Under the pieces are notes generated by a model. The model did no database searches. It saw only the letters and a program-made list of their open reading frames with translations, and was not told the DNA's origin. Made by a program: the position numbers and the translations under genes. Shown piece by piece: positions 1 to 64,000 of a stretch of 64,000 bases of DNA (its first letter is position 1; each line of letters begins with the position of its first letter). The DNA is from Mycolicibacterium aichiense (lineage in GTDB: Bacteria; Actinomycetota; Actinomycetes; Mycobacteriales; Mycobacteriaceae): contig NZ_AP022561.1 of the NCBI RefSeq assembly GCF_010726245.1, positions 5,704,001-5,768,000 of the forward strand, written 5' to 3'.

Positions 1-500
1 GGTACGTACAGGCCGAAATCGGTGTCCAGGCCGGTATGCGGGTGCGCCCAGTACGTTCCGGGATGAGGGGAGCTGAACCGATAGATGAAGCCGGTCGCGG
101 GTGCGATGTTCGGACTGGCCGGGCTGGCACCGTCCATGTCGTTGCGCAACGCGATCCCGTGCCAGTGCACCGAGGTCGGGTGATCGAGTCCGTTGTCAAC
201 GGTGACTGCGATGTCGTCACCGACGTTGGCCCTGATCAGCGGACCCGGGACCTGCCCGTTGTAGGCGAATGTGCGTGCCCTGGCCCCGCCGAGGTCGATG
301 TCGGCGGGGCCGGGGGTCAGGTGGGCGGTGACCGTTCTGCCGGTGTGCGGCCTGGCCGCCTCCGCGGCGTCGATCGCACCCGGCGTCGGGGCGCCTCCGG
401 TGGGCCCGGAGTTGGCTGACCGACCACAGGCCACCAACGCCGCGCCTCCGAGGACTCCCGCGGCTAGGAAGCCGCGCCGGGTGAGCGCCTGTCGACTCAT
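1..500 (-). CDS. mmcO: Multicopper oxidase MmcO-like, 3' part outside window
   Basis: Secreted copper oxidase; the family oxidises toxic Cu(I) outside the membrane. Only the first 166 codons are in the window and the frame runs off the left edge. The N-terminus has a twin-arginine motif (TRRGFLAAG, residues 7-15) and a lipobox ending LVAC at Cys25, so a Tat-exported lipoprotein is expected. Copper-ligand pairs are visible: HWHG (His112, His114) and YWAHPH (His153, His155). The stretch PTSVHWHGIALRNDMDG matches my memory of M. tuberculosis Rv0846c (MmcO). The ATG at 498-500 immediately precedes the Tat signal. It is divergent from the histidine kinase gene, with a repeated promoter element between them. 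Confidence 0.9.
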   Translation of the reverse strand, partial: MSRQALTRRGFLAAGVLGGAALVACGRSANSGPTGGAPTPGAIDAAEAARPHTGRTVTAHLTPGPADIDLGGARARTFAYNGQVPGPLIRANVGDDIAVTVDNGLDHPTSVHWHGIALRNDMDGASPASPNIAPATGFIYRFSSPHPGTYWAHPHTGLDTDFGLYV

Positions 501-565
501 CACCAATCCTGTCTTCTCGAGGGTTCGTCTTCTAGATTGCGGCGGACCCACAGCGGGTTTGGTGT

Positions 566-590
566 TGGTTCTGTGAAGATTCGCTCAAGA
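566..590. promoter_or_regulatory. Shared 25-bp element, copy 1 (mmcO/kinase promoter)
   Basis: Plus-strand text begins TGGTTCTGTGAAGATTCG and continues CTCAAGA. It matches 23 of 25 positions of the element at 2619-2643. It contains TTC-TGT-GAA and GAA-GA-TTC, an arrangement that would suit an OmpR-type response regulator. It lies 65 bp upstream of the mmcO start in the same orientation as the copy upstream of the DUF305 gene, and 36 bp before the kinase ATG. The binding protein is not identified in the window. Confidence 0.6.
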
Positions 591-626
591 CCCGATCCCG
601 CGGCGCCGGCGCGGCACGATGAAGAC

Positions 627-1805
627 ATGAATCTCTCCTCGCAGGCATTGCCGCGCGTGCCGGGAGCCCTGCTCAGCGGATTCGGCATGCGCCGGCGACT
701 GCTGCTGGCACAGACTCTGGTCCTCCTCGCCGGCGGGGTGACCACCTGGGTCGTCGCATCAGTGGTGGGGCCACCGTTGTTCCGTGAGCACCTGCACATG
801 GCCGGCGTCGCCCACGATTCCAACGAGCAGTACCACGCAGAGCAGGCCTACCAGCACGCCACTGCGCTCTCCATCGGGGTGGCGATCACGGTGGCCGCAC
901 TCACCGCGCTGATCGCGACGGCCTACCTGAGCCGGCGGCTGCAAAAGTCCGTCGCCGAGGTCTCGGCGGCCGCGTCGGCGGTGGCCGAGGGTCGCTACGA
1001 CATCCGTGTCGCACCACCTCGACTCGGCCGGGAATTCGACGAGATGGCAACAGCATTCAACAAGATGGCGGACCGGCTGCAAGCCGTCGAATCGAGCCGG
1101 CGGCAGCTGTTCGGCGATCTCGCTCACGAGATCCGGACACCGGTGGCCGTGCTGGAGGCCTACCTGGAAGCCGTTGAGGACGGCGTGAAAGTCCTTGACC
1201 AGCCGACCATTGCGATGTTGCGGGAGCAGACCGGCCGTCTGGTGCGGTTCTCGGCCGACGCCGCCGCCCTGGCGCAGGCCGAAGAAGCTCATGCCACGAT
1301 CACCCCGGCATGGATCGAGGCCGACGAGGTCGCCCGCTCCGTCGGTGCCGCCCTTGCCGACCGCTACGCCGCGAAGAACGTCGCGCTGAACATTCAGGTG
1401 GGTGAAGGCATCCGGCTCTGGGCCGACCGCCAACGCCTGGCACAGGTGTTGAACAACCTGCTGGACAATGCATTACGTCACACCCCGCCGGGCGGTCGTG
1501 TTCGGCTCACTGTGGGCTCCACGGGCGACGACGTCGACTTCACAGTGAGCGACGACGGCGAGGGTATTGCGGCCGAACACCTTCCGCACGTTTTCGAGCG
1601 CTTCTACCGCGCTGACTCGGCGCGCAATCGCAACCGGGGCGGCTCCGGCATCGGGCTCGCCATCGCCAAGGCATTGACAGAGGCGCACGGCGGCACGATC
1701 ACCGCGACCAGCCCCGGCCCCGGGGCAGGCACCACCTTCACGGTGACGGTCCCCAGCCTGCCGGTAGCCGGGGCTCGCCGCGGCAATCAACGCGAATACG
1801 CGTGA
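627..1805 (+). CDS. Sensor histidine kinase with His/Met-rich sensor loop
   Basis: Membrane sensor kinase of 392 residues. From the ATG at 627: TM1 about 26-48, a short extracytoplasmic loop, TM2 about 81-101, HAMP about 102-155, the H-box LAHEIRTP with phospho-acceptor His167, the N-box NLLDNALRHT about 277-286, and the ATP-lid motifs DDGEGI and GGSGIGLAIA. The loop between the TM segments carries His55, His57, Met58, His63, His70 and His77, which suggests metal sensing. The longest frame begins at a TTG at 537, but this would place the promoter element inside the gene, so 627 is preferred. No response regulator is adjacent in the window. Copper as the ligand is inferred from the loop and from mmcO and DUF305 next door. 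Confidence 0.88.
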   Translation: MNLSSQALPRVPGALLSGFGMRRRLLLAQTLVLLAGGVTTWVVASVVGPPLFREHLHMAGVAHDSNEQYHAEQAYQHATALSIGVAITVAALTALIATAYLSRRLQKSVAEVSAAASAVAEGRYDIRVAPPRLGREFDEMATAFNKMADRLQAVESSRRQLFGDLAHEIRTPVAVLEAYLEAVEDGVKVLDQPTIAMLREQTGRLVRFSADAAALAQAEEAHATITPAWIEADEVARSVGAALADRYAAKNVALNIQVGEGIRLWADRQRLAQVLNNLLDNALRHTPPGGRVRLTVGSTGDDVDFTVSDDGEGIAAEHLPHVFERFYRADSARNRNRGGSGIGLAIAKALTEAHGGTITATSPGPGAGTTFTVTVPSLPVAGARRGNQREYA

Positions 1806-1815
1806 GCTTCTCCGA

Positions 1816-2544
1816 CTACAGGGAGCTCAGAATCTGGTTCATGGTGTCGATCTCCTTTTGCTGGCTGGTGGCGATCGACGTGGCGAGGGCGATGGCGTCG
1901 GCGGACTGCCCGTCCTTGATCTCGTTCTGCGCCATGGTGATTGCACCCTGGTGATGCTTGATCATCTGGGTCAGGTACAGCTTGCTGGCCTCGACGCCCT
2001 GGGCGTTCTGCAGTGCCTGCATATCGGCCGGTGACATCATCCCGTCCATACCCGGCATGTCACCCATTGCGGGCATCCCGGGCATCGGCATAGTGGTCGG
2101 TGACGCGGTGGCGGTATCCGACCCGTGCATGCCGCCGTGATCGGAGGGCGCACTGCTGCTCGTGCCGTTCATCCCCGGCATGTTGTCCATCCCCGGCATG
2201 CCGGGCATTCCCCACTGGTTCAGCCAGCCTTGCATGGTGTCGATCTCCGGGCCCTGCGCCGCCTTGATCTGCTTGGCCAGGTCCACCACCCGCGGGTCAA
2301 TGCCCTGCTTGGCCAGGATCATGTCGCTCATCTCGATCGCCTGCCGATGATGCGGAATCATCATGCGGGCGAACATCATGTCGGCCTGATTGTGCGCGGC
2401 TGCCGGTGCCGCGGTCGAACTCTGGACGGTGGACGGCGCCGACGACGCCGCCGCATCCTTGGTGCCCGAGTTGCTACACGCGCCGATGGCGGCAACCGCA
2501 ACCACAGCGGCCACCCCGGTCACCACAGTCCTCGCTTTGTTCAC
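1816..2544 (-). CDS. DUF305 lipoprotein, Met/His-rich
   Basis: Exported DUF305 protein with two copies of the ferritin-like helical domain (MMIPHHRQAIEMSD in the first, QMIKHHQGAITMAQNE in the second) and a Met-rich linker of repeated MPGM/MDNM units. The GTG at 2544 is preferred to the ATG at 2565: it has AAAGGGA eight bases upstream and gives MNKARTVVTGVAAVVAV followed by a lipobox ending IGAC. Length is 242 residues. DUF305 proteins often occur with copper and silver resistance genes, and the Met and His clusters would suit Cu(I) binding. It converges on the kinase gene with a 10-bp gap, and the shared 25-bp element lies 74 bp upstream. Confidence 0.85.
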   Translation of the reverse strand: MNKARTVVTGVAAVVAVAAIGACSNSGTKDAAASSAPSTVQSSTAAPAAAHNQADMMFARMMIPHHRQAIEMSDMILAKQGIDPRVVDLAKQIKAAQGPEIDTMQGWLNQWGMPGMPGMDNMPGMNGTSSSAPSDHGGMHGSDTATASPTTMPMPGMPAMGDMPGMDGMMSPADMQALQNAQGVEASKLYLTQMIKHHQGAITMAQNEIKDGQSADAIALATSIATSQQKEIDTMNQILSSL

Positions 2545-2618
2545 AACACATCCCTTTCGTCGCATCGAATCCGTCGATTCCCGCCCAGCTTCGCCAGACT
2601 CCGACAGGTGTGGCGTAG

Positions 2619-2643
2619 TGGTTCTGTGAAGATTCGATAAAGA
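2619..2643. promoter_or_regulatory. Shared 25-bp element, copy 2 (DUF305 promoter)
   Basis: Reads TGGTTCTGTGAAGATTCG followed by ATAAAGA on the plus strand. It differs from 566-590 only at two positions. It lies upstream of the minus-strand DUF305 gene in the same orientation and at a similar distance as copy 1 relative to mmcO. A common regulator, probably the missing partner of the kinase at 627-1805, is inferred. Confidence 0.6.
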
Positions 2644-2710
2644 ACCCCGTTGGCGTGGACCCCGAACCGTCGCCGACGAGGGGTCTGCTTCGGGTGCGTT
2701 GAGGGTGCGG

Positions 2711-3487
2711 TCAGTCGTGGTGATCGTGCTGGTGCCCGTCAGTGCTCGACGGGTGGGGATCGCCTCCGGTGCTCAGCCTCATGTCCGTGACCGGTCGGCC
2801 CGGCTCGGTGACCGCTGGCGTGGAGCCGTGATCGGTGACCGCATGTGCCTCGTGCGCGGGGTCTCGTCCCGCCTCGGCGTCGACGGGCGCGCCATGGTGA
2901 TGCTGGTGGCCCTGGAGGCCGGAAGCCAGGCCTGCGGTCACAGCGAGCGCCATCACGGTGTTGGCGCCGACAAGAACCAGCGTCCGCCCGACACCGGACA
3001 AGGCGGGCGCCCGATAGCGCCGAAGCAACACCCACCCGGCACCCATGACCACGTAGCACTGCAGGAGAAGAACACAGATGCCTGCTGCTTCCACGGCCTC
3101 CGCCGCACCTGCGTTGGGACCGAACGGCGCACCCGCGGTTCTGGATACCACCCACAGCGCAGCGGAGCCCACGTTGGCGGCGATTCCGGCCGCCAGCAGC
3201 AGCCGCGTCGGCCGTGACCAGGCGAGAAAGCCCCACGCGAGCTGAAACACCGCGATCGACGCGAAGAACACCCCGGAGGGCACCCAGTCTTTCCAGTGCA
3301 TCGGCGCGACGGCGAAATGGATGACCGCCGCACCGATCGACGCCACCGCCGCACATCGGGCGGCTAGTCTGTTATCGGTCTTTCTCGCGTCGTTCGCGGT
3401 CACAGCGTCGACGCTGACACAGCAGGTGAGCGCGGGCGAGCAGCGAGTCGTAACGGTCGAGTCCCAAATCCGCAACGCACGCCGCAC
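2711..3487 (-). CDS. Integral membrane protein with His-rich C-terminal tail
   Basis: No family recognised. About five hydrophobic segments are visible (around AAVASIGAAVIHF, FFASIAVFQLAWGF, LLLAAGIAANVGSAALW, GICVLLLQCYVVMGAGW and LVLVGANTVMALAVTAG). They are followed by an about 85-residue hydrophilic tail with GHQHHHG and a terminal DGHQHDHHD, which looks like a metal-binding tail. The frame opens at 3487, but the first 28 residues are unlike a membrane protein start. A GTG at 3403 (reading MTANDARK) is an alternative; neither has a clear ribosome binding site. Being downstream of copper-type genes on the same strand, a role in metal handling is plausible but not shown. Confidence 0.65.
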   Translation of the reverse strand: MRRALRIWDSTVTTRCSPALTCCVSVDAVTANDARKTDNRLAARCAAVASIGAAVIHFAVAPMHWKDWVPSGVFFASIAVFQLAWGFLAWSRPTRLLLAAGIAANVGSAALWVVSRTAGAPFGPNAGAAEAVEAAGICVLLLQCYVVMGAGWVLLRRYRAPALSGVGRTLVLVGANTVMALAVTAGLASGLQGHQHHHGAPVDAEAGRDPAHEAHAVTDHGSTPAVTEPGRPVTDMRLSTGGDPHPSSTDGHQHDHHD

Positions 3488-3567
3488 CGCTCCTACCGCG
3501 CCGAAGGGCCAAGGGCTCCCAGCCCCTTGTCAGCCAACGGTCAGCCGAGAATGGGTCAATAGTCCAT

Positions 3568-5469
3568 GTGACGACGACGTTTCCGGCCACGGCTCCAGAG
3601 GAACCCGCACAGCGTTCCCCGGCACCGGCCCGACCGTCGCGATCGGACCGCATCGCACTGGCGGTGCTGCTCGTCGCGACCACGGTCATGTATCTGTGGA
3701 ACATCACCGTCAACGGGATGGGCAATCAGTTCTACGCCGGCGCCGCTCAAGCCGGCTCCAAGAACTGGGAGGCGCTGCTGTTCGGGTCGCTCGACTCGGC
3801 GAATTTCATCACCGTCGACAAACCCCCGGTGTCGCAGTGGGTGATGGGGCTGTCCGGTCAGCTGTTCGGCTTCAGCAGTGCCAGCATGCTGGTGCCCGAG
3901 GCGTTGATGGCCGTGGCGACGGTGTGGCTGCTCTACTCCGCGATCGCGCGCATCTGCGGCCCGAAAGCCGGGCTGCTGGCCGGCGCTGCGCTGGCGCTCA
4001 CCCCGGTCGCCGCGCTGATGTTCCGGTTCAACAACCCCGACGCCGCGATGGTACTGCTGATGACGGCCTCGGCGTACTGCACCGTGCGCGCGCTCGAGCG
4101 GGCAGGAGGTAAGTGGCTGGCGTGGGCGGGGGTGGCGCTCGGGTTCGCGTTCCTGGCCAAGATGCTCGAAGGCCTGATGATCGCGCCGGCGGTGGGCCTG
4201 GTCTATCTGATCGCGGCACCGACACCGCTGCGCCGCAGACTCCTGCACGTGCTGGGCGCCGCGGCCGCCTTCGTGGTGTCGGCCGGCTGGTTCGTGCTCC
4301 TGACCCTGGCGTGGCCGTCGGCGTCCCGGCCCTATATCGCCGGGTCGACCGATGACAATTTCATGAACCTGGTGTTGGGCTACAACGGCTTTGCGCGGGT
4401 GCTCGGCCACAATCACATGAATTTCGGGCCCGGCGATCCCCTCGGTAACTCGGCGGGCGACGGGCTCCGCCACCTCGGTGGGTTCGGCGGCATGGGCAAT
4501 CAGAAGGAGGGGCTTGGCCGGCTGTTCGCGGGTGAGTTCGGTTTCGAGATCGGCTGGTTGATCCCGGCAGCGCTGCTCAGTCTGGTTCTGGTGCTGATCG
4601 CCCGCGGTCGCGCACCGCGCACCGACCCGGTGCGGGCCGGCGTCCTTCTGTTCGGCGGCTGGCTGGTGATCGACGGTGTGGTGCTCAGCTATATGAAAGG
4701 CATGGTGCACCCGTACTACTGCCTGTCGCTGGCGCCGGCAGTGGCAGGCACCGTTGCCATTGGCGCACAGCAGATGTGGATCCGCAGACAGTCCCGGTTC
4801 GGCCGAGTCGGGCTGATGGGGCTGATCGCGGTGACCGGCGTTTGGAGTTGGTGGGTGCTCGGCCGCAACGGGGATTGGTTGCCCGCCCTGCGGTGGACGG
4901 TCCTGGTGGTCACCGTGCTGGCCGCCGTCGCGCTGGCCTTGTCGGCGGCGCGGCGCCGCAGAGTCGCGGTGGCCGCGGCGGCAATGGGTGTGGTGGCGGT
5001 CCTGGCCGGTCCGACCGCCTACGCCGTCGCCACGCTCGGCGTACCGCATCACGGTGGCGGGCCGACCGTCGGTCCGGCTCGAGCGGCGACGGGCTTCGGG
5101 GCCGGCTTCGTTGAGTCGAAGGACAATTCGAAGCTGGACACGCTGCTTCGCGCGACCAGCACACGGTGGTCGGCCGCGATCTCCGGCTCGTCCGCCGCCG
5201 CCGCTCTCGAATTGTCCACGGGCACAGCCGTGATGGCCATCGGCGGCTTCACCGGCACCGACCCGGCCCCGACCCTGGGGCAGTTCAAGGCGGATGTTGC
5301 GGCCGGCCAGGTGGCGTACTACATCGTCGAGCGGGACTGGCGGGGCCGGGCGGGCGGGTGGCCGGGGATCAACCGCAACCACACCGGTATCACCGACTGG
5401 GTGAGCGCGACGTTCCCGCTCACCCAGGTCGGCGACGACGACGTCTACGACCTGTCCCGGGCCAAGTGA
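3568..5469 (+). CDS. GT-C membrane glycosyltransferase, ArnT/PMT/YkcB type
   Basis: Polytopic membrane glycosyltransferase of 633 residues, likely using a polyprenyl-phosphate sugar donor. After a Pro-rich N-terminus come TM1 (IALAVLLVATTVMYLW), an acidic first loop and VDKPPVSQWVMG, the conserved PP-containing segment of ArnT/YkcB-like enzymes. More than ten further hydrophobic segments follow. The last 130 or so residues are hydrophilic and include YYIVERDW, resembling the extracytoplasmic domain of YkcB-like proteins. The start is GTG at 3568. It ends directly against the convergent desaturase gene with no gap. Sugar and acceptor cannot be told from sequence. Confidence 0.82.
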   Translation: MTTTFPATAPEEPAQRSPAPARPSRSDRIALAVLLVATTVMYLWNITVNGMGNQFYAGAAQAGSKNWEALLFGSLDSANFITVDKPPVSQWVMGLSGQLFGFSSASMLVPEALMAVATVWLLYSAIARICGPKAGLLAGAALALTPVAALMFRFNNPDAAMVLLMTASAYCTVRALERAGGKWLAWAGVALGFAFLAKMLEGLMIAPAVGLVYLIAAPTPLRRRLLHVLGAAAAFVVSAGWFVLLTLAWPSASRPYIAGSTDDNFMNLVLGYNGFARVLGHNHMNFGPGDPLGNSAGDGLRHLGGFGGMGNQKEGLGRLFAGEFGFEIGWLIPAALLSLVLVLIARGRAPRTDPVRAGVLLFGGWLVIDGVVLSYMKGMVHPYYCLSLAPAVAGTVAIGAQQMWIRRQSRFGRVGLMGLIAVTGVWSWWVLGRNGDWLPALRWTVLVVTVLAAVALALSAARRRRVAVAAAAMGVVAVLAGPTAYAVATLGVPHHGGGPTVGPARAATGFGAGFVESKDNSKLDTLLRATSTRWSAAISGSSAAAALELSTGTAVMAIGGFTGTDPAPTLGQFKADVAAGQVAYYIVERDWRGRAGGWPGINRNHTGITDWVSATFPLTQVGDDDVYDLSRAK

Positions 5470-6567
5470 TCAGGCCGCCTCGACCAGGGCGGCGTCCTCA
5501 CGGCGCTGGCGGGTGGGCAGGGCCAGCTTGACGATCTTGCGCACCACGGTGGCGAACTGCTTGGGCAGCGGTCCGGCGTTGTAGGGGATGCCGTAGCGCT
5601 CGCACACCTCACGCACATGCGGCGCCATCTCGGCGTACCGGCGCGCAGGCACATCAGGGAACAGATGGTGCTCGATCTGGTGGGACAGGTTGCCCGACAA
5701 CAGGTGGAACAGCTTGCCGCCGGTCAGGTTGGCCGAGCCGAGGACCTGCCGGAAGTACCACTGTCCGCGCGACTCGTTTCGGGTCTCTTCGACCGTGAAT
5801 TCCTGTGTGCCGTCTGGGAAGTGGCCGCAGAAAATGATCATGTACGACCAGACGTTGCGCATCAGGTTGGCAGTCATGTTGCCGGTGAACACGAACGGTG
5901 CCATCGGCCCGGCGAGCAACGGGAAGGCGACGTAGTCCTTGAGCAACTGGCGGCGGGTCTTGCGCCAGATCTCGCGGAGAATGTCGCGCTTGTCGTCCAG
6001 AGAGATCTCACCGGCGCGAATGCGATCGGCTTCCAGTTCGTGCAGCGCAACCCCGTACTGGAACAACACCATCAGCAGGAAGGCGTAGACCGGGTTGCCG
6101 AGAAAGTAGGGCCGCCACGGCTGGTCCGGGCTCATCCGCAGGATGCCGTAGCCGATGTCGCGGTCCATCCCGACGATGTTGGTGAAGGTGTGGTGCGAGT
6201 AGTTGTGCGAGTGCCGCCACTGGTCAGCGGGGCACGCCGTGTCCCACTCGAAGGTGCGGCCACGCAGGGCCGGGTCACCGGTCCACTCGTACTGCCCGTG
6301 CATGACGTTGTGGCCGATCTCCATGTTGTCCAGGATCTTCGAGATCCCCAGCAGCGCGGTGCCGGCCAGCCAGGCCGGCGGGAAGATGCCGGCCATCAGC
6401 AGTGCGCGGCCACCGATCTCCATGGCGCGCTGGGCCTTGATGACCCGGCGGATGTAGTCGACGTCGGTCTGGCCGAGGTCGGCGATCACCCGTTCTTTGA
6501 TCGCGTCGAGTTCACGGCCGAACTCGTCGGCCTGCTCGCGGGTCAGTGTGACGTGTTGGGTGTTCAT
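5470..6567 (-). CDS. desA3: Membrane fatty acyl desaturase, DesA3-like
   Basis: Di-iron acyl desaturase of 365 residues, expected to introduce a cis double bond into stearoyl- or palmitoyl-CoA at the membrane. The three His boxes are present: HNVMH (86-90), HSHNYSHH (119-126) and HQIEHH (296-301). Hydrophobic pairs lie around 54-75 and in the middle of the protein. The reductase gene lies 17 bp upstream on the same strand, the same pairing as Rv3230c-Rv3229c (DesA3) in M. tuberculosis. The operon is divergent from a TetR gene with palindromes over both starts, so regulation by acyl-CoA state is likely. Confidence 0.88.
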   Translation of the reverse strand: MNTQHVTLTREQADEFGRELDAIKERVIADLGQTDVDYIRRVIKAQRAMEIGGRALLMAGIFPPAWLAGTALLGISKILDNMEIGHNVMHGQYEWTGDPALRGRTFEWDTACPADQWRHSHNYSHHTFTNIVGMDRDIGYGILRMSPDQPWRPYFLGNPVYAFLLMVLFQYGVALHELEADRIRAGEISLDDKRDILREIWRKTRRQLLKDYVAFPLLAGPMAPFVFTGNMTANLMRNVWSYMIIFCGHFPDGTQEFTVEETRNESRGQWYFRQVLGSANLTGGKLFHLLSGNLSHQIEHHLFPDVPARRYAEMAPHVREVCERYGIPYNAGPLPKQFATVVRKIVKLALPTRQRREDAALVEAA

Positions 6568-6584
6568 GGTTCGTCCCTTTCTGC

Positions 6585-7631
6585 TCAGAGCGCGATCTCG
6601 ACGTCACCGACAGGCACGGACACGCAGATCTGCACGTCCTCCTCGTCGGCGGTGGAGATCGTTCCGGTGGTCAGGTTGCGCACGGCGCCGCGATGCTTAC
6701 GGCGGGTGCAGGTGTGGCAGATGCCCATTCGGCATCCGCTGGTCGGGGTGAGTCCGGCGTCCTCGGCCTGGTCCAGGAGGGGACGTCCGTCATCTTGCGC
6801 GTCGATGCCGCTGTCCCGGAAGCTGATTCGGCCACCCGACGGGGCATCGGGCACCACGAAGGGCACCGGGACGAAGCTCTCCGAGAAGGCGTTCGGGCAG
6901 TGTTCGCGCACGGCCTCGACCAGTGCGGGCGGCCCGCACACGTAGACGGCGTCGGCATCGGGCATCGCGACGGCGAGGTGCTCGGGCCCGAAGCGGCCGT
7001 CGAGCTCGCCGCCCGGTGCGCGGGTGTAGCCGTGCAACACCCGGACACCGGTGGCGGCCAGTTCGGCTCGGTAGCAGGCTTCGGCCGGAGTGCGGGCGTA
7101 GTGGACGAAAGCGATCTCGCCGTCGAAGCCTTCGGCCTGCAAGGTGCGCAGCATCGACATCACCGGGGTGATGCCGCTGCCGCCGGAGACGAACAGGATG
7201 CGCCGTGGCCTGGCCTCGGGGAGCACGAAGTCGCCGGCCGGGTCGGACAGATCGACGACCATGCCGGGGCGGGCGTGGCGGTAGAGGTGGCCCGACACCA
7301 GGCCGCCGTCGTGGGATCCGATCGTCAATTCGATCAGCGGGGACCCCTCGGCGCTGGCCGGTGAGTAGCAGCGGGTGTGGCGGCGGCCGTCGATCTCCAC
7401 CGTCAGGTTCAGGTGCTGGCCGGCGCGGTAGCCGGTGACAGCGGCATTGGGGTCGAGGAGCAGGGTGACGCTGCGCGGGGTGGAGCGTCGTACGTCGACC
7501 ACCCTGGCGCGGGCGTCGGTGGTCCAAGTCGCGTCCACCAGCTCGGTGTAGCGGTCCACGCCATGCGGACCGGTGAGCAGATCGACCAGCGGCGAGCGGA
7601 GCACCTTCTCGGTCAAGATTTGAGTGAACAT
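6585..7631 (-). CDS. Ferredoxin-type FAD/NAD(P)H reductase for the desaturase
   Basis: Electron-transfer protein of 348 residues with an FAD-binding barrel (motif RCYSPAS), an NAD(P)-binding domain (GGSGITPVMSML) and a C-terminal plant-type [2Fe-2S] ferredoxin domain (CRMGICHTC, then a fourth Cys in VQICVSV). It resembles Rv3230c, the NADPH reductase partner of DesA3. The long frame opens at 7871, but its first 80 residues are the shadow of the TetR gene; the ATG at 7629-7631 gives a normal start (MFTQILTEK). That ATG lies inside a palindrome, so transcription may start very near it. Confidence 0.88.
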   Translation of the reverse strand: MFTQILTEKVLRSPLVDLLTGPHGVDRYTELVDATWTTDARARVVDVRRSTPRSVTLLLDPNAAVTGYRAGQHLNLTVEIDGRRHTRCYSPASAEGSPLIELTIGSHDGGLVSGHLYRHARPGMVVDLSDPAGDFVLPEARPRRILFVSGGSGITPVMSMLRTLQAEGFDGEIAFVHYARTPAEACYRAELAATGVRVLHGYTRAPGGELDGRFGPEHLAVAMPDADAVYVCGPPALVEAVREHCPNAFSESFVPVPFVVPDAPSGGRISFRDSGIDAQDDGRPLLDQAEDAGLTPTSGCRMGICHTCTRRKHRGAVRNLTTGTISTADEEDVQICVSVPVGDVEIAL

Positions 7632-7641
7632 GTGTACACTC
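7622..7641. promoter_or_regulatory. Operator-like palindrome over the reductase start
   Basis: The 18-bp core AGTGAACATGTGTACACT (7623-7640) is an imperfect palindrome with seven of nine base pairs matched, plus a flanking G/C pair. It contains the ATG of the reductase gene. The half-site AGTGAAC recalls what I remember of Pseudomonas DesT operators. Likely bound by the neighbouring TetR protein. Confidence 0.6.
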
Positions 7642-7691
7642 TGTGTCGTGAAAGTGCACGTCGTCAAGGAATCCGACCAGTCTGTGGTAGG

Positions 7692-7707
7692 GTTCACACC
7701 AGTGAAC
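7692..7707. promoter_or_regulatory. Operator-like inverted repeat over the TetR start
   Basis: A perfect inverted repeat, GTTCAC-ACCA-GTGAAC, contains the GTG start (7702-7704) of the TetR gene and repeats the AGTGAAC half-site seen at 7623. Probably the autoregulatory operator. Confidence 0.6.
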
Positions 7708-8427
7708 AGTCGTACGCCCAGCTCACGTCGCGAGCGTTCAGGGAAGTCACGCTCTCGCGAAACACCATCGCGGGAAGAGCGCAAAGAGGCCACCCGCCGG
7801 GCCATCATCGCGGCCGCACTCAAGCTCCTCGACGAGCGCAGCTTCAGTGGCCTGAGCCTGCGTGAAGTCACCCGCGAGGCCGGGATCGTGCCTGCCGCGT
7901 TCTACCGCCATTTCGAGTCGATGGACGCCCTCGGCCTGGTTCTGATCGACGAGTCGTTCCGCACCCTGCGCGAGATGCTGCGCAGCGCCCGCGCGGGCAA
8001 GCTCGACCCGAACCGCGTCATCGAGTCGACGGTGGACATCCTGGTCGCCGGGGTGGCCGAGCAGCGTGAGCACTGGCGGTTCATCGGGCGCGAGCGCTCC
8101 AGCGGTGTGACGGTGCTGCGCTATGCGATCCGCACCGAGATCCGGCTGATCACCTCCGAGCTCGCCACCGACCTCGCGCGGTTCCCCGGGCTCAACGAGT
8201 GGAGCACCGAGGACCTCAACATCCTGGCCAGTCTGTTCGTGAACTCGATGATCATCATCGCCGAGGCCATCGAGGACGCCCACGACGCGGCCGCGCTCGA
8301 CGAGATCAAGCGCACCGCGGTCAAGCAGCTGCGGATGATCACGGTCGGTGTCAACGCCTGGGAGCCGGCGCCGGTGGTCGACGAGGATGACGAAGACCCG
8401 CATGCCGACGATGTACCCGAGGCCTGA
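7702..8427 (+). CDS. TetR-family regulator, DesT-like
   Basis: Transcription factor of 241 residues. After a basic, Ser/Arg-rich N-terminal tail, the helix-turn-helix domain starts near EERKEATRRAIIAAALKLL and includes LSLREVTREAGIVPAAFYRHF. The ligand domain follows, ending in an acidic tail (DEDDEDPHADD). The longest frame opens at 7624, but those residues are uncharacteristic; the GTG at 7702 inside the inverted repeat is preferred. Being divergent from the desaturase operon with shared half-sites, it probably senses acyl-CoA and controls desaturation, as DesT does in Pseudomonas. Ligand and sign of control are inferred. Confidence 0.82.
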   Translation: MNSRTPSSRRERSGKSRSRETPSREERKEATRRAIIAAALKLLDERSFSGLSLREVTREAGIVPAAFYRHFESMDALGLVLIDESFRTLREMLRSARAGKLDPNRVIESTVDILVAGVAEQREHWRFIGRERSSGVTVLRYAIRTEIRLITSELATDLARFPGLNEWSTEDLNILASLFVNSMIIIAEAIEDAHDAAALDEIKRTAVKQLRMITVGVNAWEPAPVVDEDDEDPHADDVPEA

Positions 8428-8459
8428 GCACCAGCTTTGAAACCGGGTACACCACCCCC

Positions 8460-9125
8460 ATGGTCAAGCCCGCAGTGCTCTTCGACATCGACGGCACCCT
8501 TGTCGACTCGAACTACCTTCACGTCCACGCTTGGCAGCAGGCCTTCCATGAGGTCGGCTTACCGGTGCAGGCCTGGCATGTCCACCGCTCGATCGGCATG
8601 GACGGGTCCACCTTGGTCGATCAGTTGTCCGACGGCGCCGACGACGATACGCAGAAGCGGCTCAAGGACTTCCACACCCGCCACTACGAGGCCGGCGCCG
8701 ATCTGCTGACCGCGCTGCCCGGGGCGCGCGAACTGCTGCAGCGGGTTGCCGACCTGGGCCTGCAGGTGGTGCTGGCAACCTCCGCGCCGGAGAACGAGCT
8801 GGCCATGTTGCGAAAAACGCTGGGGTGCGACGACCTCGTGTCGGCCATCACCTCGTCCGAGGACGTCGAGCAGGCCAAGCCCCGCCCGGACATCGTCAAC
8901 GTCGCACTGGAGAAGGCCGGGGTGCCGGCGCAGCACGCGGTGTTCGTCGGGGACACCGTCTGGGACGTCGAAGCCAGTTCCCGCGCCGGGGTGCCGTGCA
9001 TCGCGGTGCTGTCCGGTGGCGTGGGCCGAGGCGAGCTCGAAAGGGCCGGTGCCGCAGCCATATTCGACGATGCGCAGGAGCTTCTGGACAACCTCGACGG
9101 TTCACCCGTCGCCGCGCTGCTCTGA
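8460..9125 (+). CDS. HAD-superfamily hydrolase (phosphoglycolate phosphatase-like)
   Basis: Phosphatase of 221 residues. Motif I is FDIDGTLVDS with nucleophile Asp9 and acid/base Asp11; motif II is VVLATSAP; the lysine segment is AKPRPDIV; motif IV is VFVGDTVWDVEAS. The alpha-helical cap after motif I marks the beta-phosphoglucomutase/phosphoglycolate phosphatase subgroup. It starts 32 bp after the TetR gene on the same strand. The substrate is unknown. Confidence 0.85.
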   Translation: MVKPAVLFDIDGTLVDSNYLHVHAWQQAFHEVGLPVQAWHVHRSIGMDGSTLVDQLSDGADDDTQKRLKDFHTRHYEAGADLLTALPGARELLQRVADLGLQVVLATSAPENELAMLRKTLGCDDLVSAITSSEDVEQAKPRPDIVNVALEKAGVPAQHAVFVGDTVWDVEASSRAGVPCIAVLSGGVGRGELERAGAAAIFDDAQELLDNLDGSPVAALL

Positions 9126-9165
9126 GATGGGTTTTGCGCTATCCACGGCCGGGTAGAGACTGCCC

Positions 9166-9909
9166 ATGACTCAGGCGGTGCAACAGCCGAGACGGGCCAC
9201 CGCACCGGACGAACTGGTAGCGCTCTACCGCGACCCGCCCGACGGGCTGCGCGCGAACATGATCATGTCGCTCGACGGCTCCGCGGCGTTCGGCGGTGTG
9301 GCCGGTCCGCTCTCGGACGCCAACGACCAGAGCTTGTTGCTCACGCTGCGCGCGTTCGCCGATGTCGTTCTGGTCGGCGCGGGCACCGTGCGCGCCGAAG
9401 GCTATGGCCCGGTGCGATTGACCGCCGCTCAGGTCGCCGAACGCCGGGAGCGCTGGGGTACCGACGCCATCCCGCCGATCGCGGTGGTCACCCACACCGG
9501 CCGCGTCCCGGCCTCACTGTTCGCCGAGCCCTCCCAGCAGCCCATCCTGATCACCACGGCGCTGGCCGCCCGCGAGCGCCCGCAGCTGGCCGAGCATGCC
9601 GACCTGCTGATCGCCGGCGACAGCGCGGTCAACCTGGAGGCCGCGCTGCGCACACTGCAGGCCCGGGGCATGCGCCGAATTCTGTGCGAGGGCGGCCCCA
9701 CCCTGCTCGACGAGCTGGTTGCGGGCGACCTCGTCGACGAGATGTGCCTGACGATCTCGCCCACGCTGGTCGCGAGCGCCACCACCGCCCGGCCCGGCGC
9801 CCCGGCACTCCCGGTGCCGGCCCGCCTCACGCTGGGCCACGCGGTGACCCTCGAGAACTACGTCTATCTGCGCTATGTCCGGGACCACGAAAGGCAGGCC
9901 AGCACATGA
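9166..9909 (+). CDS. RibD C-terminal-type pyrimidine/dihydrofolate reductase
   Basis: NADPH-dependent reductase of 247 residues with the fold of the RibD C-terminal domain. Visible motifs are ANMIMSLDGSAAFGG near the N-terminus, VVLVGAGTVRAEGYGP in the middle, and RRILCEGGPTLLDELV plus DEMCLTISPTLV near the C-terminus. It lacks a deaminase domain. It resembles M. tuberculosis Rv2671, a RibD-like protein that can replace dihydrofolate reductase. It shares ATGA with the next gene, so the two are translationally coupled. Confidence 0.8.
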   Translation: MTQAVQQPRRATAPDELVALYRDPPDGLRANMIMSLDGSAAFGGVAGPLSDANDQSLLLTLRAFADVVLVGAGTVRAEGYGPVRLTAAQVAERRERWGTDAIPPIAVVTHTGRVPASLFAEPSQQPILITTALAARERPQLAEHADLLIAGDSAVNLEAALRTLQARGMRRILCEGGPTLLDELVAGDLVDEMCLTISPTLVASATTARPGAPALPVPARLTLGHAVTLENYVYLRYVRDHERQAST

Positions 9910-10331
9910 GCGGTAACGAATTGCTGGGCCGCCGGCCCGAGGGCGTCGACGACGACACCGTCGAAGCGGTCGGCTCGCTGTCCGAGGCGCTGGAGTACGT
10001 GGAGCGGGCCCGCGGCCACCTGTACTCCTTCCACCAGCTGATGGGCCACGCGGACCTGCTGCTCGGCGAAGCCTGCGACAAGCTGCGCGATGCCGGGCAC
10101 GCCGACATCGCCGACCGCCTGACCGAGGAGATGGTCGGCCGTAACGTGCTGCACGGCCGCTGGACCTTCCAGATCGTCGAGGAGTTCGACGACGACTACT
10201 GGTCGGTGCTGCGCGAACGTGAGCGCGGCGTGCGTGATCAGCTGATGGGCGGGAACCGCCATGTATTCGAAGCCGAGATGAAAGAGCGACGACGGACCAG
10301 CGGTCGGCCCGGTCACGAAGCAGTTCCGTGA
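9906..10331 (+). CDS. Conserved hypothetical protein
   Basis: Soluble, charged, mostly helical protein of 141 residues; no family recognised. It has many Asp, Glu and Arg residues (VEEFDDDYWSVLRERERG) and no signal peptide or membrane segment. The ATG overlaps the stop of the RibD-like gene by four bases, so they are co-translated. A function linked to the reductase cannot be inferred from sequence. Confidence 0.7.
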   Translation: MSGNELLGRRPEGVDDDTVEAVGSLSEALEYVERARGHLYSFHQLMGHADLLLGEACDKLRDAGHADIADRLTEEMVGRNVLHGRWTFQIVEEFDDDYWSVLRERERGVRDQLMGGNRHVFEAEMKERRRTSGRPGHEAVP

Positions 10332-10434
10332 CGTCAATTGTCACCCCAGTCACAAACCTGTACTGACTGATTTGGCGCGGCCCGTTCCGGGGTACACCCC
10401 ACAGTCCACCCCGCCTATCTAGGGAGTCCCACAC

Positions 10435-12564
<2,130 letters not shown>

Positions 12565-12573
12565 GAAAAGCCA

Positions 12574-12621
12574 ACGGACCATGGCCGATCCCCTCCCCTC
12601 CGGGGGACCGCCATGGTCCGT
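12574..12621. terminator. Long hairpin after glgX
   Basis: Arms ACGGACCATGG (12574-12584) and CCATGGTCCGT (12611-12621) form a perfect 11-bp stem; the loop itself contains a C-rich/G-rich inner stem. It starts 9 bp after the stop codon. There is no U-run, as is usual for mycobacterial terminators. Confidence 0.6.
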
Positions 12622-12786
12622 GGTAGCGCTGGCCCGATTATCACAATGAGGAACCCGCGATACGCAGTTTTCACCAATTTGAATTCAAGATTTTCCGGGG
12701 CTCAGCAAACGGTCAGGCCGGATCGTCGGGGATGTCAATTCCGCTCGACGTGAAGCGGTTACGGCCTGCCGGCCGCCACGGTGCTG

Positions 12787-13110
12787 TCACTCCACCACGG
12801 GGTAGAGCGAGTCACCGTCCTCAGGCGTGCCACTGATCTGGCCGTGGTGCGCACGATCCAGGGCGGTGTCGTCGGATTCGATGTCGGCGATCACGTCGGG
12901 CTCTTCTTCGCTGAGCCGGGCGTCCAGCGACTCGCCCTCGCGTTCCTCCCGCGCCGTGATGCCGAATTTGGTTGCCCCGCTCCAGCCTTCAGGCGGGTCC
13001 ACCACGTCGTCGCCATCGTTGTTGCGCACCTCGTCGGAGTCGAGCGACTCCGAGCCGCTCAGAGTGTCGCCGGGGCCGCCTTCGTCGGGAAAGTCCACTG
13101 GATCAGTCAT
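12787..13110 (-). CDS. DUF5709-family acidic protein
   Basis: Small acidic soluble protein of 107 residues. The core WSGATKFGITAREERE with GESLDARLSEEEPDV matches my memory of the DUF5709 family of mycobacteria and relatives. The N-terminus is very rich in Asp, Glu and Ser and is probably disordered. Function is unknown. It lies 46 bp downstream of the GNAT gene on the same strand and may be read with that operon. Confidence 0.75.
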   Translation of the reverse strand: MTDPVDFPDEGGPGDTLSGSESLDSDEVRNNDGDDVVDPPEGWSGATKFGITAREEREGESLDARLSEEEPDVIADIESDDTALDRAHHGQISGTPEDGDSLYPVVE

Positions 13111-13156
13111 GCCGACGGCGTGCCCTGCGGTCGGGGTGGCTAAACCGTCCGCACGG

Positions 13157-13765
13157 TCAACGCGGTGACCGCCACATCGGCCACAATGACGGGCCGCCCT
13201 CGGGCAGCGTGAGCTCGCCGGTCACCTCGAAGCCGAACCGCTGGTAGTACGGGATGTTGTCGGGGTTGCTGGACTCGAGGTACGCAGGCGCATATTCGGC
13301 GTCGCAGCGATCCAGCCGCGAGCACATGAGCGCATGACCGAAGCCACCGCCGCGCACGGTCGGGTCACTGCCGATGATGCCCAGATACCAGTGCGGCTCC
13401 TCCGGATGATGTTCCTTCATCAGGTCGGTGACTGCCCGCCCGGCGGCAAGCCGGCCCCGGAAGGCACGCAGGACGCCGGGCAGCATTGCCAGCTGCTCGC
13501 GTGGCGACTGCTGCCACCGGCCTGGTGGATCCCACAGCGCGGCCGCCGCGACGCCGTCGTCGGACACCGCCACCTCGGTGCCGCGGCCGGCCAGGAAGTG
13601 GTGGCGGGTCAGCGCGCTGAACATTCCGGGCAGTGCAGCCTTGCGCCGCTCGACGTCGGGTTGCACCCAGGCCATCACCGGGTCGTCGTGAAACGCCCGG
13701 CCCAGGACCCGCGCCAAAGCCGGGATGTCAGCCTTGCGGGCGGGACGGACGTCGATGGGCACCAC
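13157..13765 (-). CDS. GNAT-family N-acetyltransferase
   Basis: Acetyl-CoA-dependent acyltransferase of 202 residues. The fold begins IDVRPARKADIPALARVLGRAF. The acetyl-CoA loop is the modified IGSDPTVRGGGFGHALM (normally R/QxxGxG/A), and the terminal strand is YLESSNPDNIPYYQRFGF. It lies 6 bp after the SDR stop in the operon crotonase-SDR-GNAT. Two adjacent GTG codons (13765 and 13762) could be the start. The acceptor is unknown. Confidence 0.82.
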   Translation of the reverse strand: MVPIDVRPARKADIPALARVLGRAFHDDPVMAWVQPDVERRKAALPGMFSALTRHHFLAGRGTEVAVSDDGVAAAALWDPPGRWQQSPREQLAMLPGVLRAFRGRLAAGRAVTDLMKEHHPEEPHWYLGIIGSDPTVRGGGFGHALMCSRLDRCDAEYAPAYLESSNPDNIPYYQRFGFEVTGELTLPEGGPSLWPMWRSPR

Positions 13766-13771
13766 TGCAGG

Positions 13772-14656
13772 CTAGTCACCCAAATTAAGCGTGGCCTGGC
13801 GCGCAGACCACTCCCACAATCGGGCGGCCTGCTCGGGGTCGACCGCCCAGGGGGCGTACCCGCCCTCGACACCGTCGACCATCGCGTCGGCGACGTGGCA
13901 GTCCTCGAGGTAGAGACCGCCCTGCCCGTCGAGTTCACCGCTGGTGGCCGCCCACACCGTGGTCGCCGCTCCGTGTTCGACGTCGGTCACTTCGAGGTTG
14001 GCCAGCGTGCCGCCCGCACTGAAATCGTCGCGGGTCATGTGCCGGGCCAGATCCGTGAACACCACCCCGGGGTGCACGGCGAACGAATGCACGCCCCGCG
14101 GTCCCCAGCGCCGTTCCGATTCGACGGTGAACAGCACATTGGCGGTCTTGCTCTGCCCATACGCCTGCCACTTGTCGTAGGCGCTCTCGTCGTCGTAGTT
14201 CGGGTTCTCCCAACGGATCCCGCCGAGCTGGTGTCCGCGGCTGCTGAGGTTGACGATGCGCGTGCCGTCCACGAAGCGGTCGGTCAGTCCGGTGGTGAAG
14301 ACGAAGTGACCCAGATGGTTGGTGCCGAGCTGCATTTCGTAGCCCTGCACAGTGCGGGTCAGCGGCGGAGCCATCACCCCGGCGTTGTTGATAAGCACGT
14401 CGATGCGGTCGTGACGGGCCGCAATCTCCTCGGCCGCGGCGCGCGCCGAGCGCAGGTCGCCGAGTTCGAGGTGCACGGTTTCGCAATCGATCACCGAGCG
14501 GGTCTTGTCCAGATCGCGAACCGCCGCGACGATCTCGGCCCCGGCGGCCTGCATGGCGCGGGCGGTCTGCAACCCGAGCCCGGTAGAGGCCCCGGTGATG
14601 ACGACGGTGCGGCCGGTCAGGTCGATACCGGAAAGAACCTCAGCCGTGGTGGTCAT
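13772..14656 (-). CDS. Short-chain dehydrogenase/reductase
   Basis: NAD(P)-dependent oxidoreductase of 294 residues. The cofactor motif is GASTGLG (about 22-28), with NNAG in the middle, and the catalytic pair lies in YGQSK. The length and the C-terminal region resemble retinol dehydrogenase/WWOX-like SDRs. The frame extends to 14812, but the ATG at 14656 overlaps the upstream crotonase stop by four bases (ATGA), which fixes the start. The substrate is probably a lipid aldehyde or ketone, by inference only. Confidence 0.85.
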   Translation of the reverse strand: MTTTAEVLSGIDLTGRTVVITGASTGLGLQTARAMQAAGAEIVAAVRDLDKTRSVIDCETVHLELGDLRSARAAAEEIAARHDRIDVLINNAGVMAPPLTRTVQGYEMQLGTNHLGHFVFTTGLTDRFVDGTRIVNLSSRGHQLGGIRWENPNYDDESAYDKWQAYGQSKTANVLFTVESERRWGPRGVHSFAVHPGVVFTDLARHMTRDDFSAGGTLANLEVTDVEHGAATTVWAATSGELDGQGGLYLEDCHVADAMVDGVEGGYAPWAVDPEQAARLWEWSARQATLNLGD

Positions 14657-15456
14657 GCGGGGTCTCCCGTCTCGCCGGCCGTGGACCGCCACACCGGGGG
14701 CCGGTTCTCCCGCCAGGCGGCCGGGCCCTCGGCCGCGTCCGGGCCGCCCATCAATTTCAGGTGCACCGTAGTCTCCTCGTCGGCCACCGCGTCGATGTCG
14801 GTCTCGGTCCACAGCAGCCGCTTGCTGTATGCCACCGAGGCCGGGTTGGCGGCCAGTGCCACGTCGCGGGCCAGGTCCAGCGCGGCGGGCAGCACCTCGA
14901 CCGCCGGCAGAGCGCGACTGGCGATCCCGAGGGTGGCGGCCTCCCGGCCGGTGAACGTGCGGCCGGTGAGTAGGATGTCGGCGGCCACGGCCAGGCCGAC
15001 GGCGCGCTTGAGGGTGGCGTGCACCGCGCAGTCGCCGATCATGCCGCGGCGCACCTGCGGGATCGCGAGCTTAGCGTCCTCGGCGACCAGCCGGATGTCA
15101 CACTGCAGCGCCAAGGTCAGGCCGATGCCGATCGCGGGACCGTTGATCGCGGCGATCACCAGCTTGCGCACCCGCCAGGCCGGCGGCTGGATGGGCGAAG
15201 CGCTGAAGCCCTCATCGGGGACGTCGAACGCCGCCGCGGCGGCTGTCATGTCGGCCCCGGCACAGAATGCCCGGCCGGCGCCGGTGACCACGACGACGCG
15301 GACGGCATCGTCGGCGTCGCACCGGCGATAGGCCTGGCCGAGTTGGCGGGCGGTGTCGGCGGAGAACGCGTTGAGCCGTTCCGGCCCGTCCAGCGTGATC
15401 AGGGCGACGCCGGAGTCGTCGACGTCGAGTGAGACTGTCGTGGCGTCGTTGCTCAC
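14653..15456 (-). CDS. Crotonase-fold (enoyl-CoA hydratase-like) protein, catalytic Glu pair absent
   Basis: CoA-binding crotonase of 267 residues. The oxyanion-hole segments are GRAFCAGADM and NGPAIGIGLTLALQCDI. When the region is aligned on CDI, the position of the first hydratase glutamate is Thr, and in AIPQVRRG the second is Gln. Classical hydratase activity is therefore unlikely; isomerase, hydrolase or other crotonase chemistry is possible. The GTG at 15456 (MSNDATTV) is preferred to the frame start at 15510. It is the first gene of an operon with SDR and GNAT, and a DosR-like repeat lies upstream. Confidence 0.82.
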   Translation of the reverse strand: MSNDATTVSLDVDDSGVALITLDGPERLNAFSADTARQLGQAYRRCDADDAVRVVVVTGAGRAFCAGADMTAAAAAFDVPDEGFSASPIQPPAWRVRKLVIAAINGPAIGIGLTLALQCDIRLVAEDAKLAIPQVRRGMIGDCAVHATLKRAVGLAVAADILLTGRTFTGREAATLGIASRALPAVEVLPAALDLARDVALAANPASVAYSKRLLWTETDIDAVADEETTVHLKLMGGPDAAEGPAAWRENRPPVWRSTAGETGDPA

Positions 15457-15518
15457 GCGGCGATCCTGACATACCCGCGGGATAGGCCCACCAGGCGAGT
15501 CATTCGCCACCGCTGCTG

Positions 15519-15532
15519 GGGACGAATGTCCC
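15519..15532. promoter_or_regulatory. Weak DosR-like inverted repeat upstream of the crotonase operon
   Basis: GGGAC-GAAT-GTCCC is a perfect 5-bp inverted repeat with a 4-bp spacer, the geometry of the DosR core (GGGACTWWAGTCCC). The outer bases do not match well. It lies 62 bp upstream of the crotonase start. Confidence 0.3.
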
Positions 15533-15595
15533 TCCCTGCCGGTGACCGCGGACTGTGACCACAGCTGACATCACCGGCATACCGTCGATCATGTG

Positions 15596-15615
15596 GGATA
15601 CCACATGGGGTATCC
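15596..15615. promoter_or_regulatory. Inverted repeat GGATACC-N6-GGTATCC
   Basis: A perfect 7-bp inverted repeat with spacer ACATGG in the 386-bp gap between the crotonase start and the NRAMP stop. It resembles operators of metal repressors such as CsoR/RicR but has a spacer one base shorter than the TACCC-N5-GGGTA form. It lies 20 bp upstream of a weak open frame at 15636. Confidence 0.4.
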
Positions 15616-15635
15616 GGGGACCGGAGGGGCTCACT

Positions 15636-15971
15636 ATGGCCAGGCACCGAAGCAGCGCCACTGCGCGGCGGGTGTGCCGGTACGTGAGCAGCGGCGGGGC
15701 GGCGACAGTCGCGGCGAAGGCGGCACGGGCGGCGACGGTGCGAGGGGTGCCGACCGCGACACCGGCAACGGTGGCTCAGGGGGCCTGCCGCCTCGACCGC
15801 GCACGCTGCCCCGTCGACTCCGGAAACGAGGCCCGACTGCTGTCAGCCGAAGACCGTGGTGATGCCGAGTGCCGCCACGCACACCACGACAACGACGGTG
15901 GTGACGCCGTAGACGATCGTGCCGGCTCGGCGCATCGCGAACCGGCCCATGAGTTCGCGATCTCGGCCTAG
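15636..15971 (+). CDS. Possible small Ala/Arg-rich ORF, doubtful
   Basis: A 111-codon frame opens at ATG 15636 with GGAGGGG six bases upstream (15623-15629) and shortly after the inverted repeat at 15596. By eye its third codon positions are mostly G or C. No family is recognised. The last 129 bases run antisense through the NRAMP gene, which argues against it. Another frame here gives a Gly-rich product with poorer codon use. The rest of the 386-bp gap holds only the two inverted repeats noted. Confidence 0.22.
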   Translation: MARHRSSATARRVCRYVSSGGAATVAAKAARAATVRGVPTATPATVAQGACRLDRARCPVDSGNEARLLSAEDRGDAECRHAHHDNDGGDAVDDRAGSAHREPAHEFAISA

Positions 15972-17081
15972 GCCGATCATCGCGATCATCAGCGGAATCA
16001 ACAGCACCGCGTTGAGCACCTGGGTGCCGACCAGGATCGGCACCAGCGGCGCATTGGGGGCCAAGACGATGACGGCGCCGACCACGGTGACGATCCCGTA
16101 CGTCAGATAGAACGTGCGAGCGTCGCGGTACGGATCGTCGATCGCGGCCTCCACACCGGCGTATTCACAGACGGCGTAGGCCGTCGACAGCGGCAGGATG
16201 GAGGCGGCCAGGAACGCCGCGCCGATCAGTCCGACGGCGAACAATGTGCCCGCCGCCTTGCCGGCCAGTGGTTGAAGGGCGACCGCTGCGTCGGCGGCGT
16301 CGGTGATGCCCCGCCCGTCGCGGTGCAGGGTTGCCGCGCAGGCGACCACCACGAAGAACCCGATCACACCGGTCAGCACCGCCCCGGTGATCACGTCCAC
16401 CCGTTCCAGCGGAAGGTCTTCGGTGCGAAGTTTCTTGTCGACGGCGTAGGACTGCATGAACGACAACCCCCACGGCGCCAACGTGGTGCCCAGCGTGGCC
16501 GTCACAATCGCGATCGCCGGCCCGGTCATCGGCATCGTCGGCACGAACGTTCCGTGCAGCGCGGCCCCCCAGTCGGGTTTGGCCAGAAACCCGGAGGCCA
16601 CGTAGGCCAGGAATACCGTGGACAGCACCAGCAGCAGCCGCTCGACGCGGTGGAAGCTGCCGCGCAGCACCAGCAGCGAGACCGCCACCGCCGCGGCGGG
16701 GACGCTGATGTATCGACTGATGCCGAAGAGCTCGAATCCGGCTGCAATACCGGCGAATTCGGCACAGGTGGTCCCGACGTTGGCGATCACCAGGGCGGCC
16801 AGGATGGCCGCGCCCACCCGGACGCCGTAGCGCTGCCGCACCAACCCGATCAACCCTTGGCCGGTGACCACCCCCATCTTGGCGGCCAGGCTGTGGAAGA
16901 CGATCAGCGCGACGGTGGACAGCAGCAGCACCCACAGCAATTGGTAGCCGTGGTCGGCGCCGAGTACCGAATAGGTGGTGATACCCGCCGGATCGTCGTC
17001 GGACAGCCCGGCCAACAGTCCGGGTCCGAGGACGGCGAGCAGTGCGCCGACCCTGGTGGTGGTGCGGCCCGCCGCGGTCAT
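15843..17081 (-). CDS. NRAMP-superfamily divalent metal transporter, atypical motifs
   Basis: Polytopic transporter of 412 residues with about eleven membrane segments. The TM1 motif, DPGN in classical NRAMP proteins, reads DDDPAGITT (Asp30-Pro31-Ala32-Gly33). The TM6 region reads GTTLAPWGLSFMQSY in place of the Met-Pro-His motif. The metal-coordinating Asn and Met are therefore not in their usual places, so Mn/Fe selectivity cannot be assumed; Mg2+ is an option, as in NRAMP-related magnesium transporters. The start ATG overlaps the stop of the upstream PRC-barrel/MgtE_N-like gene by four bases, so the two form a coupled unit. Confidence 0.82.
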   Translation of the reverse strand: MTAAGRTTTRVGALLAVLGPGLLAGLSDDDPAGITTYSVLGADHGYQLLWVLLLSTVALIVFHSLAAKMGVVTGQGLIGLVRQRYGVRVGAAILAALVIANVGTTCAEFAGIAAGFELFGISRYISVPAAAVAVSLLVLRGSFHRVERLLLVLSTVFLAYVASGFLAKPDWGAALHGTFVPTMPMTGPAIAIVTATLGTTLAPWGLSFMQSYAVDKKLRTEDLPLERVDVITGAVLTGVIGFFVVVACAATLHRDGRGITDAADAAVALQPLAGKAAGTLFAVGLIGAAFLAASILPLSTAYAVCEYAGVEAAIDDPYRDARTFYLTYGIVTVVGAVIVLAPNAPLVPILVGTQVLNAVLLIPLMIAMIGLGRDRELMGRFAMRRAGTIVYGVTTVVVVVCVAALGITTVFG

Positions 17082-17902
17082 GGCGTCACGTCGCGCACGT
17101 GCCGCCGCCGCGGCCAGACCCGCGAGCGCAGGAAGTGCCGGCCGGGGGCATGTCTGAGCCGCTCACGCCACCGCCCCGCGTGTTCCTCGGACATCGCCGC
17201 CACGATCTGGGCGGCGTGGGCGCCCGGCATCGCGCGCAGCACGCGTTCGGCGACGGACGGGTGCGCGGCGCGTACGACGTCGGCGGCCAGCTCGGCACCT
17301 TTGACCGCGAGTATCTCGGTCGCCGATTCGGTGTCCACCCGGCTGACCAGTGCGGCCAGGCCGCGAGCGTCGAGGTGGTGCACGGCCGAGCGTGGGCAGG
17401 CGAGCTGGGCCGCGTGGCCGCGTTCGGAGGTCAGGTGCAGATCAGCCCAGTCGACGACGTCGCGACCGACGCGCACGCCGAGCCGTTCCAACCGCAGGCG
17501 CCGCAGCACCGCGCCGAAACCGACCTCCACACCCACCAGTTCGAGGCGGTGGGCATCCGTTCGAGTCAGCACCACGTCGGCGACGCGGGCCAGCCGCTGG
17601 CCGACGACGTCGATGATCTGGGTGTCCAATACGTCTCGCACCAGCCGGATTTCATGCTCACGCAACTGACAGTCGGTGTACTGGTTGTCCTCGGTGATGG
17701 TGAGCTGGTCGCGCTCGAAGCTGATGACCTGATCCCACGGCACCAGCAGCGGGACGTCGTGGCGGCGGGTGATCAGTACCCGCTCGACGACATGACGCCC
17801 TGACGGCTGGCTGAGGATCACGGTCAGGTCGGCCAGTCGGCCGATGACCCGGTCACCGGCCGCCCGCACGTCCTGACCGGCGATCCGGCTGAGCAACAGC
17901 AC
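17078..17902 (-). CDS. PRC-barrel plus MgtE N-domain-like cytosolic protein
   Basis: Soluble protein of 274 residues. The first half has two PRC-barrel-like segments (AAGDRVIGRLADLTVIL and VVGQRLARVADVVL). The second half is a helical repeat like the MgtE N domain (AELAADVVRAAHPSVAERVL, then HAAQIVAAMSEEHAG). MgtE N domains sense Mg2+ and gate a channel; here the domain is separate and translationally coupled to an NRAMP-type transporter. It probably regulates that transporter, by inference. The Arg/His-rich tail (RVWPRRRHVRDV) is unremarkable. Confidence 0.72.
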   Translation of the reverse strand: MLLLSRIAGQDVRAAGDRVIGRLADLTVILSQPSGRHVVERVLITRRHDVPLLVPWDQVISFERDQLTITEDNQYTDCQLREHEIRLVRDVLDTQIIDVVGQRLARVADVVLTRTDAHRLELVGVEVGFGAVLRRLRLERLGVRVGRDVVDWADLHLTSERGHAAQLACPRSAVHHLDARGLAALVSRVDTESATEILAVKGAELAADVVRAAHPSVAERVLRAMPGAHAAQIVAAMSEEHAGRWRERLRHAPGRHFLRSRVWPRRRHVRDVTP

Positions 17903-17945
17903 GGTGGAAGCATGCCTGATCTGGTGGGCCCGTGGTCGCCGGTCG

Positions 17946-17975
17946 TTGATTAATACAGATGCATGAAGTTATGAT
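17946..17975 (+). promoter_or_regulatory. Candidate SigA-type promoter for the acyl-CoA dehydrogenase
   Basis: TTGATT (17946-17951) and TATGAT (17970-17975) are separated by 18 bp and lie 37 bp before the ATG at 18013, in an AT-rich patch of the intergenic region. Confidence 0.4.
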
Positions 17976-18012
17976 CTCCGCGCCTTAACGCTGCCGATCT
18001 GAGGACCTCACC

Positions 18013-19308
18013 ATGTGGGATTTCGAAACCGACCCCGAATACCAGAAGAAGCTCGACTGGGTCGAGGAGTTCATGCAAGACAAGCTCGAGCCGCTGGACT
18101 TCGCCCCGCTGGACCCCTACGAGAAGACCAATCCGCAGGTGCTGCGGGTGTTGCGTCCGCTGCAGCAGCAGGTGCGCGAGCAGGGACTGTGGGCGGCGCA
18201 CCTGAGCCCGGAATTGGGCGGGCAGGGCTACGGGCAGGTCAAGCTGGCTCTGCTGAACGAGATCGTCGGCCGCTCCCGTTGGGCGCCTTCGGTTTTCGGT
18301 TCGCAGGCACCGGACTCCGGCAACGCCGAGATCCTCGCGATGTTCGGCACCGAGGAGCAGAAGAAGCGCTACCTGCAGCCGCTGCTCGACGGTGAGATCT
18401 CGTCGTGCTACTCGATGACCGAGCCGCACGGCGGTTCGGATCCCGGCCTGTTCACCACCCATGCCGAGCGCGACGGCGACGAGTGGGTCATCAACGGCGA
18501 GAAGTGGTTTTCCTCCAATGCCCGCAACGCCTCGTTCTTCATCGTCATGGTCGTGACGAACCCGGAAGCCCGTACCCACCAGAAGATGTCGTTGTTCATC
18601 GTGCCGGCCGAGACCCCGGGCATCGAGATCATCCGCAACGTCGGGGTCGGGGGCGAGTCCGACGACCGCGCCGGGCACGGCTATATCCGCTACAACGACG
18701 TCCGGGTTCCGGCCGATCACGTGCTCGGCGGCGAGGGGCAGGCGTTCGCGATCGCGCAGACCCGGCTCGGCGGCGGCCGCGTACACCACGCCATGCGGAC
18801 GATCGCGTTGGCCCGCAAGGCATTCGACATGATGTGTGAACGGGCGGTGTCACGCAAGACCCGCAGCGGTCCCCTCGGCGACTATCAGATGACGCAGGAG
18901 AAGATCGCCGACAGCTGGATCCAGATCGAACAGTTCCGGCTGCTGGTGTTGCGCACCGCGTGGAAGATCGACAAGTACCACGACTACCAGAAGGTGCGTC
19001 GCGACATCGCCGCGGTGAAGGTCGCCATGCCGCAGGTCTTGCACGATGTGGTGCAGCGTGCCATGCATCTGCATGGGGCACTTGGGGTTTCCGACGAGAT
19101 GCCGTTCGTGAAGATGTTGGTGGGCGCGGAGTCGCTGGCGATCGCCGACGGACCGACCGAGGTGCACAAGCTCACCGTCGCGCGCCGCACGCTCAAGGAG
19201 TACGAGCCCGTCGACACCCTGTTCCCGTCGCAGCACATCCCGACGAGACGCGCGGCGGCTCAGGCCAAGCTGGCCGAACTGCTCGAACACGAGGTCGCCC
19301 AGCTGTGA
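18013..19308 (+). CDS. Acyl-CoA dehydrogenase (FadE family)
   Basis: FAD-dependent acyl-CoA dehydrogenase of 431 residues. The FAD/substrate motif is CYSMTEPHGGSDPG, with the middle beta-domain (EWVINGEKWFSSNA) and the C-terminal helical segment RAMHLHGALGVSDEMP and ADGPTEVHK. The pattern resembles the ACAD10/11-like subgroup that acts on long or branched acyl chains; the substrate is not determinable. It is followed 11 bp later by a TetR gene on the same strand, probably its regulator. Confidence 0.9.
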   Translation: MWDFETDPEYQKKLDWVEEFMQDKLEPLDFAPLDPYEKTNPQVLRVLRPLQQQVREQGLWAAHLSPELGGQGYGQVKLALLNEIVGRSRWAPSVFGSQAPDSGNAEILAMFGTEEQKKRYLQPLLDGEISSCYSMTEPHGGSDPGLFTTHAERDGDEWVINGEKWFSSNARNASFFIVMVVTNPEARTHQKMSLFIVPAETPGIEIIRNVGVGGESDDRAGHGYIRYNDVRVPADHVLGGEGQAFAIAQTRLGGGRVHHAMRTIALARKAFDMMCERAVSRKTRSGPLGDYQMTQEKIADSWIQIEQFRLLVLRTAWKIDKYHDYQKVRRDIAAVKVAMPQVLHDVVQRAMHLHGALGVSDEMPFVKMLVGAESLAIADGPTEVHKLTVARRTLKEYEPVDTLFPSQHIPTRRAAAQAKLAELLEHEVAQL

Positions 19309-19319
19309 CGGCCCGGTAG

Positions 19320-19970
19320 ATGGCCGCCGACACGTCGGCCAATCTGGTCGCCACCGCCGAGCGGCTGTTCGCCGAGCGCGGAGTCGACGCGGTCAGCCTG
19401 CGAGAGATCGCCCGCGAGGCGGGAGCCCGCAATGTGATGGCGGTGCAGTACCACTTCACCGACCGGGCCGGGGTGCTGGCCGCAATCGCCGACAAACACC
19501 TCCCGGTCGTCGACGCACGCCGAGATGCGCTGTTGGACGGCATCGAGAGCGAGGCCCGGCCGTCGATGCGGGCGATGGCCTCGGCGCTGGTTCGCCCGTT
19601 GGCCGTCAAACTGGGCGACCCCGACGGCGGGTCGGCGTTCCTGCGCATCCACGCCGACCTGCTGAACCGGCCGGTGCCGTCGTTCGACCTGACCGGGCGG
19701 TCCGGCAGTCTGCAGCGCTGGCGCGCGTTGTTGGAGCCGATGCTTGATCCGGTGGCCGTCACCCTGCACCCGCGTTTCGGTGCGCTGGTCTACGCCGCGG
19801 TGGAGTTGGGGCGCCGCGCGGCCACCGCGCCGCACGCCGACGACCGGCTGTTCATCAGCCACCTCGTCGACACCGTCGCCGCGATGCTGGCAGCGCCGCT
19901 GTCCGACGAGAGCCGCTCACTGGCGAAGGAACGGCAGGCTCGCCGTCACGTCCATCTACCCGTTCGGTAG
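19320..19970 (+). CDS. TetR-family regulator
   Basis: DNA-binding regulator of 216 residues. The N-terminal helix-turn-helix reads LVATAERLFAERGVDAVSLREIAREAG, followed by VMAVQYHFTDRAGVLAAIADKH. The C-terminal ligand domain is less conserved. It lies 11 bp downstream of the acyl-CoA dehydrogenase gene, probably co-transcribed, so regulation of fatty-acid use is a reasonable inference. No palindrome was noticed at its own start. Confidence 0.82.
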   Translation: MAADTSANLVATAERLFAERGVDAVSLREIAREAGARNVMAVQYHFTDRAGVLAAIADKHLPVVDARRDALLDGIESEARPSMRAMASALVRPLAVKLGDPDGGSAFLRIHADLLNRPVPSFDLTGRSGSLQRWRALLEPMLDPVAVTLHPRFGALVYAAVELGRRAATAPHADDRLFISHLVDTVAAMLAAPLSDESRSLAKERQARRHVHLPVR

Positions 19971-20029
19971 GTCAAGTCGTCCACCGTACGACCTACATTC
20001 GCAACTTCTACTCCGGATGCACGACAGCG

Positions 20030-20641
20030 CTACCTGTCGGCCGATGCGATTTGCTTACCCAAGCCGACCACATACGGAGCCAACTCGGGGTTATAGGGCA
20101 AGCCGGTCAGGCTGAAGCTGTACCACGCACTTCCATCAGTAGCGACGAACATGCTGTGCGTATCGTAGAGCGCTGCGCCGCCCCCAATCTCCGGGTGCAA
20201 CTCCGCATATCTCGCCTTCTTCACTTCCGGCACATTCGCCCAGCGAACGAACGATGCATAGGTTTCGGCGGGCGTCGAACCCCCAATTTCCCAAGTGCGC
20301 TGGGTGTTCGTCGATCCTCCAACGGAGCTGGTATTCCACTGTCCTGCGTAGGGATAACGCGCCATGTGAATGCCCGATCGGTTGCCATCCAGACCCATGT
20401 CGTAGTTGCAAATGCCGTCGCCCGAATCGGTGATGATCGCCGGTGAGGTCAGGGCAGGTCCCAGTGCGTCGGCAATCGCTTGGGGTGTCAGGACACAAGG
20501 ATCAGCTGGCGCCTCTGCCTGTGACGATGCTTTGGATGTATCCGACGACGCCGCACTTTGCCCCGACGATGACTCGTTACTGGCGCAGCTCATGCAAGTC
20601 GCGGCCACGACGAGAACTCCGGCGGCCAGTGTCCTCCGCAT
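20030..20641 (-). CDS. DUF3558-like lipoprotein
   Basis: Cell-envelope lipoprotein of 203 residues. The signal MRRTLAAGVLVVAATCMSC ends in a lipobox-like segment, followed by a Ser-rich linker and the DUF3558-type start DPCVLTPQAIADALG. The fold ends LAPYVVGLGKQIASADR. The longer frame to 20761 is rejected: the ATG at 20641 overlaps the stop of the upstream lipoprotein gene by one base (TGATG). Base composition is clearly lower in GC than its neighbours. Confidence 0.75.
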   Translation of the reverse strand: MRRTLAAGVLVVAATCMSCASNESSSGQSAASSDTSKASSQAEAPADPCVLTPQAIADALGPALTSPAIITDSGDGICNYDMGLDGNRSGIHMARYPYAGQWNTSSVGGSTNTQRTWEIGGSTPAETYASFVRWANVPEVKKARYAELHPEIGGGAALYDTHSMFVATDGSAWYSFSLTGLPYNPELAPYVVGLGKQIASADR

Positions 20642-20979
20642 CACTTCTTGACCTTGGTGAGTTGGTCCAGTATCGCGCTTGCATTCTGGTGATCGTCGTC
20701 GAAACGTCCAGTGCAGGTGAACTTGTAAGACTTCTGCGGCTGATTCTTGTAGATGCCCCAATCAAAGGTGCCTTCGTCCGTAAATGATGGATTGAAGTCA
20801 CCACTGAGGTTGTGTGACCAGTTGAAGTTCACGCCCAAATTCGGCATGCCGTCGGCATTCTGGCAAGCCTTCTTGGCAGCCTTCTGGAGTACCGGGTCGC
20901 TTGAATACTTGTCGTCACTGCCGCCGCACGCGGTCAACAGGATTCCAACGGCCACCAATGAAACCCGACAGAATTTCAT
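20641..20979 (-). CDS. Small lipoprotein of unknown function
   Basis: Exported lipoprotein of 112 residues. The signal reads MKFCRVSLVAVGILLTACG with lipobox LTAC. The mature part contains a possible disulphide pair (KACQNADG and FTCTGRF) and is rich in Asn, Lys and Asp, unusual for this genome. AAGGGAAG lies upstream of the ATG. It is translationally coupled to the DUF3558-like lipoprotein. By eye GC is near one half, much below flanking genes, so recent transfer is possible. No family recognised. Confidence 0.7.
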   Translation of the reverse strand: MKFCRVSLVAVGILLTACGGSDDKYSSDPVLQKAAKKACQNADGMPNLGVNFNWSHNLSGDFNPSFTDEGTFDWGIYKNQPQKSYKFTCTGRFDDDHQNASAILDQLTKVKK

Positions 20980-21306
20980 GTGTTCTGAGCTTCCCTTCTT
21001 ACGTTGCTATTCGGGGCAAAGACCAACTGCCGTGATCACCGCGGACTACGCGCGCAAGAAAAATCGAAGTCGGCAGCAACCATTACTCCCCTTAGACGGC
21101 CCACTCCCCGCGAGGGCGTGTCGGAAATCCGACTCGAAGCAACTTATTACCACGACTAACAGTCAATTCACAACTGATACACAGGGAACCACTACAACCG
21201 TAGGTCGGGCGGGTAATACCATCCGATGCGGGAAGCCACCGGTCCGCCGGTACGGGCCACAACGCACGGCACAGCCAGCCGAAGAACGAGGAAGCGTCCC
21301 CGCGCC
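20980..21306. other. 327-bp intergenic region, lower GC at its left part
   Basis: Non-coding stretch between the lipoprotein pair and the thioesterase gene. It should hold the promoter of the lipoprotein operon. A short hairpin (GTCGG-AAAT-CCGAC, 21120-21133) is the only structure noticed. The open frame across it on the plus strand has no family features. Confidence 0.5.
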
Positions 21307-22107
21307 TCAGGAGCGGACGATCGCCAGCCCTTCCTGAACGAGGGTGGCGGTCAGCATCTTGTCGGCGTCGTAGAGGTTCAACGTCACCAGGCCCCGGCCC
21401 CGCGCAGCAGCCGGCGACCGAGATTCCAGCAGATTCCATTGCCCGGCATCGATCGGCCGGTGGAACCAGATCGACGAGTCGGTGGTGGCGGTGCGATGGC
21501 TGCGGTCGACCATCGAGTGGCCGTGCACCTGCAGCACCGGATCGATGCCGTAGATATCGGTGACGTAGACCGCCGCGCAGGCACCCACCCATGCCGGGCC
21601 GTCCAGCGGCGCAGTGATCCGCCACCACAGCCTACGCACGAATTCGCCTGTGCTGCGGTCGTCTTCATAGCGAATGTCGATCTCGTCGAGCGGCAGCGAC
21701 GGCGCCGGGCCGATCGGGCCGGTGGCGGGCAGTTGCTCGGGCTCACCGGACGTTGTCGCCTGTGCAGCGTGCTCGGGACCGTCCGCCGCGGCGGAGAACG
21801 AGATGGTGGCGGTGGTCAACAGCCGCTCGTCCTGGCGGGCCAGTACCCGCCGCGACGCGGTGGTCCGGCCGTCATAGACGTGGTCGACCTCGTAGTGGAC
21901 CGGCGCGCCCGCGTCCCCGCCGCGCAGGAACTGCACGTGCAGGCCGGTCGGTGCCTTGTCGGCGTCGACGGTGTGGCAGGCCGCGGCCATGGCCTGCGCG
22001 GCGAGGTGGCCGCCGTAGGCGCGTTTGTCCGGCGGACCGCTCGCTTCCCCGACGAACCCACCGGACTGGTCCGGGGCGACGGTCAGCAGCCGCGACAGCG
22101 CGCTCAT
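21307..22107 (-). CDS. Acyl-CoA thioesterase, TesB/double hot-dog type
   Basis: Acyl-CoA thioesterase of 266 residues made of two hot-dog domains. The first contains AYGGHLAAQAMAAAC and GLHVQFLRGGDAGAPVHYEV; the second contains LQVHGHSMVDRSHRTATTDSSIWFH and the terminal WNLLESRSPAAARGRGLVT, both typical of the TesB family. It releases CoA from fatty acyl-CoA in the cytosol. The ATG overlaps the upstream CoA-transferase stop by four bases. Confidence 0.88.
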   Translation of the reverse strand: MSALSRLLTVAPDQSGGFVGEASGPPDKRAYGGHLAAQAMAAACHTVDADKAPTGLHVQFLRGGDAGAPVHYEVDHVYDGRTTASRRVLARQDERLLTTATISFSAAADGPEHAAQATTSGEPEQLPATGPIGPAPSLPLDEIDIRYEDDRSTGEFVRRLWWRITAPLDGPAWVGACAAVYVTDIYGIDPVLQVHGHSMVDRSHRTATTDSSIWFHRPIDAGQWNLLESRSPAAARGRGLVTLNLYDADKMLTATLVQEGLAIVRS

Positions 22108-23318
22108 GCGAGACCGGTTCCCGTTGCCACAGTGCCGGATTCGACCAGCCCGGTGATCTCGCCGTCGGTGAGTCCGAGCTCGGCCAGCACGGCGGCGGTG
22201 TGGTCACCGAGCGCCGGAGCGGGCTGGGCCGCGACGTGCGCACCGTCGACCGACATCGGCAGCCCCGGCGCCAGGTACGTGCCGATCCTGGGCTGCTCCA
22301 AGGCGCTGAACACCGGATTCGCGGTCACGCGCGGATCGTGCGCGACTTCGGCGAAGGCGCGGTAGCGGTCCCACAGCACCGAGCTGGCGGACAGCACCGC
22401 GCTCACCTCGTCGGCGGTGTGGCTGCGAAACCACGGCGCGAACAGGCCGGTCAGCACCGCCCGGTGCTCGTAGCGCTGGCCTTCGTCGGTGAAGTCAGCG
22501 TCCAATGCTTCGGCAACGGCGGCAACGGCTTTCGTCGTACCGGTCAGCTCGGTGAGGTCGCGGAAGTGCCGGTTGGTCAGCGCGACGATCATGAACGTGG
22601 CGCCGTCGCTGCTGGTGAAGTCCTGGCCGTACTGGCCGTAGATCGCATTGCCCAGGCGCGGTCGCTGGGTGCCGTTGACCATCGGCTCGGTGAGGAAGCC
22701 GAGGTTGGCCGCGGTGGCCAGCGCGACGTCGTCGAGTGGCAGTCGGATGCGGCTGCCGGCCCCTGTCGCATCCCTGCGGCGCAGCGCCACCAGGACGGCC
22801 AGTGCCGCATACAGACCACAGCTGACATCCCAGGCCGGCAGTACGTGGTTCACCGGACCGCCCTGGTTCGGGGAGCCGGTGACAAGGGGGAATCCGGTGG
22901 CGGCGTTGACCGTGTAGTCCACCCCGGTGGACCCGTCGCCGCGGCCGACTACTTCAAGATGGATGAGGTCGGGGCGGACAGCGCTCAGCTCGGCGTAGGA
23001 ATGCCATTGCCGCCCAGCAACATTGGTGATCAGTACACCCGCGTCGGCGATCAGCCGGGCTACCAGCCGCTGCCCAGGCTCGGAGCGCATGTCGGCGGCC
23101 ACCGAGCGCTTGCTCTTGTTCAGGCCTGCCCAATAGATGCTGTCCCCGGTCTCCGTCAGTGGCCAGCGCTTGTAGTCGGCGGCGCCGCCGACCGGGTCGA
23201 CGCGGATGACGTCGGCGCCCAGTTGGGCCAGCGTCATACCGGCCAGCGGAACTGCCACGAAGCTGGAGATCTCGACGATGCGGACACCGGCCAACGGCAG
23301 GTCAGGGGTATCAGTCAC
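22104..23318 (-). CDS. Class III CoA-transferase (CaiB/BaiF family)
   Basis: Family III CoA-transferase of 404 residues. It begins LPLAGVRIVEISSFVAVPLAGMTLAQLGADVI, then the typical WAGLNKSKRSVAADM and LITNVAGRQW segments. The conserved Asp lies in GVDYTVNAATGFP, and later GDHTAAVLAELGL is the usual C-terminal signature. Start GTG at 23318. It is coupled to a TesB-type thioesterase, suggesting activation and hydrolysis of the same acyl group; which acid is used is unknown. Confidence 0.88.
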   Translation of the reverse strand: MTDTPDLPLAGVRIVEISSFVAVPLAGMTLAQLGADVIRVDPVGGAADYKRWPLTETGDSIYWAGLNKSKRSVAADMRSEPGQRLVARLIADAGVLITNVAGRQWHSYAELSAVRPDLIHLEVVGRGDGSTGVDYTVNAATGFPLVTGSPNQGGPVNHVLPAWDVSCGLYAALAVLVALRRRDATGAGSRIRLPLDDVALATAANLGFLTEPMVNGTQRPRLGNAIYGQYGQDFTSSDGATFMIVALTNRHFRDLTELTGTTKAVAAVAEALDADFTDEGQRYEHRAVLTGLFAPWFRSHTADEVSAVLSASSVLWDRYRAFAEVAHDPRVTANPVFSALEQPRIGTYLAPGLPMSVDGAHVAAQPAPALGDHTAAVLAELGLTDGEITGLVESGTVATGTGLA

Positions 23319-23342
23319 CTGACGAGTATGGCGGTGGCCGAC

Positions 23343-23648
23343 TCACCACACCGCGACGGGCACACCCAGGCAGAACAGGAACAGGGCCAGCAGAAACCAG
23401 CCCGCCCCCTGCCAGATCGGCCAGGTGCCCTCGGCGCGCCACACCCGATAGGTCTGGATCAACGCCCCGACCCCGCCGGTGAACAGGATCACCGGCACGA
23501 GCACGCCCGCGACCCGTGAGTGCCACAGCATTGCCGCGGCGAACGCCACACCGGCCACCACCACGACGGCCACCACATAGGTGACCGCGGCACGGAAGGC
23601 CGCCGGATCGCGCCAGCGCTTCTCCACATCGTTGCGGTTCATGTTCAT
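23343..23648 (-). CDS. Small three-TM membrane protein
   Basis: Membrane protein of 101 residues; no family recognised. A charged start (MNMNRNDVEKRWRDPAAF) precedes three hydrophobic segments (AVTYVVAVVVVAGVAFAAAM, VAGVLVPVILFTGGVGALI and GAGWFLLALFLFCLGVPV). An in-frame ATG two codons downstream could also be used. It lies just upstream of the CoA-transferase on the same strand with a 24-bp gap. Confidence 0.7.
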   Translation of the reverse strand: MNMNRNDVEKRWRDPAAFRAAVTYVVAVVVVAGVAFAAAMLWHSRVAGVLVPVILFTGGVGALIQTYRVWRAEGTWPIWQGAGWFLLALFLFCLGVPVAVW

Positions 23649-23723
23649 CTCGTTTCAGCGTAGGCCGGGTGCATCGCCGCTGCGAGTGGTTGGCGCCCCC
23701 GGTCACGGGGTAGTCCGCCGACC

Positions 23724-23894
23724 ATGACGAACCCAACAGACGACCAGAGCGAAGAGGACGTCCAGAAGGACCCGAAGGTCGCCTCGTCGCGGGCAGGCAA
23801 GGACGGCGACGACGGGAGCTACGTCGGCGAGACCGGTCCCGACGACACGTTCGACGCCGGCGAGACCGGTGCTGAGGCGCGCAGCGAGGGCTGA
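23724..23894 (+). CDS. Small acidic protein, 56 residues
   Basis: A short open frame starting ATG 23724 (MTNPTDDQSEEDVQKDPK) and ending TGA 23892-23894. The product is very acidic and Gly-rich (GDDGSYVGETGPDDTFDAG) and looks disordered. Codon third positions are almost all G or C, supporting coding. Short acidic proteins of this kind are common in mycobacteria. It precedes the phosphoesterase gene by 21 bp. Confidence 0.65.
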   Translation: MTNPTDDQSEEDVQKDPKVASSRAGKDGDDGSYVGETGPDDTFDAGETGAEARSEG

Positions 23895-23915
23895 GGTTCG
23901 TGTAAGGATCGGCGC

Positions 23916-24416
23916 ATGCGTCTGCTTCTGTTGGCCGACACCCACATTCCGAAGCGCGCCCGCGATCTGCCTTCGCAGGTGTGGCAGGAGGTCGAGCGGT
24001 GCGATGTCGTGATTCACGCCGGTGACTGGGTCGAGGTCGGCCTGCTCGACGAGTTGTCGGCGCGCTCTCGTCGCCTGATCGCCTGCTGGGGCAATAACGA
24101 CGGGCCCGAGCTGCGATCTCGGCTACCGGAGTGCGCTGACGTGACGTTGGACGGCCTGCGCTTCACCGTCGTGCACGAGACCGGGGCCGCGACGGGCCGG
24201 GAAGCCCGGATGGCGCAGCAGTATCCGCACACCGATGTGCTGGTGTTCGGCCACAGTCACATCCCCTGGGACACCACCGCTAAGACCGGACTGCGGCTGC
24301 TGAATCCGGGCTCGCCGACCGACCGTCGTCGCCAGCCGTTCTGCACCTACATGACGGTGGTCACCCGGCCGGGGGTGCTGGCGGACGTGCAGCAACACCG
24401 CATCGAGAAGACTTAG
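23916..24416 (+). CDS. YfcE/MJ0936-type metallophosphoesterase
   Basis: Calcineurin-like phosphodiesterase of 166 residues with the full set of metal motifs: ADTH (Asp8, His10), HAGDW, WGNNDG, VVHE and VFGHSHIPW. Small single-domain members of this class hydrolyse phosphodiesters; the natural substrate here is unknown. Its stop codon falls inside the 25-bp palindrome that precedes the MarR gene. Confidence 0.85.
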   Translation: MRLLLLADTHIPKRARDLPSQVWQEVERCDVVIHAGDWVEVGLLDELSARSRRLIACWGNNDGPELRSRLPECADVTLDGLRFTVVHETGAATGREARMAQQYPHTDVLVFGHSHIPWDTTAKTGLRLLNPGSPTDRRRQPFCTYMTVVTRPGVLADVQQHRIEKT

Positions 24417-24435
24417 CTCTGAAACAGAGCTAAGT
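24411..24435. promoter_or_regulatory. Perfect 11-bp-arm palindrome, MarR operator candidate
   Basis: Arms ACTTAGCTCTG (24411-24421) and CAGAGCTAAGT (24425-24435) with a 3-base centre AAA. It covers the stop of the phosphoesterase gene and ends 4 bp before the GTG of the MarR gene. No U-run follows, so an operator for MarR autoregulation is more likely than a terminator. Confidence 0.65.
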
Positions 24436-24439
24436 TGGT

Positions 24440-24889
24440 GTGGTGACCCTCCGCACCGATCTCGTCGCCGAGCTGTTCGGCACCGTCGGCCGGTTCCGGC
24501 GCACGGTCCGCCGAACCGCAGGCGCCTCCTTCGCCGGATTGACTGAATCGCAGGCCGAGCTGTTGCGGCTGGTCGGTCGGCAGCCGGGGATCTCGGTCAG
24601 CGCGGCCGCCGCCGAACTCGGCTTGGCCGCCAACACCGCGTCCACGCTGGTGTCCAAGTTGTCGTCCGACGGACTTCTGACCCGGAACCCCGATCCTGGC
24701 GACCGCCGCGTCGGCCGCCTGACCCTCACCCCGCCTGCGCAGAAGCTCGCCGATGCCTCTCGGGCCGCGCGGCGAGCGGCACTCGCCGAAGCCCTCGACC
24801 AGCTCGACGACGACGACGCCCGAGCCCTCGCCGAGGGCATCCGGGTGCTTGCCGCACTCACCGTCACACTGCAGGAGAAGCGATCATGA
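24440..24889 (+). CDS. MarR-family regulator of the ABC exporter
   Basis: Winged-helix regulator of 149 residues: LTESQAELLRLVGRQPGISVSAAAAELGL, recognition helix ANTASTLVSKLSSDGLLTR, wing PDPGDRRVGRLTLT. GTG codons at 24440 and 24443 are both possible. The stop overlaps the ABC ATPase start by four bases, so it is in the same operon and probably represses it through the palindrome at its 5' end. The ligand is unknown; drugs or lipids are typical for this arrangement. Confidence 0.85.
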   Translation: MVTLRTDLVAELFGTVGRFRRTVRRTAGASFAGLTESQAELLRLVGRQPGISVSAAAAELGLAANTASTLVSKLSSDGLLTRNPDPGDRRVGRLTLTPPAQKLADASRAARRAALAEALDQLDDDDARALAEGIRVLAALTVTLQEKRS

Positions 24890-25695
24890 CCGCGCCCGCG
24901 ATCGACTGCCAGAACTTGACCCACCGCTACGGCGACTTCACCGCCGTCGACGACCTGACGTTGCAGGTGCAGCCCGGCGAAACCGTAGGGCTACTGGGTC
25001 CCAACGGAGCCGGCAAGACCACCGTCGTCCGGGTATTGACCACGTTGACTCCGGTCCAGCACGGTCAGGTCCGCATCTTCGGACTTGACTCGCGTCGCGA
25101 CACCATGGACATCCGATACAACCTCGGGTATGTGCCCCAACAACTTTCGATCGAACCCGCGCTGACCGGCCGGCAGAACGTGGAATGGTTCGCTCGGCTC
25201 TACGACGTGCCGCGCGCGCTGCGCAAGCAGCGGGTCGACGAGGCACTCGCGGCGATGCAACTGGTCGACGTCGCCGGCCGACTGGCCAATACCTACTCCG
25301 GAGGCATGGTCCGCAGGCTCGAGTTGGCCCAGGCCCTGGTGAACCAGCCGTCGCTGTTGATTCTCGACGAACCGACCGTGGGCCTGGATCCCATTGCCCG
25401 CGATAGTGTTTGGGATCAGGTCCACAGCATGCAGCAAGAGTTCGGCATGACGGTGCTGCTGACCACCCACTACATGGAAGAAGCGGACGTGCTGTGCGAC
25501 CGGGTGGCGCTGATGCACCATGGCCGGCTTCGGGCGGTGGGCACACCGGCCGAGCTCAAGGCGAAAGTCGGTCCCCAGGCATCCCTGGAGGATGTGTTCC
25601 GCCACTACGCCGGATCGGGGCTCGAGGACGCCGTGGAGCACAACGGGCTCGGCGGGATCCGGGCCGGACGGAAGGCGGCACGAAATGCCGGTTGA
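24886..25695 (+). CDS. ABC transporter ATPase, DrrA-like
   Basis: ATPase subunit of 269 residues: Walker A GPNGAGKTT (38-46), signature YSGGMVRRLELAQ, Walker B LLILDEPTVGLDP and switch His in LTTHYMEEAD. The C-terminal extension with LEDVFRHYAG is typical of DrrA/ABC-2 exporters. It overlaps MarR upstream by 4 bp and the permease downstream by 11 bp. Confidence 0.9.
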   Translation: MTAPAIDCQNLTHRYGDFTAVDDLTLQVQPGETVGLLGPNGAGKTTVVRVLTTLTPVQHGQVRIFGLDSRRDTMDIRYNLGYVPQQLSIEPALTGRQNVEWFARLYDVPRALRKQRVDEALAAMQLVDVAGRLANTYSGGMVRRLELAQALVNQPSLLILDEPTVGLDPIARDSVWDQVHSMQQEFGMTVLLTTHYMEEADVLCDRVALMHHGRLRAVGTPAELKAKVGPQASLEDVFRHYAGSGLEDAVEHNGLGGIRAGRKAARNAG

Positions 25696-26509
25696 TTCCA
25701 CGGCAGGCACCCGACTGCTGCGGGCACCCCGCGGGTGGCGGCGGGTGCCCAGGATGGCCGCCCGGATGCAGACGTTCGCCTGGGTCGAGATCCAGAAGCT
25801 GCGCCACGACCGCACCGAGCTGTTCACCCGCATGGTGCAACCGGCGTTGTGGCTGTTGATCTTCGGCACGACATTCAACCGGCTGCACGTCATCGACACC
25901 GGCTCGGTGCCGTACCTGGCGTTCCTGGCCCCGGGCATCATCGCCCAATCGGCGTTGTTCATCTCGATCTTCTACGGCATCCAGATCGTCTGGGACCGCG
26001 ACGCCGGCATCCTGGCCAAACTGATGGTGACACCGGCCCCCGCGTCGGCGTTGGTGACGGGCAAGGCCTTTGCCGCCGGAGTGCGGTCGATCGCGCAGGT
26101 GGTCGGGGTGCTGGCACTGGCCTACATCATGGGCATCGCGATGACGCACAACCCGCTGCGGATTCTGGCCGCGATGGGTGTGGTGATGCTCGGGTCGGCG
26201 TTCTTCGCCTGCCTGTCGATGGCGCTGGCCGGGCTGGTCCGTAACCGGGACCGGCTGATGGGCATCGGCCAAGCCATCACCATGCCGCTGTTCTTCGCCT
26301 CCAACGCGCTGTATCCGGTGTCGGTCATGCCGGAGTGGCTGCGCTGGCTGTCGCGAGTGAATCCGCTGAGCTACGAGGTGGATTCGCTTCGGCTGCTGCT
26401 GGTGGGCATCCCGTCGGCACATCCGTGGCTGAACCTGGGCGTGCTGGCACTGTCGGCGGTGCTCGGTATCGCCGCCGCGTCAGCACTGCTGCGCAGGCTC
26501 GTGCGCTAG
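25685..26509 (+). CDS. ABC-2 type permease, DrrB-like
   Basis: Membrane subunit of 274 residues with about six hydrophobic segments. Typical ABC-2 motifs are seen: LAPGIIAQSALFISIFYGIQ, DRDAGILAKLMVTPAP, and near the end ALYPVSVMPEWLRWLSRVNPLSY. The ATG at 25685 (MPVDSTAGTRLL) replaces the longer frame at 25520, which would lie inside the ATPase gene. With the ATPase it forms an exporter for a hydrophobic compound. Confidence 0.88.
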   Translation: MPVDSTAGTRLLRAPRGWRRVPRMAARMQTFAWVEIQKLRHDRTELFTRMVQPALWLLIFGTTFNRLHVIDTGSVPYLAFLAPGIIAQSALFISIFYGIQIVWDRDAGILAKLMVTPAPASALVTGKAFAAGVRSIAQVVGVLALAYIMGIAMTHNPLRILAAMGVVMLGSAFFACLSMALAGLVRNRDRLMGIGQAITMPLFFASNALYPVSVMPEWLRWLSRVNPLSYEVDSLRLLLVGIPSAHPWLNLGVLALSAVLGIAAASALLRRLVR

Positions 26510-26517
26510 CCTTTCGC

Positions 26518-26576
26518 CGCCGAGCGTCACACCAGAGTCACCCTCGGCGCCGAGCGTCACACTAGAGTCACCCTCG
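26518..26576. repeat. Two 29-bp direct repeats between convergent genes
   Basis: Copies at 26518-26546 and 26548-26576 differ by one base (CACACC versus CACACT). Each contains an imperfect palindrome between CGAG and CTCG ends. The second copy overlaps the stop of the reductase gene on the minus strand. They may act as a bidirectional terminator or be a small interspersed repeat. Confidence 0.6.
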
Positions 26577-27014
26577 CAGCTCATCGAAGCGGAATACCGC
26601 GAGTGTGCCCGCCAATGCCTCGAATTCGTCAGGCGTACCGTCGCGCACCAGGCCCGACCGCTTGGCGAACATCACGCCGACCGGCACCTGTTCGGGGAAC
26701 GCCCGCAGCACCGGTCTGGCTTCTTCGGGACCGAGTTCGACGATCGTGACCTGACGGGAACGCCGTCCGCGGCTCAGCGTGCCGGTCCCGGCCGCCTTCG
26801 CGTTGCGCGCCCAGTCCGCTCCCGGATAACCCGCGACGGTGTACAGGCCGCCGTCGTGGGAGAACGGCGTCATCGGTGTGCTGCGCGGCTTGCCGGACTT
26901 GCGGCCAGGCACGGTGAGCACATAGGCGGGTCCGGTGTGCAGCCCGAGTTTCTGCACGGCCATCATGAAGCGGTTCATCGGCTTGAGCCAGCGCGGTGGT
27001 TGTGGGTTGGTCAT
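26568..27014 (-). CDS. Deazaflavin (F420)-dependent nitroreductase-family protein
   Basis: Split-barrel reductase of 148 residues in the Ddn/PF04075 family. Typical stretches are YVLTVPGRKSGKPRSTPM and YTVAGYPGADWARNAKAAG, which contribute to F420 binding. Substrates are usually quinones or nitro compounds. The frame extends upstream to 27101, but the ATG at 27014 (MTNPQPPRWLKPMNRF) is the normal start. Divergent from the sigma factor, 74 bp apart. Confidence 0.85.
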   Translation of the reverse strand: MTNPQPPRWLKPMNRFMMAVQKLGLHTGPAYVLTVPGRKSGKPRSTPMTPFSHDGGLYTVAGYPGADWARNAKAAGTGTLSRGRRSRQVTIVELGPEEARPVLRAFPEQVPVGVMFAKRSGLVRDGTPDEFEALAGTLAVFRFDELRG

Positions 27015-27088
27015 ACCAACAACGACGAGATGGCGTACCGGAAGGTGACAGCGGTAACTTCTGAGCATGCCGATTCGTCGTCTATGAC

Positions 27089-27940
27089 ATGAGCGACACA
27101 CTTCCCGCCCTGCTGCAGGCCCACCGCCCGTACCTGATCAATCTGGCCTACCAGATGGTCGGCGACGTCGGCGATGCGGAAGACATTGTGCAGGAAGCAT
27201 TCCTGCGGCTGTCGCAGACCGATCTGGACGGCATCGACGACCCGCGCGGCTGGCTCACTGTGGTCAGCAGCAGACTCTGCCTCGATCACGTGCGGTCGGC
27301 CCGGCACCGGCGGGTGACCACCGCCGAACCCGAGCGGATGCAACGTCACACACCGCTGCACCACAGCGCGATGCCCGACCCGGGTGAGCGGGTCACCCTG
27401 GACGACGAGGTGCACGACGCGCTGTTCGAGGTGCTGTCCCGGCTCAGCCCCGGCGAGCGGGTGACATTCGTGTTGCATGACGTGTTCCGGGTGCCGTTCG
27501 AGGACATCGCAGAGACGGTCGGGCGTCCGGCGGCGACGTGCCGTCAGCTCGCCCGCCGGGCCCGCACCAAGATCCACGCCGCCGGGCCGGTCGCCACCGT
27601 GGTCGACGACACCGAGCATCACCGGGTCACCGAGAGGTTCATCGCCGCCTGCGCCGGCGGCGACCTGGCAGCCCTGACCGAGGTGCTGGCTCCCGACGTA
27701 TGGGGCTCCGGCACAGTCCTGGTCGAACCCGCGCCACCGCCGCAGGTGAATTACGGCCGGCAGGCAGTCGGGGTCAACTTGCTGCGTTACCTCACCGGCG
27801 CAACGCTCGTCAGCGGCCCGGTCGGGCGGCCCGTCGTGCTGGCGTTCAGCGAGCGGCGGCTGTTCGCCGTGGTCGTCCTCACCATCCGCCACGGTGTGGT
27901 CGCCGCGATCGAGGCGACTGCCGACCCGTCAGCGCGCTGA
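27089..27940 (+). CDS. sigI: ECF sigma factor, SigI-like
   Basis: Sigma factor of 283 residues. Region 2 covers HRPYLINLAYQMVGDVGDAEDIVQEAFLRL; region 4 includes LSPGERVTFVLHDVFRVPFEDIAETVGR with ATCRQLARRARTKI; the last 110 or so residues are a SnoaL-like domain. This layout and the sequence match my memory of M. tuberculosis SigI (Rv1189). Members with SnoaL-like tails often lack a separate anti-sigma factor, and none is seen next to it. Confidence 0.83.
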   Translation: MSDTLPALLQAHRPYLINLAYQMVGDVGDAEDIVQEAFLRLSQTDLDGIDDPRGWLTVVSSRLCLDHVRSARHRRVTTAEPERMQRHTPLHHSAMPDPGERVTLDDEVHDALFEVLSRLSPGERVTFVLHDVFRVPFEDIAETVGRPAATCRQLARRARTKIHAAGPVATVVDDTEHHRVTERFIAACAGGDLAALTEVLAPDVWGSGTVLVEPAPPPQVNYGRQAVGVNLLRYLTGATLVSGPVGRPVVLAFSERRLFAVVVLTIRHGVVAAIEATADPSAR

Positions 27941-27955
27941 CTCCCTCGCCGGGCG

Positions 27956-29689
27956 TCACTGCGTCAACCGGCGACTGAGCCCACTTGCGCGTGCTGCCCG
28001 ACGCCCCACCGCGGCGCGCAGCTGCTCGGCAGAGCCCACCACCCGAACCTTCGTCTTGGCCCGAGTCACCGCGGTGTACAACAACTCCCGGCTCAGCAAC
28101 CGCGAATCCGTCGGCGGCAGCAGCACCGTCACCTCCTCGACCTGACTGCCCTGGCTCTTGTGGATCGTCATCGCATGCATGGTCTCGATATCGGCCAGCC
28201 GGCTGGTGGCGAACTCGGCAGTGCCGTCGGCCCCCGCCATCGCCACCCGCAGCACGCCGTCGCGCAGCACACTCACCCCGATGTCACCGTTGTAGAGCCG
28301 CAGTCCGTAGTCGTTGGCGGTCACCAGCACCGGCCGGCCGGCGTACCACGAAGCCCATTGCGGGGCATCGGTTTCCTCGGCCAGCCACCGCTCGACCTGA
28401 CGGTTCCAGTACGCCACCCCGTGCGGCCCACGCCGGTGCGCGCACAGCAGCCGGTGCTCCTCGAGAGTGGCCAGCGCCGCCTCCCCATTGCCGAGCACCG
28501 CGGCCTCGCGCAGTCGGATCGCATGCGGAACCAGCACCTGACGAAGGGCCGTGGCGGGCTCCTCGGTGTCGATCCATTCGATGTGCTCGCCACCGGCATT
28601 CAGGACGTCGATCGCGCGGTTGGCGTCACCGACCCGGATCGCCAGTGCCAGCGCCCCGATGGACGCGCCGAAGCGATGCGACGTGATGAGCTTGGCCACC
28701 GGCGTATCGCCGCGCGCACTGAGCCCCTCCACCAAATCCGCCAGTACCGCGCCCGCTTCCACCGAGGCCAGCTGGTCGGGGTCGCCCACGAGCAGCAGGC
28801 GCGAATCCGGCCGGACCGCTTCGACCAGGCGGGCCATCATCGTCAACGACACCATCGACGTCTCGTCGACGACGATCACGTCGTGCGGCAGCCGGTTCTC
28901 CCGGTGATGCCGGAACCGCGCCGAGGTCCTGGGCAGAGGACCCAGCAACCGATGCAGCGTGGTGGCGCGCAGCCCCGTCAGCCGGTCGCGATCGGCGGTC
29001 GTCAGTTCGTCGACCTCAGCCTGCACCGCCTCCTGAAGCCGGGCGGCCGCCTTGCCGGTCGGCGCAGCCAGCGCGATGCGCAGCCCCGGTGTGCCGTCCA
29101 GCTCCGCCTGCTCGGCCAGCAGCGCCAGCAGCCTCGCCACGGTGGTGGTCTTGCCGGTGCCCGGTCCCCCGGTCAGCACGGTGAGTCCCTGGGCCAGGGC
29201 GATCTCCGCGACCCGGCGTTGTTCGTCATAACCGGACGGGAAAAGCCGTGCAATGTCGGGCAATCGGCGCTGCGGACGGGCAGCGGTCAGCGCCAGCACA
29301 TCGGTGGCGACCTGGCGTTCCTCCAGCCAGTACCGGTCGAAATACAGCAGGTCTTCGTCGAGGTGCAACACCGCCGGCGAGCGCAGCAGTGGGCTGGCCG
29401 CGACGGCTGCCAGCCACTCCCCCGGCTCCGGCCATGGCAGGTCCTCGATGTCGACCTGCTCCCGCACCGCCGCGAGTTCCACGCACACCGACCCGCCGCG
29501 CACCGCACGCACCACGAACGCGATCGCCAGCGCGACCCGCTCGTCGGGCTCCTTGCCCAGAGCCGTCAACCGTTGGGCGACAAGGACATCGGATGCTTCG
29601 ATGGCCCCCGCTTCGTTGAACACCCGCAACGATCCGGTGGCGCCGGCACAGAGCCGCCAGTCCGCGGCGTCGGTCACCTCGACGGTCAT
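27956..29689 (-). CDS. recD: Exodeoxyribonuclease V alpha subunit RecD
   Basis: Fast 5'-3' helicase subunit of RecBCD, 577 residues. Walker A is GGPGTGKTTT near 175, motif II VVDETSMVS, motif III LVGDPDQLASVEAG, and C-terminal motifs HAMTIHKSQGSQ and YTAVTRAK. The ATG at 29689 overlaps the recB stop by four bases; the longer frame to 29875 is rejected. It converges on sigI with a 15-bp gap. Confidence 0.93.
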   Translation of the reverse strand: MTVEVTDAADWRLCAGATGSLRVFNEAGAIEASDVLVAQRLTALGKEPDERVALAIAFVVRAVRGGSVCVELAAVREQVDIEDLPWPEPGEWLAAVAASPLLRSPAVLHLDEDLLYFDRYWLEERQVATDVLALTAARPQRRLPDIARLFPSGYDEQRRVAEIALAQGLTVLTGGPGTGKTTTVARLLALLAEQAELDGTPGLRIALAAPTGKAAARLQEAVQAEVDELTTADRDRLTGLRATTLHRLLGPLPRTSARFRHHRENRLPHDVIVVDETSMVSLTMMARLVEAVRPDSRLLLVGDPDQLASVEAGAVLADLVEGLSARGDTPVAKLITSHRFGASIGALALAIRVGDANRAIDVLNAGGEHIEWIDTEEPATALRQVLVPHAIRLREAAVLGNGEAALATLEEHRLLCAHRRGPHGVAYWNRQVERWLAEETDAPQWASWYAGRPVLVTANDYGLRLYNGDIGVSVLRDGVLRVAMAGADGTAEFATSRLADIETMHAMTIHKSQGSQVEEVTVLLPPTDSRLLSRELLYTAVTRAKTKVRVVGSAEQLRAAVGRRAARASGLSRRLTQ

Positions 29690-32600
29690 GTCGCCACCCG
29701 CGGTCCGTCGAGCAGGTCCGACACCGCCGTCACCAGCGCCGTGGGTGGACGCCAGCTGAACACCCCGGCGGGGTGACCGTCGGCGGTGGGCGTGTCCGGG
29801 CCGCACATGCCGCGGACGAACAGATACAGCACGCCACCGAGGTGGCGCTCTGGCTGGTACCCGGGTTGTCGCCACCGCAGGAACCGATGCAGCACAACGC
29901 TGTACAGCAACGCCTGCAGTGGATAGTCGGAATGCAGCATCGCCTCGGCCATCCGCTCACGGTCGTAGTCGGCGGCAGACAGCAGGCGATCGGCCTCCCC
30001 CAGCCAGTTGGTCTTGTAATCGACCACCAGATAGCGATCCCCCGCACCGTCGGGTATCCGCAGCACCGCGTCGACAGACCCGGACAGATAGCCGCGCAAG
30101 GACTGCACACCGAGCGGGCCGCCGCTGAGCCTCTCGACATAGGGCGCCAGCGGGTCGTCGGCCGGCAGGTGCTCGCTCAGCAGCCGGCCGACATCAGCCA
30201 GCCGGGTCTCGGGTCGGCCCGTTCCCCGATCGCCGCCGGACAGCGGGAACTCGAAGTCCATCTCGCACAAGCGGTCCCGCAACCCGATCTGGCGCAGGGT
30301 CAGCCCGCCGGCCAACGGGCCGAGGGAGGTGTCGTGCATCGGCACCAGGGCCGCGGCGAGGTCCGCAGCGTCGACGTCGACCGGCCACCACACCGAGTGC
30401 CGGTCGATCTGGGTCTTCAGTTCAGTCGCCAGGTCGGCGGCGAACGGGTCGGCGGTTTCGAGGACCGCGTGCACCAGGCTGCCGAACGTGGCGCCGGTGG
30501 GCAGGTCGGCCATCGGGGAGGGCACGTCCGCTCCCGACGGCGGTGCGCTGACCGCGATGTCGGCGACCTCGTCGTCGAGCTGGATCACCTCGGGTTCGCT
30601 GCCGACCCCGGTCGTCTCAGCGGCTCGGATCAGGCCAGAGTACGAGGTCCGCCGCCATGTGGTGTCGATGCCGCGATGAAAGTGTCTGACACCCAGATCT
30701 TCTCGCGGCTGCTTCGTGGCCAGCTCGACGGGATCGGCGACGATCGACTCTTCCAGTACCGGGCCTCCCGCGGTCTCCCATTGCCTCAGCAGCGCCATCG
30801 CGTCGGCGTCGTCGACCCGTTCGGGGTCACAGCGGTCCGGGACGGTGCTCTGCCCGGGACGACGGCCCCGCAGCAGGCGCGACAGGCCGCCGTTGGGTTC
30901 ATCCCACGACGGCGCCCACCACGCCACCACCTGCGACTGTGCCCGTGTCATCGCGACATACGTCAGCCTGGTCTCCTCACCGGCGGCCTCCTGCCTGCCG
31001 AGCCGCTGCGCGGTCGCCAGCTCGGCGCTCTGATCGCCGCCGACGTGCAGGCAGCGCCGCTCCCGGTCGTGGAAACGGACCAGATCCTCGCTGCGCACAT
31101 AGCGATTGAACGTGAAGGGCAGATAGACGATCGGGAACTGCAGCCCCTTGCTCACCCACACCGTCATGATCTGCACCGCGGCGGCATCGCTGTCCAGGCG
31201 GCGGTTTCGCTCCGGCGCGCCGCTGCGCTCCTCGCGCTGGCTGCGCAGCCAGTCGCGTAATGCGGTGAGGCTGAGCTGCTCCCGGTGGGACACCTCGTGC
31301 AACAGCTGGGTGACGTGGGCGAGGTCGGTCATGTTGCGTTCGCCGCCTGCCCAGGACAACACCCGGCCGCCCATCCCCGCCAGCTGGGCTGCCTCGAACA
31401 CCGCCGCCACGCCGGCTTCCCGGGCGTGATCTGCCCACTGCCGCAAAGTATCCGCGATCCGGTCGGTCAGCGCGTCACCGCCGGCGGCCAGGTCCTCAGC
31501 GGTCCTGCCGAAGAACATCGTGGTCGCGGCGGCGCGGACCAACCCGGGCCGGTGCAACTGGTCGAACGCCTCCAGCAGGCTCAGCCAGTCGTCGGCGGCG
31601 TGCGACTTGAGCACATCGGTGTCGCCGGTGTAGACGGCCGGGACGCCGGCGGTCACCAGCGCGTCGAAGCACGCGCGGGCGTCGGCGTGGCTTTCGGTGA
31701 TGACGGCGATGTCGTTGGCCTGCAATGGCCTGCCGTCGAAGGTGGCCGTGCTCGCCAGGAGCACGGCGATATCGGACGCCAGGTCGGCAGCGACGTGGGG
31801 GCGCAAGGCGTCCATGCGGATCGTGCGGGTACCCCGCTGCCCGAAGCGTTCCCTGCTGACCACCCGCAGCCGGAATGGATCGTTGTGCGGGGCGCCCGCC
31901 AATCGGTGGCCGCGGTGGTGGGCCTGGACGGGAAGGACTTTGATGTCGGGATCACCGAGCTCAGCGCCGCCCAGCACGTTCTGCAGGCGGTCGACCAGCA
32001 CCGCATCGCTGCGCCAGTTCATGCCGAGGGTGCGGCGTTGCCCTGCGGTCTTGGCGGCATGGAGGTAGGTGACGATGTCCCCGCCGCGGAAGGCGTAGAT
32101 CGCCTGCTTGGGATCGCCGATGAGGATGAGCGTCGACTGGCCGCTGAATGCTCGCTCGATCACCTGCCACTGCACCGGGTCGGTGTCCTGGAACTCGTCG
32201 ACCATCACCACTGACCACCGCTGGTGCATACGGGTGGCGGCGGGCGACTCGGCCGATTCCAGCGCGTCGGCCAGCCTGCCGAGCAGATCGTCGTAGCTGA
32301 GGATCCCCCGCCGGCGTTTGCGCCGATCCAACTCGGCCAGAACATCGGTGGCGAAGCCGACCCGGACCGCGGGCTGCGAGCCCGGCGTCGGATCCAGCGG
32401 CCGCAGCTCGGTGCCCGGATTGGCGACCACCTCGCGCCCCAGCTTGAGCGCCTCACCGCGGCTGATCGGCGGCTGCTCGCGCTCCTGCCCGAAGTGGGCC
32501 AGGTACAGATCGTCGACGATCTCGGCAACCAGTTCGTCCAAGCTCTCGGCCAGCGTCACGTGGGAATCGGTATCCCCAGCGACACCAAGGGATTTCAGCA

Positions 32601-32985
32601 CCAGATGACAGAACTGGTGGGTGGTGGCGATCGTGGCGGCATCGAAGCCGGCCAGTGCGTCGCGCAGTCGGTGTCGACGTTCGGCCAGGTCGGCCGGCGC
32701 ACCGTCGGTGAGCGCAGCCAGAACGTCGTTGCGCTGGGCCAGTTCCGGGTCGTCGAACGCCCGCAACGCCTCCTGCAACGCATTCCGCACCCGCTCCCGC
32801 AGCTCCTGGGTGGCCGCGCGACTGAACGTGATCAACAGCATCTGGTCCAGCCTGGCCCGGCCTTCGGCCACGTAGCGGGTCACCAGGGCGGCGAGGGTGA
32901 ACGTCTTTCCGGTCCCGGCGCTGGCTTCCAGCACGGTGGTCGAACCGTGCTCCGGGAGGGCGCCCAGCAGATCGAACTGATCCAT
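29686..32985 (-). CDS. recB: Exodeoxyribonuclease V beta subunit RecB
   Basis: Helicase-nuclease of 1,099 residues. UvrD-type Walker A is ASAGTGKT (21-28), motif II VVMVDEFQDTDPVQW, motif III LIGDPKQAIYAFRGGD. The C-terminal nuclease domain contains LVVDYKTNW (around 985), the metal-binding D-x-K of the RecB nuclease. The start ATG at 32985 overlaps the recC stop by one base (TGATG), so the frame's longer start at 33021 is not used. In mycobacteria RecBCD serves single-strand annealing repair. Confidence 0.93.
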   Translation of the reverse strand: MDQFDLLGALPEHGSTTVLEASAGTGKTFTLAALVTRYVAEGRARLDQMLLITFSRAATQELRERVRNALQEALRAFDDPELAQRNDVLAALTDGAPADLAERRHRLRDALAGFDAATIATTHQFCHLVLKSLGVAGDTDSHVTLAESLDELVAEIVDDLYLAHFGQEREQPPISRGEALKLGREVVANPGTELRPLDPTPGSQPAVRVGFATDVLAELDRRKRRRGILSYDDLLGRLADALESAESPAATRMHQRWSVVMVDEFQDTDPVQWQVIERAFSGQSTLILIGDPKQAIYAFRGGDIVTYLHAAKTAGQRRTLGMNWRSDAVLVDRLQNVLGGAELGDPDIKVLPVQAHHRGHRLAGAPHNDPFRLRVVSRERFGQRGTRTIRMDALRPHVAADLASDIAVLLASTATFDGRPLQANDIAVITESHADARACFDALVTAGVPAVYTGDTDVLKSHAADDWLSLLEAFDQLHRPGLVRAAATTMFFGRTAEDLAAGGDALTDRIADTLRQWADHAREAGVAAVFEAAQLAGMGGRVLSWAGGERNMTDLAHVTQLLHEVSHREQLSLTALRDWLRSQREERSGAPERNRRLDSDAAAVQIMTVWVSKGLQFPIVYLPFTFNRYVRSEDLVRFHDRERRCLHVGGDQSAELATAQRLGRQEAAGEETRLTYVAMTRAQSQVVAWWAPSWDEPNGGLSRLLRGRRPGQSTVPDRCDPERVDDADAMALLRQWETAGGPVLEESIVADPVELATKQPREDLGVRHFHRGIDTTWRRTSYSGLIRAAETTGVGSEPEVIQLDDEVADIAVSAPPSGADVPSPMADLPTGATFGSLVHAVLETADPFAADLATELKTQIDRHSVWWPVDVDAADLAAALVPMHDTSLGPLAGGLTLRQIGLRDRLCEMDFEFPLSGGDRGTGRPETRLADVGRLLSEHLPADDPLAPYVERLSGGPLGVQSLRGYLSGSVDAVLRIPDGAGDRYLVVDYKTNWLGEADRLLSAADYDRERMAEAMLHSDYPLQALLYSVVLHRFLRWRQPGYQPERHLGGVLYLFVRGMCGPDTPTADGHPAGVFSWRPPTALVTAVSDLLDGPRVAT

Positions 32986-35900
32986 CAGGCACCGTCCTCG
33001 GCACGCAGCAGCGGTGCCCACAGCCGCGTCGCATAGGCCCCCAACCGGGTCAGCTCACCGGGTGTTTCCTCGCCGGGGCGCGGCTCGGTGAGCAACGGGT
33101 CCAGGTCGGGCTCCCGGCCCCAGACCCGCTCGATGGCACGGTCATCGCGTTCGTACCGCCACTTCGACCAGGCTTCGGTGCGGGGATCCTGGCCGCTGAT
33201 CCGTGCCACCGCCCAGGCATGAGACGTCTTGATGGGCAGCGGAATCGGCTCGCGGCGACCGGCATCGTAGATCGCCACCAGATCCCGGAGCAGCCCGACG
33301 GGATCCTCCTGCGGCGCCCCCAGAACGCGCTCGACCACCCCATTGCGGCGGCGTTGCCTGCCGATGCACACCGCGGACCATTGCCCCGGATATGCGGCGC
33401 ACAGTGCCAGCATCGGGATCCAGGCCCGCAGCAGGTGCGGGGCATCCAGTTTGGAGAACGTCACCTCCAGCAGCCGCTTGCCGTAGACGCCGGAGACGGT
33501 GCCGGTGAGACGACGGCCACCGCCCAGGTCGATGTCCACGTCGTAGGCGCGCGGGGTTCCGGTTCGATGGGCCAGCGCCGCCCGCGCCAGTTCGGTTGCC
33601 TGGTCACGTAATTCGCTGGCGGTGCGCCAGCCCAGCCGGCCCGGCGGCAACGTGCCTCGGCGCCATTCCGCCTGCCCGGCCCGGTCGGGATCCATTCCGG
33701 CGAGCATGTCGGTGAGCAGCCGCTGCCCGACTGTCCACTGCTGGAGGTTGTCGATCTCGACGGGCATGGCGTCCTCGACGCCCTCGACGTCCCACGGCAG
33801 CGTCACGTCGAGTGCGGTGAAGAAACCTTTGACGGGATTGGCGAAGAACTTCGAGAGGTCGGCCAGCGTGACGTCGTCGGGGCGGGGCGGGGGCAGCGGA
33901 TTCGCCAGCAGGTCGGGCTGTTCGGGGCGGTGACCGCCGGTGATCGATGCGGCAGCGAGCACGCTCGAGTCGAAGGTGAACGGTTCGGCGGGCACCCCGA
34001 GCGCGCCCGGCGTCACATTGCGAACATCGAAGGGCTGCAACGGGTGCCGGATGAGAATTTCCTCGCGTACCGGCGCGTCGGTGGTGCGGTCGAGTGCGTC
34101 GAGCAGTTCGGCGAGCGGAACCGCCGGTGGCCGGGGCTGCCCGGAGTACTCGTTGGCGCCCGTGTAGGTGATCACCAGCTTGTCGGTCGCGGCGCAGATC
34201 GCGTCCAACAACAGCTGACGGTCCTCGGAGCGGATGTCACGCTCACCGGTCCTCGGCTCGCGGGCCAGCACGTCGTCGCCGTCGACCACCCCGATCCGGG
34301 GAAACACCGTGTCGTCCAGGCCGACCAGGCACACCACCCGGTGCGGCACCGACCGCATCGGAACCATGGTGCACACCGTCAGCGTGCCGGTCCGGAAGTT
34401 CGCTCGGGTCGGCCTGCCCGACAGATGGCGACCCAGCAGTGCGGTGACATCCGGCAACCGCAGATCGGTGTCCGCTCGCTGCCCGGCGGAGGTCAGCACG
34501 TCGCCGAACTCACGTTGCAGCTGACTGGTCTGCCAGGCGTCGTCACCGGTGGTGATCGTGAGCATGCCGACACCGTCCTGCAGTGCGGTCAGCCACTGCC
34601 GCAGCGGGCGGACCCCGCTCAGCGAGTCGATGACGCGCTGCAACCGGCCCACATACTCGGCCAGCCGGCCGGCCAGCTCCACGCTGTTGCTACCGACATC
34701 GTCCAGCGGCAGGGTGACGTCCAACCAGTCCTTCGAATCGTCGGACATCGCGACCCCGGCCAGCACCCGGTCCAGGCCGAACCGCCAGGTGTTCTGGATG
34801 AACGGGATGCCGAACGGGGCGCGATGCTCGGCATCGAAGCCCCACCGGATGTTGGCCTGCTGCACCCAGCGGGTGATGGTCTCCATGTCGTCGTCGGTGA
34901 AGGCGAATCGCGCCCGCACCGGTTCCAGATGGGCGAAGTCCAGCACCTCGGTCGCCGTCACCCGGCTGCCGGCCAACGCCAACAGCTTCGCCGCCACCCC
35001 GAGCAGTGGATTGGTCTGGATCAATGCGCGATCGGCGAGCCGCACCCGAAGCTGGTGGGCGGGATGCGCACCCGGCACCACGTCGCCGAGACCGAAGTCC
35101 GCGACGATCAGCGGGGCGTAGGTCTCGATGTCCGGGCACATCACCAGGATGTCGCGGGGTTCCAGGGTGCGGTCCTCGGCGAGCAGACCGAGCAGGACCT
35201 CACGCAACACATCGACCTGGCGGGCCGCGCCGTGGCAGCTGTGCACCTGCACCGACCGATCACCGGCATACGAACGACCTTGCGGCCGTTCGGCATTGGC
35301 AGCGATGTCGGATTGCAGCCAGCCCAGCAGTGTGTCCGGAAGGCGTTCGGCGGCCAGGAACTCGTCGGTGGCCACCGCCGCAGGCAGGCCGCGCTGGAGT
35401 TCGCGGACATCGCGGCCGAGGGTGGCCAGCAGCGGGTGGGCGGCGAACCGGTGGCTGGTGTCCTCGCTGCGTGCCACGGTTCCCCGCACGTCGCTCAGCG
35501 CGGTCCACAGCGCGGCGCTCGGATGCGGCAACCACAGGTGCACGTCGTGGTGTTCGGCCAGCGCGCCGACGAGTTCGATCTCGGTGCTCGGCAGTCGGGT
35601 ATGCCCGAACAGCGACAACCTGGCCGGCAGGTCCGCCCCCGACTCAGTGAGCCGGGCAAGGGTTTTCGCGTGCCGCTCGTGGGGTGGGTCGACGCCCATC
35701 CTGGCGACCAGGGCACGCCACAGGTGTGGCTGCCAGCGCAGGTCGGCGTCCAGATCGCCGGGCTGGCAGGCCAGCCACTCGACCAGGAGCCGGGGGCGCT
35801 GCCGGGCGTAGGAGGCGAACAGCGCGGCGAGCCGGCGTGCCACCGCGTACCGCCTGCCCCGCCGAAGCTCCTTCTCCTCACCGGCGACGAAGTGCCCGAG

Positions 35901-36248
35901 GTGGGTGGCCAGCGTCCGGCACCACGGCTCGTCGAGGCTGTCGTCGATGACCTCGAGCAGCGGCCACGCCATCGCGTCCGCCGACCACGGATCATCGTCA
36001 CCGGTGCCCGCGATCTCCGCGATCAACGATGCCGGCGACCGGAACGACACCCCGGCGCAGACGCCCCCGGCGCCGTCCCCGCCGCCGAGGACGTGCGAGA
36101 GCCGCTGACTGAGCCACCGTTCCACACCGCGGGCCGGCACCACCACGAGTTCGGCGGCGAACGGGTCGGATTGCGGGACGGCCAGCAGCGCGCCGAGACC
36201 GTCGGCGAGCAGGTCTGTTCGCTCGGCTCGGTGCAGGTGCAGGGCCAT
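32985..36248 (-). CDS. recC: Exodeoxyribonuclease V gamma subunit RecC
   Basis: Subunit of 1,087 residues with inactive helicase-like domains. It begins MALHLHRAERTDLLADGLG and contains VVPARGVERWLSQRLSH, LSLFGHTRLPSTEIE, VHSCHGAARQVDVLREVLL and DILVMCPDIETYAPLI, all typical of RecC. The ATG at 36248 is chosen over the frame start at 36458, whose extra 70 residues lack family features. It is the first gene of recC-recB-recD; the 194-bp gap upstream should hold promoters for this operon and the divergent cellulase gene. Confidence 0.93.
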   Translation of the reverse strand: MALHLHRAERTDLLADGLGALLAVPQSDPFAAELVVVPARGVERWLSQRLSHVLGGGDGAGGVCAGVSFRSPASLIAEIAGTGDDDPWSADAMAWPLLEVIDDSLDEPWCRTLATHLGHFVAGEEKELRRGRRYAVARRLAALFASYARQRPRLLVEWLACQPGDLDADLRWQPHLWRALVARMGVDPPHERHAKTLARLTESGADLPARLSLFGHTRLPSTEIELVGALAEHHDVHLWLPHPSAALWTALSDVRGTVARSEDTSHRFAAHPLLATLGRDVRELQRGLPAAVATDEFLAAERLPDTLLGWLQSDIAANAERPQGRSYAGDRSVQVHSCHGAARQVDVLREVLLGLLAEDRTLEPRDILVMCPDIETYAPLIVADFGLGDVVPGAHPAHQLRVRLADRALIQTNPLLGVAAKLLALAGSRVTATEVLDFAHLEPVRARFAFTDDDMETITRWVQQANIRWGFDAEHRAPFGIPFIQNTWRFGLDRVLAGVAMSDDSKDWLDVTLPLDDVGSNSVELAGRLAEYVGRLQRVIDSLSGVRPLRQWLTALQDGVGMLTITTGDDAWQTSQLQREFGDVLTSAGQRADTDLRLPDVTALLGRHLSGRPTRANFRTGTLTVCTMVPMRSVPHRVVCLVGLDDTVFPRIGVVDGDDVLAREPRTGERDIRSEDRQLLLDAICAATDKLVITYTGANEYSGQPRPPAVPLAELLDALDRTTDAPVREEILIRHPLQPFDVRNVTPGALGVPAEPFTFDSSVLAAASITGGHRPEQPDLLANPLPPPRPDDVTLADLSKFFANPVKGFFTALDVTLPWDVEGVEDAMPVEIDNLQQWTVGQRLLTDMLAGMDPDRAGQAEWRRGTLPPGRLGWRTASELRDQATELARAALAHRTGTPRAYDVDIDLGGGRRLTGTVSGVYGKRLLEVTFSKLDAPHLLRAWIPMLALCAAYPGQWSAVCIGRQRRRNGVVERVLGAPQEDPVGLLRDLVAIYDAGRREPIPLPIKTSHAWAVARISGQDPRTEAWSKWRYERDDRAIERVWGREPDLDPLLTEPRPGEETPGELTRLGAYATRLWAPLLRAEDGA

Positions 36249-36442
36249 CGGGATCACCGTAGCCGCGCCGGGGGACATCGCCGCCGCAGGCACCGGCTGT
36301 GTCCAAGCCTTTGACGCCCCCGCCAAATTTGTCCAGGGCTTGTACACAGCAAAGATTTTTTTGACTCGAATTTCGATGAAATGCGTGACATGCGAGCACC
36401 TTTCAGCAACGCTGTGAACTCTCGTGGAGGAAGGGCAGAGCA

Positions 36443-39400
36443 ATGAATGCTGCGGCACGCCATACCGGGGATGCAGCCCAGATCATCAACGACGGTCCGG
36501 AGCGCAGACCGCGCCAGCGCCGGCGTAGGCAACCGTACGGCTGGCTGGGCGTCGGGGCACTGAGCCTGGGCGTCGGCGCCGCCCTGACGACCGGCACGGG
36601 GCTGGCACATGCGGATACCGCCAGCGGCAGCGGTGCGTCGTCCACCGGCAGCGCGACGGGCGGCGCCTCGTCGGGCAAGTCTCCCGGCGGCCATACGGCG
36701 CGGCAGCAGACGCCCAAGCCGACCCCGGCCGACTCACCGTCGTCGGGGAGCGGGTCGTCGAAGACGGCCGGCACGCTAACTTCACGATCTACGCCGCGGC
36801 CCTCCTCCGGCAACAGATCGACGACGGATTCCCCCTCCGTGAGGGTCGGCGCAGTCGAATCAGGCAGCAACGCAGTTGCGGCCCCGGCGGCGACGCTCAG
36901 CAGCGCCGCCACGGACGTCGCCGCTCCGCCGGTCGCGGCACGAAAGCTGGCCTTCACGCCGCCGAGCCTGCTGCAGATCCCGGTCTCGCTTCCGTCACCG
37001 GCGCAGGTGCTGCGCTCGCTGGGGATAGCTCCGATGGTTCCGGCCCTGCCGGTCACTAATCCGATCAACGATCTGCTTGTCGGCTTGTACCGGCAGACGC
37101 AGTCGCTACTGGCGATGCCGCGGACCACGGGGAAGGCGGCCGCGCTCACGACGTCGGCGCCGACCGCCACCTACAGCGTGGTCTCCGACTGGGGGTCTGG
37201 TCACACCGCCAACATCACCGTCACCGCGGGCGCCACGGCCGTGAACGGCTGGACGGTCGAATTCGATTCACCCGCCCAGATCACGAACATCTGGAACGGC
37301 CAGGTCACCAGCCACGTCGGCACCCACTACGTGATCAGCAACGTGGCCTACAACGGTGCCGTCGCCGCAGGCAAGAGCACGACCTTCGGCTTCCAAGCCA
37401 CCCCGGGGGCGCTCGCCTCGGCGCCGACCAACCTCAAGGTCAACGGTGTCGCCGTCAGCACGCCACCGACCACCCCCACCATCTCGATCGCCGATACGAC
37501 GGTCACCGAGGGCAACAGCGGCTCGACCAACGCCACCTTCACCGTCACGCTGTCCAAGGCCGCCACCACACCAGTCACCGTCGGCTACACCACCGTGAAC
37601 GGCACTGCCACCGCCGGAGCCGACTTCACCAGCACCACAGGCACTCTCACCTTCGCAGCAGGCGTGACCTCCCAGACCGTCACCGTCAAAGTCGCCGGTG
37701 ACACGACCGTCGAACCCAGCGAAACCTTCACCGTCACGCTGTCCAACCCCTCCGGGGCGACCATCTCGCGCGGCACCGCCACCGGCACCATCACCAACGA
37801 CGACGTCGCGTCGAACCCGGGCACCAACTCGGTCACCTACAGCGTGGCCAGTGACTGGGGTTCGGGCCACAACGCGAACATCACGGTGACCGCAGGCCAG
37901 AACCTCAATGGCTGGACGGTCGAATTCGACACTCCCGCAACAATAACCAATATCTGGAACGGCCAGATCACCAGCCACGTCGGCACCCACTACGTGATCA
38001 GCAACCTGGCCTACAACGCCACGGTCGCCGCAGGCCAAAGCACGTCGTTCGGCTACCAAGCCACCCCAGGCGCCGTCGGCTCGGCTCCGACCAACCTGAA
38101 GGTCAACGGTGTGGCCGTCAGCACCCCGCCGACCACCCCAACCCTCTCGATCTCCGATACCGCGGTCGCCGAGGGGAACAGCGGCTCGAGCAACGCCACC
38201 TTCACCGTCACGTTGTCCAAGGCCGCCACCACACCGGTCACCGTCGGCTACACCACCGCGAACGGTACTGCCACCGCCGGGGCCGACTTCACGAGCACCA
38301 CAGGCACTCTCACCTTCGCACCGGGCGTGACCTCCCAGACCGTCACCGTCAAGATCACCGGTGACACGACCGTCGAACCCACCGAGACGTTCACCGTCAC
38401 ACTGTCCAGTCCATCGGGTGCGACGATCTCCCGCGGCACAGCCACCGGCACCATCACCAACGACGACGTCGCCACAACGCCGGGCCTCAGCATCTCCGAT
38501 GCATCGGCGACGGAGCCCGGTTCCACGGGAATCGCGGCGGGGTTCCTGCACACCTCGGGCAACCAGATCCTGGACTCCCAGAACAAGCCGGTCCAGATCT
38601 CGGGCGTCAACTGGTTCGGCGCGGAGGGCACCAACGGTGTGCCGGACGGCCTGTGGACCCGCAACTACAAAGACATGATCGATCAGATGTCGGCGCAGGG
38701 CTTCAACACCATTCGCATCCCGTACTCCAGCGCGATGCTGCACAACACCGCGGCGCCGTCCGGTATCAACTACAACCTGAACCCCGACCTGCAAGGGCTG
38801 TCCCGTATGCAGGTGCTGGATCAGATCATCGCCTACGCCGGTCAGGACGGGATGCGGGTCATCCTCGACCACCACCGCAGCATCGCCGGTGCCGGAACGA
38901 GTGAGAACGGCCTCTGGTACAACAGCCAATACTCCGAAGACCAATGGGTCTCCGACTGGCAGATGCTGGCCACCCGCTACAAGGACAATCCGACTGTCAT
39001 CGGTTTCGACCTTCACAACGAGCCGTACAACGGGACCTGGGGCGGCGGCGGGGCCAACGACTGGGCACGCGCGGCGGAACGCGCTGGAAACGCTGTCCTG
39101 CAGGCGAATCCGAATCTGTTAGTGTTCGTCGAAGGCGTCGGCACCTATCAAGGCCAAAGCTATTGGTGGGGCGGCAACCTGATGGGCGTGAAGGACCGCC
39201 CGATCGTACTCACCGTGCCCAACCGGGTCGTCTACTCACCGCACGACTATCCGAACTCCGTGTACGCCCAACCGTGGTTCCAGACCGCCAACTTCGGCGC
39301 CAACCTGCCCAGCGTCTTCCGCAAAGCCTGGGGCTACATCTACGAGGACAACATCGCGCCTATCTATGTCGGCGAGTTCGGCACCAAACTCACCGATCCC

Positions 39401-40702
39401 AAGGACGTCGTCTGGTTCGAGGCGCTGACGTCCTACCTGTCCGGCGATTTCGACAACAACGGCACGGTCGACATCGCGGCCGGGACCGAGGACATGAGTT
39501 GGACGTACTGGTCGTGGAACCCCAATTCCGGTGATACCGGCGGCATCCTGGCCGACGACTGGAAGACGATCAATCAGAACAAGATGGCCTACCTGACGCC
39601 CATCGAGTTCTCCGGAGGAAGTGGCACATCGGTGGCGTCGTTCGTGGTGACGTTGGCCGCGCCGTCCACTCAGAAGGTGACGGTGCAGTACGCGACATCG
39701 AACGGCACCGCGACCGCGGGCCTCGACTACCTCAGCGTCACGGGCACAGTCACTTTCGCGCCGGGCGAGACCCAGAAGATCATCACGGTCCCGGTGAAGA
39801 GCGACTCCCTGACGGAAAACAGCGAGACGTTCACCGTCATGTTGTCGAATCCTTCCGGGGCGACACTCACCGACGCGACCGGGCTGGGAACGATCCTCGA
39901 TCGACCGGTGGGTACCTCCACCGGCGGCGGCACGCAGACGCCGCCAACCGACCCCGGGATGCCGATGCCCGATCCCCCCGCGAGCGGCCAGTACACCGAC
40001 ATCATGTCGTTCGGTATGTTCCACGGCAGCAGCCACACCGGTATGGACGGGCTCGCGGGCGGCCGGACGGCCATCACCACCGAGGCGCTGGTCGCCTACA
40101 ACGACCAGCGCAAGTTCGCCGGCCTGGGCACGGTGGCCCTCGAGGATGTCGGCAATTGGGCGTTCGCCAACAAGCTGACCAACAACGCGCAGGCCTGGAA
40201 CCAGGATCTGCAGGGCGTCGGACTGTACTACGCGATGCAGGGCGCGAAAGTGGGCTGGATCGCCGACGACAAATACACCCCGCAGATCGTGGCGGACATC
40301 GAACGGACAGCGCGACTCGGCTCCGCAGCCGATGTGATGGCCATGGTGGCGCAGTACGGCCACGCCGGCTTCGCCGAGTACCTGATGACCACCGGTGGTC
40401 AGACAGCCTTCATCGACACCCTGAAAATGGAGCCGCATTACGGCGGGTGGATGCACGATCGGGCGAACGGCCGCCTCGTCCTGGAGGGTTCCGCGACCGC
40501 CCACGACGTCAATCATTTGACCGTTCTCAGCCACGATCAAATGCAACCGTTCATGAACGACACCTGGGACTGGCCGCAATGGCCCGCACTGGACGTCTCC
40601 CGCAAGCGGGTGATCGAGTACTTCCAGAGCATGGTGGCGCTCGGCGACCCGCTCGGCAACAACCTCACCGCACTCGACGGTTCGGTGCCGGTGTCGCTCT
40701 GA
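36443..40702 (+). CDS. Secreted multidomain GH5 cellulase with CBM2 and Calx-beta modules
   Basis: Large exported endoglucanase-like enzyme, 1,419 residues. Approximate order: Arg-rich long signal peptide (to about 57, ending GLAHAD), Ser/Thr/Pro linker (58-240), CBM2 (243-345), Calx-beta (349-455), CBM2 (465-562), Calx-beta (566-676), strand-like LSISDASATEPGSTG (681-695), GH5 barrel (700-1053), remainder of a Calx-beta (1056-1154), Pro/Gly linker, and an unrecognised C-terminal domain (1183-1419). GH5 catalytic residues are Glu860 in DLHNEPYN and Glu978 in VGEFGTK. Start ATG 36443 with GGAGGAAGG upstream. It should bind and cut beta-glucans such as cellulose outside the cell. Specificity within GH5 is not determinable. 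Confidence 0.88.
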   Translation: MNAAARHTGDAAQIINDGPERRPRQRRRRQPYGWLGVGALSLGVGAALTTGTGLAHADTASGSGASSTGSATGGASSGKSPGGHTARQQTPKPTPADSPSSGSGSSKTAGTLTSRSTPRPSSGNRSTTDSPSVRVGAVESGSNAVAAPAATLSSAATDVAAPPVAARKLAFTPPSLLQIPVSLPSPAQVLRSLGIAPMVPALPVTNPINDLLVGLYRQTQSLLAMPRTTGKAAALTTSAPTATYSVVSDWGSGHTANITVTAGATAVNGWTVEFDSPAQITNIWNGQVTSHVGTHYVISNVAYNGAVAAGKSTTFGFQATPGALASAPTNLKVNGVAVSTPPTTPTISIADTTVTEGNSGSTNATFTVTLSKAATTPVTVGYTTVNGTATAGADFTSTTGTLTFAAGVTSQTVTVKVAGDTTVEPSETFTVTLSNPSGATISRGTATGTITNDDVASNPGTNSVTYSVASDWGSGHNANITVTAGQNLNGWTVEFDTPATITNIWNGQITSHVGTHYVISNLAYNATVAAGQSTSFGYQATPGAVGSAPTNLKVNGVAVSTPPTTPTLSISDTAVAEGNSGSSNATFTVTLSKAATTPVTVGYTTANGTATAGADFTSTTGTLTFAPGVTSQTVTVKITGDTTVEPTETFTVTLSSPSGATISRGTATGTITNDDVATTPGLSISDASATEPGSTGIAAGFLHTSGNQILDSQNKPVQISGVNWFGAEGTNGVPDGLWTRNYKDMIDQMSAQGFNTIRIPYSSAMLHNTAAPSGINYNLNPDLQGLSRMQVLDQIIAYAGQDGMRVILDHHRSIAGAGTSENGLWYNSQYSEDQWVSDWQMLATRYKDNPTVIGFDLHNEPYNGTWGGGGANDWARAAERAGNAVLQANPNLLVFVEGVGTYQGQSYWWGGNLMGVKDRPIVLTVPNRVVYSPHDYPNSVYAQPWFQTANFGANLPSVFRKAWGYIYEDNIAPIYVGEFGTKLTDPKDVVWFEALTSYLSGDFDNNGTVDIAAGTEDMSWTYWSWNPNSGDTGGILADDWKTINQNKMAYLTPIEFSGGSGTSVASFVVTLAAPSTQKVTVQYATSNGTATAGLDYLSVTGTVTFAPGETQKIITVPVKSDSLTENSETFTVMLSNPSGATLTDATGLGTILDRPVGTSTGGGTQTPPTDPGMPMPDPPASGQYTDIMSFGMFHGSSHTGMDGLAGGRTAITTEALVAYNDQRKFAGLGTVALEDVGNWAFANKLTNNAQAWNQDLQGVGLYYAMQGAKVGWIADDKYTPQIVADIERTARLGSAADVMAMVAQYGHAGFAEYLMTTGGQTAFIDTLKMEPHYGGWMHDRANGRLVLEGSATAHDVNHLTVLSHDQMQPFMNDTWDWPQWPALDVSRKRVIEYFQSMVALGDPLGNNLTALDGSVPVSL
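37169..37809 (+). repeat. CBM2-Calx-beta coding unit, copy 1
   Basis: DNA for residues 243-456 of the cellulase. It is nearly identical over long stretches to 37835-38472, one codon longer in the CBM2 part (TAGATAVNG against TAGQNLNG). It marks an internal tandem duplication. Confidence 0.85.
37835..38472 (+). repeat. CBM2-Calx-beta coding unit, copy 2
   Basis: Second unit of the tandem duplication, coding residues 465-677. The strong DNA match suggests a recent duplication or ongoing gene conversion; copy number may vary between strains. Confidence 0.85.
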
Positions 40703-40734
40703 ATACCCCCGGATCGCTGCCGCCCGTGGACCTC

Positions 40735-42411
40735 CTACGCCCCGCGGGCGGCGGCGACCTGCTGCAGGTTGGCCAGCCCCAATTCCTGTGCCGCGTGTAG
40801 CGCGCGCGGCAGCGGCGCCTGCACTTCGGGAATGACCTCGTTGTCCAGCAATGCCTGCAGCGCAGCCTGTTTGGCGTTATGGCCGGCCTGGTTGTCGATC
40901 TCGCGCAGGCCCTCCGGGGTGGCGTAGTCGTACAACTCGTGATCGATCGGGCGCGATGCGTCGATCTGCATCCCGCCGGGCCGCCAGTACGCATAGCTGC
41001 CGAACTTGGCGTCGCGCGTACGGACCGCGACGAGGTGGCTCGGGGCGGTAGTCGGAATGTGTGTCGGATTGTCGTTGACGCCCAGCATCTTTCGCACCCG
41101 GTCGGAGCTCATCAGGGCGGCCATCTCCTCGACCGATACGTCGTCGGTGACGTGTGCTATCCAGGGCCGGCCGGGCGCCGTGGCATCGGCGGCGATGGCG
41201 GCCAGGTCGGCACGGCGCGCCAGATGCTCGCATCCGGGGTCGGTCCGCCAGCTGTTGCCGCCATCGGCGATGGTCAGCAGCAGCGGCGCCAGGTCGACGC
41301 TGGAGGTCAACTGGTCCCGCGTCGCACCGGGCCGCGGGGTGAGCCGGCCGGACGGGTCACGAAGGTAGAGGGGCACCCTGATGCCCTCTTCGTACATGCT
41401 CGCACCCTTGCCGCGCATGCCGTGCGACCCGGCGTATTCGCCGTGGTCGGACGTGAACACGACGATCGTGTTGCGATCGATGTCGGGACGCGAGGCCAAA
41501 GTCTCTGTCACACGCCCGATCTGGGCATCAACCTGCTGATGGAGCCACAGGTACATGTCCAGGCCGCGCGCCCACTGCCTGGTGACGTCGGGACCCGTAT
41601 AGGGCAACGCGCCGGTGAGAAGCGGGCTCATGAAGTCGATGTAGTCCAGTTGCAGCTGCGGCTTGTTGCGGCGACGGATGTCCTCAGGTGTTTCGAAATT
41701 GGCGGGCAGGTCGGTGAAGACCCGCGGAACATCCTCGGGCAGTGGGCTTCTCGGCCACCACATGATGTCGTGTGGGTTCACCAGCGACACCGTCGTACAC
41801 CACGGCCCGTCGGCCGCGTGCTCGTCGAACCACTCGACGAACTGGTCGGTGATGTGGGGATCCTGGTGCAGGCCCTGGCTTGGCCCGCCATTCGGGGACG
41901 GGTAGGTACCGCCGGAGAAGCCGTGGGCGTCCAGACCGTCGGGAGTGTTGTCCGCCTCGGCACCCAAGTGCCACTTGCCCCACCACCAGGTGCGGTAGCC
42001 GCGGTCACGCAGCAGCGTGCCCCAGGTCGGAAACTGCGGCGCCAGCGTGGACTCGGTGGCTCCGTCCCCGGTGAACAGACAACCGGTTTGGTGCGAATAC
42101 AGGCCCGTGGTCATCGTCCCGCGGGCCGGTGTGCACATGTTCGACGCGGTGTAGTGACGTTCGAAGGACACGCTGGCCCGGCGTAGCGCGCTCAGATGGG
42201 GCAGACGGGCGTCCAACGCGGCGGGGTCGGGAAACCACTGCGGGGTGCGCATCTGGTCGACGATGACGACCAGAATGTTGGGCTTGCCGTCGGCGGGGAT
42301 GCCGGTTCGCCCGCGCTGCGCCCGGGTGAGCAATTCGACACCGCCGAGCCCGGCCGCGGCGGCTCCGACTGCGGCCGCCGTCCCCAACGCTGTCCTGCGC
42401 GTGACTGCCAT
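40735..42411 (-). CDS. Tat-exported sulfatase
   Basis: Type I sulfatase of 558 residues. A twin-arginine signal (VTRRTALGTAAAVGAAAAG) is followed by the metal-binding VVIVDQMR (Asp52) and the formylglycine motif CTPAR (Cys93 to Arg97). Later FTSDHGEYAGSHG provides further metal ligands. Cys93 needs conversion to formylglycine for activity. It converges on the cellulase gene with a 32-bp gap. The substrate may be a sulfated polysaccharide or ester, which is inference from the neighbour only. Confidence 0.88.
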   Translation of the reverse strand: MAVTRRTALGTAAAVGAAAAGLGGVELLTRAQRGRTGIPADGKPNILVVIVDQMRTPQWFPDPAALDARLPHLSALRRASVSFERHYTASNMCTPARGTMTTGLYSHQTGCLFTGDGATESTLAPQFPTWGTLLRDRGYRTWWWGKWHLGAEADNTPDGLDAHGFSGGTYPSPNGGPSQGLHQDPHITDQFVEWFDEHAADGPWCTTVSLVNPHDIMWWPRSPLPEDVPRVFTDLPANFETPEDIRRRNKPQLQLDYIDFMSPLLTGALPYTGPDVTRQWARGLDMYLWLHQQVDAQIGRVTETLASRPDIDRNTIVVFTSDHGEYAGSHGMRGKGASMYEEGIRVPLYLRDPSGRLTPRPGATRDQLTSSVDLAPLLLTIADGGNSWRTDPGCEHLARRADLAAIAADATAPGRPWIAHVTDDVSVEEMAALMSSDRVRKMLGVNDNPTHIPTTAPSHLVAVRTRDAKFGSYAYWRPGGMQIDASRPIDHELYDYATPEGLREIDNQAGHNAKQAALQALLDNEVIPEVQAPLPRALHAAQELGLANLQQVAAARGA

Positions 42412-42463
42412 CAGCCCAACTTACTAGCCGATCTAAGAACTGGCTTCGGTTCGCGCCGGCGGC

Positions 42464-43756
42464 TCAGCCGACCAGGCGGGCGATCGAACGCATCGGGATG
42501 TTCAGCCAGTTGGGCCGGTACCGGGCCTCGTAACCGGCCTCGTAGACCGCCTTGTCCAACTCGTAGGCGGCCAGCACCGCCGCATGATCGCGCGGGTCGG
42601 TACCGGCTTCGGCGGCGTACCCGTCGCAGAACGACGCGCAGTTGCGGTCCACCCAGTCCTTCACCCGGGCCGCCAGCTCCGGGTCCGGGGTCCGATCCAC
42701 CAGCTGCTGATACGCCGCATACTCGAACGACCGCAGCATGCCCGCGACGTCGCGCATGGCCGAGTCGGGCCTGCGCCGCTCCTCCACCGGCTGGCCCGGC
42801 TCACCCTCGAAGTCGATCAACAGCCAACCATCGGCGGTGCGCAGCACCTGACCCAGATGCAGATCGCCGTGGACGCGCTGAACGACGACCGGCTCCTCGG
42901 CGACCTTGGCGTAGCGCTCCTCGATCGCGGCCCGATACTCGGCCAGTTCCGGCACGGCCGACGCGGCCGCAGCCAGCCGCTGGCGCATCACGTCGACGGG
43001 CAGCAGGTCGGTCGACGTCCCCAACTCCGCAGCGAGCGTCGCGTGGACCGACGCCACCGCGTTGCCCAACCGGTAGGCCTCATCCGAAAAGCCGTCGCCG
43101 GCGCCGGCGCCGTCGACCGTCAGCGCGCGGGTGCTCGCGGTGGCCATGTCCCAGCCCTCAGTCGAATTCGCGGCGAAAGCCGTCACCATCCCCAGCGGGC
43201 AGGGCTGGCCGTCCATGGTGGTGTCGAACGAGCCCAGCAGACGGGCCACGTGCCGGTTCTTGGCCCGGCCCAACACCCGGTTCAGCTCGATATCGGGGTT
43301 GATTCCGGCAGCGACCCGGCGGAACAACTTGAATATCGCCTGGTCGGCGAACACCACGCTGGTGTTGCTCTGCTCGGCCGTCGACACCCGCGGGGTGACC
43401 TCGAGCGGCAGAGTCACGCCGGGCTCTTTGGTGAAGGTGACGTCGCCGATCGTGGTGCCGGAGTCCATCAGTGACAGCAGGAACTGGGCCGACGACGGAT
43501 CATGCAGGCCGTCGAAGGCGCCGTCGGCGATGATCGCGCCGACATTCGTTGGTGGAGTCGAATCCCATTGCACCACAACCTGATACCGCTCGGCAGGACC
43601 GGTGGTGTAGGTGACGTCGACCAGCATCAGATCGAGGTGTGGCCGCAACGGCACCACATCGACGGTGTCAGCCGATACCAGGGTTCGGGTGCGACCGGCG
43701 TACCACCGCTGGGTCGGCAGCCACTCGGTCCAGGGCAGGGTCACCGGTGAGCTCAT
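42464..43756 (-). CDS. mak: Maltokinase (Mak/Pep2)
   Basis: ATP-dependent maltose-1-kinase of 430 residues, which makes maltose-1-phosphate for GlgE-dependent alpha-glucan synthesis. It starts [15 protein letters not shown] as in mycobacterial Mak, with the intermediate domain [21 protein letters not shown], the catalytic loop [10 protein letters not shown] and the metal-binding [12 protein letters not shown]. In M. tuberculosis mak follows treS; no treS is adjacent here, so the gene is separate from its usual partner. Confidence 0.9.
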
Positions 43757-43825
43757 TGCTTCTCCTCGGACGGGCGCATCTAGGTTTCACTACCCGCCGC
43801 CGCGTGAGCCGAACCGTCGCCCAGG

Positions 43826-44800
43826 TCAGTCCCTGACGCGGACCACGACCTTGCCTTTGGCGGTGCGATTCTCCAGCGAGGAGACCGCCGCGGCAGCCTG
43901 CTCCAGCGGATACACCTCCGGCTGCGGCGCGGCCAGTGCGCCGGAGATCAGCAACTCAGCCAAACCGTCCCACTGCTCGGTCAGCGCTCCGGGATGCGTC
44001 ATGGTCCAGGCACCCCAGCCGACCCCGACGACGTCGATGTTGTTGAGCAGCAGCCGATTCACCTTGACGGTGGGAATCTCGCCCCCGGTGAATCCGACCA
44101 CCAGCAACCGCCCGGCCGGCGCCAGCGAGCGCAGCGAGTCGGTGAACCGGTCGCCACCCACCGGGTCCATCACGATGTCGACACCCTTGCCGCCGGTCAG
44201 CTCGGCGACCGCGTCCTTGAACCCGTCGGCCAGCACCACGTCGGTGGCGCCGGCCGCCCTGGCCACGTCCGCCTTGTCCTCGGTGCTGACCACCGCGATC
44301 ACCCGGCTGGCGCCCAGCGCGGGCGCGAGCCGCAGTGTGGAGGTGCCGATGCCGCCGGCCGCGCCGTGAACCAGCACCGACTCGCCCTTGGCCAGCCTGC
44401 CGCGCACGGTCAGAGCGAAATACACGGTCAGGTCGTTGAACAGCAGACCGGCGCCGGCTTCGAAGCTGACGTTGTCCGGCAGCGGGAACACCCGGTCCGG
44501 TGTCAGCACGACGGTCTCGGCCATCGCACCGGTGATCATCGTCAGACCGACGACCCGGTCACCGGCTTTCACCGGAGCGTCGGCAGGGGCGGACCGCACG
44601 ACACCCGCGACCTCAGCTCCCAGGGTGAAGGGCAGTTCCGGCTTGTACTGGTAGAGCCCGCGGGTGAGCAGGGCGTCCGGGAAGGCCACCCCGGCGGCGT
44701 GGACGTCGACCAGGATCGCGCCCTCATCGGTCGGCTCGTCGATCTCGACCAGTTGCACCGACTCGGGACCGGCCAGTTCGGTCACCCGTATCGCCCGCAT
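43826..44800 (-). CDS. Zinc-independent NADPH:quinone oxidoreductase (MDR family)
   Basis: Medium-chain dehydrogenase of 324 residues. The N-terminal GroES-like fold begins MRAIRVTELAGPESVQLVEI; the NADPH motif reads VLVHGAAGGIGTSTLRLAP; a later segment DIVMDPVGGDRF is typical. The zinc-binding cysteines of alcohol dehydrogenases are absent. The ATG at 44800 is chosen over the frame start at 44893. It lies 7 bp after the GreA-like gene, on the same strand. Confidence 0.87.
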   Translation of the reverse strand: MRAIRVTELAGPESVQLVEIDEPTDEGAILVDVHAAGVAFPDALLTRGLYQYKPELPFTLGAEVAGVVRSAPADAPVKAGDRVVGLTMITGAMAETVVLTPDRVFPLPDNVSFEAGAGLLFNDLTVYFALTVRGRLAKGESVLVHGAAGGIGTSTLRLAPALGASRVIAVVSTEDKADVARAAGATDVVLADGFKDAVAELTGGKGVDIVMDPVGGDRFTDSLRSLAPAGRLLVVGFTGGEIPTVKVNRLLLNNIDVVGVGWGAWTMTHPGALTEQWDGLAELLISGALAAPQPEVYPLEQAAAAVSSLENRTAKGKVVVRVRD

Positions 44801-44807
44801 CACACCT

Positions 44808-45293
44808 CTATCGCTCGTTCGGAATATCGATGGCCAGCAGCTCCACCTGCAGCTCGCCCCGTGGCGTCGAGTAGGTGACGGTCTCACCGGCACGCCGCCC
44901 GAACAACGCTAGACCGAGCGGGCTGTCGGAGGTCAGCGTGGTGTCCTCTTCACCGGCCGGCGTCTCCTCCAGGAAGTGGATGATCCGCATGCGCACCGGT
45001 TCGTCACCCGGGAAACGCACGGTCACCTCTGTGCCGTTGGGCAGTTGCCCTGGGGCGTCCGCGTTCCCCCCGGCGAGCAGCCAGGTCAACCGGTTGATCT
45101 GCTCGTCGATGCCGGCCAGATCCTCCGACCGTTGCAACGCGTCGGCGGCATCGCCGCGGTCACCCACGGTGTCGGCGTCGCCCTGCAGTTCGGCACGCAT
45201 CTGATCTCGGCGGCTGCGCAGCTCCGCAAGTTCCTCCTCGATCCGGTCGCGTTCCTGCGCGGCGAAATTCGGCGTTCTCTCATCCTGACCCAT
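44808..45293 (-). CDS. GreA/GreB-family protein, Rv3788-like
   Basis: Protein of 161 residues. An N-terminal coiled coil (RDRIEEELAELRSRRDQMRA) with GDRGDAADALQRSEDLAGID is joined to a C-terminal FKBP-like domain (TLTSDSPLGLALFGRRAGE). Layout matches transcript cleavage factors and the M. tuberculosis homologue Rv3788, which binds RNA polymerase but lacks cleavage activity as I recall. The ATG at 45293 is favoured over an upstream TTG. No strong ribosome binding site is visible. Confidence 0.82.
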   Translation of the reverse strand: MGQDERTPNFAAQERDRIEEELAELRSRRDQMRAELQGDADTVGDRGDAADALQRSEDLAGIDEQINRLTWLLAGGNADAPGQLPNGTEVTVRFPGDEPVRMRIIHFLEETPAGEEDTTLTSDSPLGLALFGRRAGETVTYSTPRGELQVELLAIDIPNER

Positions 45294-45362
45294 GACCGAC
45301 AACGTACCTGCGTGCCTGCCTCGGAGATGCTGTGTTCGGGGACTTTTCGTCCGGCGCGCGGT

Positions 45363-46415
45363 CTAGCCGGCCGCCGGGATCACCAGCACCTCGGATTGCT
45401 CGACGCGGGCAGCGACACGATCGCCCTGGGTCAACCCGGCGGCATGGGCACTCGAGCTCTGGGCGACCAGCCGGGTGCCGTCGTCAAAGGTGCAGTGGAT
45501 CAACGAGATCGGGCCCAGGAATGACACCGAGGCGACGGCGGCCGGGCCGTCGGGGGCGGCGTCGATTCGCACCGACTCCGGTCGCACCAGCGCGACGCCG
45601 GCGCCCGCGGCCACCGAGCCGGTCGCCGCGGGCAGCGTGGTCCCCAGCAGGTGGACCCGCCCGTCGACGACCTGGACGTCGACCTTGTTGTTCAAGCCGA
45701 CGAACTCGGCGACGAACGGGGTGGCCGGATGGGCGTACACGTCGGCGGGCGCGGCGATCTGCTCCAGCCGGCCCTGGTTCATGACGCCGACCCGATCGGC
45801 GACGGCCAGCGCTTCTTCCTGGTCGTGGGTGACGAACAGCGTCGTCGTGCCGACTTCGAGTTGTACCCGCCGGATTTCGTCGCGCAACTGCGCGCGCACC
45901 TTTGCATCGAGGGCCGACAACGGCTCGTCGAGCAGCAGCACCCGGGGCTGGATGGCCAGGGCACGCGCCAGCGCGACCCGCTGCTGCTGTCCGCCGGAGA
46001 GCTGGCTGGCGTACTTCTGCTTGTGTTCGGACAAGCCCACCAGATCAAGCATGTCGGCGGCCCTGGCGGTCCGGTCGGCTTTGTTCTTCCCGCGCAGCTT
46101 GAGCCCGAACGCGACGTTGTCGAGAACGGTCAGATGCGGAAAGAGGCTGTAAGCCTGAAACACCATGCCCATGTCCCGCTTGTTGGGCGGCACACCGGTG
46201 ATGTCGTCACCGCCGACGGCGACCCGACCCGCGGTCGGCTCGTCCAACCCGGCCAGGATCCGCAGCGCGGTGGTCTTGCCGCATCCCGACGGACCGAGTA
46301 GGGCGACCATCTCACCCGGCTCCAAGTGCAGTGTCAGTCCGTCGAGCGCGTGGACGGTCCCGTTGTAAACCCTTGTCACATCCGTGAAATCGACGGCAAC
46401 ACCGTTTCCGGTCAT
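45363..46415 (-). CDS. ABC importer ATPase (PotA/FbpC type)
   Basis: ATPase of 350 residues: Walker A GPSGCGKTT (41-49), signature LSGGQQQRVALARAL, Walker B VLLLDEPLSALD and switch FVTHDQEEAL. A C-terminal TOBE domain follows (TGSVAAGAGVALVRPESVRI). The ATG at 46415 overlaps the permease stop by four bases. It is the last gene of the importer operon; family members carry polyamines, ferric iron or phosphonates. Confidence 0.9.
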   Translation of the reverse strand: MTGNGVAVDFTDVTRVYNGTVHALDGLTLHLEPGEMVALLGPSGCGKTTALRILAGLDEPTAGRVAVGGDDITGVPPNKRDMGMVFQAYSLFPHLTVLDNVAFGLKLRGKNKADRTARAADMLDLVGLSEHKQKYASQLSGGQQQRVALARALAIQPRVLLLDEPLSALDAKVRAQLRDEIRRVQLEVGTTTLFVTHDQEEALAVADRVGVMNQGRLEQIAAPADVYAHPATPFVAEFVGLNNKVDVQVVDGRVHLLGTTLPAATGSVAAGAGVALVRPESVRIDAAPDGPAAVASVSFLGPISLIHCTFDDGTRLVAQSSSAHAAGLTQGDRVAARVEQSEVLVIPAAG

Positions 46416-47197
46416 CGGCTTCCTTTCCCGCCGACGACGCCGGCGTGCCGGTGACGGCGGGTCACCAGCGAGAGGATCAGCAGCAGAACGAACCCGAACA
46501 CCAGTGTCGCCAGCGACGCCGCCACCGAGGTCGGCCCGTCGCTCTTGCCGATCGCGACGATCACCACCTGCAGGTTCTGGTATCCGCTCAACGACGCGAT
46601 GGTGTACTCGCCCAGCACCACGGCGATGGAGATGAAGGCGGCCGACAGGATGCCCGACCAGATGTTGGGTACCACCACCCGCAGGATCGTGGTGGTCCAG
46701 CCCGCGCCGAGGGAACGTGCCGCTTCGGCAAGGGTTTTCAGGTCGATCGACGACAGGGCGCCGTCGAGGGATCGATACGCGAACGGCAACACGAGGATCA
46801 CGTAGACGAACGTCAGCGTCAGCGCCGACTCTCCGAGGAGGTAGACCACCCACAGGTAGACGTTGCGCAGTCCCACCACGATCACCAGCGCGGGGATGGT
46901 CAAGGGCAGCAGGCACAGGAACTCGATCAGCCGTTTGCCCCACGGTGCGCGCAGGCGCACCCAGATCATCGTCGGCACCAGGATCACCAGCATCAGCCCG
47001 ACGGTGAACACCGCCAGCAGAAGCGACACGATGATCGCCTGATACAGCATCTCGTTCTGTATCAGGTTCTTCCACGCCTGAAGCGTGCGTCCCCCGTGGA
47101 TCAGGTTGCGGGTACTGAAATCCGCCATCGCATACAGCGGGAACAGGAAGAACACCCCGAACAGTGTCAGCAGCACCGCCCGCCCGACCCGATTCAC
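46412..47197 (-). CDS. ABC importer permease 2
   Basis: Inner-membrane permease of 261 residues with about six hydrophobic segments. The EAA loop reads LAEAARSLGAGWTTTILRVVVPNIWSG. GTG at 47197 overlaps the stop of permease 1 by four bases. The long frame that runs upstream to 47803 is a shadow of permease 1. Confidence 0.88.
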   Translation of the reverse strand: MNRVGRAVLLTLFGVFFLFPLYAMADFSTRNLIHGGRTLQAWKNLIQNEMLYQAIIVSLLLAVFTVGLMLVILVPTMIWVRLRAPWGKRLIEFLCLLPLTIPALVIVVGLRNVYLWVVYLLGESALTLTFVYVILVLPFAYRSLDGALSSIDLKTLAEAARSLGAGWTTTILRVVVPNIWSGILSAAFISIAVVLGEYTIASLSGYQNLQVVIVAIGKSDGPTSVAASLATLVFGFVLLLILSLVTRRHRHAGVVGGKGSR

Positions 47198-48057
47198 TGC
47201 AGCCACCTCGACGTGCGGCGCACCAGCAGGTTGTAGGCGACCATGACCACGGCGACCACGACCACCATCTCGAGCGCCAGCGCGTAGGCGAACCCGGATT
47301 GTCCGAGCACCACCTCCGACGTCAGGGCCGAGCGGATGAGCAGCGGCAGGATCGGGCTGCCCTGACTGACCAGCGCCGCGGCGGTGGCGTAGGCGGCAAA
47401 AGCGTTGGCGAACAACAACAACGCGGATCCGAGGAACGCCGGCGTCAGCAGCGGAAAGCCCACCTCGCGCCAGTACGCCCACCGGGAGGCGCCCAGGCTG
47501 ACCGCCGCCTCGCGCCACTCCGCTCGTAAGCCCTCCAGCGCCGGGGTGAAGACGATCACCATCAGCGGGATCTGGAAATAGGTGTAGACCAGGATCAGGC
47601 CGCGCAGCGAATACAGCCAGCCGTCGCCGGCCAGGTTGAGCCCGAACCGGTCGAACACCCAGACGGTCAGCACGCCGTTGAGGCCGATCGTCGCCAGGAA
47701 GGCGAATGCCAATGCCACGCCGCCGAATTGGGCGAGCACGCTGCACAGCGACAGCACCACCCGGCGCATCGGTGACGTCGGCGAACTGGTGACCACCAGC
47801 CACGCCAGCACCGCACCCAGAACCGCCCCGATCGCGGCCGTGACCGTCGAGAGCAGCACGCTCTTACCGAGCGCGGCCAGCGCGGTGCCGGAGAACAGCA
47901 ATCCGATTCGCTGTAGCGAGAACACCCCGTCCAAGTAGAACGCGGACACGATCACCGTCACCGTCGGGATGATCAAGAAGACCGTCACGAACACTCCGAA
48001 CGGCACCAACGGAAGTGCTTGCCGGAGAAGCTGGGCCGGCGACTGATGGCGGAGCAC
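47194..48057 (-). CDS. ABC importer permease 1
   Basis: Membrane permease of 287 residues with about six TM segments. The EAA loop is REAAVSLGASRWAYWREVGFPLLTP. Start GTG at 48057, 8 bp after the binding-protein stop. It pairs with permease 2 to form the channel; the two differ in sequence, as in PotB/PotC-type systems. Confidence 0.88.
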   Translation of the reverse strand: MLRHQSPAQLLRQALPLVPFGVFVTVFLIIPTVTVIVSAFYLDGVFSLQRIGLLFSGTALAALGKSVLLSTVTAAIGAVLGAVLAWLVVTSSPTSPMRRVVLSLCSVLAQFGGVALAFAFLATIGLNGVLTVWVFDRFGLNLAGDGWLYSLRGLILVYTYFQIPLMVIVFTPALEGLRAEWREAAVSLGASRWAYWREVGFPLLTPAFLGSALLLFANAFAAYATAAALVSQGSPILPLLIRSALTSEVVLGQSGFAYALALEMVVVVAVVMVAYNLLVRRTSRWLQ

Positions 48058-48065
48058 GCGACGCG

Positions 48066-49184
48066 TCAGCCCATCGCTTTGGCCCAGTTGTCGGCCAGGT
48101 ATCGGGTCGCGGCGTCGGTCTGAGCCTGGGTCAGGATGACGGGCTTACCGCTGATCGGTGGCAGCTTCTCGTAGGCGGCGGTGTCGATGGTGCCGGCCTT
48201 GACCATCGCATCGGCCCGCACCGGTCGAGCACCGCCGGCCAAGTACAGATTCTGGCCTTCGTCGCTGAACAGGAACTCCTGCCATAACCGTGCGGCCGCC
48301 GGATGCGGTGCGTCTTTGTTGATCGCCTGGAAGTAATACCCGCCCAGTACCGCGTCCTGCGGCACGAACACCTTCCAGCTGGGCAGCTTCTTGGTTTCCG
48401 CGGCGTTCAGGTAGTCCCAGTCGATGACGATGGGCGTCTGACCGGACTCGATGGTCGCCGGCGTCGGGTCGACGGGCAGGAAGTTGCCCGCCTGCTTGAG
48501 CTTGGCGAAGAAGTCGACGCCGGGCGCGACATCATCGGCCGAACCACCCTGGGACAGGGCGACCATCGCCACACCGGAGAAGGCCGCGCCGGCCTGGGTC
48601 GGGTCACCGTTGAGTGCCACTTTGCCCTTGTAGTCCGGCTTCAACAGATCGTTGACGGAGCTGAGGTCGGGAACCTTGGCGGAGTCGTAACCGATCGACA
48701 TGTACCCGCCGTAGTCGTTGACCAGCGAGCCGTCCGCCGCCTTCATGTCGGTCGGGATGCTGTCGAAGGTCGCGACCTTGTACGGCGCGAACATCGCCTT
48801 ATTGGCCAGTGCCACCGACTGACCGAGGTCGAAGACGTCCGGTGCGGTGCTGCGGCCCTTCTGCTGATTGGCGGCGTTGATCTCGTCCTGGCTGGCCGCG
48901 TCGGGCTGAGCCGAGTTCACCTTGATGCCGTACTTGTCGCCGAACGCCTTGATGATGGCGCCATAGTTGGCCCAGTCCGGCGGCAGGGCGATCACGTTGA
49001 GCTCGCCCTCCTTCTTGGCCGCCGAGATCAGCCCGTCCATGCCGCCGAAGTCGGCCATCGACGTGGCTTGACCTGCCGCGGCGCCGTTGCCATCGCCGCC
49101 GCTCTTCTTCTCCGGTGGTGCGCAGGCGGCACCGGCGACCACGACAGCGGCCGCGACAACAGCGATCAGACGTACGTTCCTCAT
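48066..49184 (-). CDS. ABC importer substrate-binding lipoprotein (family 1)
   Basis: Extracytoplasmic binding protein of 372 residues. The signal MRNVRLIAVVAAAVVVAGAA is followed by Cys21. The fold contains LISAAKKEGELNVIALP, PDVFDLGQSVALANKAMFAPY, YKGKVALNGDPTQAGAAF and the hinge VIDWDYLNAAE. It resembles family-1 binding proteins of polyamine, ferric or 2-aminoethylphosphonate importers. No Tyr pair diagnostic of ferric FbpA was recognised, so the substrate stays open. First gene of the four-gene operon. Confidence 0.87.
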   Translation of the reverse strand: MRNVRLIAVVAAAVVVAGAACAPPEKKSGGDGNGAAAGQATSMADFGGMDGLISAAKKEGELNVIALPPDWANYGAIIKAFGDKYGIKVNSAQPDAASQDEINAANQQKGRSTAPDVFDLGQSVALANKAMFAPYKVATFDSIPTDMKAADGSLVNDYGGYMSIGYDSAKVPDLSSVNDLLKPDYKGKVALNGDPTQAGAAFSGVAMVALSQGGSADDVAPGVDFFAKLKQAGNFLPVDPTPATIESGQTPIVIDWDYLNAAETKKLPSWKVFVPQDAVLGGYYFQAINKDAPHPAAARLWQEFLFSDEGQNLYLAGGARPVRADAMVKAGTIDTAAYEKLPPISGKPVILTQAQTDAATRYLADNWAKAMG

Positions 49185-49304
49185 GACCGAACCTTCTTAT
49201 GTCTTCGAAGCGATGCGGTGGCGCCGCGGCGTACGCGGTGTTTCGCGACGGTGAACGGGATCGTCACGACGGTTGTGACATTACCTGCGCGGTATCGTGC
49301 CGAC

Positions 49305-50111
49305 GTGGCATCACGCGATCATGGCGACCCGGGCGACGCCCCCTCGGTTCCGCCGCCGCTGACCGCCGTCGTCGACGCGACCCGGCCTTCGGCGGCCGAG
49401 GAGGCTCGCAGCATCGCGGCGTCGACCAACACCGCGACACTGGCCTCCCTGACCGCCACCGGCGATCCGTGGGCCTCGTTCGTCACCTATGGGCTCCTCG
49501 ACGGTCAGCCGGTGCTGTGCGTGTCCAACATGGCCGAGCATGGCCGAAACCTCGCAGGCGATCCGCGCGCCAGCCTTGCCATCGTCGCGCCCACCACGGA
49601 GACCGACCCACTGGCCAGCGGGCGGATCACGCTCGCCGGCGTCGCGGAACGTCCGACCGGGGACGAAGCCCGCGCTGCGCGCGACGCGCATCTGGCCGCC
49701 GTTGCGGCGGCGAAGTACTACGTCGACTACTCCGACTTCACGCTCTGGGTGCTGCGCGTGCACCGCGTGCGCTGGGTGGGCGGCTACGGCCGGATGGATT
49801 CGGCGACCGCGCAGGACTACGCGGCGGCCACCGCCGACCCGGTTCGCCCGCAGGCCGCCGGTGCCATCGCCCACCTCAACGCCGATCACGCCGAGTCCCT
49901 GGTGGCGATGGCGCGCGCCCTTGGCGGCTACCCCGACACCACGGCCGCGGTGTGCACCGGCGTCGACCGCTACGGCCTCGATCTGCGGGTCGACACACCG
50001 CGCGGCACCGGATACACCCGGGTCGGATTCGGCGGCCCGTTGTCCTCGGCCGACGAATTGCGCTCGGCCTCAGTGGAATTGGTGAAAAGGGCCCGCGGCG
50101 CGGGACACTAA
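49305..50111 (+). CDS. HugZ/pyridoxamine-oxidase-like split-barrel protein with DUF2470
   Basis: Protein of 268 residues with an FMN-binding split barrel (ASTNTATLASLTATGDPWASFVTY; VSNMAEHGRNLAGDPRASL) and a C-terminal DUF2470 domain (GAIAHLNADHAESLVAMARAL). This layout occurs in HugZ haem oxygenases and related proteins. Start GTG 49305 is chosen; upstream extension is a shadow frame. It is divergent from the ABC importer operon; an inverted repeat GTCAC-N7-GTGAC (49263-49279) lies between them. Haem use is inference. Confidence 0.78.
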   Translation: MASRDHGDPGDAPSVPPPLTAVVDATRPSAAEEARSIAASTNTATLASLTATGDPWASFVTYGLLDGQPVLCVSNMAEHGRNLAGDPRASLAIVAPTTETDPLASGRITLAGVAERPTGDEARAARDAHLAAVAAAKYYVDYSDFTLWVLRVHRVRWVGGYGRMDSATAQDYAAATADPVRPQAAGAIAHLNADHAESLVAMARALGGYPDTTAAVCTGVDRYGLDLRVDTPRGTGYTRVGFGGPLSSADELRSASVELVKRARGAGH

Positions 50112-50353
50112 CCGCCCAGTTCGGAGACCGCGGTGTCCAGGGCCGCGGCCTGCTCGGCGAGTTCACGGTCGGAGAGTTCTTCGCCGCCGGCCTGCTCGAC
50201 CAGTTCCGCGCGAGTGATCACCTGCAACGCCCCGCGATAGTCGTCGGTGTCCACCGCATCCGGCCCGACCACCTCGGTGCGGCCTTCGATGAGAACAAGT
50301 ACCGCGTCGGAGTCACCGTCGAGGAGCCGGCGCACGTCGTCGGGAGTGATCAT
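50108..50353 (-). CDS. Conserved small hypothetical protein
   Basis: Acidic protein of 81 residues (MITPDDVRRLLDGDSDAVLVLIEGR), no family recognised and no membrane segment. Its ATG overlaps the stop of the DUF3072 gene by one base (TGATG), so they form an operon, and its stop overlaps the convergent HugZ-like gene by four bases. Confidence 0.7.
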   Translation of the reverse strand: MITPDDVRRLLDGDSDAVLVLIEGRTEVVGPDAVDTDDYRGALQVITRAELVEQAGGEELSDRELAEQAAALDTAVSELGG

Positions 50354-50559
50354 CAGGCCCCCCGTCCGGTCGTCTTCTGCAGTTCGTCGATCATTTCCGA
50401 GGCCTGTGCCTTGGTCAGCTGCTCGGGCACCTCGGCGCCGGCCTCCTGGGCCAGGGTGCTCAGATAACTGCGTTGTGGACCGGTCATCGGCTCATCGCCG
50501 GTCACCCATTCGTTCGGGTCTTTGGCGGGGTTCTCGTTGGGCGCGGTGTCGTCGCTCAT
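50353..50559 (-). CDS. DUF3072-family small protein
   Basis: Protein of 68 residues. The C-terminal half MTGPQRSYLSTLAQEAG with LTKAQASEMIDELQ matches the DUF3072 family as I remember it. The N-terminus is disordered. AGGAGG lies upstream of the ATG at 50559. Function unknown. Confidence 0.8.
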   Translation of the reverse strand: MSDDTAPNENPAKDPNEWVTGDEPMTGPQRSYLSTLAQEAGAEVPEQLTKAQASEMIDELQKTTGRGA

Positions 50560-50612
50560 CCGGCTGGACCTCCTCTGCTTGTCGCACTAGCTATGCCCAT
50601 CCGAGCGCACAT

Positions 50613-51617
50613 CTACGCGGGCAGGTTCCGGTTGACTGCCAGCGCGAGAAACGCCGCGACGGTCAGCAGAACAACCGCAAGCCGCAGCCAACCGGTGGTC
50701 GCGGGAGCGCTGATCGTCTGGTACCCGACCTGTTGTAGAACCGCCCCGTAGCTCTTGTTCAGCTCGTCGATGTTGGTGGCGGTGTAGTTCTGCCCGCCGG
50801 ACAGTTCGGCGATCCGCTTCATCTGGGTGCCGTCCGACGGCACCGGGATGGTGTCGTCCTTGAGCGTCACCACCCCGTCCTCGGTGCCGAACGTGATCGT
50901 CGAGACCGGCACCCCCTGATCCTTGGCGGCACGTGCGGCGGTGAAGTCCCCGCGCGGATTGTCCGGATTGGCCGGCTTGTTCTCGCCGCCGTCGGACAGC
51001 AGCACGATGCGCGCCGGTGGTGGCGTCGCATCGCCAGCGCTGAGCACGGTGCTGACGGTCTGAATCGCCTCCAGCGAGGTGAACAGCGCCTCACCGGTGG
51101 CCGTGGAATTGTCCGGCTGCAACTTGTCCAATGCGGTCACGGTGGCCGCGTGATCGGGAGTCGGCGACACCAGCAGATTCACGTTGCCGCCGAACGACAC
51201 CAGACCCAGATTCACCCCGGGGGTCAGCTGCTGGGCGAAGGTCTTGGCCGCATCTTGCGCGGCCCGCAGGCGGGTCGGGGCAACATCTTTGGCTTGCATC
51301 GACTGTGAGACGTCGATGACCAGCATCACGACCGCCCGGTTGCGGGGGATGCGGGCCTCATGGGTGGGTCCGGCAAGCGCGACGACGAGCAGCAGCAGTG
51401 CACCGATCGAGAGCGCAATGGGTAAGTGCCGCAGCCGATGTGGCCGCTTCGGCGTCAAACGTCGCAGAGCCGTCGCCTCGCCGAACTGTCGCAGACGCCG
51501 CCGTCGCTGAAGCTGTCCGAGGACGTACAAGCCGAGCAGCAATGCGGGTATCACGGCCAGCACCAGCAGGCCGGGATGCGCCAGCCCGCTCAGGGTCAAC
51601 GAACCGATACCGGGCAC
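50613..51617 (-). CDS. VWA-domain membrane protein, Rv1481-like (copy A)
   Basis: Membrane-anchored von Willebrand A protein of 334 residues. Two N-terminal TM segments (LLVLAVIPALLLGLYVL and LPIALSIGALLLLVVALAG) flank RRRRLRQFGEATALRRL; then [19 protein letters not shown] carries the MIDAS DxSxS motif; one TM segment ends the protein (LAVVLLTVAAFLALAV). It closely resembles Rv1481, normally next to moxR1 and a DUF58 gene, neither of which is here. GTG 51617 is preferred (AGGAG upstream) to a TTG at 51653. Divergent from its paralogue. Confidence 0.85.
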   Translation of the reverse strand: MPGIGSLTLSGLAHPGLLVLAVIPALLLGLYVLGQLQRRRRLRQFGEATALRRLTPKRPHRLRHLPIALSIGALLLLVVALAGPTHEARIPRNRAVVMLVIDVSQSMQAKDVAPTRLRAAQDAAKTFAQQLTPGVNLGLVSFGGNVNLLVSPTPDHAATVTALDKLQPDNSTATGEALFTSLEAIQTVSTVLSAGDATPPPARIVLLSDGGENKPANPDNPRGDFTAARAAKDQGVPVSTITFGTEDGVVTLKDDTIPVPSDGTQMKRIAELSGGQNYTATNIDELNKSYGAVLQQVGYQTISAPATTGWLRLAVVLLTVAAFLALAVNRNLPA

Positions 51618-51711
51618 CAACCCACTCCTGTCGTCACTGTCGGCCAGCCCCAAGAAACGGTGGCTAACGTGTCCTTTGTACCGGGGTTAGTTGAGAGGTG
51701 GTCCCGTCGGC

Positions 51712-52716
51712 GTGGATGCTGTGAAATCGCTGTCACTTTCGGGCTTCACAACCCCGTGGTTGTTCTGCTACCTCGTGGTCGTCGGCACCGCCGTCGCCGC
51801 CTACCTGCTGGTTCAGCGAAGCCGGCGCCGGCGGGTGCTGCGCTTCGCGAACATGGCACTGCTGGAGCAGGTCGCCGCCGGCCAGAAGCCGCGCAGATGG
51901 CGGCATCTGCCCGCGGCCCTGCTGGTGGCCGCCCTGGCGTTGCTCACCACCGCGATGGCCGGGCCGACCCATGACGTGCGGATCCCCCGGAATCGGGCCG
52001 TCGTCATGCTCGTCATCGATGTCTCCGAATCGATGTCGGCCACCGATGTTGCGCCAAGCCGGATCGAGGCGGCCCGCGAGGCCGGCAAACATTTCGCCGA
52101 CATGCTCACCCCGGGTATCAATCTCGGGCTGGTGAAATTCTCGTCGGGGGCTACGCTGCTGGTCGCGCCGACGATCGACCGGGAGCAGGTCAAGCAGGCG
52201 ATCGACAAGTTGGTTCCCGAGCCGCGCACCGCGACGGGCGAGGGCATTTTTACTGCGCTGCAAGCGATTGCGACCACCGGGGCGGTGATGGGCGGTGGCG
52301 ACGGGCCGCCGCCGGCCCGCATCGTGCTGGAGTCCGATGGCAAGGAGACGGTGCCGCCGGACCTGGACTCTCCGCGGGGGGCATTCACCGCCGCGCAGGC
52401 CGCCAAAGAGCAGGGGGTACCGATCTCCACGATCTCGTTCGGCACGCCGGACGGCGTGGTTCAGGTCGATGGTCAGCCGATTCCGGTTCCGACCGATGAC
52501 GCGTCGCTGGCCAGGATCGCCGATCTCAGTGGCGGCCAAGCCTTTCGCGCCACCAGTCTCGGCGAGCTGAATCGGGTGTACTCGACCCTCGACGAACAGA
52601 TCGGCTACCAGGTGGTGCGTGGCGACGCCAGTGCGGGCTGGGTGGCACTCGGCGCCCTGGCACTGGCGTTGTCAATCGGAGCGGGAATTCTGCTGAACCG
52701 CCGGCTCCCCGCCTGA
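51712..52716 (+). CDS. VWA-domain membrane protein, Rv1481-like (copy B)
   Basis: Paralogue of the protein at 50613-51617, also 334 residues from GTG 51712. It has the same plan: two N-terminal TM segments, the identical block [29 protein letters not shown], and a terminal TM before NRRLPA. Copy B is closer to Rv1481 than copy A ([23 protein letters not shown]). The two are head-to-head with 94 bp between starts. Its last 45 bp overlap the P450 gene tail to tail. Confidence 0.85.
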
Positions 52717-54078
52717 CGCAATTCCCAGCAGACTCCCAGGAGCCGTCCAGCCGGTCGACGGTCCGGCATCGGACCGCCGGTACACCACCGCCCGGCCACC
52801 GTCAGCCGGGGCGTTGGCGATGCCACGCGAGTGATACGCCTCCCCTGGCGCATCGGTAGGCGCAAAAGTGCACTCGCGCAACAGGGTTCGAAGGGTGACG
52901 TTCATCTCCATGTTGGCGAACGCGGCGCCGATGCAGCGGCGGATCCCGCCGCCGAACGGAATCCAGGCGTAGTTGTCCGGCGGGTTCCCGACAAACCGGT
53001 CCGGGTCGAACACCGACGGGCCGAGGAATCGGTCGGGGTTGGCGTGCGCCATCGGGATGCTGACGATGACCACATGGCCTTCGGGAATCACCCACTCGCC
53101 GAGGCGGATTCGCTGCAACGCCCGCCGCGATGTGCCGTCGATGACCGGCCGCATCCGCTGCACCTCCCAGATCGTCGCCTGTTGCAGTTCCGTGCCACCG
53201 GCATCGGCTTCCGCGGTCAGCCGCTCCAGCAGCTGCGGGTGCCGGCGCACCCGTTCGACCAGCCAGGCCAGCGTGGTCGCGGTGGTCTCGTGCCCCGCGG
53301 TCAGCAGGGTCAACAGCTCGTCGGCGATATGCCGGTCGGGGATCGCCGAGCCGTCCTCATAGCGCGCCCGCAGCATCAGCGACAAGACGTCGGGGCGATC
53401 GTCGAACGCCGGGTCGCGACGGGCGTCGGCGATCAGCGAGTCGACGATCTCGTCGTAACGCCGGCGGTGACGCAGCATAACGCCACCGGGACTGCGGGGC
53501 CCGAAGTCACGCCGAAAGACCCTCGGCAGCAACGCAAGCCGCGATCCCACGGCCACCAGGCGGGGCAGCTGCTCGCGCAGTTCGTCGAAGGCGGCGCCCT
53601 CGGCGCCGAATACCGCGCGCAGGATCGCGTTGAGAGTGATCCGCATCATCGACGGCAACGTCTCGAATTCGACGCCCTCGGGCCAGTTCGCGACCTCGCG
53701 CAGCACTTCTTCTTCGATGATCGCCTCGTAGCTGTGCATGCGCTTGCCGTGGAACGGCGGGACCAGCAGTTTGCGTCGCTCGCGATGTTGCTCACCGTCG
53801 AGGCTGAACGTCGAGCCCGGGCCCAGCACCTCGCCGAGATTGGTGGCCCGGCCCACCAGGTCGCTGCCGGTGGTGAACAGCTCTTTGATCAAGGCGGGAT
53901 CGCTGATCAATACGGTCCTGCCGAAGATCGGCAGATTCAGGGTGACCGCCGAGCCGTAACGCCGGCCGAGGTCGCCCACCACCGCCCGGCGCGCGGTGAG
54001 GAAGCGAATTCCCTGCAGCAGCCGAGGGGCGTTCGGGCCGGGCGGGAGTCGGACCGGATCGGTCGTCGCATGCGCCAT
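52672..54078 (-). CDS. Cytochrome P450, CYP138-like
   Basis: Haem-thiolate monooxygenase of 468 residues. The I-helix oxygen motif is AGHETTATT (about 259), the ExxR motif EVQR, and the haem loop [14 protein letters not shown] with the Cys ligand near 379. The long C-terminal tail after the haem domain has no family features. The ATG at 54078 ([14 protein letters not shown]) follows GGAGG by nine bases. The nearby TetR gene recalls Rv0135c-Rv0136 (CYP138) of M. tuberculosis. Two perfect palindromes precede the gene. Confidence 0.88.
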
Positions 54079-54096
54079 GGTTCCCATCCTCCGCTT

Positions 54097-54114
54097 CGGT
54101 ACGTCACTGTACCG
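54097..54114. promoter_or_regulatory. Operator palindrome CGGTAC-N6-GTACCG, site 1
   Basis: Perfect 6-bp arms with spacer GTCACT, 19 bp upstream of the P450 start. A second copy lies with its centre 22 bp away, near two helical turns. Confidence 0.7.
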
Positions 54115-54118
54115 GCCA

Positions 54119-54136
54119 CGGTACGCCGATGTACCG
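54119..54136. promoter_or_regulatory. Operator palindrome CGGTAC-N6-GTACCG, site 2
   Basis: Perfect 6-bp arms with spacer GCCGAT. With site 1 it forms a tandem operator in the P450 promoter, probably bound by the TetR protein at 54455-55081. Confidence 0.7.
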
Positions 54137-54224
54137 AACGACACAACGACAGCCGGCCGGGGTCCTCCCCGTACTGTTGACCCCCGGGGGCGCGCGTATC
54201 GCCGCCCAAGAGGAGTAGTCACTG

Positions 54225-54449
54225 ATGTCTGGCACGGACGAGCGGCTGGCCATTTCCGAGGCCGGCCAAGACAAGGGCTGGCAGCGCCGCGAAAGCGGGC
54301 GCGTCGACGTCTACCTGCGCGACCGATACCGGGTCCGAGTGATTTGGCAAGGCAACGACGTCATCAGCGGCGCGTCGTTCTTCGACGACGAAATGTACGA
54401 GGCCTACACCCGCGACCTGGCCAAAGTTCGCGCCTGGCTCAAGAAGTAG
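54225..54449 (+). CDS. Conserved small hypothetical protein
   Basis: Soluble protein of 74 residues (MSGTDERLAISEAGQDKGWQ; later GRVDVYLRDRYRVRVIW and a helix ending KVRAWLKK). No family recognised, but the regular pattern of strands and a final helix and AAGAGGAG upstream support coding. It lies between the divergent-reading P450 and the TetR gene, with the operators 90-130 bp upstream. Confidence 0.72.
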   Translation: MSGTDERLAISEAGQDKGWQRRESGRVDVYLRDRYRVRVIWQGNDVISGASFFDDEMYEAYTRDLAKVRAWLKK

Positions 54450-54454
54450 CCGGC

Positions 54455-55081
54455 TCAGCCGCCGCGATGCGGGCCTAGTAGGGCGCTGGCCGCGGCGACC
54501 GCCTCGTCGGTGATGTCCTTCATCCGGCCGCCGCTCTCGACCGTCACCGCGGTCAGTTCCCGCAATCCGCCGATCAGCATGATCGCCCGCTGACGGGACA
54601 CCATCGGAATGCCCGCGGCCCGTAGTTCCTCGGTGTCGGACAGTGTCCGGACCATCACGATGAACGACTCGGTGACTTCCCGCTGCAACGTCCGGGCAGC
54701 CATTCCGAGGGCCGGGACGTCGCGGATCCAACTCAGCATCACCGCCGGTTCCGACTCGGCATTGGCGACCCAGGCTTCCACTGCCTGCCTGATCTGCGTT
54801 TCCCAGGGCGCTGCCGGGTCGACGGCGGCCGAGATCGTCTCCACGGCCCGGCGGTTCGTATCGGCGAGCAGCGCGACCAGGCACGCTTCCCGGTCGGTGA
54901 AGTACTCGTAGAAGGTGCGTCGTGACGTCCGCGCGCGACGCACGATGTCAGCGACGGTCGTCGCCGAATATCCGACGTCGGTGATCGAGGCGGCCAACGC
55001 GTCGATGAGCCGCTGGCGAGGTGTCGAGGGAGCGGGATCTGACTGCGGTGCCGTGGATTCGACCGACGCAGACGACTTCAC
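54455..55081 (-). CDS. TetR-family regulator of the P450/SGNH locus
   Basis: Regulator of 208 residues. The helix-turn-helix reads RQRLIDALAASITDVGYSATTVADIVRRA with RRTFYEYFTDREACLVALLA. The C-terminal ligand domain is typical length. Start GTG 55081 preceded by AAAAGG. It is divergent from the SGNH hydrolase gene and 376 bp from the P450 start; a GTAC-N6-GTAC motif occurs in both control regions, so it probably represses both and itself. Confidence 0.84.
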   Translation of the reverse strand: MKSSASVESTAPQSDPAPSTPRQRLIDALAASITDVGYSATTVADIVRRARTSRRTFYEYFTDREACLVALLADTNRRAVETISAAVDPAAPWETQIRQAVEAWVANAESEPAVMLSWIRDVPALGMAARTLQREVTESFIVMVRTLSDTEELRAAGIPMVSRQRAIMLIGGLRELTAVTVESGGRMKDITDEAVAAASALLGPHRGG

Positions 55082-55116
55082 CTTTTGTACACCCCAGCTT
55101 CCATTCGCCTGCCGAT

Positions 55117-55132
55117 CGTACTGCGGTGTACG
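55117..55132. promoter_or_regulatory. Operator palindrome CGTAC-N6-GTACG, site 3
   Basis: Arms of 5 bp with spacer TGCGGT, the same GTAC-N6-GTAC geometry as sites 1 and 2. It lies between the divergent TetR and SGNH hydrolase starts, 18 bp before the hydrolase ATG. Confidence 0.6.
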
Positions 55133-55150
55133 GCGCTAAAGTCGAAGTTC

Positions 55151-55954
55151 ATGTCCGACATCGGCTTCTCTCGCTATGTCGCGATCGGCGACAGTCAGAC
55201 CGAAGGTCTGTGGGACGGCGACGACACACAGGGACTGATCGGGTTCGCCGACCGGCTCGCCGCCACCCTGGACCACCGCCATCCCGGATTGCTGTACGCC
55301 AACCTCGCGATCCGGGGCAAGCGGGTGATCGACGTGCTGCAAGATCAGCTGCCCCGAGCGCTGTCGATGGACCCTGATCTGGTCACCGTCTGCATCGGGA
55401 TGAACGACGTGACGCGGCCGGGCCGCACGTTCGCCAAAGCAATGGCCGATCTCGACGACGTCTACCGACAGCTGGCGGAATCCGGGGCCACGGTGGTGAC
55501 GACGACATTCCCCGACGTCGCGAAGATGCTGCCGGTGGGCCGGTTGATCGGTGCGCGCATCCGGCAGGTCAACGCGGTCATTCGCCAGGCCGCCGACCGG
55601 CATGGGTTCGGTCTGGTCGATCTCTACAACGCCGAGTCGATGAACGAGACGTCGAACTGGAGCCACGACCGCATGCACGCCTCGACCCGGGGCCACATCC
55701 TGTTTGCCGAGGCCGCTGCAGAAGCATTGAAACTGCCCGGCAGTAACCATGATTGGGCGCAGCCCAGCGGCGAGGAGATCCAAGACAGCTTCTGGCAGCG
55801 GATGTACGCGCAAGGCCAGTGGACCCGCGGTCTGCTGATTCCGTGGCTGTGGCGGCATGCGCGCGGCCGGTCCTCGGGCGACGGCAGGGATCCGAAATAC
55901 GGTGTCCTGCAGCCTGTTTCCCAGCTGGTGTTGGAAGCCAACCAGACGGCCTGA
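55151..55954 (+). CDS. SGNH/GDSL-type hydrolase
   Basis: Esterase/lipase of 267 residues: block I GDSQTEG with nucleophile Ser15, block II with Asn in ANLAIRG, block III GMNDV, and block V DRMH with Asp173 and His176. There is no signal peptide, so a cytosolic location is likely. The ATG at 55151 is chosen (MSDIGFSRYVAIGDS). The control region contains operator site 3. It may release a substrate used by, or a product of, the P450 nearby. Confidence 0.86.
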   Translation: MSDIGFSRYVAIGDSQTEGLWDGDDTQGLIGFADRLAATLDHRHPGLLYANLAIRGKRVIDVLQDQLPRALSMDPDLVTVCIGMNDVTRPGRTFAKAMADLDDVYRQLAESGATVVTTTFPDVAKMLPVGRLIGARIRQVNAVIRQAADRHGFGLVDLYNAESMNETSNWSHDRMHASTRGHILFAEAAAEALKLPGSNHDWAQPSGEEIQDSFWQRMYAQGQWTRGLLIPWLWRHARGRSSGDGRDPKYGVLQPVSQLVLEANQTA

Positions 55955-56113
55955 AATCCCGGTGTGAGCCACGTCACGCCGGCCCCCGCACCCGGAGTTC
56001 ATCACTGATATCGATTGGTCTGAAAACCCCGACGTCAGCGGCCTGCGTGGGATAGTGACAGGGCAACGAATGGCGATCTGCGGGTGAACCGCAGTCGGTG
56101 GAGGGGACCCGAG

Positions 56114-56137
56114 ATGGGTAGGCGCGGACATGGCTGA
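56114..56137 (+). CDS. Possible 7-codon leader ORF before the MceA gene
   Basis: ATG 56114 follows GGAGGGG by seven bases and encodes MGRRGHG before TGA 56135-56137. The MceA ATG (56130) lies inside this frame and has no other good ribosome binding site, so translation could be coupled. Confidence 0.35.
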   Translation: MGRRGHG

Positions 56138-57371
56138 CCGCGACGGCGCTGCGCCGGGGTGGCTCGAGTCCCGCGCCCGGCACTGGCAGTTCTCACCCCC
56201 GCTGAAGACCGCGTTCGCGGTGACCGCCATCTTGCTCACGATCATCGTTGTGCTCGTCTACATGCAGTTCCGGGGCGGGTTCACGCCCAAGACCGAGCTG
56301 ACCCTCATTTCGCAGCGGGCCGGTCTGGTGATGGACCCGGGTTCGAAGGTCACCTACAACGGCGTCGAGATCGGTCGTGTCACCGGCGTCGACGCCGTCG
56401 AGCGTGACGGCACCACCAAAGCCAAGCTGTCGCTGAACGTCAACCCGAAGTACGTCGCGCTGATCCCGGCCAACGCCATCGCCGAGGTCAAGGCCAGCAC
56501 CGTCTTCGGCAACAAGTACGTGTCCTTCCGCAGCCCGCCCGACCCGTCCAAGCAGCGGATCTCCAGCGGCGACGTGATCGACGTGTCCCACGTGACGACG
56601 GAGTTCAACACGTTGTTCGAGACGCTCACCTCGATCTCGGAGAAGGTCGATCCGGTCAAGCTGAATTTGACCCTCAGCGCGGCCGCCGAGGCGCTCAACG
56701 GTCTGGGCACCAAGTTCGGCCAGTCGATCGTCAACGGCAACGCGGTGCTCGACGACGTCAACCCGCAGATGCCGCAGATCCGCACCAACATCAGGCAGCT
56801 GTCGAACCTGGCCGACGTCTACATCAAGGCCAGCCCGCAGTTCTGGGACTCCCTGGACCACGCGGTCACCACCGCCAGCACGCTCAACGCCCAGCAGAGG
56901 GATCTTGACGCCGCGCTGCTGGCCTCCACCGGGTTCGCCAACACCGGCGCCGACATCTTCGAGCGCGGCGGCCCGTACTTCGTCCGCGGCCAGGCCGACC
57001 TGATCCCTACCGCCCAGCTGTTCGACACCTACAGCCCCGAGATCCTGTGCACCGTGCGCAACTACGCGACGTCCAACGCCAAGGACAGCGCCGGCGGCAA
57101 CGGCTACTCCATCGACTTCCACATCGGGCTGACCGGCGCAGCCAACCCGTACGTGTATCCCGACAACCTGCCGCGGGTCAACGCCCAGGGCGGTCCCGGC
57201 GGTGCACCGGGCTGCTGGCAGCCCATCACCCACGACTTCTGGCCGGCACCGTTCCTGGTCGCCGACTACGGCGCCTCGCTTGCCCCCTACAACCACTTCG
57301 AACTCGGCCAGCCCATCCTCACCGAGTACGTGTGGGGACGTCAGGTCGGCGAGAACACGATCAACCCCTGA
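56130..57371 (+). CDS. Solitary MceA-type lipid transport protein
   Basis: MCE-family protein of 413 residues. One N-terminal TM (AFAVTAILLTIIVVLVYM) precedes the MCE domain (TLISQRAGLVMDPGSKVTYN with GVEIGRVTGV), helical needle regions and the MceA-type C-terminus (PGGAPGCWQPITHDFWPAPF). No yrbE permeases or mceB-F genes accompany it in the window, so it is an orphan MceA and may serve an Mce complex encoded elsewhere. Mce systems import sterols or fatty acids. Confidence 0.87.
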   Translation: MADRDGAAPGWLESRARHWQFSPPLKTAFAVTAILLTIIVVLVYMQFRGGFTPKTELTLISQRAGLVMDPGSKVTYNGVEIGRVTGVDAVERDGTTKAKLSLNVNPKYVALIPANAIAEVKASTVFGNKYVSFRSPPDPSKQRISSGDVIDVSHVTTEFNTLFETLTSISEKVDPVKLNLTLSAAAEALNGLGTKFGQSIVNGNAVLDDVNPQMPQIRTNIRQLSNLADVYIKASPQFWDSLDHAVTTASTLNAQQRDLDAALLASTGFANTGADIFERGGPYFVRGQADLIPTAQLFDTYSPEILCTVRNYATSNAKDSAGGNGYSIDFHIGLTGAANPYVYPDNLPRVNAQGGPGGAPGCWQPITHDFWPAPFLVADYGASLAPYNHFELGQPILTEYVWGRQVGENTINP

Positions 57372-57392
57372 GGTCGATCAGCCGATCGGCGA

Positions 57393-58301
57393 TCAGCCCT
57401 TGAGGTCGAGCGCCGACGCCAGTTCGCGCAGTGCGGGCCGCGGATCCCAGCTCGGGTTGCCGTCGCCGAGCACCTGCACCACCACGTGGTCGGCGCCGGC
57501 GTCGAGGTGGGCGGTCACCGATGCGGCGGCCTCTTCGACCGAACCCTGCCCCACGATGCGCTCGGCAAGCCGGTCCGAACCGCCGCGCACCAGATCGGAC
57601 TCGTCGAAGCCCTGGCGCAGCCACGAGTTGCGGTAGTTGGGCAGACCCGAATAGACCTCGAGATGCAGGTGGGCCCGGCGCATCTGCTCCTCGGCAGTCT
57701 CCCCGACGACGACGGCCTGCTCGGACACCACCCACTTGTCCGGCCCGAGAATCTCGCGGGTGGTCGCGGTCTGCTCCGGCAGCACGAGGTAGGGATGCGC
57801 GCCGTCGGCGTGCGTGCCGGACAGCTCGATCATCTTCGGGCCGAGGGCCGCCAGCAGACGGGTCGGACGCCCGGAGCCCGGCTCCACGAATTCCGGCAGA
57901 CCGGCCATCCGGTCCAGATAACCGCGCATGGTGGCCAGCGGCTTGTCGTACGTTCCGCCCAGCATGTTCTCCACCAACGGCCCGTGGCTGACGCCGAGAC
58001 CGAGGACGAAACGGCCGGGGTAGGCCGCGGTCAGACTGCGGCCGCCACCCTCGGCGATCGTCGCCAGCCGGGCGTGGATATTGGCGATCCCGGTGCCCAG
58101 CACCAGGCGCTGCGTTCCGGCCAGGAACACCGCGGACTGCACCATGGCGTCCTTCAGACCGACCTCCGGGATGAACAGCGATCCGAAGCCGAGCGCTTCG
58201 ATTTCCTGCGCCACTTCGACGGCTGCGGGCATCGACCAACTCTCGCTCGCCCACCACACGCCGATGCGGGCCGGAAAGTCGATGGTCGGGCGGTCAGTCA
58301 A
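57393..58301 (-). CDS. LLM-class F420-dependent oxidoreductase
   Basis: Luciferase-like TIM-barrel oxidoreductase of 302 residues. Typical segments are SLFIPEVGLKDAMVQSAVFLAG, LVLGTGIANIHAR, YPGRFVLGLGVSHGPLVE and GADHVVVQVLG. Most mycobacterial members use F420. Start is TTG at 58301, which overlaps the upstream TetR stop by eight bases, so the two genes are coupled. The substrate is unknown. Confidence 0.86.
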   Translation of the reverse strand: MTDRPTIDFPARIGVWWASESWSMPAAVEVAQEIEALGFGSLFIPEVGLKDAMVQSAVFLAGTQRLVLGTGIANIHARLATIAEGGGRSLTAAYPGRFVLGLGVSHGPLVENMLGGTYDKPLATMRGYLDRMAGLPEFVEPGSGRPTRLLAALGPKMIELSGTHADGAHPYLVLPEQTATTREILGPDKWVVSEQAVVVGETAEEQMRRAHLHLEVYSGLPNYRNSWLRQGFDESDLVRGGSDRLAERIVGQGSVEEAAASVTAHLDAGADHVVVQVLGDGNPSWDPRPALRELASALDLKG

Positions 58302-59010
58302 GGTCGCTCCTCAGTGGCTCGGTCGGGGGAAGTGATTCGATGCGCAAGGTGTCGCCTGTCAGCATGGCGATCGAACTGCGGAGCTCTTCAGCCGGGGTCG
58401 GCGGCGGCAGCGCCTGCTGCGGCCCGACCCGGAACGAGTCGACCATCAGCGCCGCGAACCGGCGCCACGCGCCCGGTGCGTGTTCGCGGGTCGCTTCCAG
58501 GACACCGGTGTTGGCCAGCAGCATCACCACGATGTCCCCTACGCCGATGTCCGGGCGCAGTGTCCCGTCCTGTTGCGCCCGGGTGATCACCTGACCGAGT
58601 TTCTCGACCGCTCCAGCGGCGCGCTGCTCGATGACCGAGCTGGCCGGGAACGCGGTGGTGAGCAGCGCCCGCAGTCCCGGATCGGAGGCCTGCAGCGCGC
58701 AGACGTCGTACACGAGGTCTCGAAAGCCGTCCCAGGCGCACGGGTTGTCCAGGGCTTTGTCGACCGCGTCCTCGTAGGACGTCATGTTCCGCTCGAAGGC
58801 CGCGATCGCCAGGTCGGTCCGGGTCGGGAAGCGGCGGTAGAGCGTCGCCACCCCCACCTCGGCGGCGCGGGCGACGTCCTCGAGGGGAACCGACAGCCCT
58901 TGCTCGGCGAACAGCCGGGCGGCAGCGGAGACGATCCGCTCCCGGTTACGTTCGGCGTCGGCCCGCAGTGGCTTGGACCGCTCGACACCCCGTTGTGCGC
59001 CCGGAATCAC
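58294..59010 (-). CDS. TetR-family regulator
   Basis: Regulator of 238 residues with helix-turn-helix RERIVSAAARLFAEQGLSVPLEDVARAAEVG and VATLYRRFPTRTDLAIAAFE. The TetR domain is of the AcrR type with a TetR_C-like tail. It is co-translated with the LLM oxidoreductase and divergent from the FadD gene. The KstR box nearby matches the KstR consensus rather than suggesting a site for this protein. Confidence 0.84.
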   Translation of the reverse strand: MIPGAQRGVERSKPLRADAERNRERIVSAAARLFAEQGLSVPLEDVARAAEVGVATLYRRFPTRTDLAIAAFERNMTSYEDAVDKALDNPCAWDGFRDLVYDVCALQASDPGLRALLTTAFPASSVIEQRAAGAVEKLGQVITRAQQDGTLRPDIGVGDIVVMLLANTGVLEATREHAPGAWRRFAALMVDSFRVGPQQALPPPTPAEELRSSIAMLTGDTLRIESLPPTEPLRSDLD

Positions 59011-59150
59011 CAGGCCAGACTACTCGCCAAAGTGGAGGCACACCACCATTTATCGCTGGGGATTAGCTGCCAACGCCCGCGCTGCCGTCGCCTCATGGCG
59101 GGTCCCGGTAGGTGATGTTCCGCCAGCTGCCGACGCCGGCGCCCGTGGCA

Positions 59151-59170
59151 GACTAGAACGCGTTCTAGTC
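59151..59170. promoter_or_regulatory. Perfect KstR-type operator
   Basis: GACTAGAACGCGTTCTAGTC is a perfect 20-bp palindrome. Its core TAGAACGCGTTCTA fits the KstR consensus TnnAACnnGTTnnA exactly. It ends 22 bp before the FadD ATG. KstR represses cholesterol catabolism genes in mycobacteria. Confidence 0.85.
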
Positions 59171-59192
59171 CCGGCCACCCGGAGGACCGCCC

Positions 59193-60860
59193 ATGAGCAG
59201 CGCCGTCAGCTTCGACCTTTCGTCGGTGTTCCACACCGTCGCCGAGACGCTGCCGGATCACGAGGCTCTCATCTGGCGGGGCCAACGCCTGACCTACGCA
59301 CAGCTCGATGCGCGCATCGACGGCGTCGCGCACTACCTCACCGCGCAGGGACTGGGCTGCCACACCGAACGTGACCAGCTGGCGCCGCACGAGTCCGGCC
59401 AGGACCACATCGGGCTGTACCTGCGCAACGGAAACCAGTACCTCGAGGCGATGGTCGCCGGTTATCGGGCCCGGGTCGCGCCGTTCAACGTCAACTATCG
59501 CTACGTGGAGGAAGAGCTCCTCTACCTGCTCACCGACTCGGGCGCCAAGGCCCTGGTCTACGGCGCCGAGTTCGCGCCGTGCGTGGCCGCCATCCGCGAC
59601 CGACTTCCGGAGCTGCGGGTGCTGATCCAGGTCGCCGACGCCAGCGGCAACGAATTGTTGCCCGGCGCAGTCGACTACGAGTCCATCGTCAGCACGCCCG
59701 AGCCGGCCGGCGGCATGCCCACCCCCAGCGGCGACGACCTCTACATCCTCTACACCGGTGGAACCACCGGGATGCCCAAGGGCGTGCTGTGGCGCCAGCA
59801 CGACATCTTCATGTCGGCGATGGGCGGCAGGCCGTTCGGGTCCGACACGTCACTGTCGACGTACGCCGAACTCGCCGAGCAGGCCCGCACCAACGCCGGC
59901 TTCCGGTCGGTGCTGATGATCCCGCCGCTGATGCACGGCGCGGCGCAGTGGGCGGCGTTCAACATGTTCAGCACCGGCGGCTGGATGGTGCTGCCCGACG
60001 ACGTCGACCGGCTCAACGCCCCTGCGGTGATGCGGCTGGCCGAACGTGAACGCGTGCTGAGCATTCCGGTCGTCGGCGACGCGATCGCCCGGCCGCTGCT
60101 CGACGAGATCGAGACCGGTAACTACGACCTGTCGGGCCTGGTGACCATCACCAACGGCGGCGCACCGCTGTCGCCGACGGTCCGCGAACGGCTGCTGGCC
60201 GCCCTGCCCAACCTGATGGTGCTCGACGCCGTCGGAGCGTCGGAGACCGGCATGCAGATGACGACGATGGCGGCCAAGGGCGTCGAGCAGAAGGCCGCGA
60301 CCTTCACCCCGCAGCACGACACCGCCATCATCTCAACGGATTTCAGCCACGTGCTCGCGCCCGGCGAAGGCGAGGGCTGGCTGGCGCGACGGGCCTACGT
60401 CCCGCTGGGCTACCTCGGTGACGCCGAGAAGTCGGCGCGCACCTTCCCCACCATCGACGGCGTGCGCTGGTCGGTGCCCGGTGACCGCGCACGCTTCCTG
60501 GAGGACGGCCAGATCGAACTGCTCGGCCGCGACTCGGTCACCATCAATTCCGGTGGGGAGAAGATCTTCGCCGAGGAGGTCGAGCGCGCGGTCGCCAGCC
60601 ATCCCGCGGTGTACGACGTGGTGGTCGCCGGGCGGCCGTCGGAACGGTGGGGCAGCGAGGTGGTGGCCATCGTGCAGTTCGCCGAGGGGAAGAGCGCCAC
60701 CGATGCCGAGCTGGCCGACGCCTGCCGCGAGCACATCGCGCACTACAAACTGCCGAAGGCGTTCATCCGCACCGAGAAGGTGCTGCGCTCCCCCGCAGGC
60801 AAGGCCGACTACCGCTGGGCCAAGGAGCTCGCCGTGGAAAGCCTTGGCGCCCAAGCCTAG
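59193..60860 (+). CDS. Acyl-CoA synthetase (FadD), KstR-regulated
   Basis: AMP-forming acyl-CoA ligase of 555 residues. P-loop YTGGTTGMPKG (about 187-197); adenylate motif VGASETGMQ; hinge PGDRARF...LLGRDS; C-terminal GGEKIFAEEVER and the catalytic-Lys segment SPAGKADYRW. It resembles FadD19-like steroid side-chain ligases. GGAGGA lies seven bases before the ATG. The KstR box implies a role in sterol side-chain or propionate-yielding catabolism; the exact substrate is inferred only. Confidence 0.88.
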   Translation: MSSAVSFDLSSVFHTVAETLPDHEALIWRGQRLTYAQLDARIDGVAHYLTAQGLGCHTERDQLAPHESGQDHIGLYLRNGNQYLEAMVAGYRARVAPFNVNYRYVEEELLYLLTDSGAKALVYGAEFAPCVAAIRDRLPELRVLIQVADASGNELLPGAVDYESIVSTPEPAGGMPTPSGDDLYILYTGGTTGMPKGVLWRQHDIFMSAMGGRPFGSDTSLSTYAELAEQARTNAGFRSVLMIPPLMHGAAQWAAFNMFSTGGWMVLPDDVDRLNAPAVMRLAERERVLSIPVVGDAIARPLLDEIETGNYDLSGLVTITNGGAPLSPTVRERLLAALPNLMVLDAVGASETGMQMTTMAAKGVEQKAATFTPQHDTAIISTDFSHVLAPGEGEGWLARRAYVPLGYLGDAEKSARTFPTIDGVRWSVPGDRARFLEDGQIELLGRDSVTINSGGEKIFAEEVERAVASHPAVYDVVVAGRPSERWGSEVVAIVQFAEGKSATDAELADACREHIAHYKLPKAFIRTEKVLRSPAGKADYRWAKELAVESLGAQA

Positions 60861-60882
60861 ATCGCCCGGGGCCGCTCCCCCT

Positions 60883-60938
60883 CGAACGTAACGTCATGGC
60901 GGAAATTCGAGCGAAAACCCGCCCTGGCGTTACGCTCG
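60883..60938. terminator. Long stem-loop between convergent genes
   Basis: A 20-bp stem (60883-60902 with 60919-60938; mismatches at two positions, one G-T pair) with a 16-base loop. The ends CGAACGTAACG and CGTTACGCTCG are typical of long mycobacterial intergenic hairpins. It probably terminates transcription from both sides. Confidence 0.7.
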
Positions 60939-60947
60939 GCGGACTGC

Positions 60948-61772
60948 CTACACCTTCATGTAGCCCTTGTCCGCCGGAATCTGGGCGGCGGTCAGCAACG
61001 CCGACGCATCACTGGCCAGGAACAGCACCACTTCGCTGACCTGGTTCGGCGCGATCAGCGACTCGGTGGGCAGCGCGCCCGGCGAGAAGCTGTAGACGTA
61101 GTGCGGGTGCTTCTCGAACGTCGAGTACATCGACAGGTCGTTGCCCAGAGCGGTGTCGACACCGTAGGTGTGCACCGAGTTCACCCGGATCCCGTACTCG
61201 CCCACCTCGAGCGCAAGCGAATTCGCCAGTCCCACAACGCCGAACTTGCTGGCGCAGTAGTGCCCGGCACCCGGCACGGCCTTGATGCCCGCCGACGAGC
61301 TGATCGCGATGATCGAACCACCGTTGCCGGCCTCGATCATCGCAGGCACGCAGGCCTGCACGGTGTTGAAGAACCCGGTGAGGTTGACGTCGATGATCTC
61401 CTGCCACTGCTCCGGCGGGATCTCCCAGGCCCGGCCCCAGCTCATCACTCCCGCGTTGGCGACGACGACGTCGAGGCGGCCGAATTGCTCGATGGCAGAG
61501 GCGATCACCCGCTTCTGCCCGTCGTGGTCACGCACATCGACCCGCTCGGCGCTGATCTTCACGCCTTCGTCCTCCACCAGACGCACGGTGTCGGCGAGGT
61601 CCTCCGGAGTCGACGGTTCGTACCCGATGTGGTTGCCCACCGGCCCGCAGGCATCGATGGTGACGATGTCGGCACCGGCCTGGGCCAGCCGGATACAGTG
61701 CGCGCGGCCCTGTCCCCTGGCCCCACCGGTGACGTAGGCGACCCTGCCCTCCAACGGGCGATTATTTGTCAC
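60948..61772 (-). CDS. Mycofactocin-coupled SDR oxidoreductase
   Basis: Short-chain dehydrogenase of 274 residues. The cofactor motif GGARGQGRAHCIRLAQAGAD and the insert IDACGPVGNHIGYEPSTPEDLADTVRLVE mark the mycofactocin-dependent SDR subfamily, which keeps NAD bound and uses mycofactocin as electron acceptor. Catalytic residues are ISSSAG and HYCASK. It converges on FadD. Substrate is probably an alcohol from lipid or sterol breakdown. Confidence 0.85.
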   Translation of the reverse strand: MTNNRPLEGRVAYVTGGARGQGRAHCIRLAQAGADIVTIDACGPVGNHIGYEPSTPEDLADTVRLVEDEGVKISAERVDVRDHDGQKRVIASAIEQFGRLDVVVANAGVMSWGRAWEIPPEQWQEIIDVNLTGFFNTVQACVPAMIEAGNGGSIIAISSSAGIKAVPGAGHYCASKFGVVGLANSLALEVGEYGIRVNSVHTYGVDTALGNDLSMYSTFEKHPHYVYSFSPGALPTESLIAPNQVSEVVLFLASDASALLTAAQIPADKGYMKV

Positions 61773-61885
61773 GGCCTCACCATACGTACGGGGCGCGGGT
61801 GGATGGTCGGGAATGCGGGAACCGCTCCGGCTGCTGTGCAGCCTATGCAGATCAACCTCGTCGCGGTGCGGGCCGCAGTCCTGCC

Positions 61886-62557
61886 GTGAGCGTCACCGCA
61901 TCCACCACGTCGCGACGCACCATCGCGGCACTGTTGAGCCTCACCGCGGGCACCGGGGTGATCGATGCCGTGTCCTACCTCGGCCTCGGCCACGTCTTTG
62001 TCGCCAACATGACGGGCAACATCGTCTTCCTCGGCTTCGCGGCAAATCCCAGCTCCGGGCTGTCGGCGTGGATGGCGCTGATCGCGTTGGGCGCGTTCAT
62101 GTTCGGCGCACTGGTAGGCGGTGCCGTCGGCCACCGGGTGGCGGCGTCGCCGACCTGGCCGATGTCGGTGCTGCTGGTGCAGGCGGTGCTCCTCGGCGCC
62201 GTCGCGACCGCCGCTGCCGCCTTCGGCGTCCCCGCGTTGGGCCGCCCGGCCATCGTCGCGACGCTGGCGTTCGCGTTCGGCCTGCAGAACAGCACGGCCC
62301 GGCGGATGGCGGTCGCCGACCTGACCACCACGGTGCTGACGCTGACGGTGACAGGGCTGGCCGCCGACAGTCGTGTCGCGGGAGGGCCGGGCGCCAAGCC
62401 CGTCCGCCGGTTGGCGTCAATCACGACGATGCTGGCCGGTGCGGTCGCCGGGGCGCTGCTGGTGCAGGTGTCGGTGCCGTTGACCATCGCTGTCGCGGCC
62501 GTGTGCGTGCTGGTGGCCGCGGTCCTGTTCGGCGTGGACCGCCGCGTCGACAGCTGA
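61886..62557 (+). CDS. DUF1275 (YoaK) family membrane protein
   Basis: Membrane protein of 223 residues with six hydrophobic segments. The family pattern is seen: SLTAGTGVIDAVSYLGLGHVF, ANMTGNIVFLG and FGLQNSTARRMAVADLTTTVLT. Start GTG 61886 is chosen; the upstream extension is Arg/Cys-rich and unlike the family. Function unknown. It ends directly against the convergent SDR. Confidence 0.85.
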   Translation: MSVTASTTSRRTIAALLSLTAGTGVIDAVSYLGLGHVFVANMTGNIVFLGFAANPSSGLSAWMALIALGAFMFGALVGGAVGHRVAASPTWPMSVLLVQAVLLGAVATAAAAFGVPALGRPAIVATLAFAFGLQNSTARRMAVADLTTTVLTLTVTGLAADSRVAGGPGAKPVRRLASITTMLAGAVAGALLVQVSVPLTIAVAAVCVLVAAVLFGVDRRVDS

Positions 62558-63358
62558 TCAGGCCGGCCCGAACCGGGCGCCGCCGTCGGCGTGGTACCAG
62601 CCGCCCGCAGCCTGGGTGCCACCGTCGACGTGGAGCGTTTGGCCGGTGATGTATCGCGCCATGTCGGAGGCGAGAAAGACAGCTGCCGAGGCGATCTCGT
62701 CGACGTCGCCGAGCCGGCCCAACGGCACGGCCTGGCTGAGTTCGGGCCGTATCCCGTTGGGCGACAGCGCCAGCAGGCCCTCGGTGATGGTGATGTCGGG
62801 CGCGATGGCGTTGACCCGGATGCGGTGCGGCGCCAGCTCGAACGCCGCCGTCCTGGTGTAGTTGATGACCCCGGCCTTCGCCGCGGAGTAGGCCGCGTAT
62901 CCGGGTGCCGCGCGGACTCCCTCGATCGAGGTCACGGAAATGACGCTGCCGCCGCACCCGTCCTCGACCAGCTGTCTGGCCACCCGCTGCGTGCACAGCA
63001 GGACGTGTCGAAGGTTCGCCTTGTACAAGGCGTCCCAACCGTTTTCGCTGGTGTCCAGCAGCGGCGAGGCGAATACCCCGCCGGCGTTGTTGACCAAAAT
63101 GCTGACCGGCCCGAGCTCGTCGCGGGTACGCGCCAGCGCGGTGTCGACCTGTCCGCTGTCACGAACGTCGGCCACGATGCCGAGCACCCCCAGCTCGGCC
63201 GCGGTTGCCGCGCAGCTGTCGCCGTCACGCTCCCAGATGGCGACCGTCGCCCCGAATTGCGCCAATCCGTCGGCGATCCCGCGGCCGATACCCGTGCCGC
63301 CGCCGGTCACCACCGCGACCCGGCCGGTCAGCAGGATGTCCGACGGCGAGATCGTCAC
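62558..63358 (-). CDS. SDR-family oxidoreductase
   Basis: NAD(P)-dependent enzyme of 266 residues: GGGTGIGRGIADGL, NNAGG, catalytic YSAAKAG, then VNAIAPDITIT and the terminal ITGQTLHVDGG. It is a classical SDR near those in sterol catabolism clusters such as Rv3549c, by general resemblance. It follows the LLM gene by 4 bp and is likely co-translated. Confidence 0.86.
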   Translation of the reverse strand: MTISPSDILLTGRVAVVTGGGTGIGRGIADGLAQFGATVAIWERDGDSCAATAAELGVLGIVADVRDSGQVDTALARTRDELGPVSILVNNAGGVFASPLLDTSENGWDALYKANLRHVLLCTQRVARQLVEDGCGGSVISVTSIEGVRAAPGYAAYSAAKAGVINYTRTAAFELAPHRIRVNAIAPDITITEGLLALSPNGIRPELSQAVPLGRLGDVDEIASAAVFLASDMARYITGQTLHVDGGTQAAGGWYHADGGARFGPA

Positions 63359-63362
63359 GGCC

Positions 63363-64000
63363 TCAACTCCGCGATGGGTTCAGCACGTCATCGGCGAAAC
63401 GGGCGATACCGTCGAGCGCCTCGCGGGTGCGCCGCCACGGCATGACGATCATCCGGTCGATGCCCGCATCCGCCGCGCGGCGCACATCAGCGGGCGACTC
63501 TGCCGGAGCCGACGCGGTCACCTCCGGCGTGCCCGTCCGGCCGTGCTCGGCCCACAGCGCCGAGAGCTTGCGCACCGACCCGGGAATCTGGTCCAGCGTG
63601 TGATTCATCGGAATCCAGCCGGAGCCGAACCGGGCGACCCGGCGCAACGCGGGCAGGCCGTCGCCGCCGACGTGGATCGGCGGTCCACCCGGCTGCACCG
63701 GCTTGGGTTCGAAAGCGACGGCATCGAAGTCGAAGAACCGGCCGTGGTGTTCGGTGGTCGGCTCGGTCCACAGCGCCCGGCACACCTCGAGCGCCTCGTC
63801 GACGCGGGCGCCGCGAGTACTGAAGTCCAGACCGGCGGCGTCCCATTCCTCGCGCAGCCAACTGGCACCGATACCGAAGTCGAACCGGCCGTCCGAGACG
63901 ATGTCCAGCGTCGCGGCCGCACGGGCGCTGACGAACGGATGGCGCAACCCGATGTTGTAGACGTAGGTGCCCAGTCGGATCGTGCTGGTCTGGCCGGCCA
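63363..64000 (-). CDS. LLM-class F420-dependent oxidoreductase, 5' part outside window
   Basis: Luciferase-like oxidoreductase; the visible 212 codons lack the N-terminus. The frame stays open to the right edge, reading TSTIRLGTYVYNIGLRHPF before SARAAATLDIVSDGRFDFGIGASW. Later IHVGGDGLPALRRVARFGSGW is typical of the TIGR03619-like subgroup. It precedes the SDR by 4 bp, so the two probably act together. Confidence 0.84.
   Translation of the reverse strand, partial: AGQTSTIRLGTYVYNIGLRHPFVSARAAATLDIVSDGRFDFGIGASWLREEWDAAGLDFSTRGARVDEALEVCRALWTEPTTEHHGRFFDFDAVAFEPKPVQPGGPPIHVGGDGLPALRRVARFGSGWIPMNHTLDQIPGSVRKLSALWAEHGRTGTPEVTASAPAESPADVRRAADAGIDRMIVMPWRRTREALDGIARFADDVLNPSRS

Follow-up and report, generated by a model that had tools for sequence, protein, structure and literature searches.

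A GH5 cellulase domain apparently nested in a split Calx-beta domain

Does the catalytic domain of a modular mycobacterial cellulase follow a Calx-beta domain, as domain annotation reads, or is it nested within one? The question is raised by a gene at positions 36443..40702 of the window, i.e. the whole stretch of 64,000 nt of Mycolicibacterium aichiense DNA that was analysed. The gene, which like all its features given below lies on the forward strand, encodes a multidomain cellulase of 1419 amino acids. Pfam recognised three Calx-beta domains, two CBM2 modules, and a single GH5 domain at residues 711-1029. The order is CBM2, Calx-beta, CBM2, Calx-beta, a further Calx-beta with the nested GH5, and an unnamed C-terminal domain. 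The two CBM2 modules (PF00553, with bounds taken from the sequence) comprise residues 242-339 (37166..37459) and 464-560 (37832..38122). The two intact Calx-beta domains, delimited with an intact-domain profile, comprise residues 345-455 (37475..37807) and 566-676 (38138..38470). CBM2 modules bind cellulose; both are located N-terminal to the nest, and not on either side of it as the earlier note had supposed.

The third Calx-beta domain is present in two parts, and we consider it very probable that a GH5 domain of the E1/CelE2 type has been inserted between its first and second strands. The first part, strand A/A′, comprises residues 682-691 (38486..38515) and ends in E691; the stretch LSISDASATEPGSTG corresponds to residues 682-696 (38486-38530). 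It is followed by a linker of low identity and low pLDDT (residues 692-700, 38516..38542), the inserted putative GH5 endoglucanase (PF00150; residues 701-1050, 38543..39592), which has 8fc0 and 1ece as structural relatives, and a second linker (residues 1051-1063, 39593..39631), in part with pLDDT <50. The remainder of the host, VASFVVTL...GLGTILD (residues 1064-1153, 39632..39901), extends from strand B to the end of the domain and has no first strand of its own. The earlier note had recognised both the first strand and a remainder without one that ends in GLGTILD; its numbering, 681-695 and 1064-1151, has to be changed. When the insert is left out, no strand of the host is missing or doubled.

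The remainder alone reached 73 bits with the Calx-beta model PF03160 (cut-off 27), covering model positions 20-100. Its match begins at model position 20 in the split copy, but it also begins late (at 13 and 18) in the intact ones, which makes this model a poor judge of the presence of the first strand. The intact-domain profile does separate them, with matches from position 13 for the split copy and from position 1 for both intact copies. When the two halves were joined by script and compared with an intact-domain profile, the median gain over the remainder alone was -1.2 bits, and only 3 of 117 values were positive. We read the absent gain as the gap cost of about 20 linker residues. Because this cost was suspected, we switched to an ungapped first-strand profile of 14 positions, with which the flanks were scored in bits. 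The first strand of this cellulase (682-691) has a value of 29 bits. Values of at least 12 bits were found before GH5 in 115 of 117 nested units, with a median of 29 bits, compared to 34 bits for intact domains. Two units of protein P0019 are weak for strand A (2.5 and 5.2 bits). The maximum for shuffled flanks was 4.2 bits (n=2340), and none of five GH5 units outside Calx-beta had a first strand with 12 bits or more. A chance origin of the first-strand match is excluded. No repeated first strand was found between GH5 and the remainder in 117 linkers (profile maximum -20.6 bits), 61 of which have 13 residues, one below the profile length, and were padded for scoring.

For comparison, we analysed 121 proteins, i.e. 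this cellulase and 120 relatives among the matches listed. They contain 661 Calx-beta domains, 539 with their own first strand and 122 lacking it. The first-strand-less domains are located directly behind GH5 in 118 of the 122 cases, and all 116 orphan first strands directly before GH5. P0019 and P0095 have two nests each. In P0059, a single first strand and a single remainder enclose two tandem GH5 domains, the second of which has no first strand before it. Five GH5 units behind a complete Calx-beta domain have neither host half. When only the GH5 core was used for a scan, the nesting recurred in other GH5 proteins: both halves are present in all 80 named genome loci (the best 80 of 517). These loci belong to Mycobacteriaceae, other actinobacterial MAGs, and Alphaproteobacteria. 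The strand-B profile of the remainder falls below 15 bits in six of them (lowest value 7.7), and one locus, L079, has a stop within GH5. Nesting is a conserved architecture, which is common to mycobacteria and alphaproteobacteria. More distant GH5 domains of the E1/CelE2 type (L096-L104, 46-52% identity) are without the strand.

For a 39-row alignment, 19 of the 80 loci were set aside at first (one too short, L079 with its internal stop, and 17 ending inside the stretch), 27 loci with >88% identity were left out, and four of the 17 were restored with trimmed ends. The mean pairwise identities of strands A and B are nearly equal (0.61 and 0.60), and those of the linkers are 0.15, 0.37, and 0.27; the value of 0.37 belongs to residues 692-699, after strand A. 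In a GH5 tree, the nested units occupy two places, with two changes of state. A single nested clade was weakly rejected in a quick tree of the 60 rows remaining after removal of four distant or long-branch rows (p-AU 0.024). Nesting may have had two origins, or one followed by losses, and the same Calx-beta loop may thus have received a GH5 domain more than once in evolution.

The insert is a GH5 barrel by sequence profile as well as by fold, and the solved matches listed by VIA-align for the nested-unit model were exclusively GH5 folds. E860 and E978, which we take to be the acid/base and the nucleophile, respectively, are present in all 39 aligned units, and 122 of 124 units contain the two motifs. 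Judging from its relatives, the enzyme is probably an endoglucanase.

AlphaFold2 models were compared with and without the remainder. With the remainder, the first strand was ordered, model residues 11-20 having a pLDDT of 82, and residues 681-684 and 687-690 were assigned as strands. Without it, the first strand was disordered (pLDDT 38-40) and no strands were assigned. The outcome that had been set beforehand as speaking against the nesting, a strand left unpaired in the prediction, thus did not occur. The contrast between the two models, together with the DSSP assignment, suggests that residues 682-691 pair with the Calx-beta sheet. The nesting proposed in the earlier note is supported. Computation backs the split of the host, the conservation of this split, and the need of the first strand for the remainder in order to be ordered.

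CelE2, a metagenome-derived GH5 endoglucanase with Calx-beta (PDB 8fc0), is the same type of enzyme (746 bits over 381 residues). The 8fc0 sequence begins in the same first strand and ends in the same linker as in this cellulase. That a deposited construct begins with the strand and stops before the Calx-beta remainder would be expected if the strand extended the GH5 barrel at its N terminus and were unrelated to the Calx-beta domain behind it. However, the resolved part of chain F (360 residues, aligned over 19-378 of its own numbering) begins level with I697, past the first strand; the other seven chains have lengths of 346-364 of 381 residues, with 359-360 alignment columns each. Furthermore, the model without the remainder leaves the strand disordered, and the strand is missing from the distant E1/CelE2-type GH5 domains and does not precede the second GH5 of P0059. 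We therefore regard a barrel extension as extremely improbable.

The strand could also be an inert remnant of the recombination that dropped GH5 into a Calx-beta array, with the remainder folding alone. Arrays as extensive as those of the 121 proteins could conceivably recombine, and the absent gain of the joined halves would be compatible with a remnant. Yet the strand is retained in all 80 loci (the best 80 of 517) across the three taxonomic groups, equals strand B in conservation, has a glutamate that does not vary in the 39 aligned units, and is predicted to be ordered only with the remainder, making an inert remnant very unlikely. The same low probability applies to strand swapping, i.e. 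pairing with the remainder of another molecule, which would result in dimers or fibres and not in a closed nest. All AlphaFold2 runs used a single chain and leave room for such pairing, but a single chain already orders the strand, and with barrel termini next to each other, which is usual in TIM barrels, 9 and 13 linker residues would be enough.

According to the nested reading, the chain would lay down strand A, exit the sandwich, and fold the whole GH5 barrel. After the 13-residue linker it would return and complete the sandwich from strand B on, so that the host would be split into residues 682-691 and 1064-1153. The enzyme would form a giant A-B loop, attached at one pole of the sandwich by a pair of short tethers, and would be carried behind two CBM2 modules because the host is the third Calx-beta domain of the array. 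The model is consistent with tethering at two points; a rigid orientation is only putative. The proposal that nesting fixes the enzyme relative to the CBM2 modules is not borne out, as both CBM2 modules are upstream and the two linkers that flank the insert have pLDDT values <50 (model residues 22-24 and 385-391).

The host shares its sandwich family and its calcium-ligand positions with CBD1 of the Na+/Ca2+ exchanger (NCX1), which is an intracellular regulator and not an enzyme scaffold, and in which no insertion between strands A and B is known. Acids at the calcium-ligand positions of the split host are conserved as in 395 intact domains. E691, D1095, and D1121 are kept in all 39 aligned units, E1128 in 38, position 1125 has 37 E and 2 D, and position 1153 has 34 D and 5 N. 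Counted by hand, D1095, D1121, E1125, and E1128 align with NCX1 D421, D447, E451, and E454, respectively; the alignment stops short of the first strand, and E691 may by its position be equivalent to E385. The latter coordinates calcium in CBD1, according to PMC3386913. E691, which ends the first arm, could form a calcium site with acidic residues of the second arm (D1095, D1121, E1125, E1128, and D1153), and the tether pole would then be the calcium pole. Calcium bound by the host might hold the two arms together like a clasp and stabilise the nest, possibly with an effect on activity. We tentatively propose, as a possibility that we rate as less than even, that the host acts as a calcium-operated clasp, in which extracellular calcium would close the loop and stiffen the enzyme on the cellulose-binding array, and loss of calcium would free the enzyme. 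The abstract of the 2017 CelE2 report is said to mention an effect of CaCl2 on that enzyme.

The combination of GH5 and Calx-beta is already known from CelE2 (Pimentel et al. 2017 and 2023), and the title of the 2017 paper includes the words "unconventional domain architecture". By name and date, 8fc0 appears to belong to the 2023 paper. A GH5 domain within Calx-beta was not described in the literature searched, i.e. titles and beginnings of abstracts among the matches listed, a scope that did not extend to the CelE2 papers. According to PMC7848910, the GH10 xylanase Pm25/Xyn10C has CBM4 modules within its barrel, and SusG a CBM58 within its GH13 domain. These carbohydrate-active enzymes likewise nest one module in another; as described there, a binding module is inside the enzyme, whereas here the enzyme would be inside a small beta-sandwich. 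The crystallised catalytic domain of Acidothermus E1 (1ece) aligns from model residue 25, and we know of no nesting in E1. With its host divided into two parts, the nested architecture easily escapes notice. Domain annotation reads "GH5 followed by Calx-beta", and therefore constructs can cut the host, as in 8fc0, which keeps the first strand without the remainder. If the nest is real, a comparison of the enzyme with and without Calx-beta would be one of a complete and a broken host domain. It would represent a natural two-point tether that holds an enzyme on a beta-sandwich scaffold, possibly with calcium control at the junction.

GH18 domains also occur in the same proteins, and they looked unnested in the three that were read (a 1024-aa protein of the M. 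aichiense genome, P0009, and P0010). In addition, 296 Actinomycetota genomes were searched with the intact-domain profile. At least 14 hits among the matches listed do not begin before profile position 13, and three of these 14 are hosts of a nested GH5 (two in the M. aichiense genome and one in genome G038). Ten of the 14 were read, with G135 at a contig edge left out, as well as three hits starting at positions 7-11. No second insertion was found in the hits read, most of which have a visible, divergent first strand. The nesting looks GH5-specific in this incomplete sample. In one of the hits read, a frame segment begins with the hit immediately after a break, and in another the region is masked.

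The unnamed C-terminal domain (residues 1185-1419, 39995..40699) follows outside the nest. This domain of 235 residues is present in 36 of the 121 proteins, and in 42 of the 118 units with a remainder the chain ends without it, at most 15 residues after the remainder.

The gene of a multidomain cellulase of 1419 residues lies at 36443-40702 on the plus strand, in a genome that consists of a single contig of 5.93 Mb. The protein starts with an N-terminal stretch, charged and then hydrophobic, that by its sequence looks like an export signal, followed by CBM2, Calx-beta, CBM2, Calx-beta, a third Calx-beta domain split around a GH5 endoglucanase, and an unnamed C-terminal domain. The motif LSISDASATE (682-691) has the same form as the first strand of both intact upstream Calx-beta copies. 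Nine residues separate it from the GH5 barrel (701-1050), behind which a linker of thirteen residues leads to VASFVVTL..., which resembles a Calx-beta domain from its strand B on. Against a profile built from intact domains, the match of the third copy begins only at position 13, and that of both intact copies at position 1. GH5 is thus located between a Calx-beta first strand and a remainder without a first strand of its own, as proposed in the earlier note, whose coordinates were correct within a few bases. The starts of the Pfam Calx-beta model (20 on the split copy, 18 and 13 on the others) separate the copies poorly. The C-terminal domain behind the nested unit (39995-40699, 235 residues) contains several histidine-rich motifs; it has no Pfam match, its best hit to a solved structure is not close (E 0.76), and it occurs in 36 proteins of a set of 121 (the window protein plus the best 120 of 1725 matches).

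These 121 proteins favour the nested architecture, because the nested unit was the query with which they were listed. They contain 124 GH5 units, the flanks of which were scored with a 14-position first-strand profile built from 395 intact Calx-beta domains. Five units behind a complete Calx-beta domain and the two units of P0059 were set aside, leaving 117 nested units. Scores of at least 12 bits were obtained for 115 of these (median 29), compared with a top score of 4.2 for shuffled flanks (n=2340) and values of -13 to -28 for the five units behind a complete domain. The two low scorers are both units of P0019 (2.5 and 5.2), in which the strand is still discernible. Counting an own first strand at a score of at least 3, the proteins have 661 Calx-beta domains, 539 with and 122 without one. 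Directly behind GH5 are 118 of the 122; the other four are divergent first strands in P0002 and P0003 and domains at the protein start in P0055 and P0109. Orphan first strands (at least 15 bits) lie directly before GH5 in 116 of 116 cases.

Residues 672-1160 were modelled with AlphaFold2 from an alignment of 39 sequences (mean pLDDT 82.6, pTM 0.75). Strands are predicted at 681-684 and 687-690, with a pLDDT of 82 over model residues 11-20, and from model residue 391 onward seven more strands make up the Calx-beta remainder; pLDDT drops below 50 in parts of both linkers. When the same alignment was truncated at 1061, so that the remainder was removed, residues 672-695 had a pLDDT <50 and zero strands, while the barrel elements were almost unchanged. 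In the models, the ordering of the first strand therefore comes from the remainder, not from the barrel, in line with the pairing anticipated earlier. Experimental evidence on the place of the strand relative to the barrel is provided by 8fc0, the crystal structure of the relative CelE2. Its deposited sequence of 381 residues has the first strand at its start and the linker at its end. The 360 resolved residues of chain F align over 19-378 of their own numbering (697-1056 of the window protein), leaving no room for the first strand if the chain is unbroken. In the eight chains, 346-364 residues are resolved, with 359-360 alignment columns each. This supports a first strand without a fixed place on the barrel, firmly for chain F only.

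Natural variants bear on whether the flanking segments are a split domain or a mere linker. P0059 has the order first strand, GH5, GH5, remainder, i.e. the enzyme is doubled within one host domain; P0019 and P0095 each carry two nests; and in 42 of 118 units (best 120 of 1725 and the window protein) the protein ends at most 15 residues after the remainder. All three make sense if the host domain is split, but would not be expected of a mere linker. The nucleophile position is altered in both tandem GH5 domains of P0059 (1413 aa; Ala and Asp), and this pair may be non-catalytic.

Scanning with only the GH5 core yielded 517 confirmed places. The same nesting, which the earlier note had suggested looking for in other GH5 proteins, was present in all of the best 80, with 15.7-39.6 bits for the first strand and 7.7-64.0 bits for strand B (six below 15, the motif still obvious by eye). 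These 80 loci belong to Mycobacteriaceae, other actinobacterial MAGs and Alphaproteobacteria, including Reyranella, Xanthobacter, Azorhizobium, Aquabacter and Roseococcus; the closest named ones by GH5 core are Mycobacterium sp. MAG D4_Bin_10 (98%) and Mycolicibacterium rhodesiae DSM 44223 (96%). Three MAG contigs labelled Bifidobacterium breve (L030, L032, L033) hold a mycobacterial-type gene, and the label is probably wrong. The locus of Reyranella soli has an in-frame stop within the barrel of the nested GH5. Matches were found in 14 of 396 Actinomycetota genomes searched, the nested ones being in three genomes of the window's genus; both halves were absent from the nine more distant places L096-L104 (46-52% identity) and from four others at 27-29%. 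The window's own genome has a second nested copy (695 aa, GH5 core 70% identical). In a same-genus genome, a second nested GH5 copy (L108/L111) is disrupted by a frame change inside the barrel, with a first strand before and a remainder after it.

Across the 39-row alignment, strand A is as conserved as strand B (mean pairwise identity 0.61 and 0.60) and the remainder reaches 0.54. The linkers have lower values, with 0.15 upstream of the strand, 0.37 between strand and barrel and 0.27 behind the barrel. E691, the last residue of the first strand, is invariant (39/39), as are D1095 and D1121; E1125, E1128 and D1153 are nearly so. The equivalent glutamate is present in 395 of 395 intact domains. 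Counted by hand, D421, D447, E451 and E454 of NCX1 align with four acidic positions of the remainder, and E691 would, by position only, match E385. According to PMC3386913, E385 of NCX1 CBD1 is a calcium ligand in as many as three sites, and calcium orders the domain and ties CBD1 to the next one. With acidic residues at NCX1-like ligand positions, both tethers would exit at the calcium pole of the host domain, and calcium could act as a clasp across the nest.

The nest most likely ties GH5 at two points to the CBM2/Calx-beta array, limiting its movement without holding it in one orientation, because both linkers are of low confidence in the AlphaFold2 model and the second linker varies from 12 to 29 residues among the 80 loci (best 80 of 517). 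The earlier idea of a fixed orientation relative to flanking CBM2 units is not supported; both CBM2 units lie upstream.

Titles in reference lists indicate that the combination of GH5 and Calx-beta was already known from CelE2, and domain insertion is common (20% of multidomain proteins, according to PMC13114784). PMC7848910 describes the reverse nesting in carbohydrate-active enzymes, with binding modules inside the enzyme, whereas here the enzyme is inside Calx-beta. No description of the latter was found in the literature searched, which covered the CelE2 papers by title.

On the GH5 tree, the nested state requires two changes, and a single clade of all nested units is weakly rejected (p-AU 0.024). 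A small group forms the second nested place; it contains P0059, P0019 and P0095, the last with Gemmataceae named in its source. Two insertions into the same loop and a single insertion with later losses are both compatible with this tree.

Two further proteins are encoded in the window's own genome. At 1650500-1657500 (L012), glycine-rich repeats precede the catalytic domain of a GH5 protein, presumably PE_PGRS-like and endoglycoceramidase-like, and no Calx-beta was seen in it. At 2023000-2028500 (L010), a protein of 1024 aa has two intact Calx-beta domains before an un-nested domain that we read as GH18-like, and a short module in two copies near its ends.
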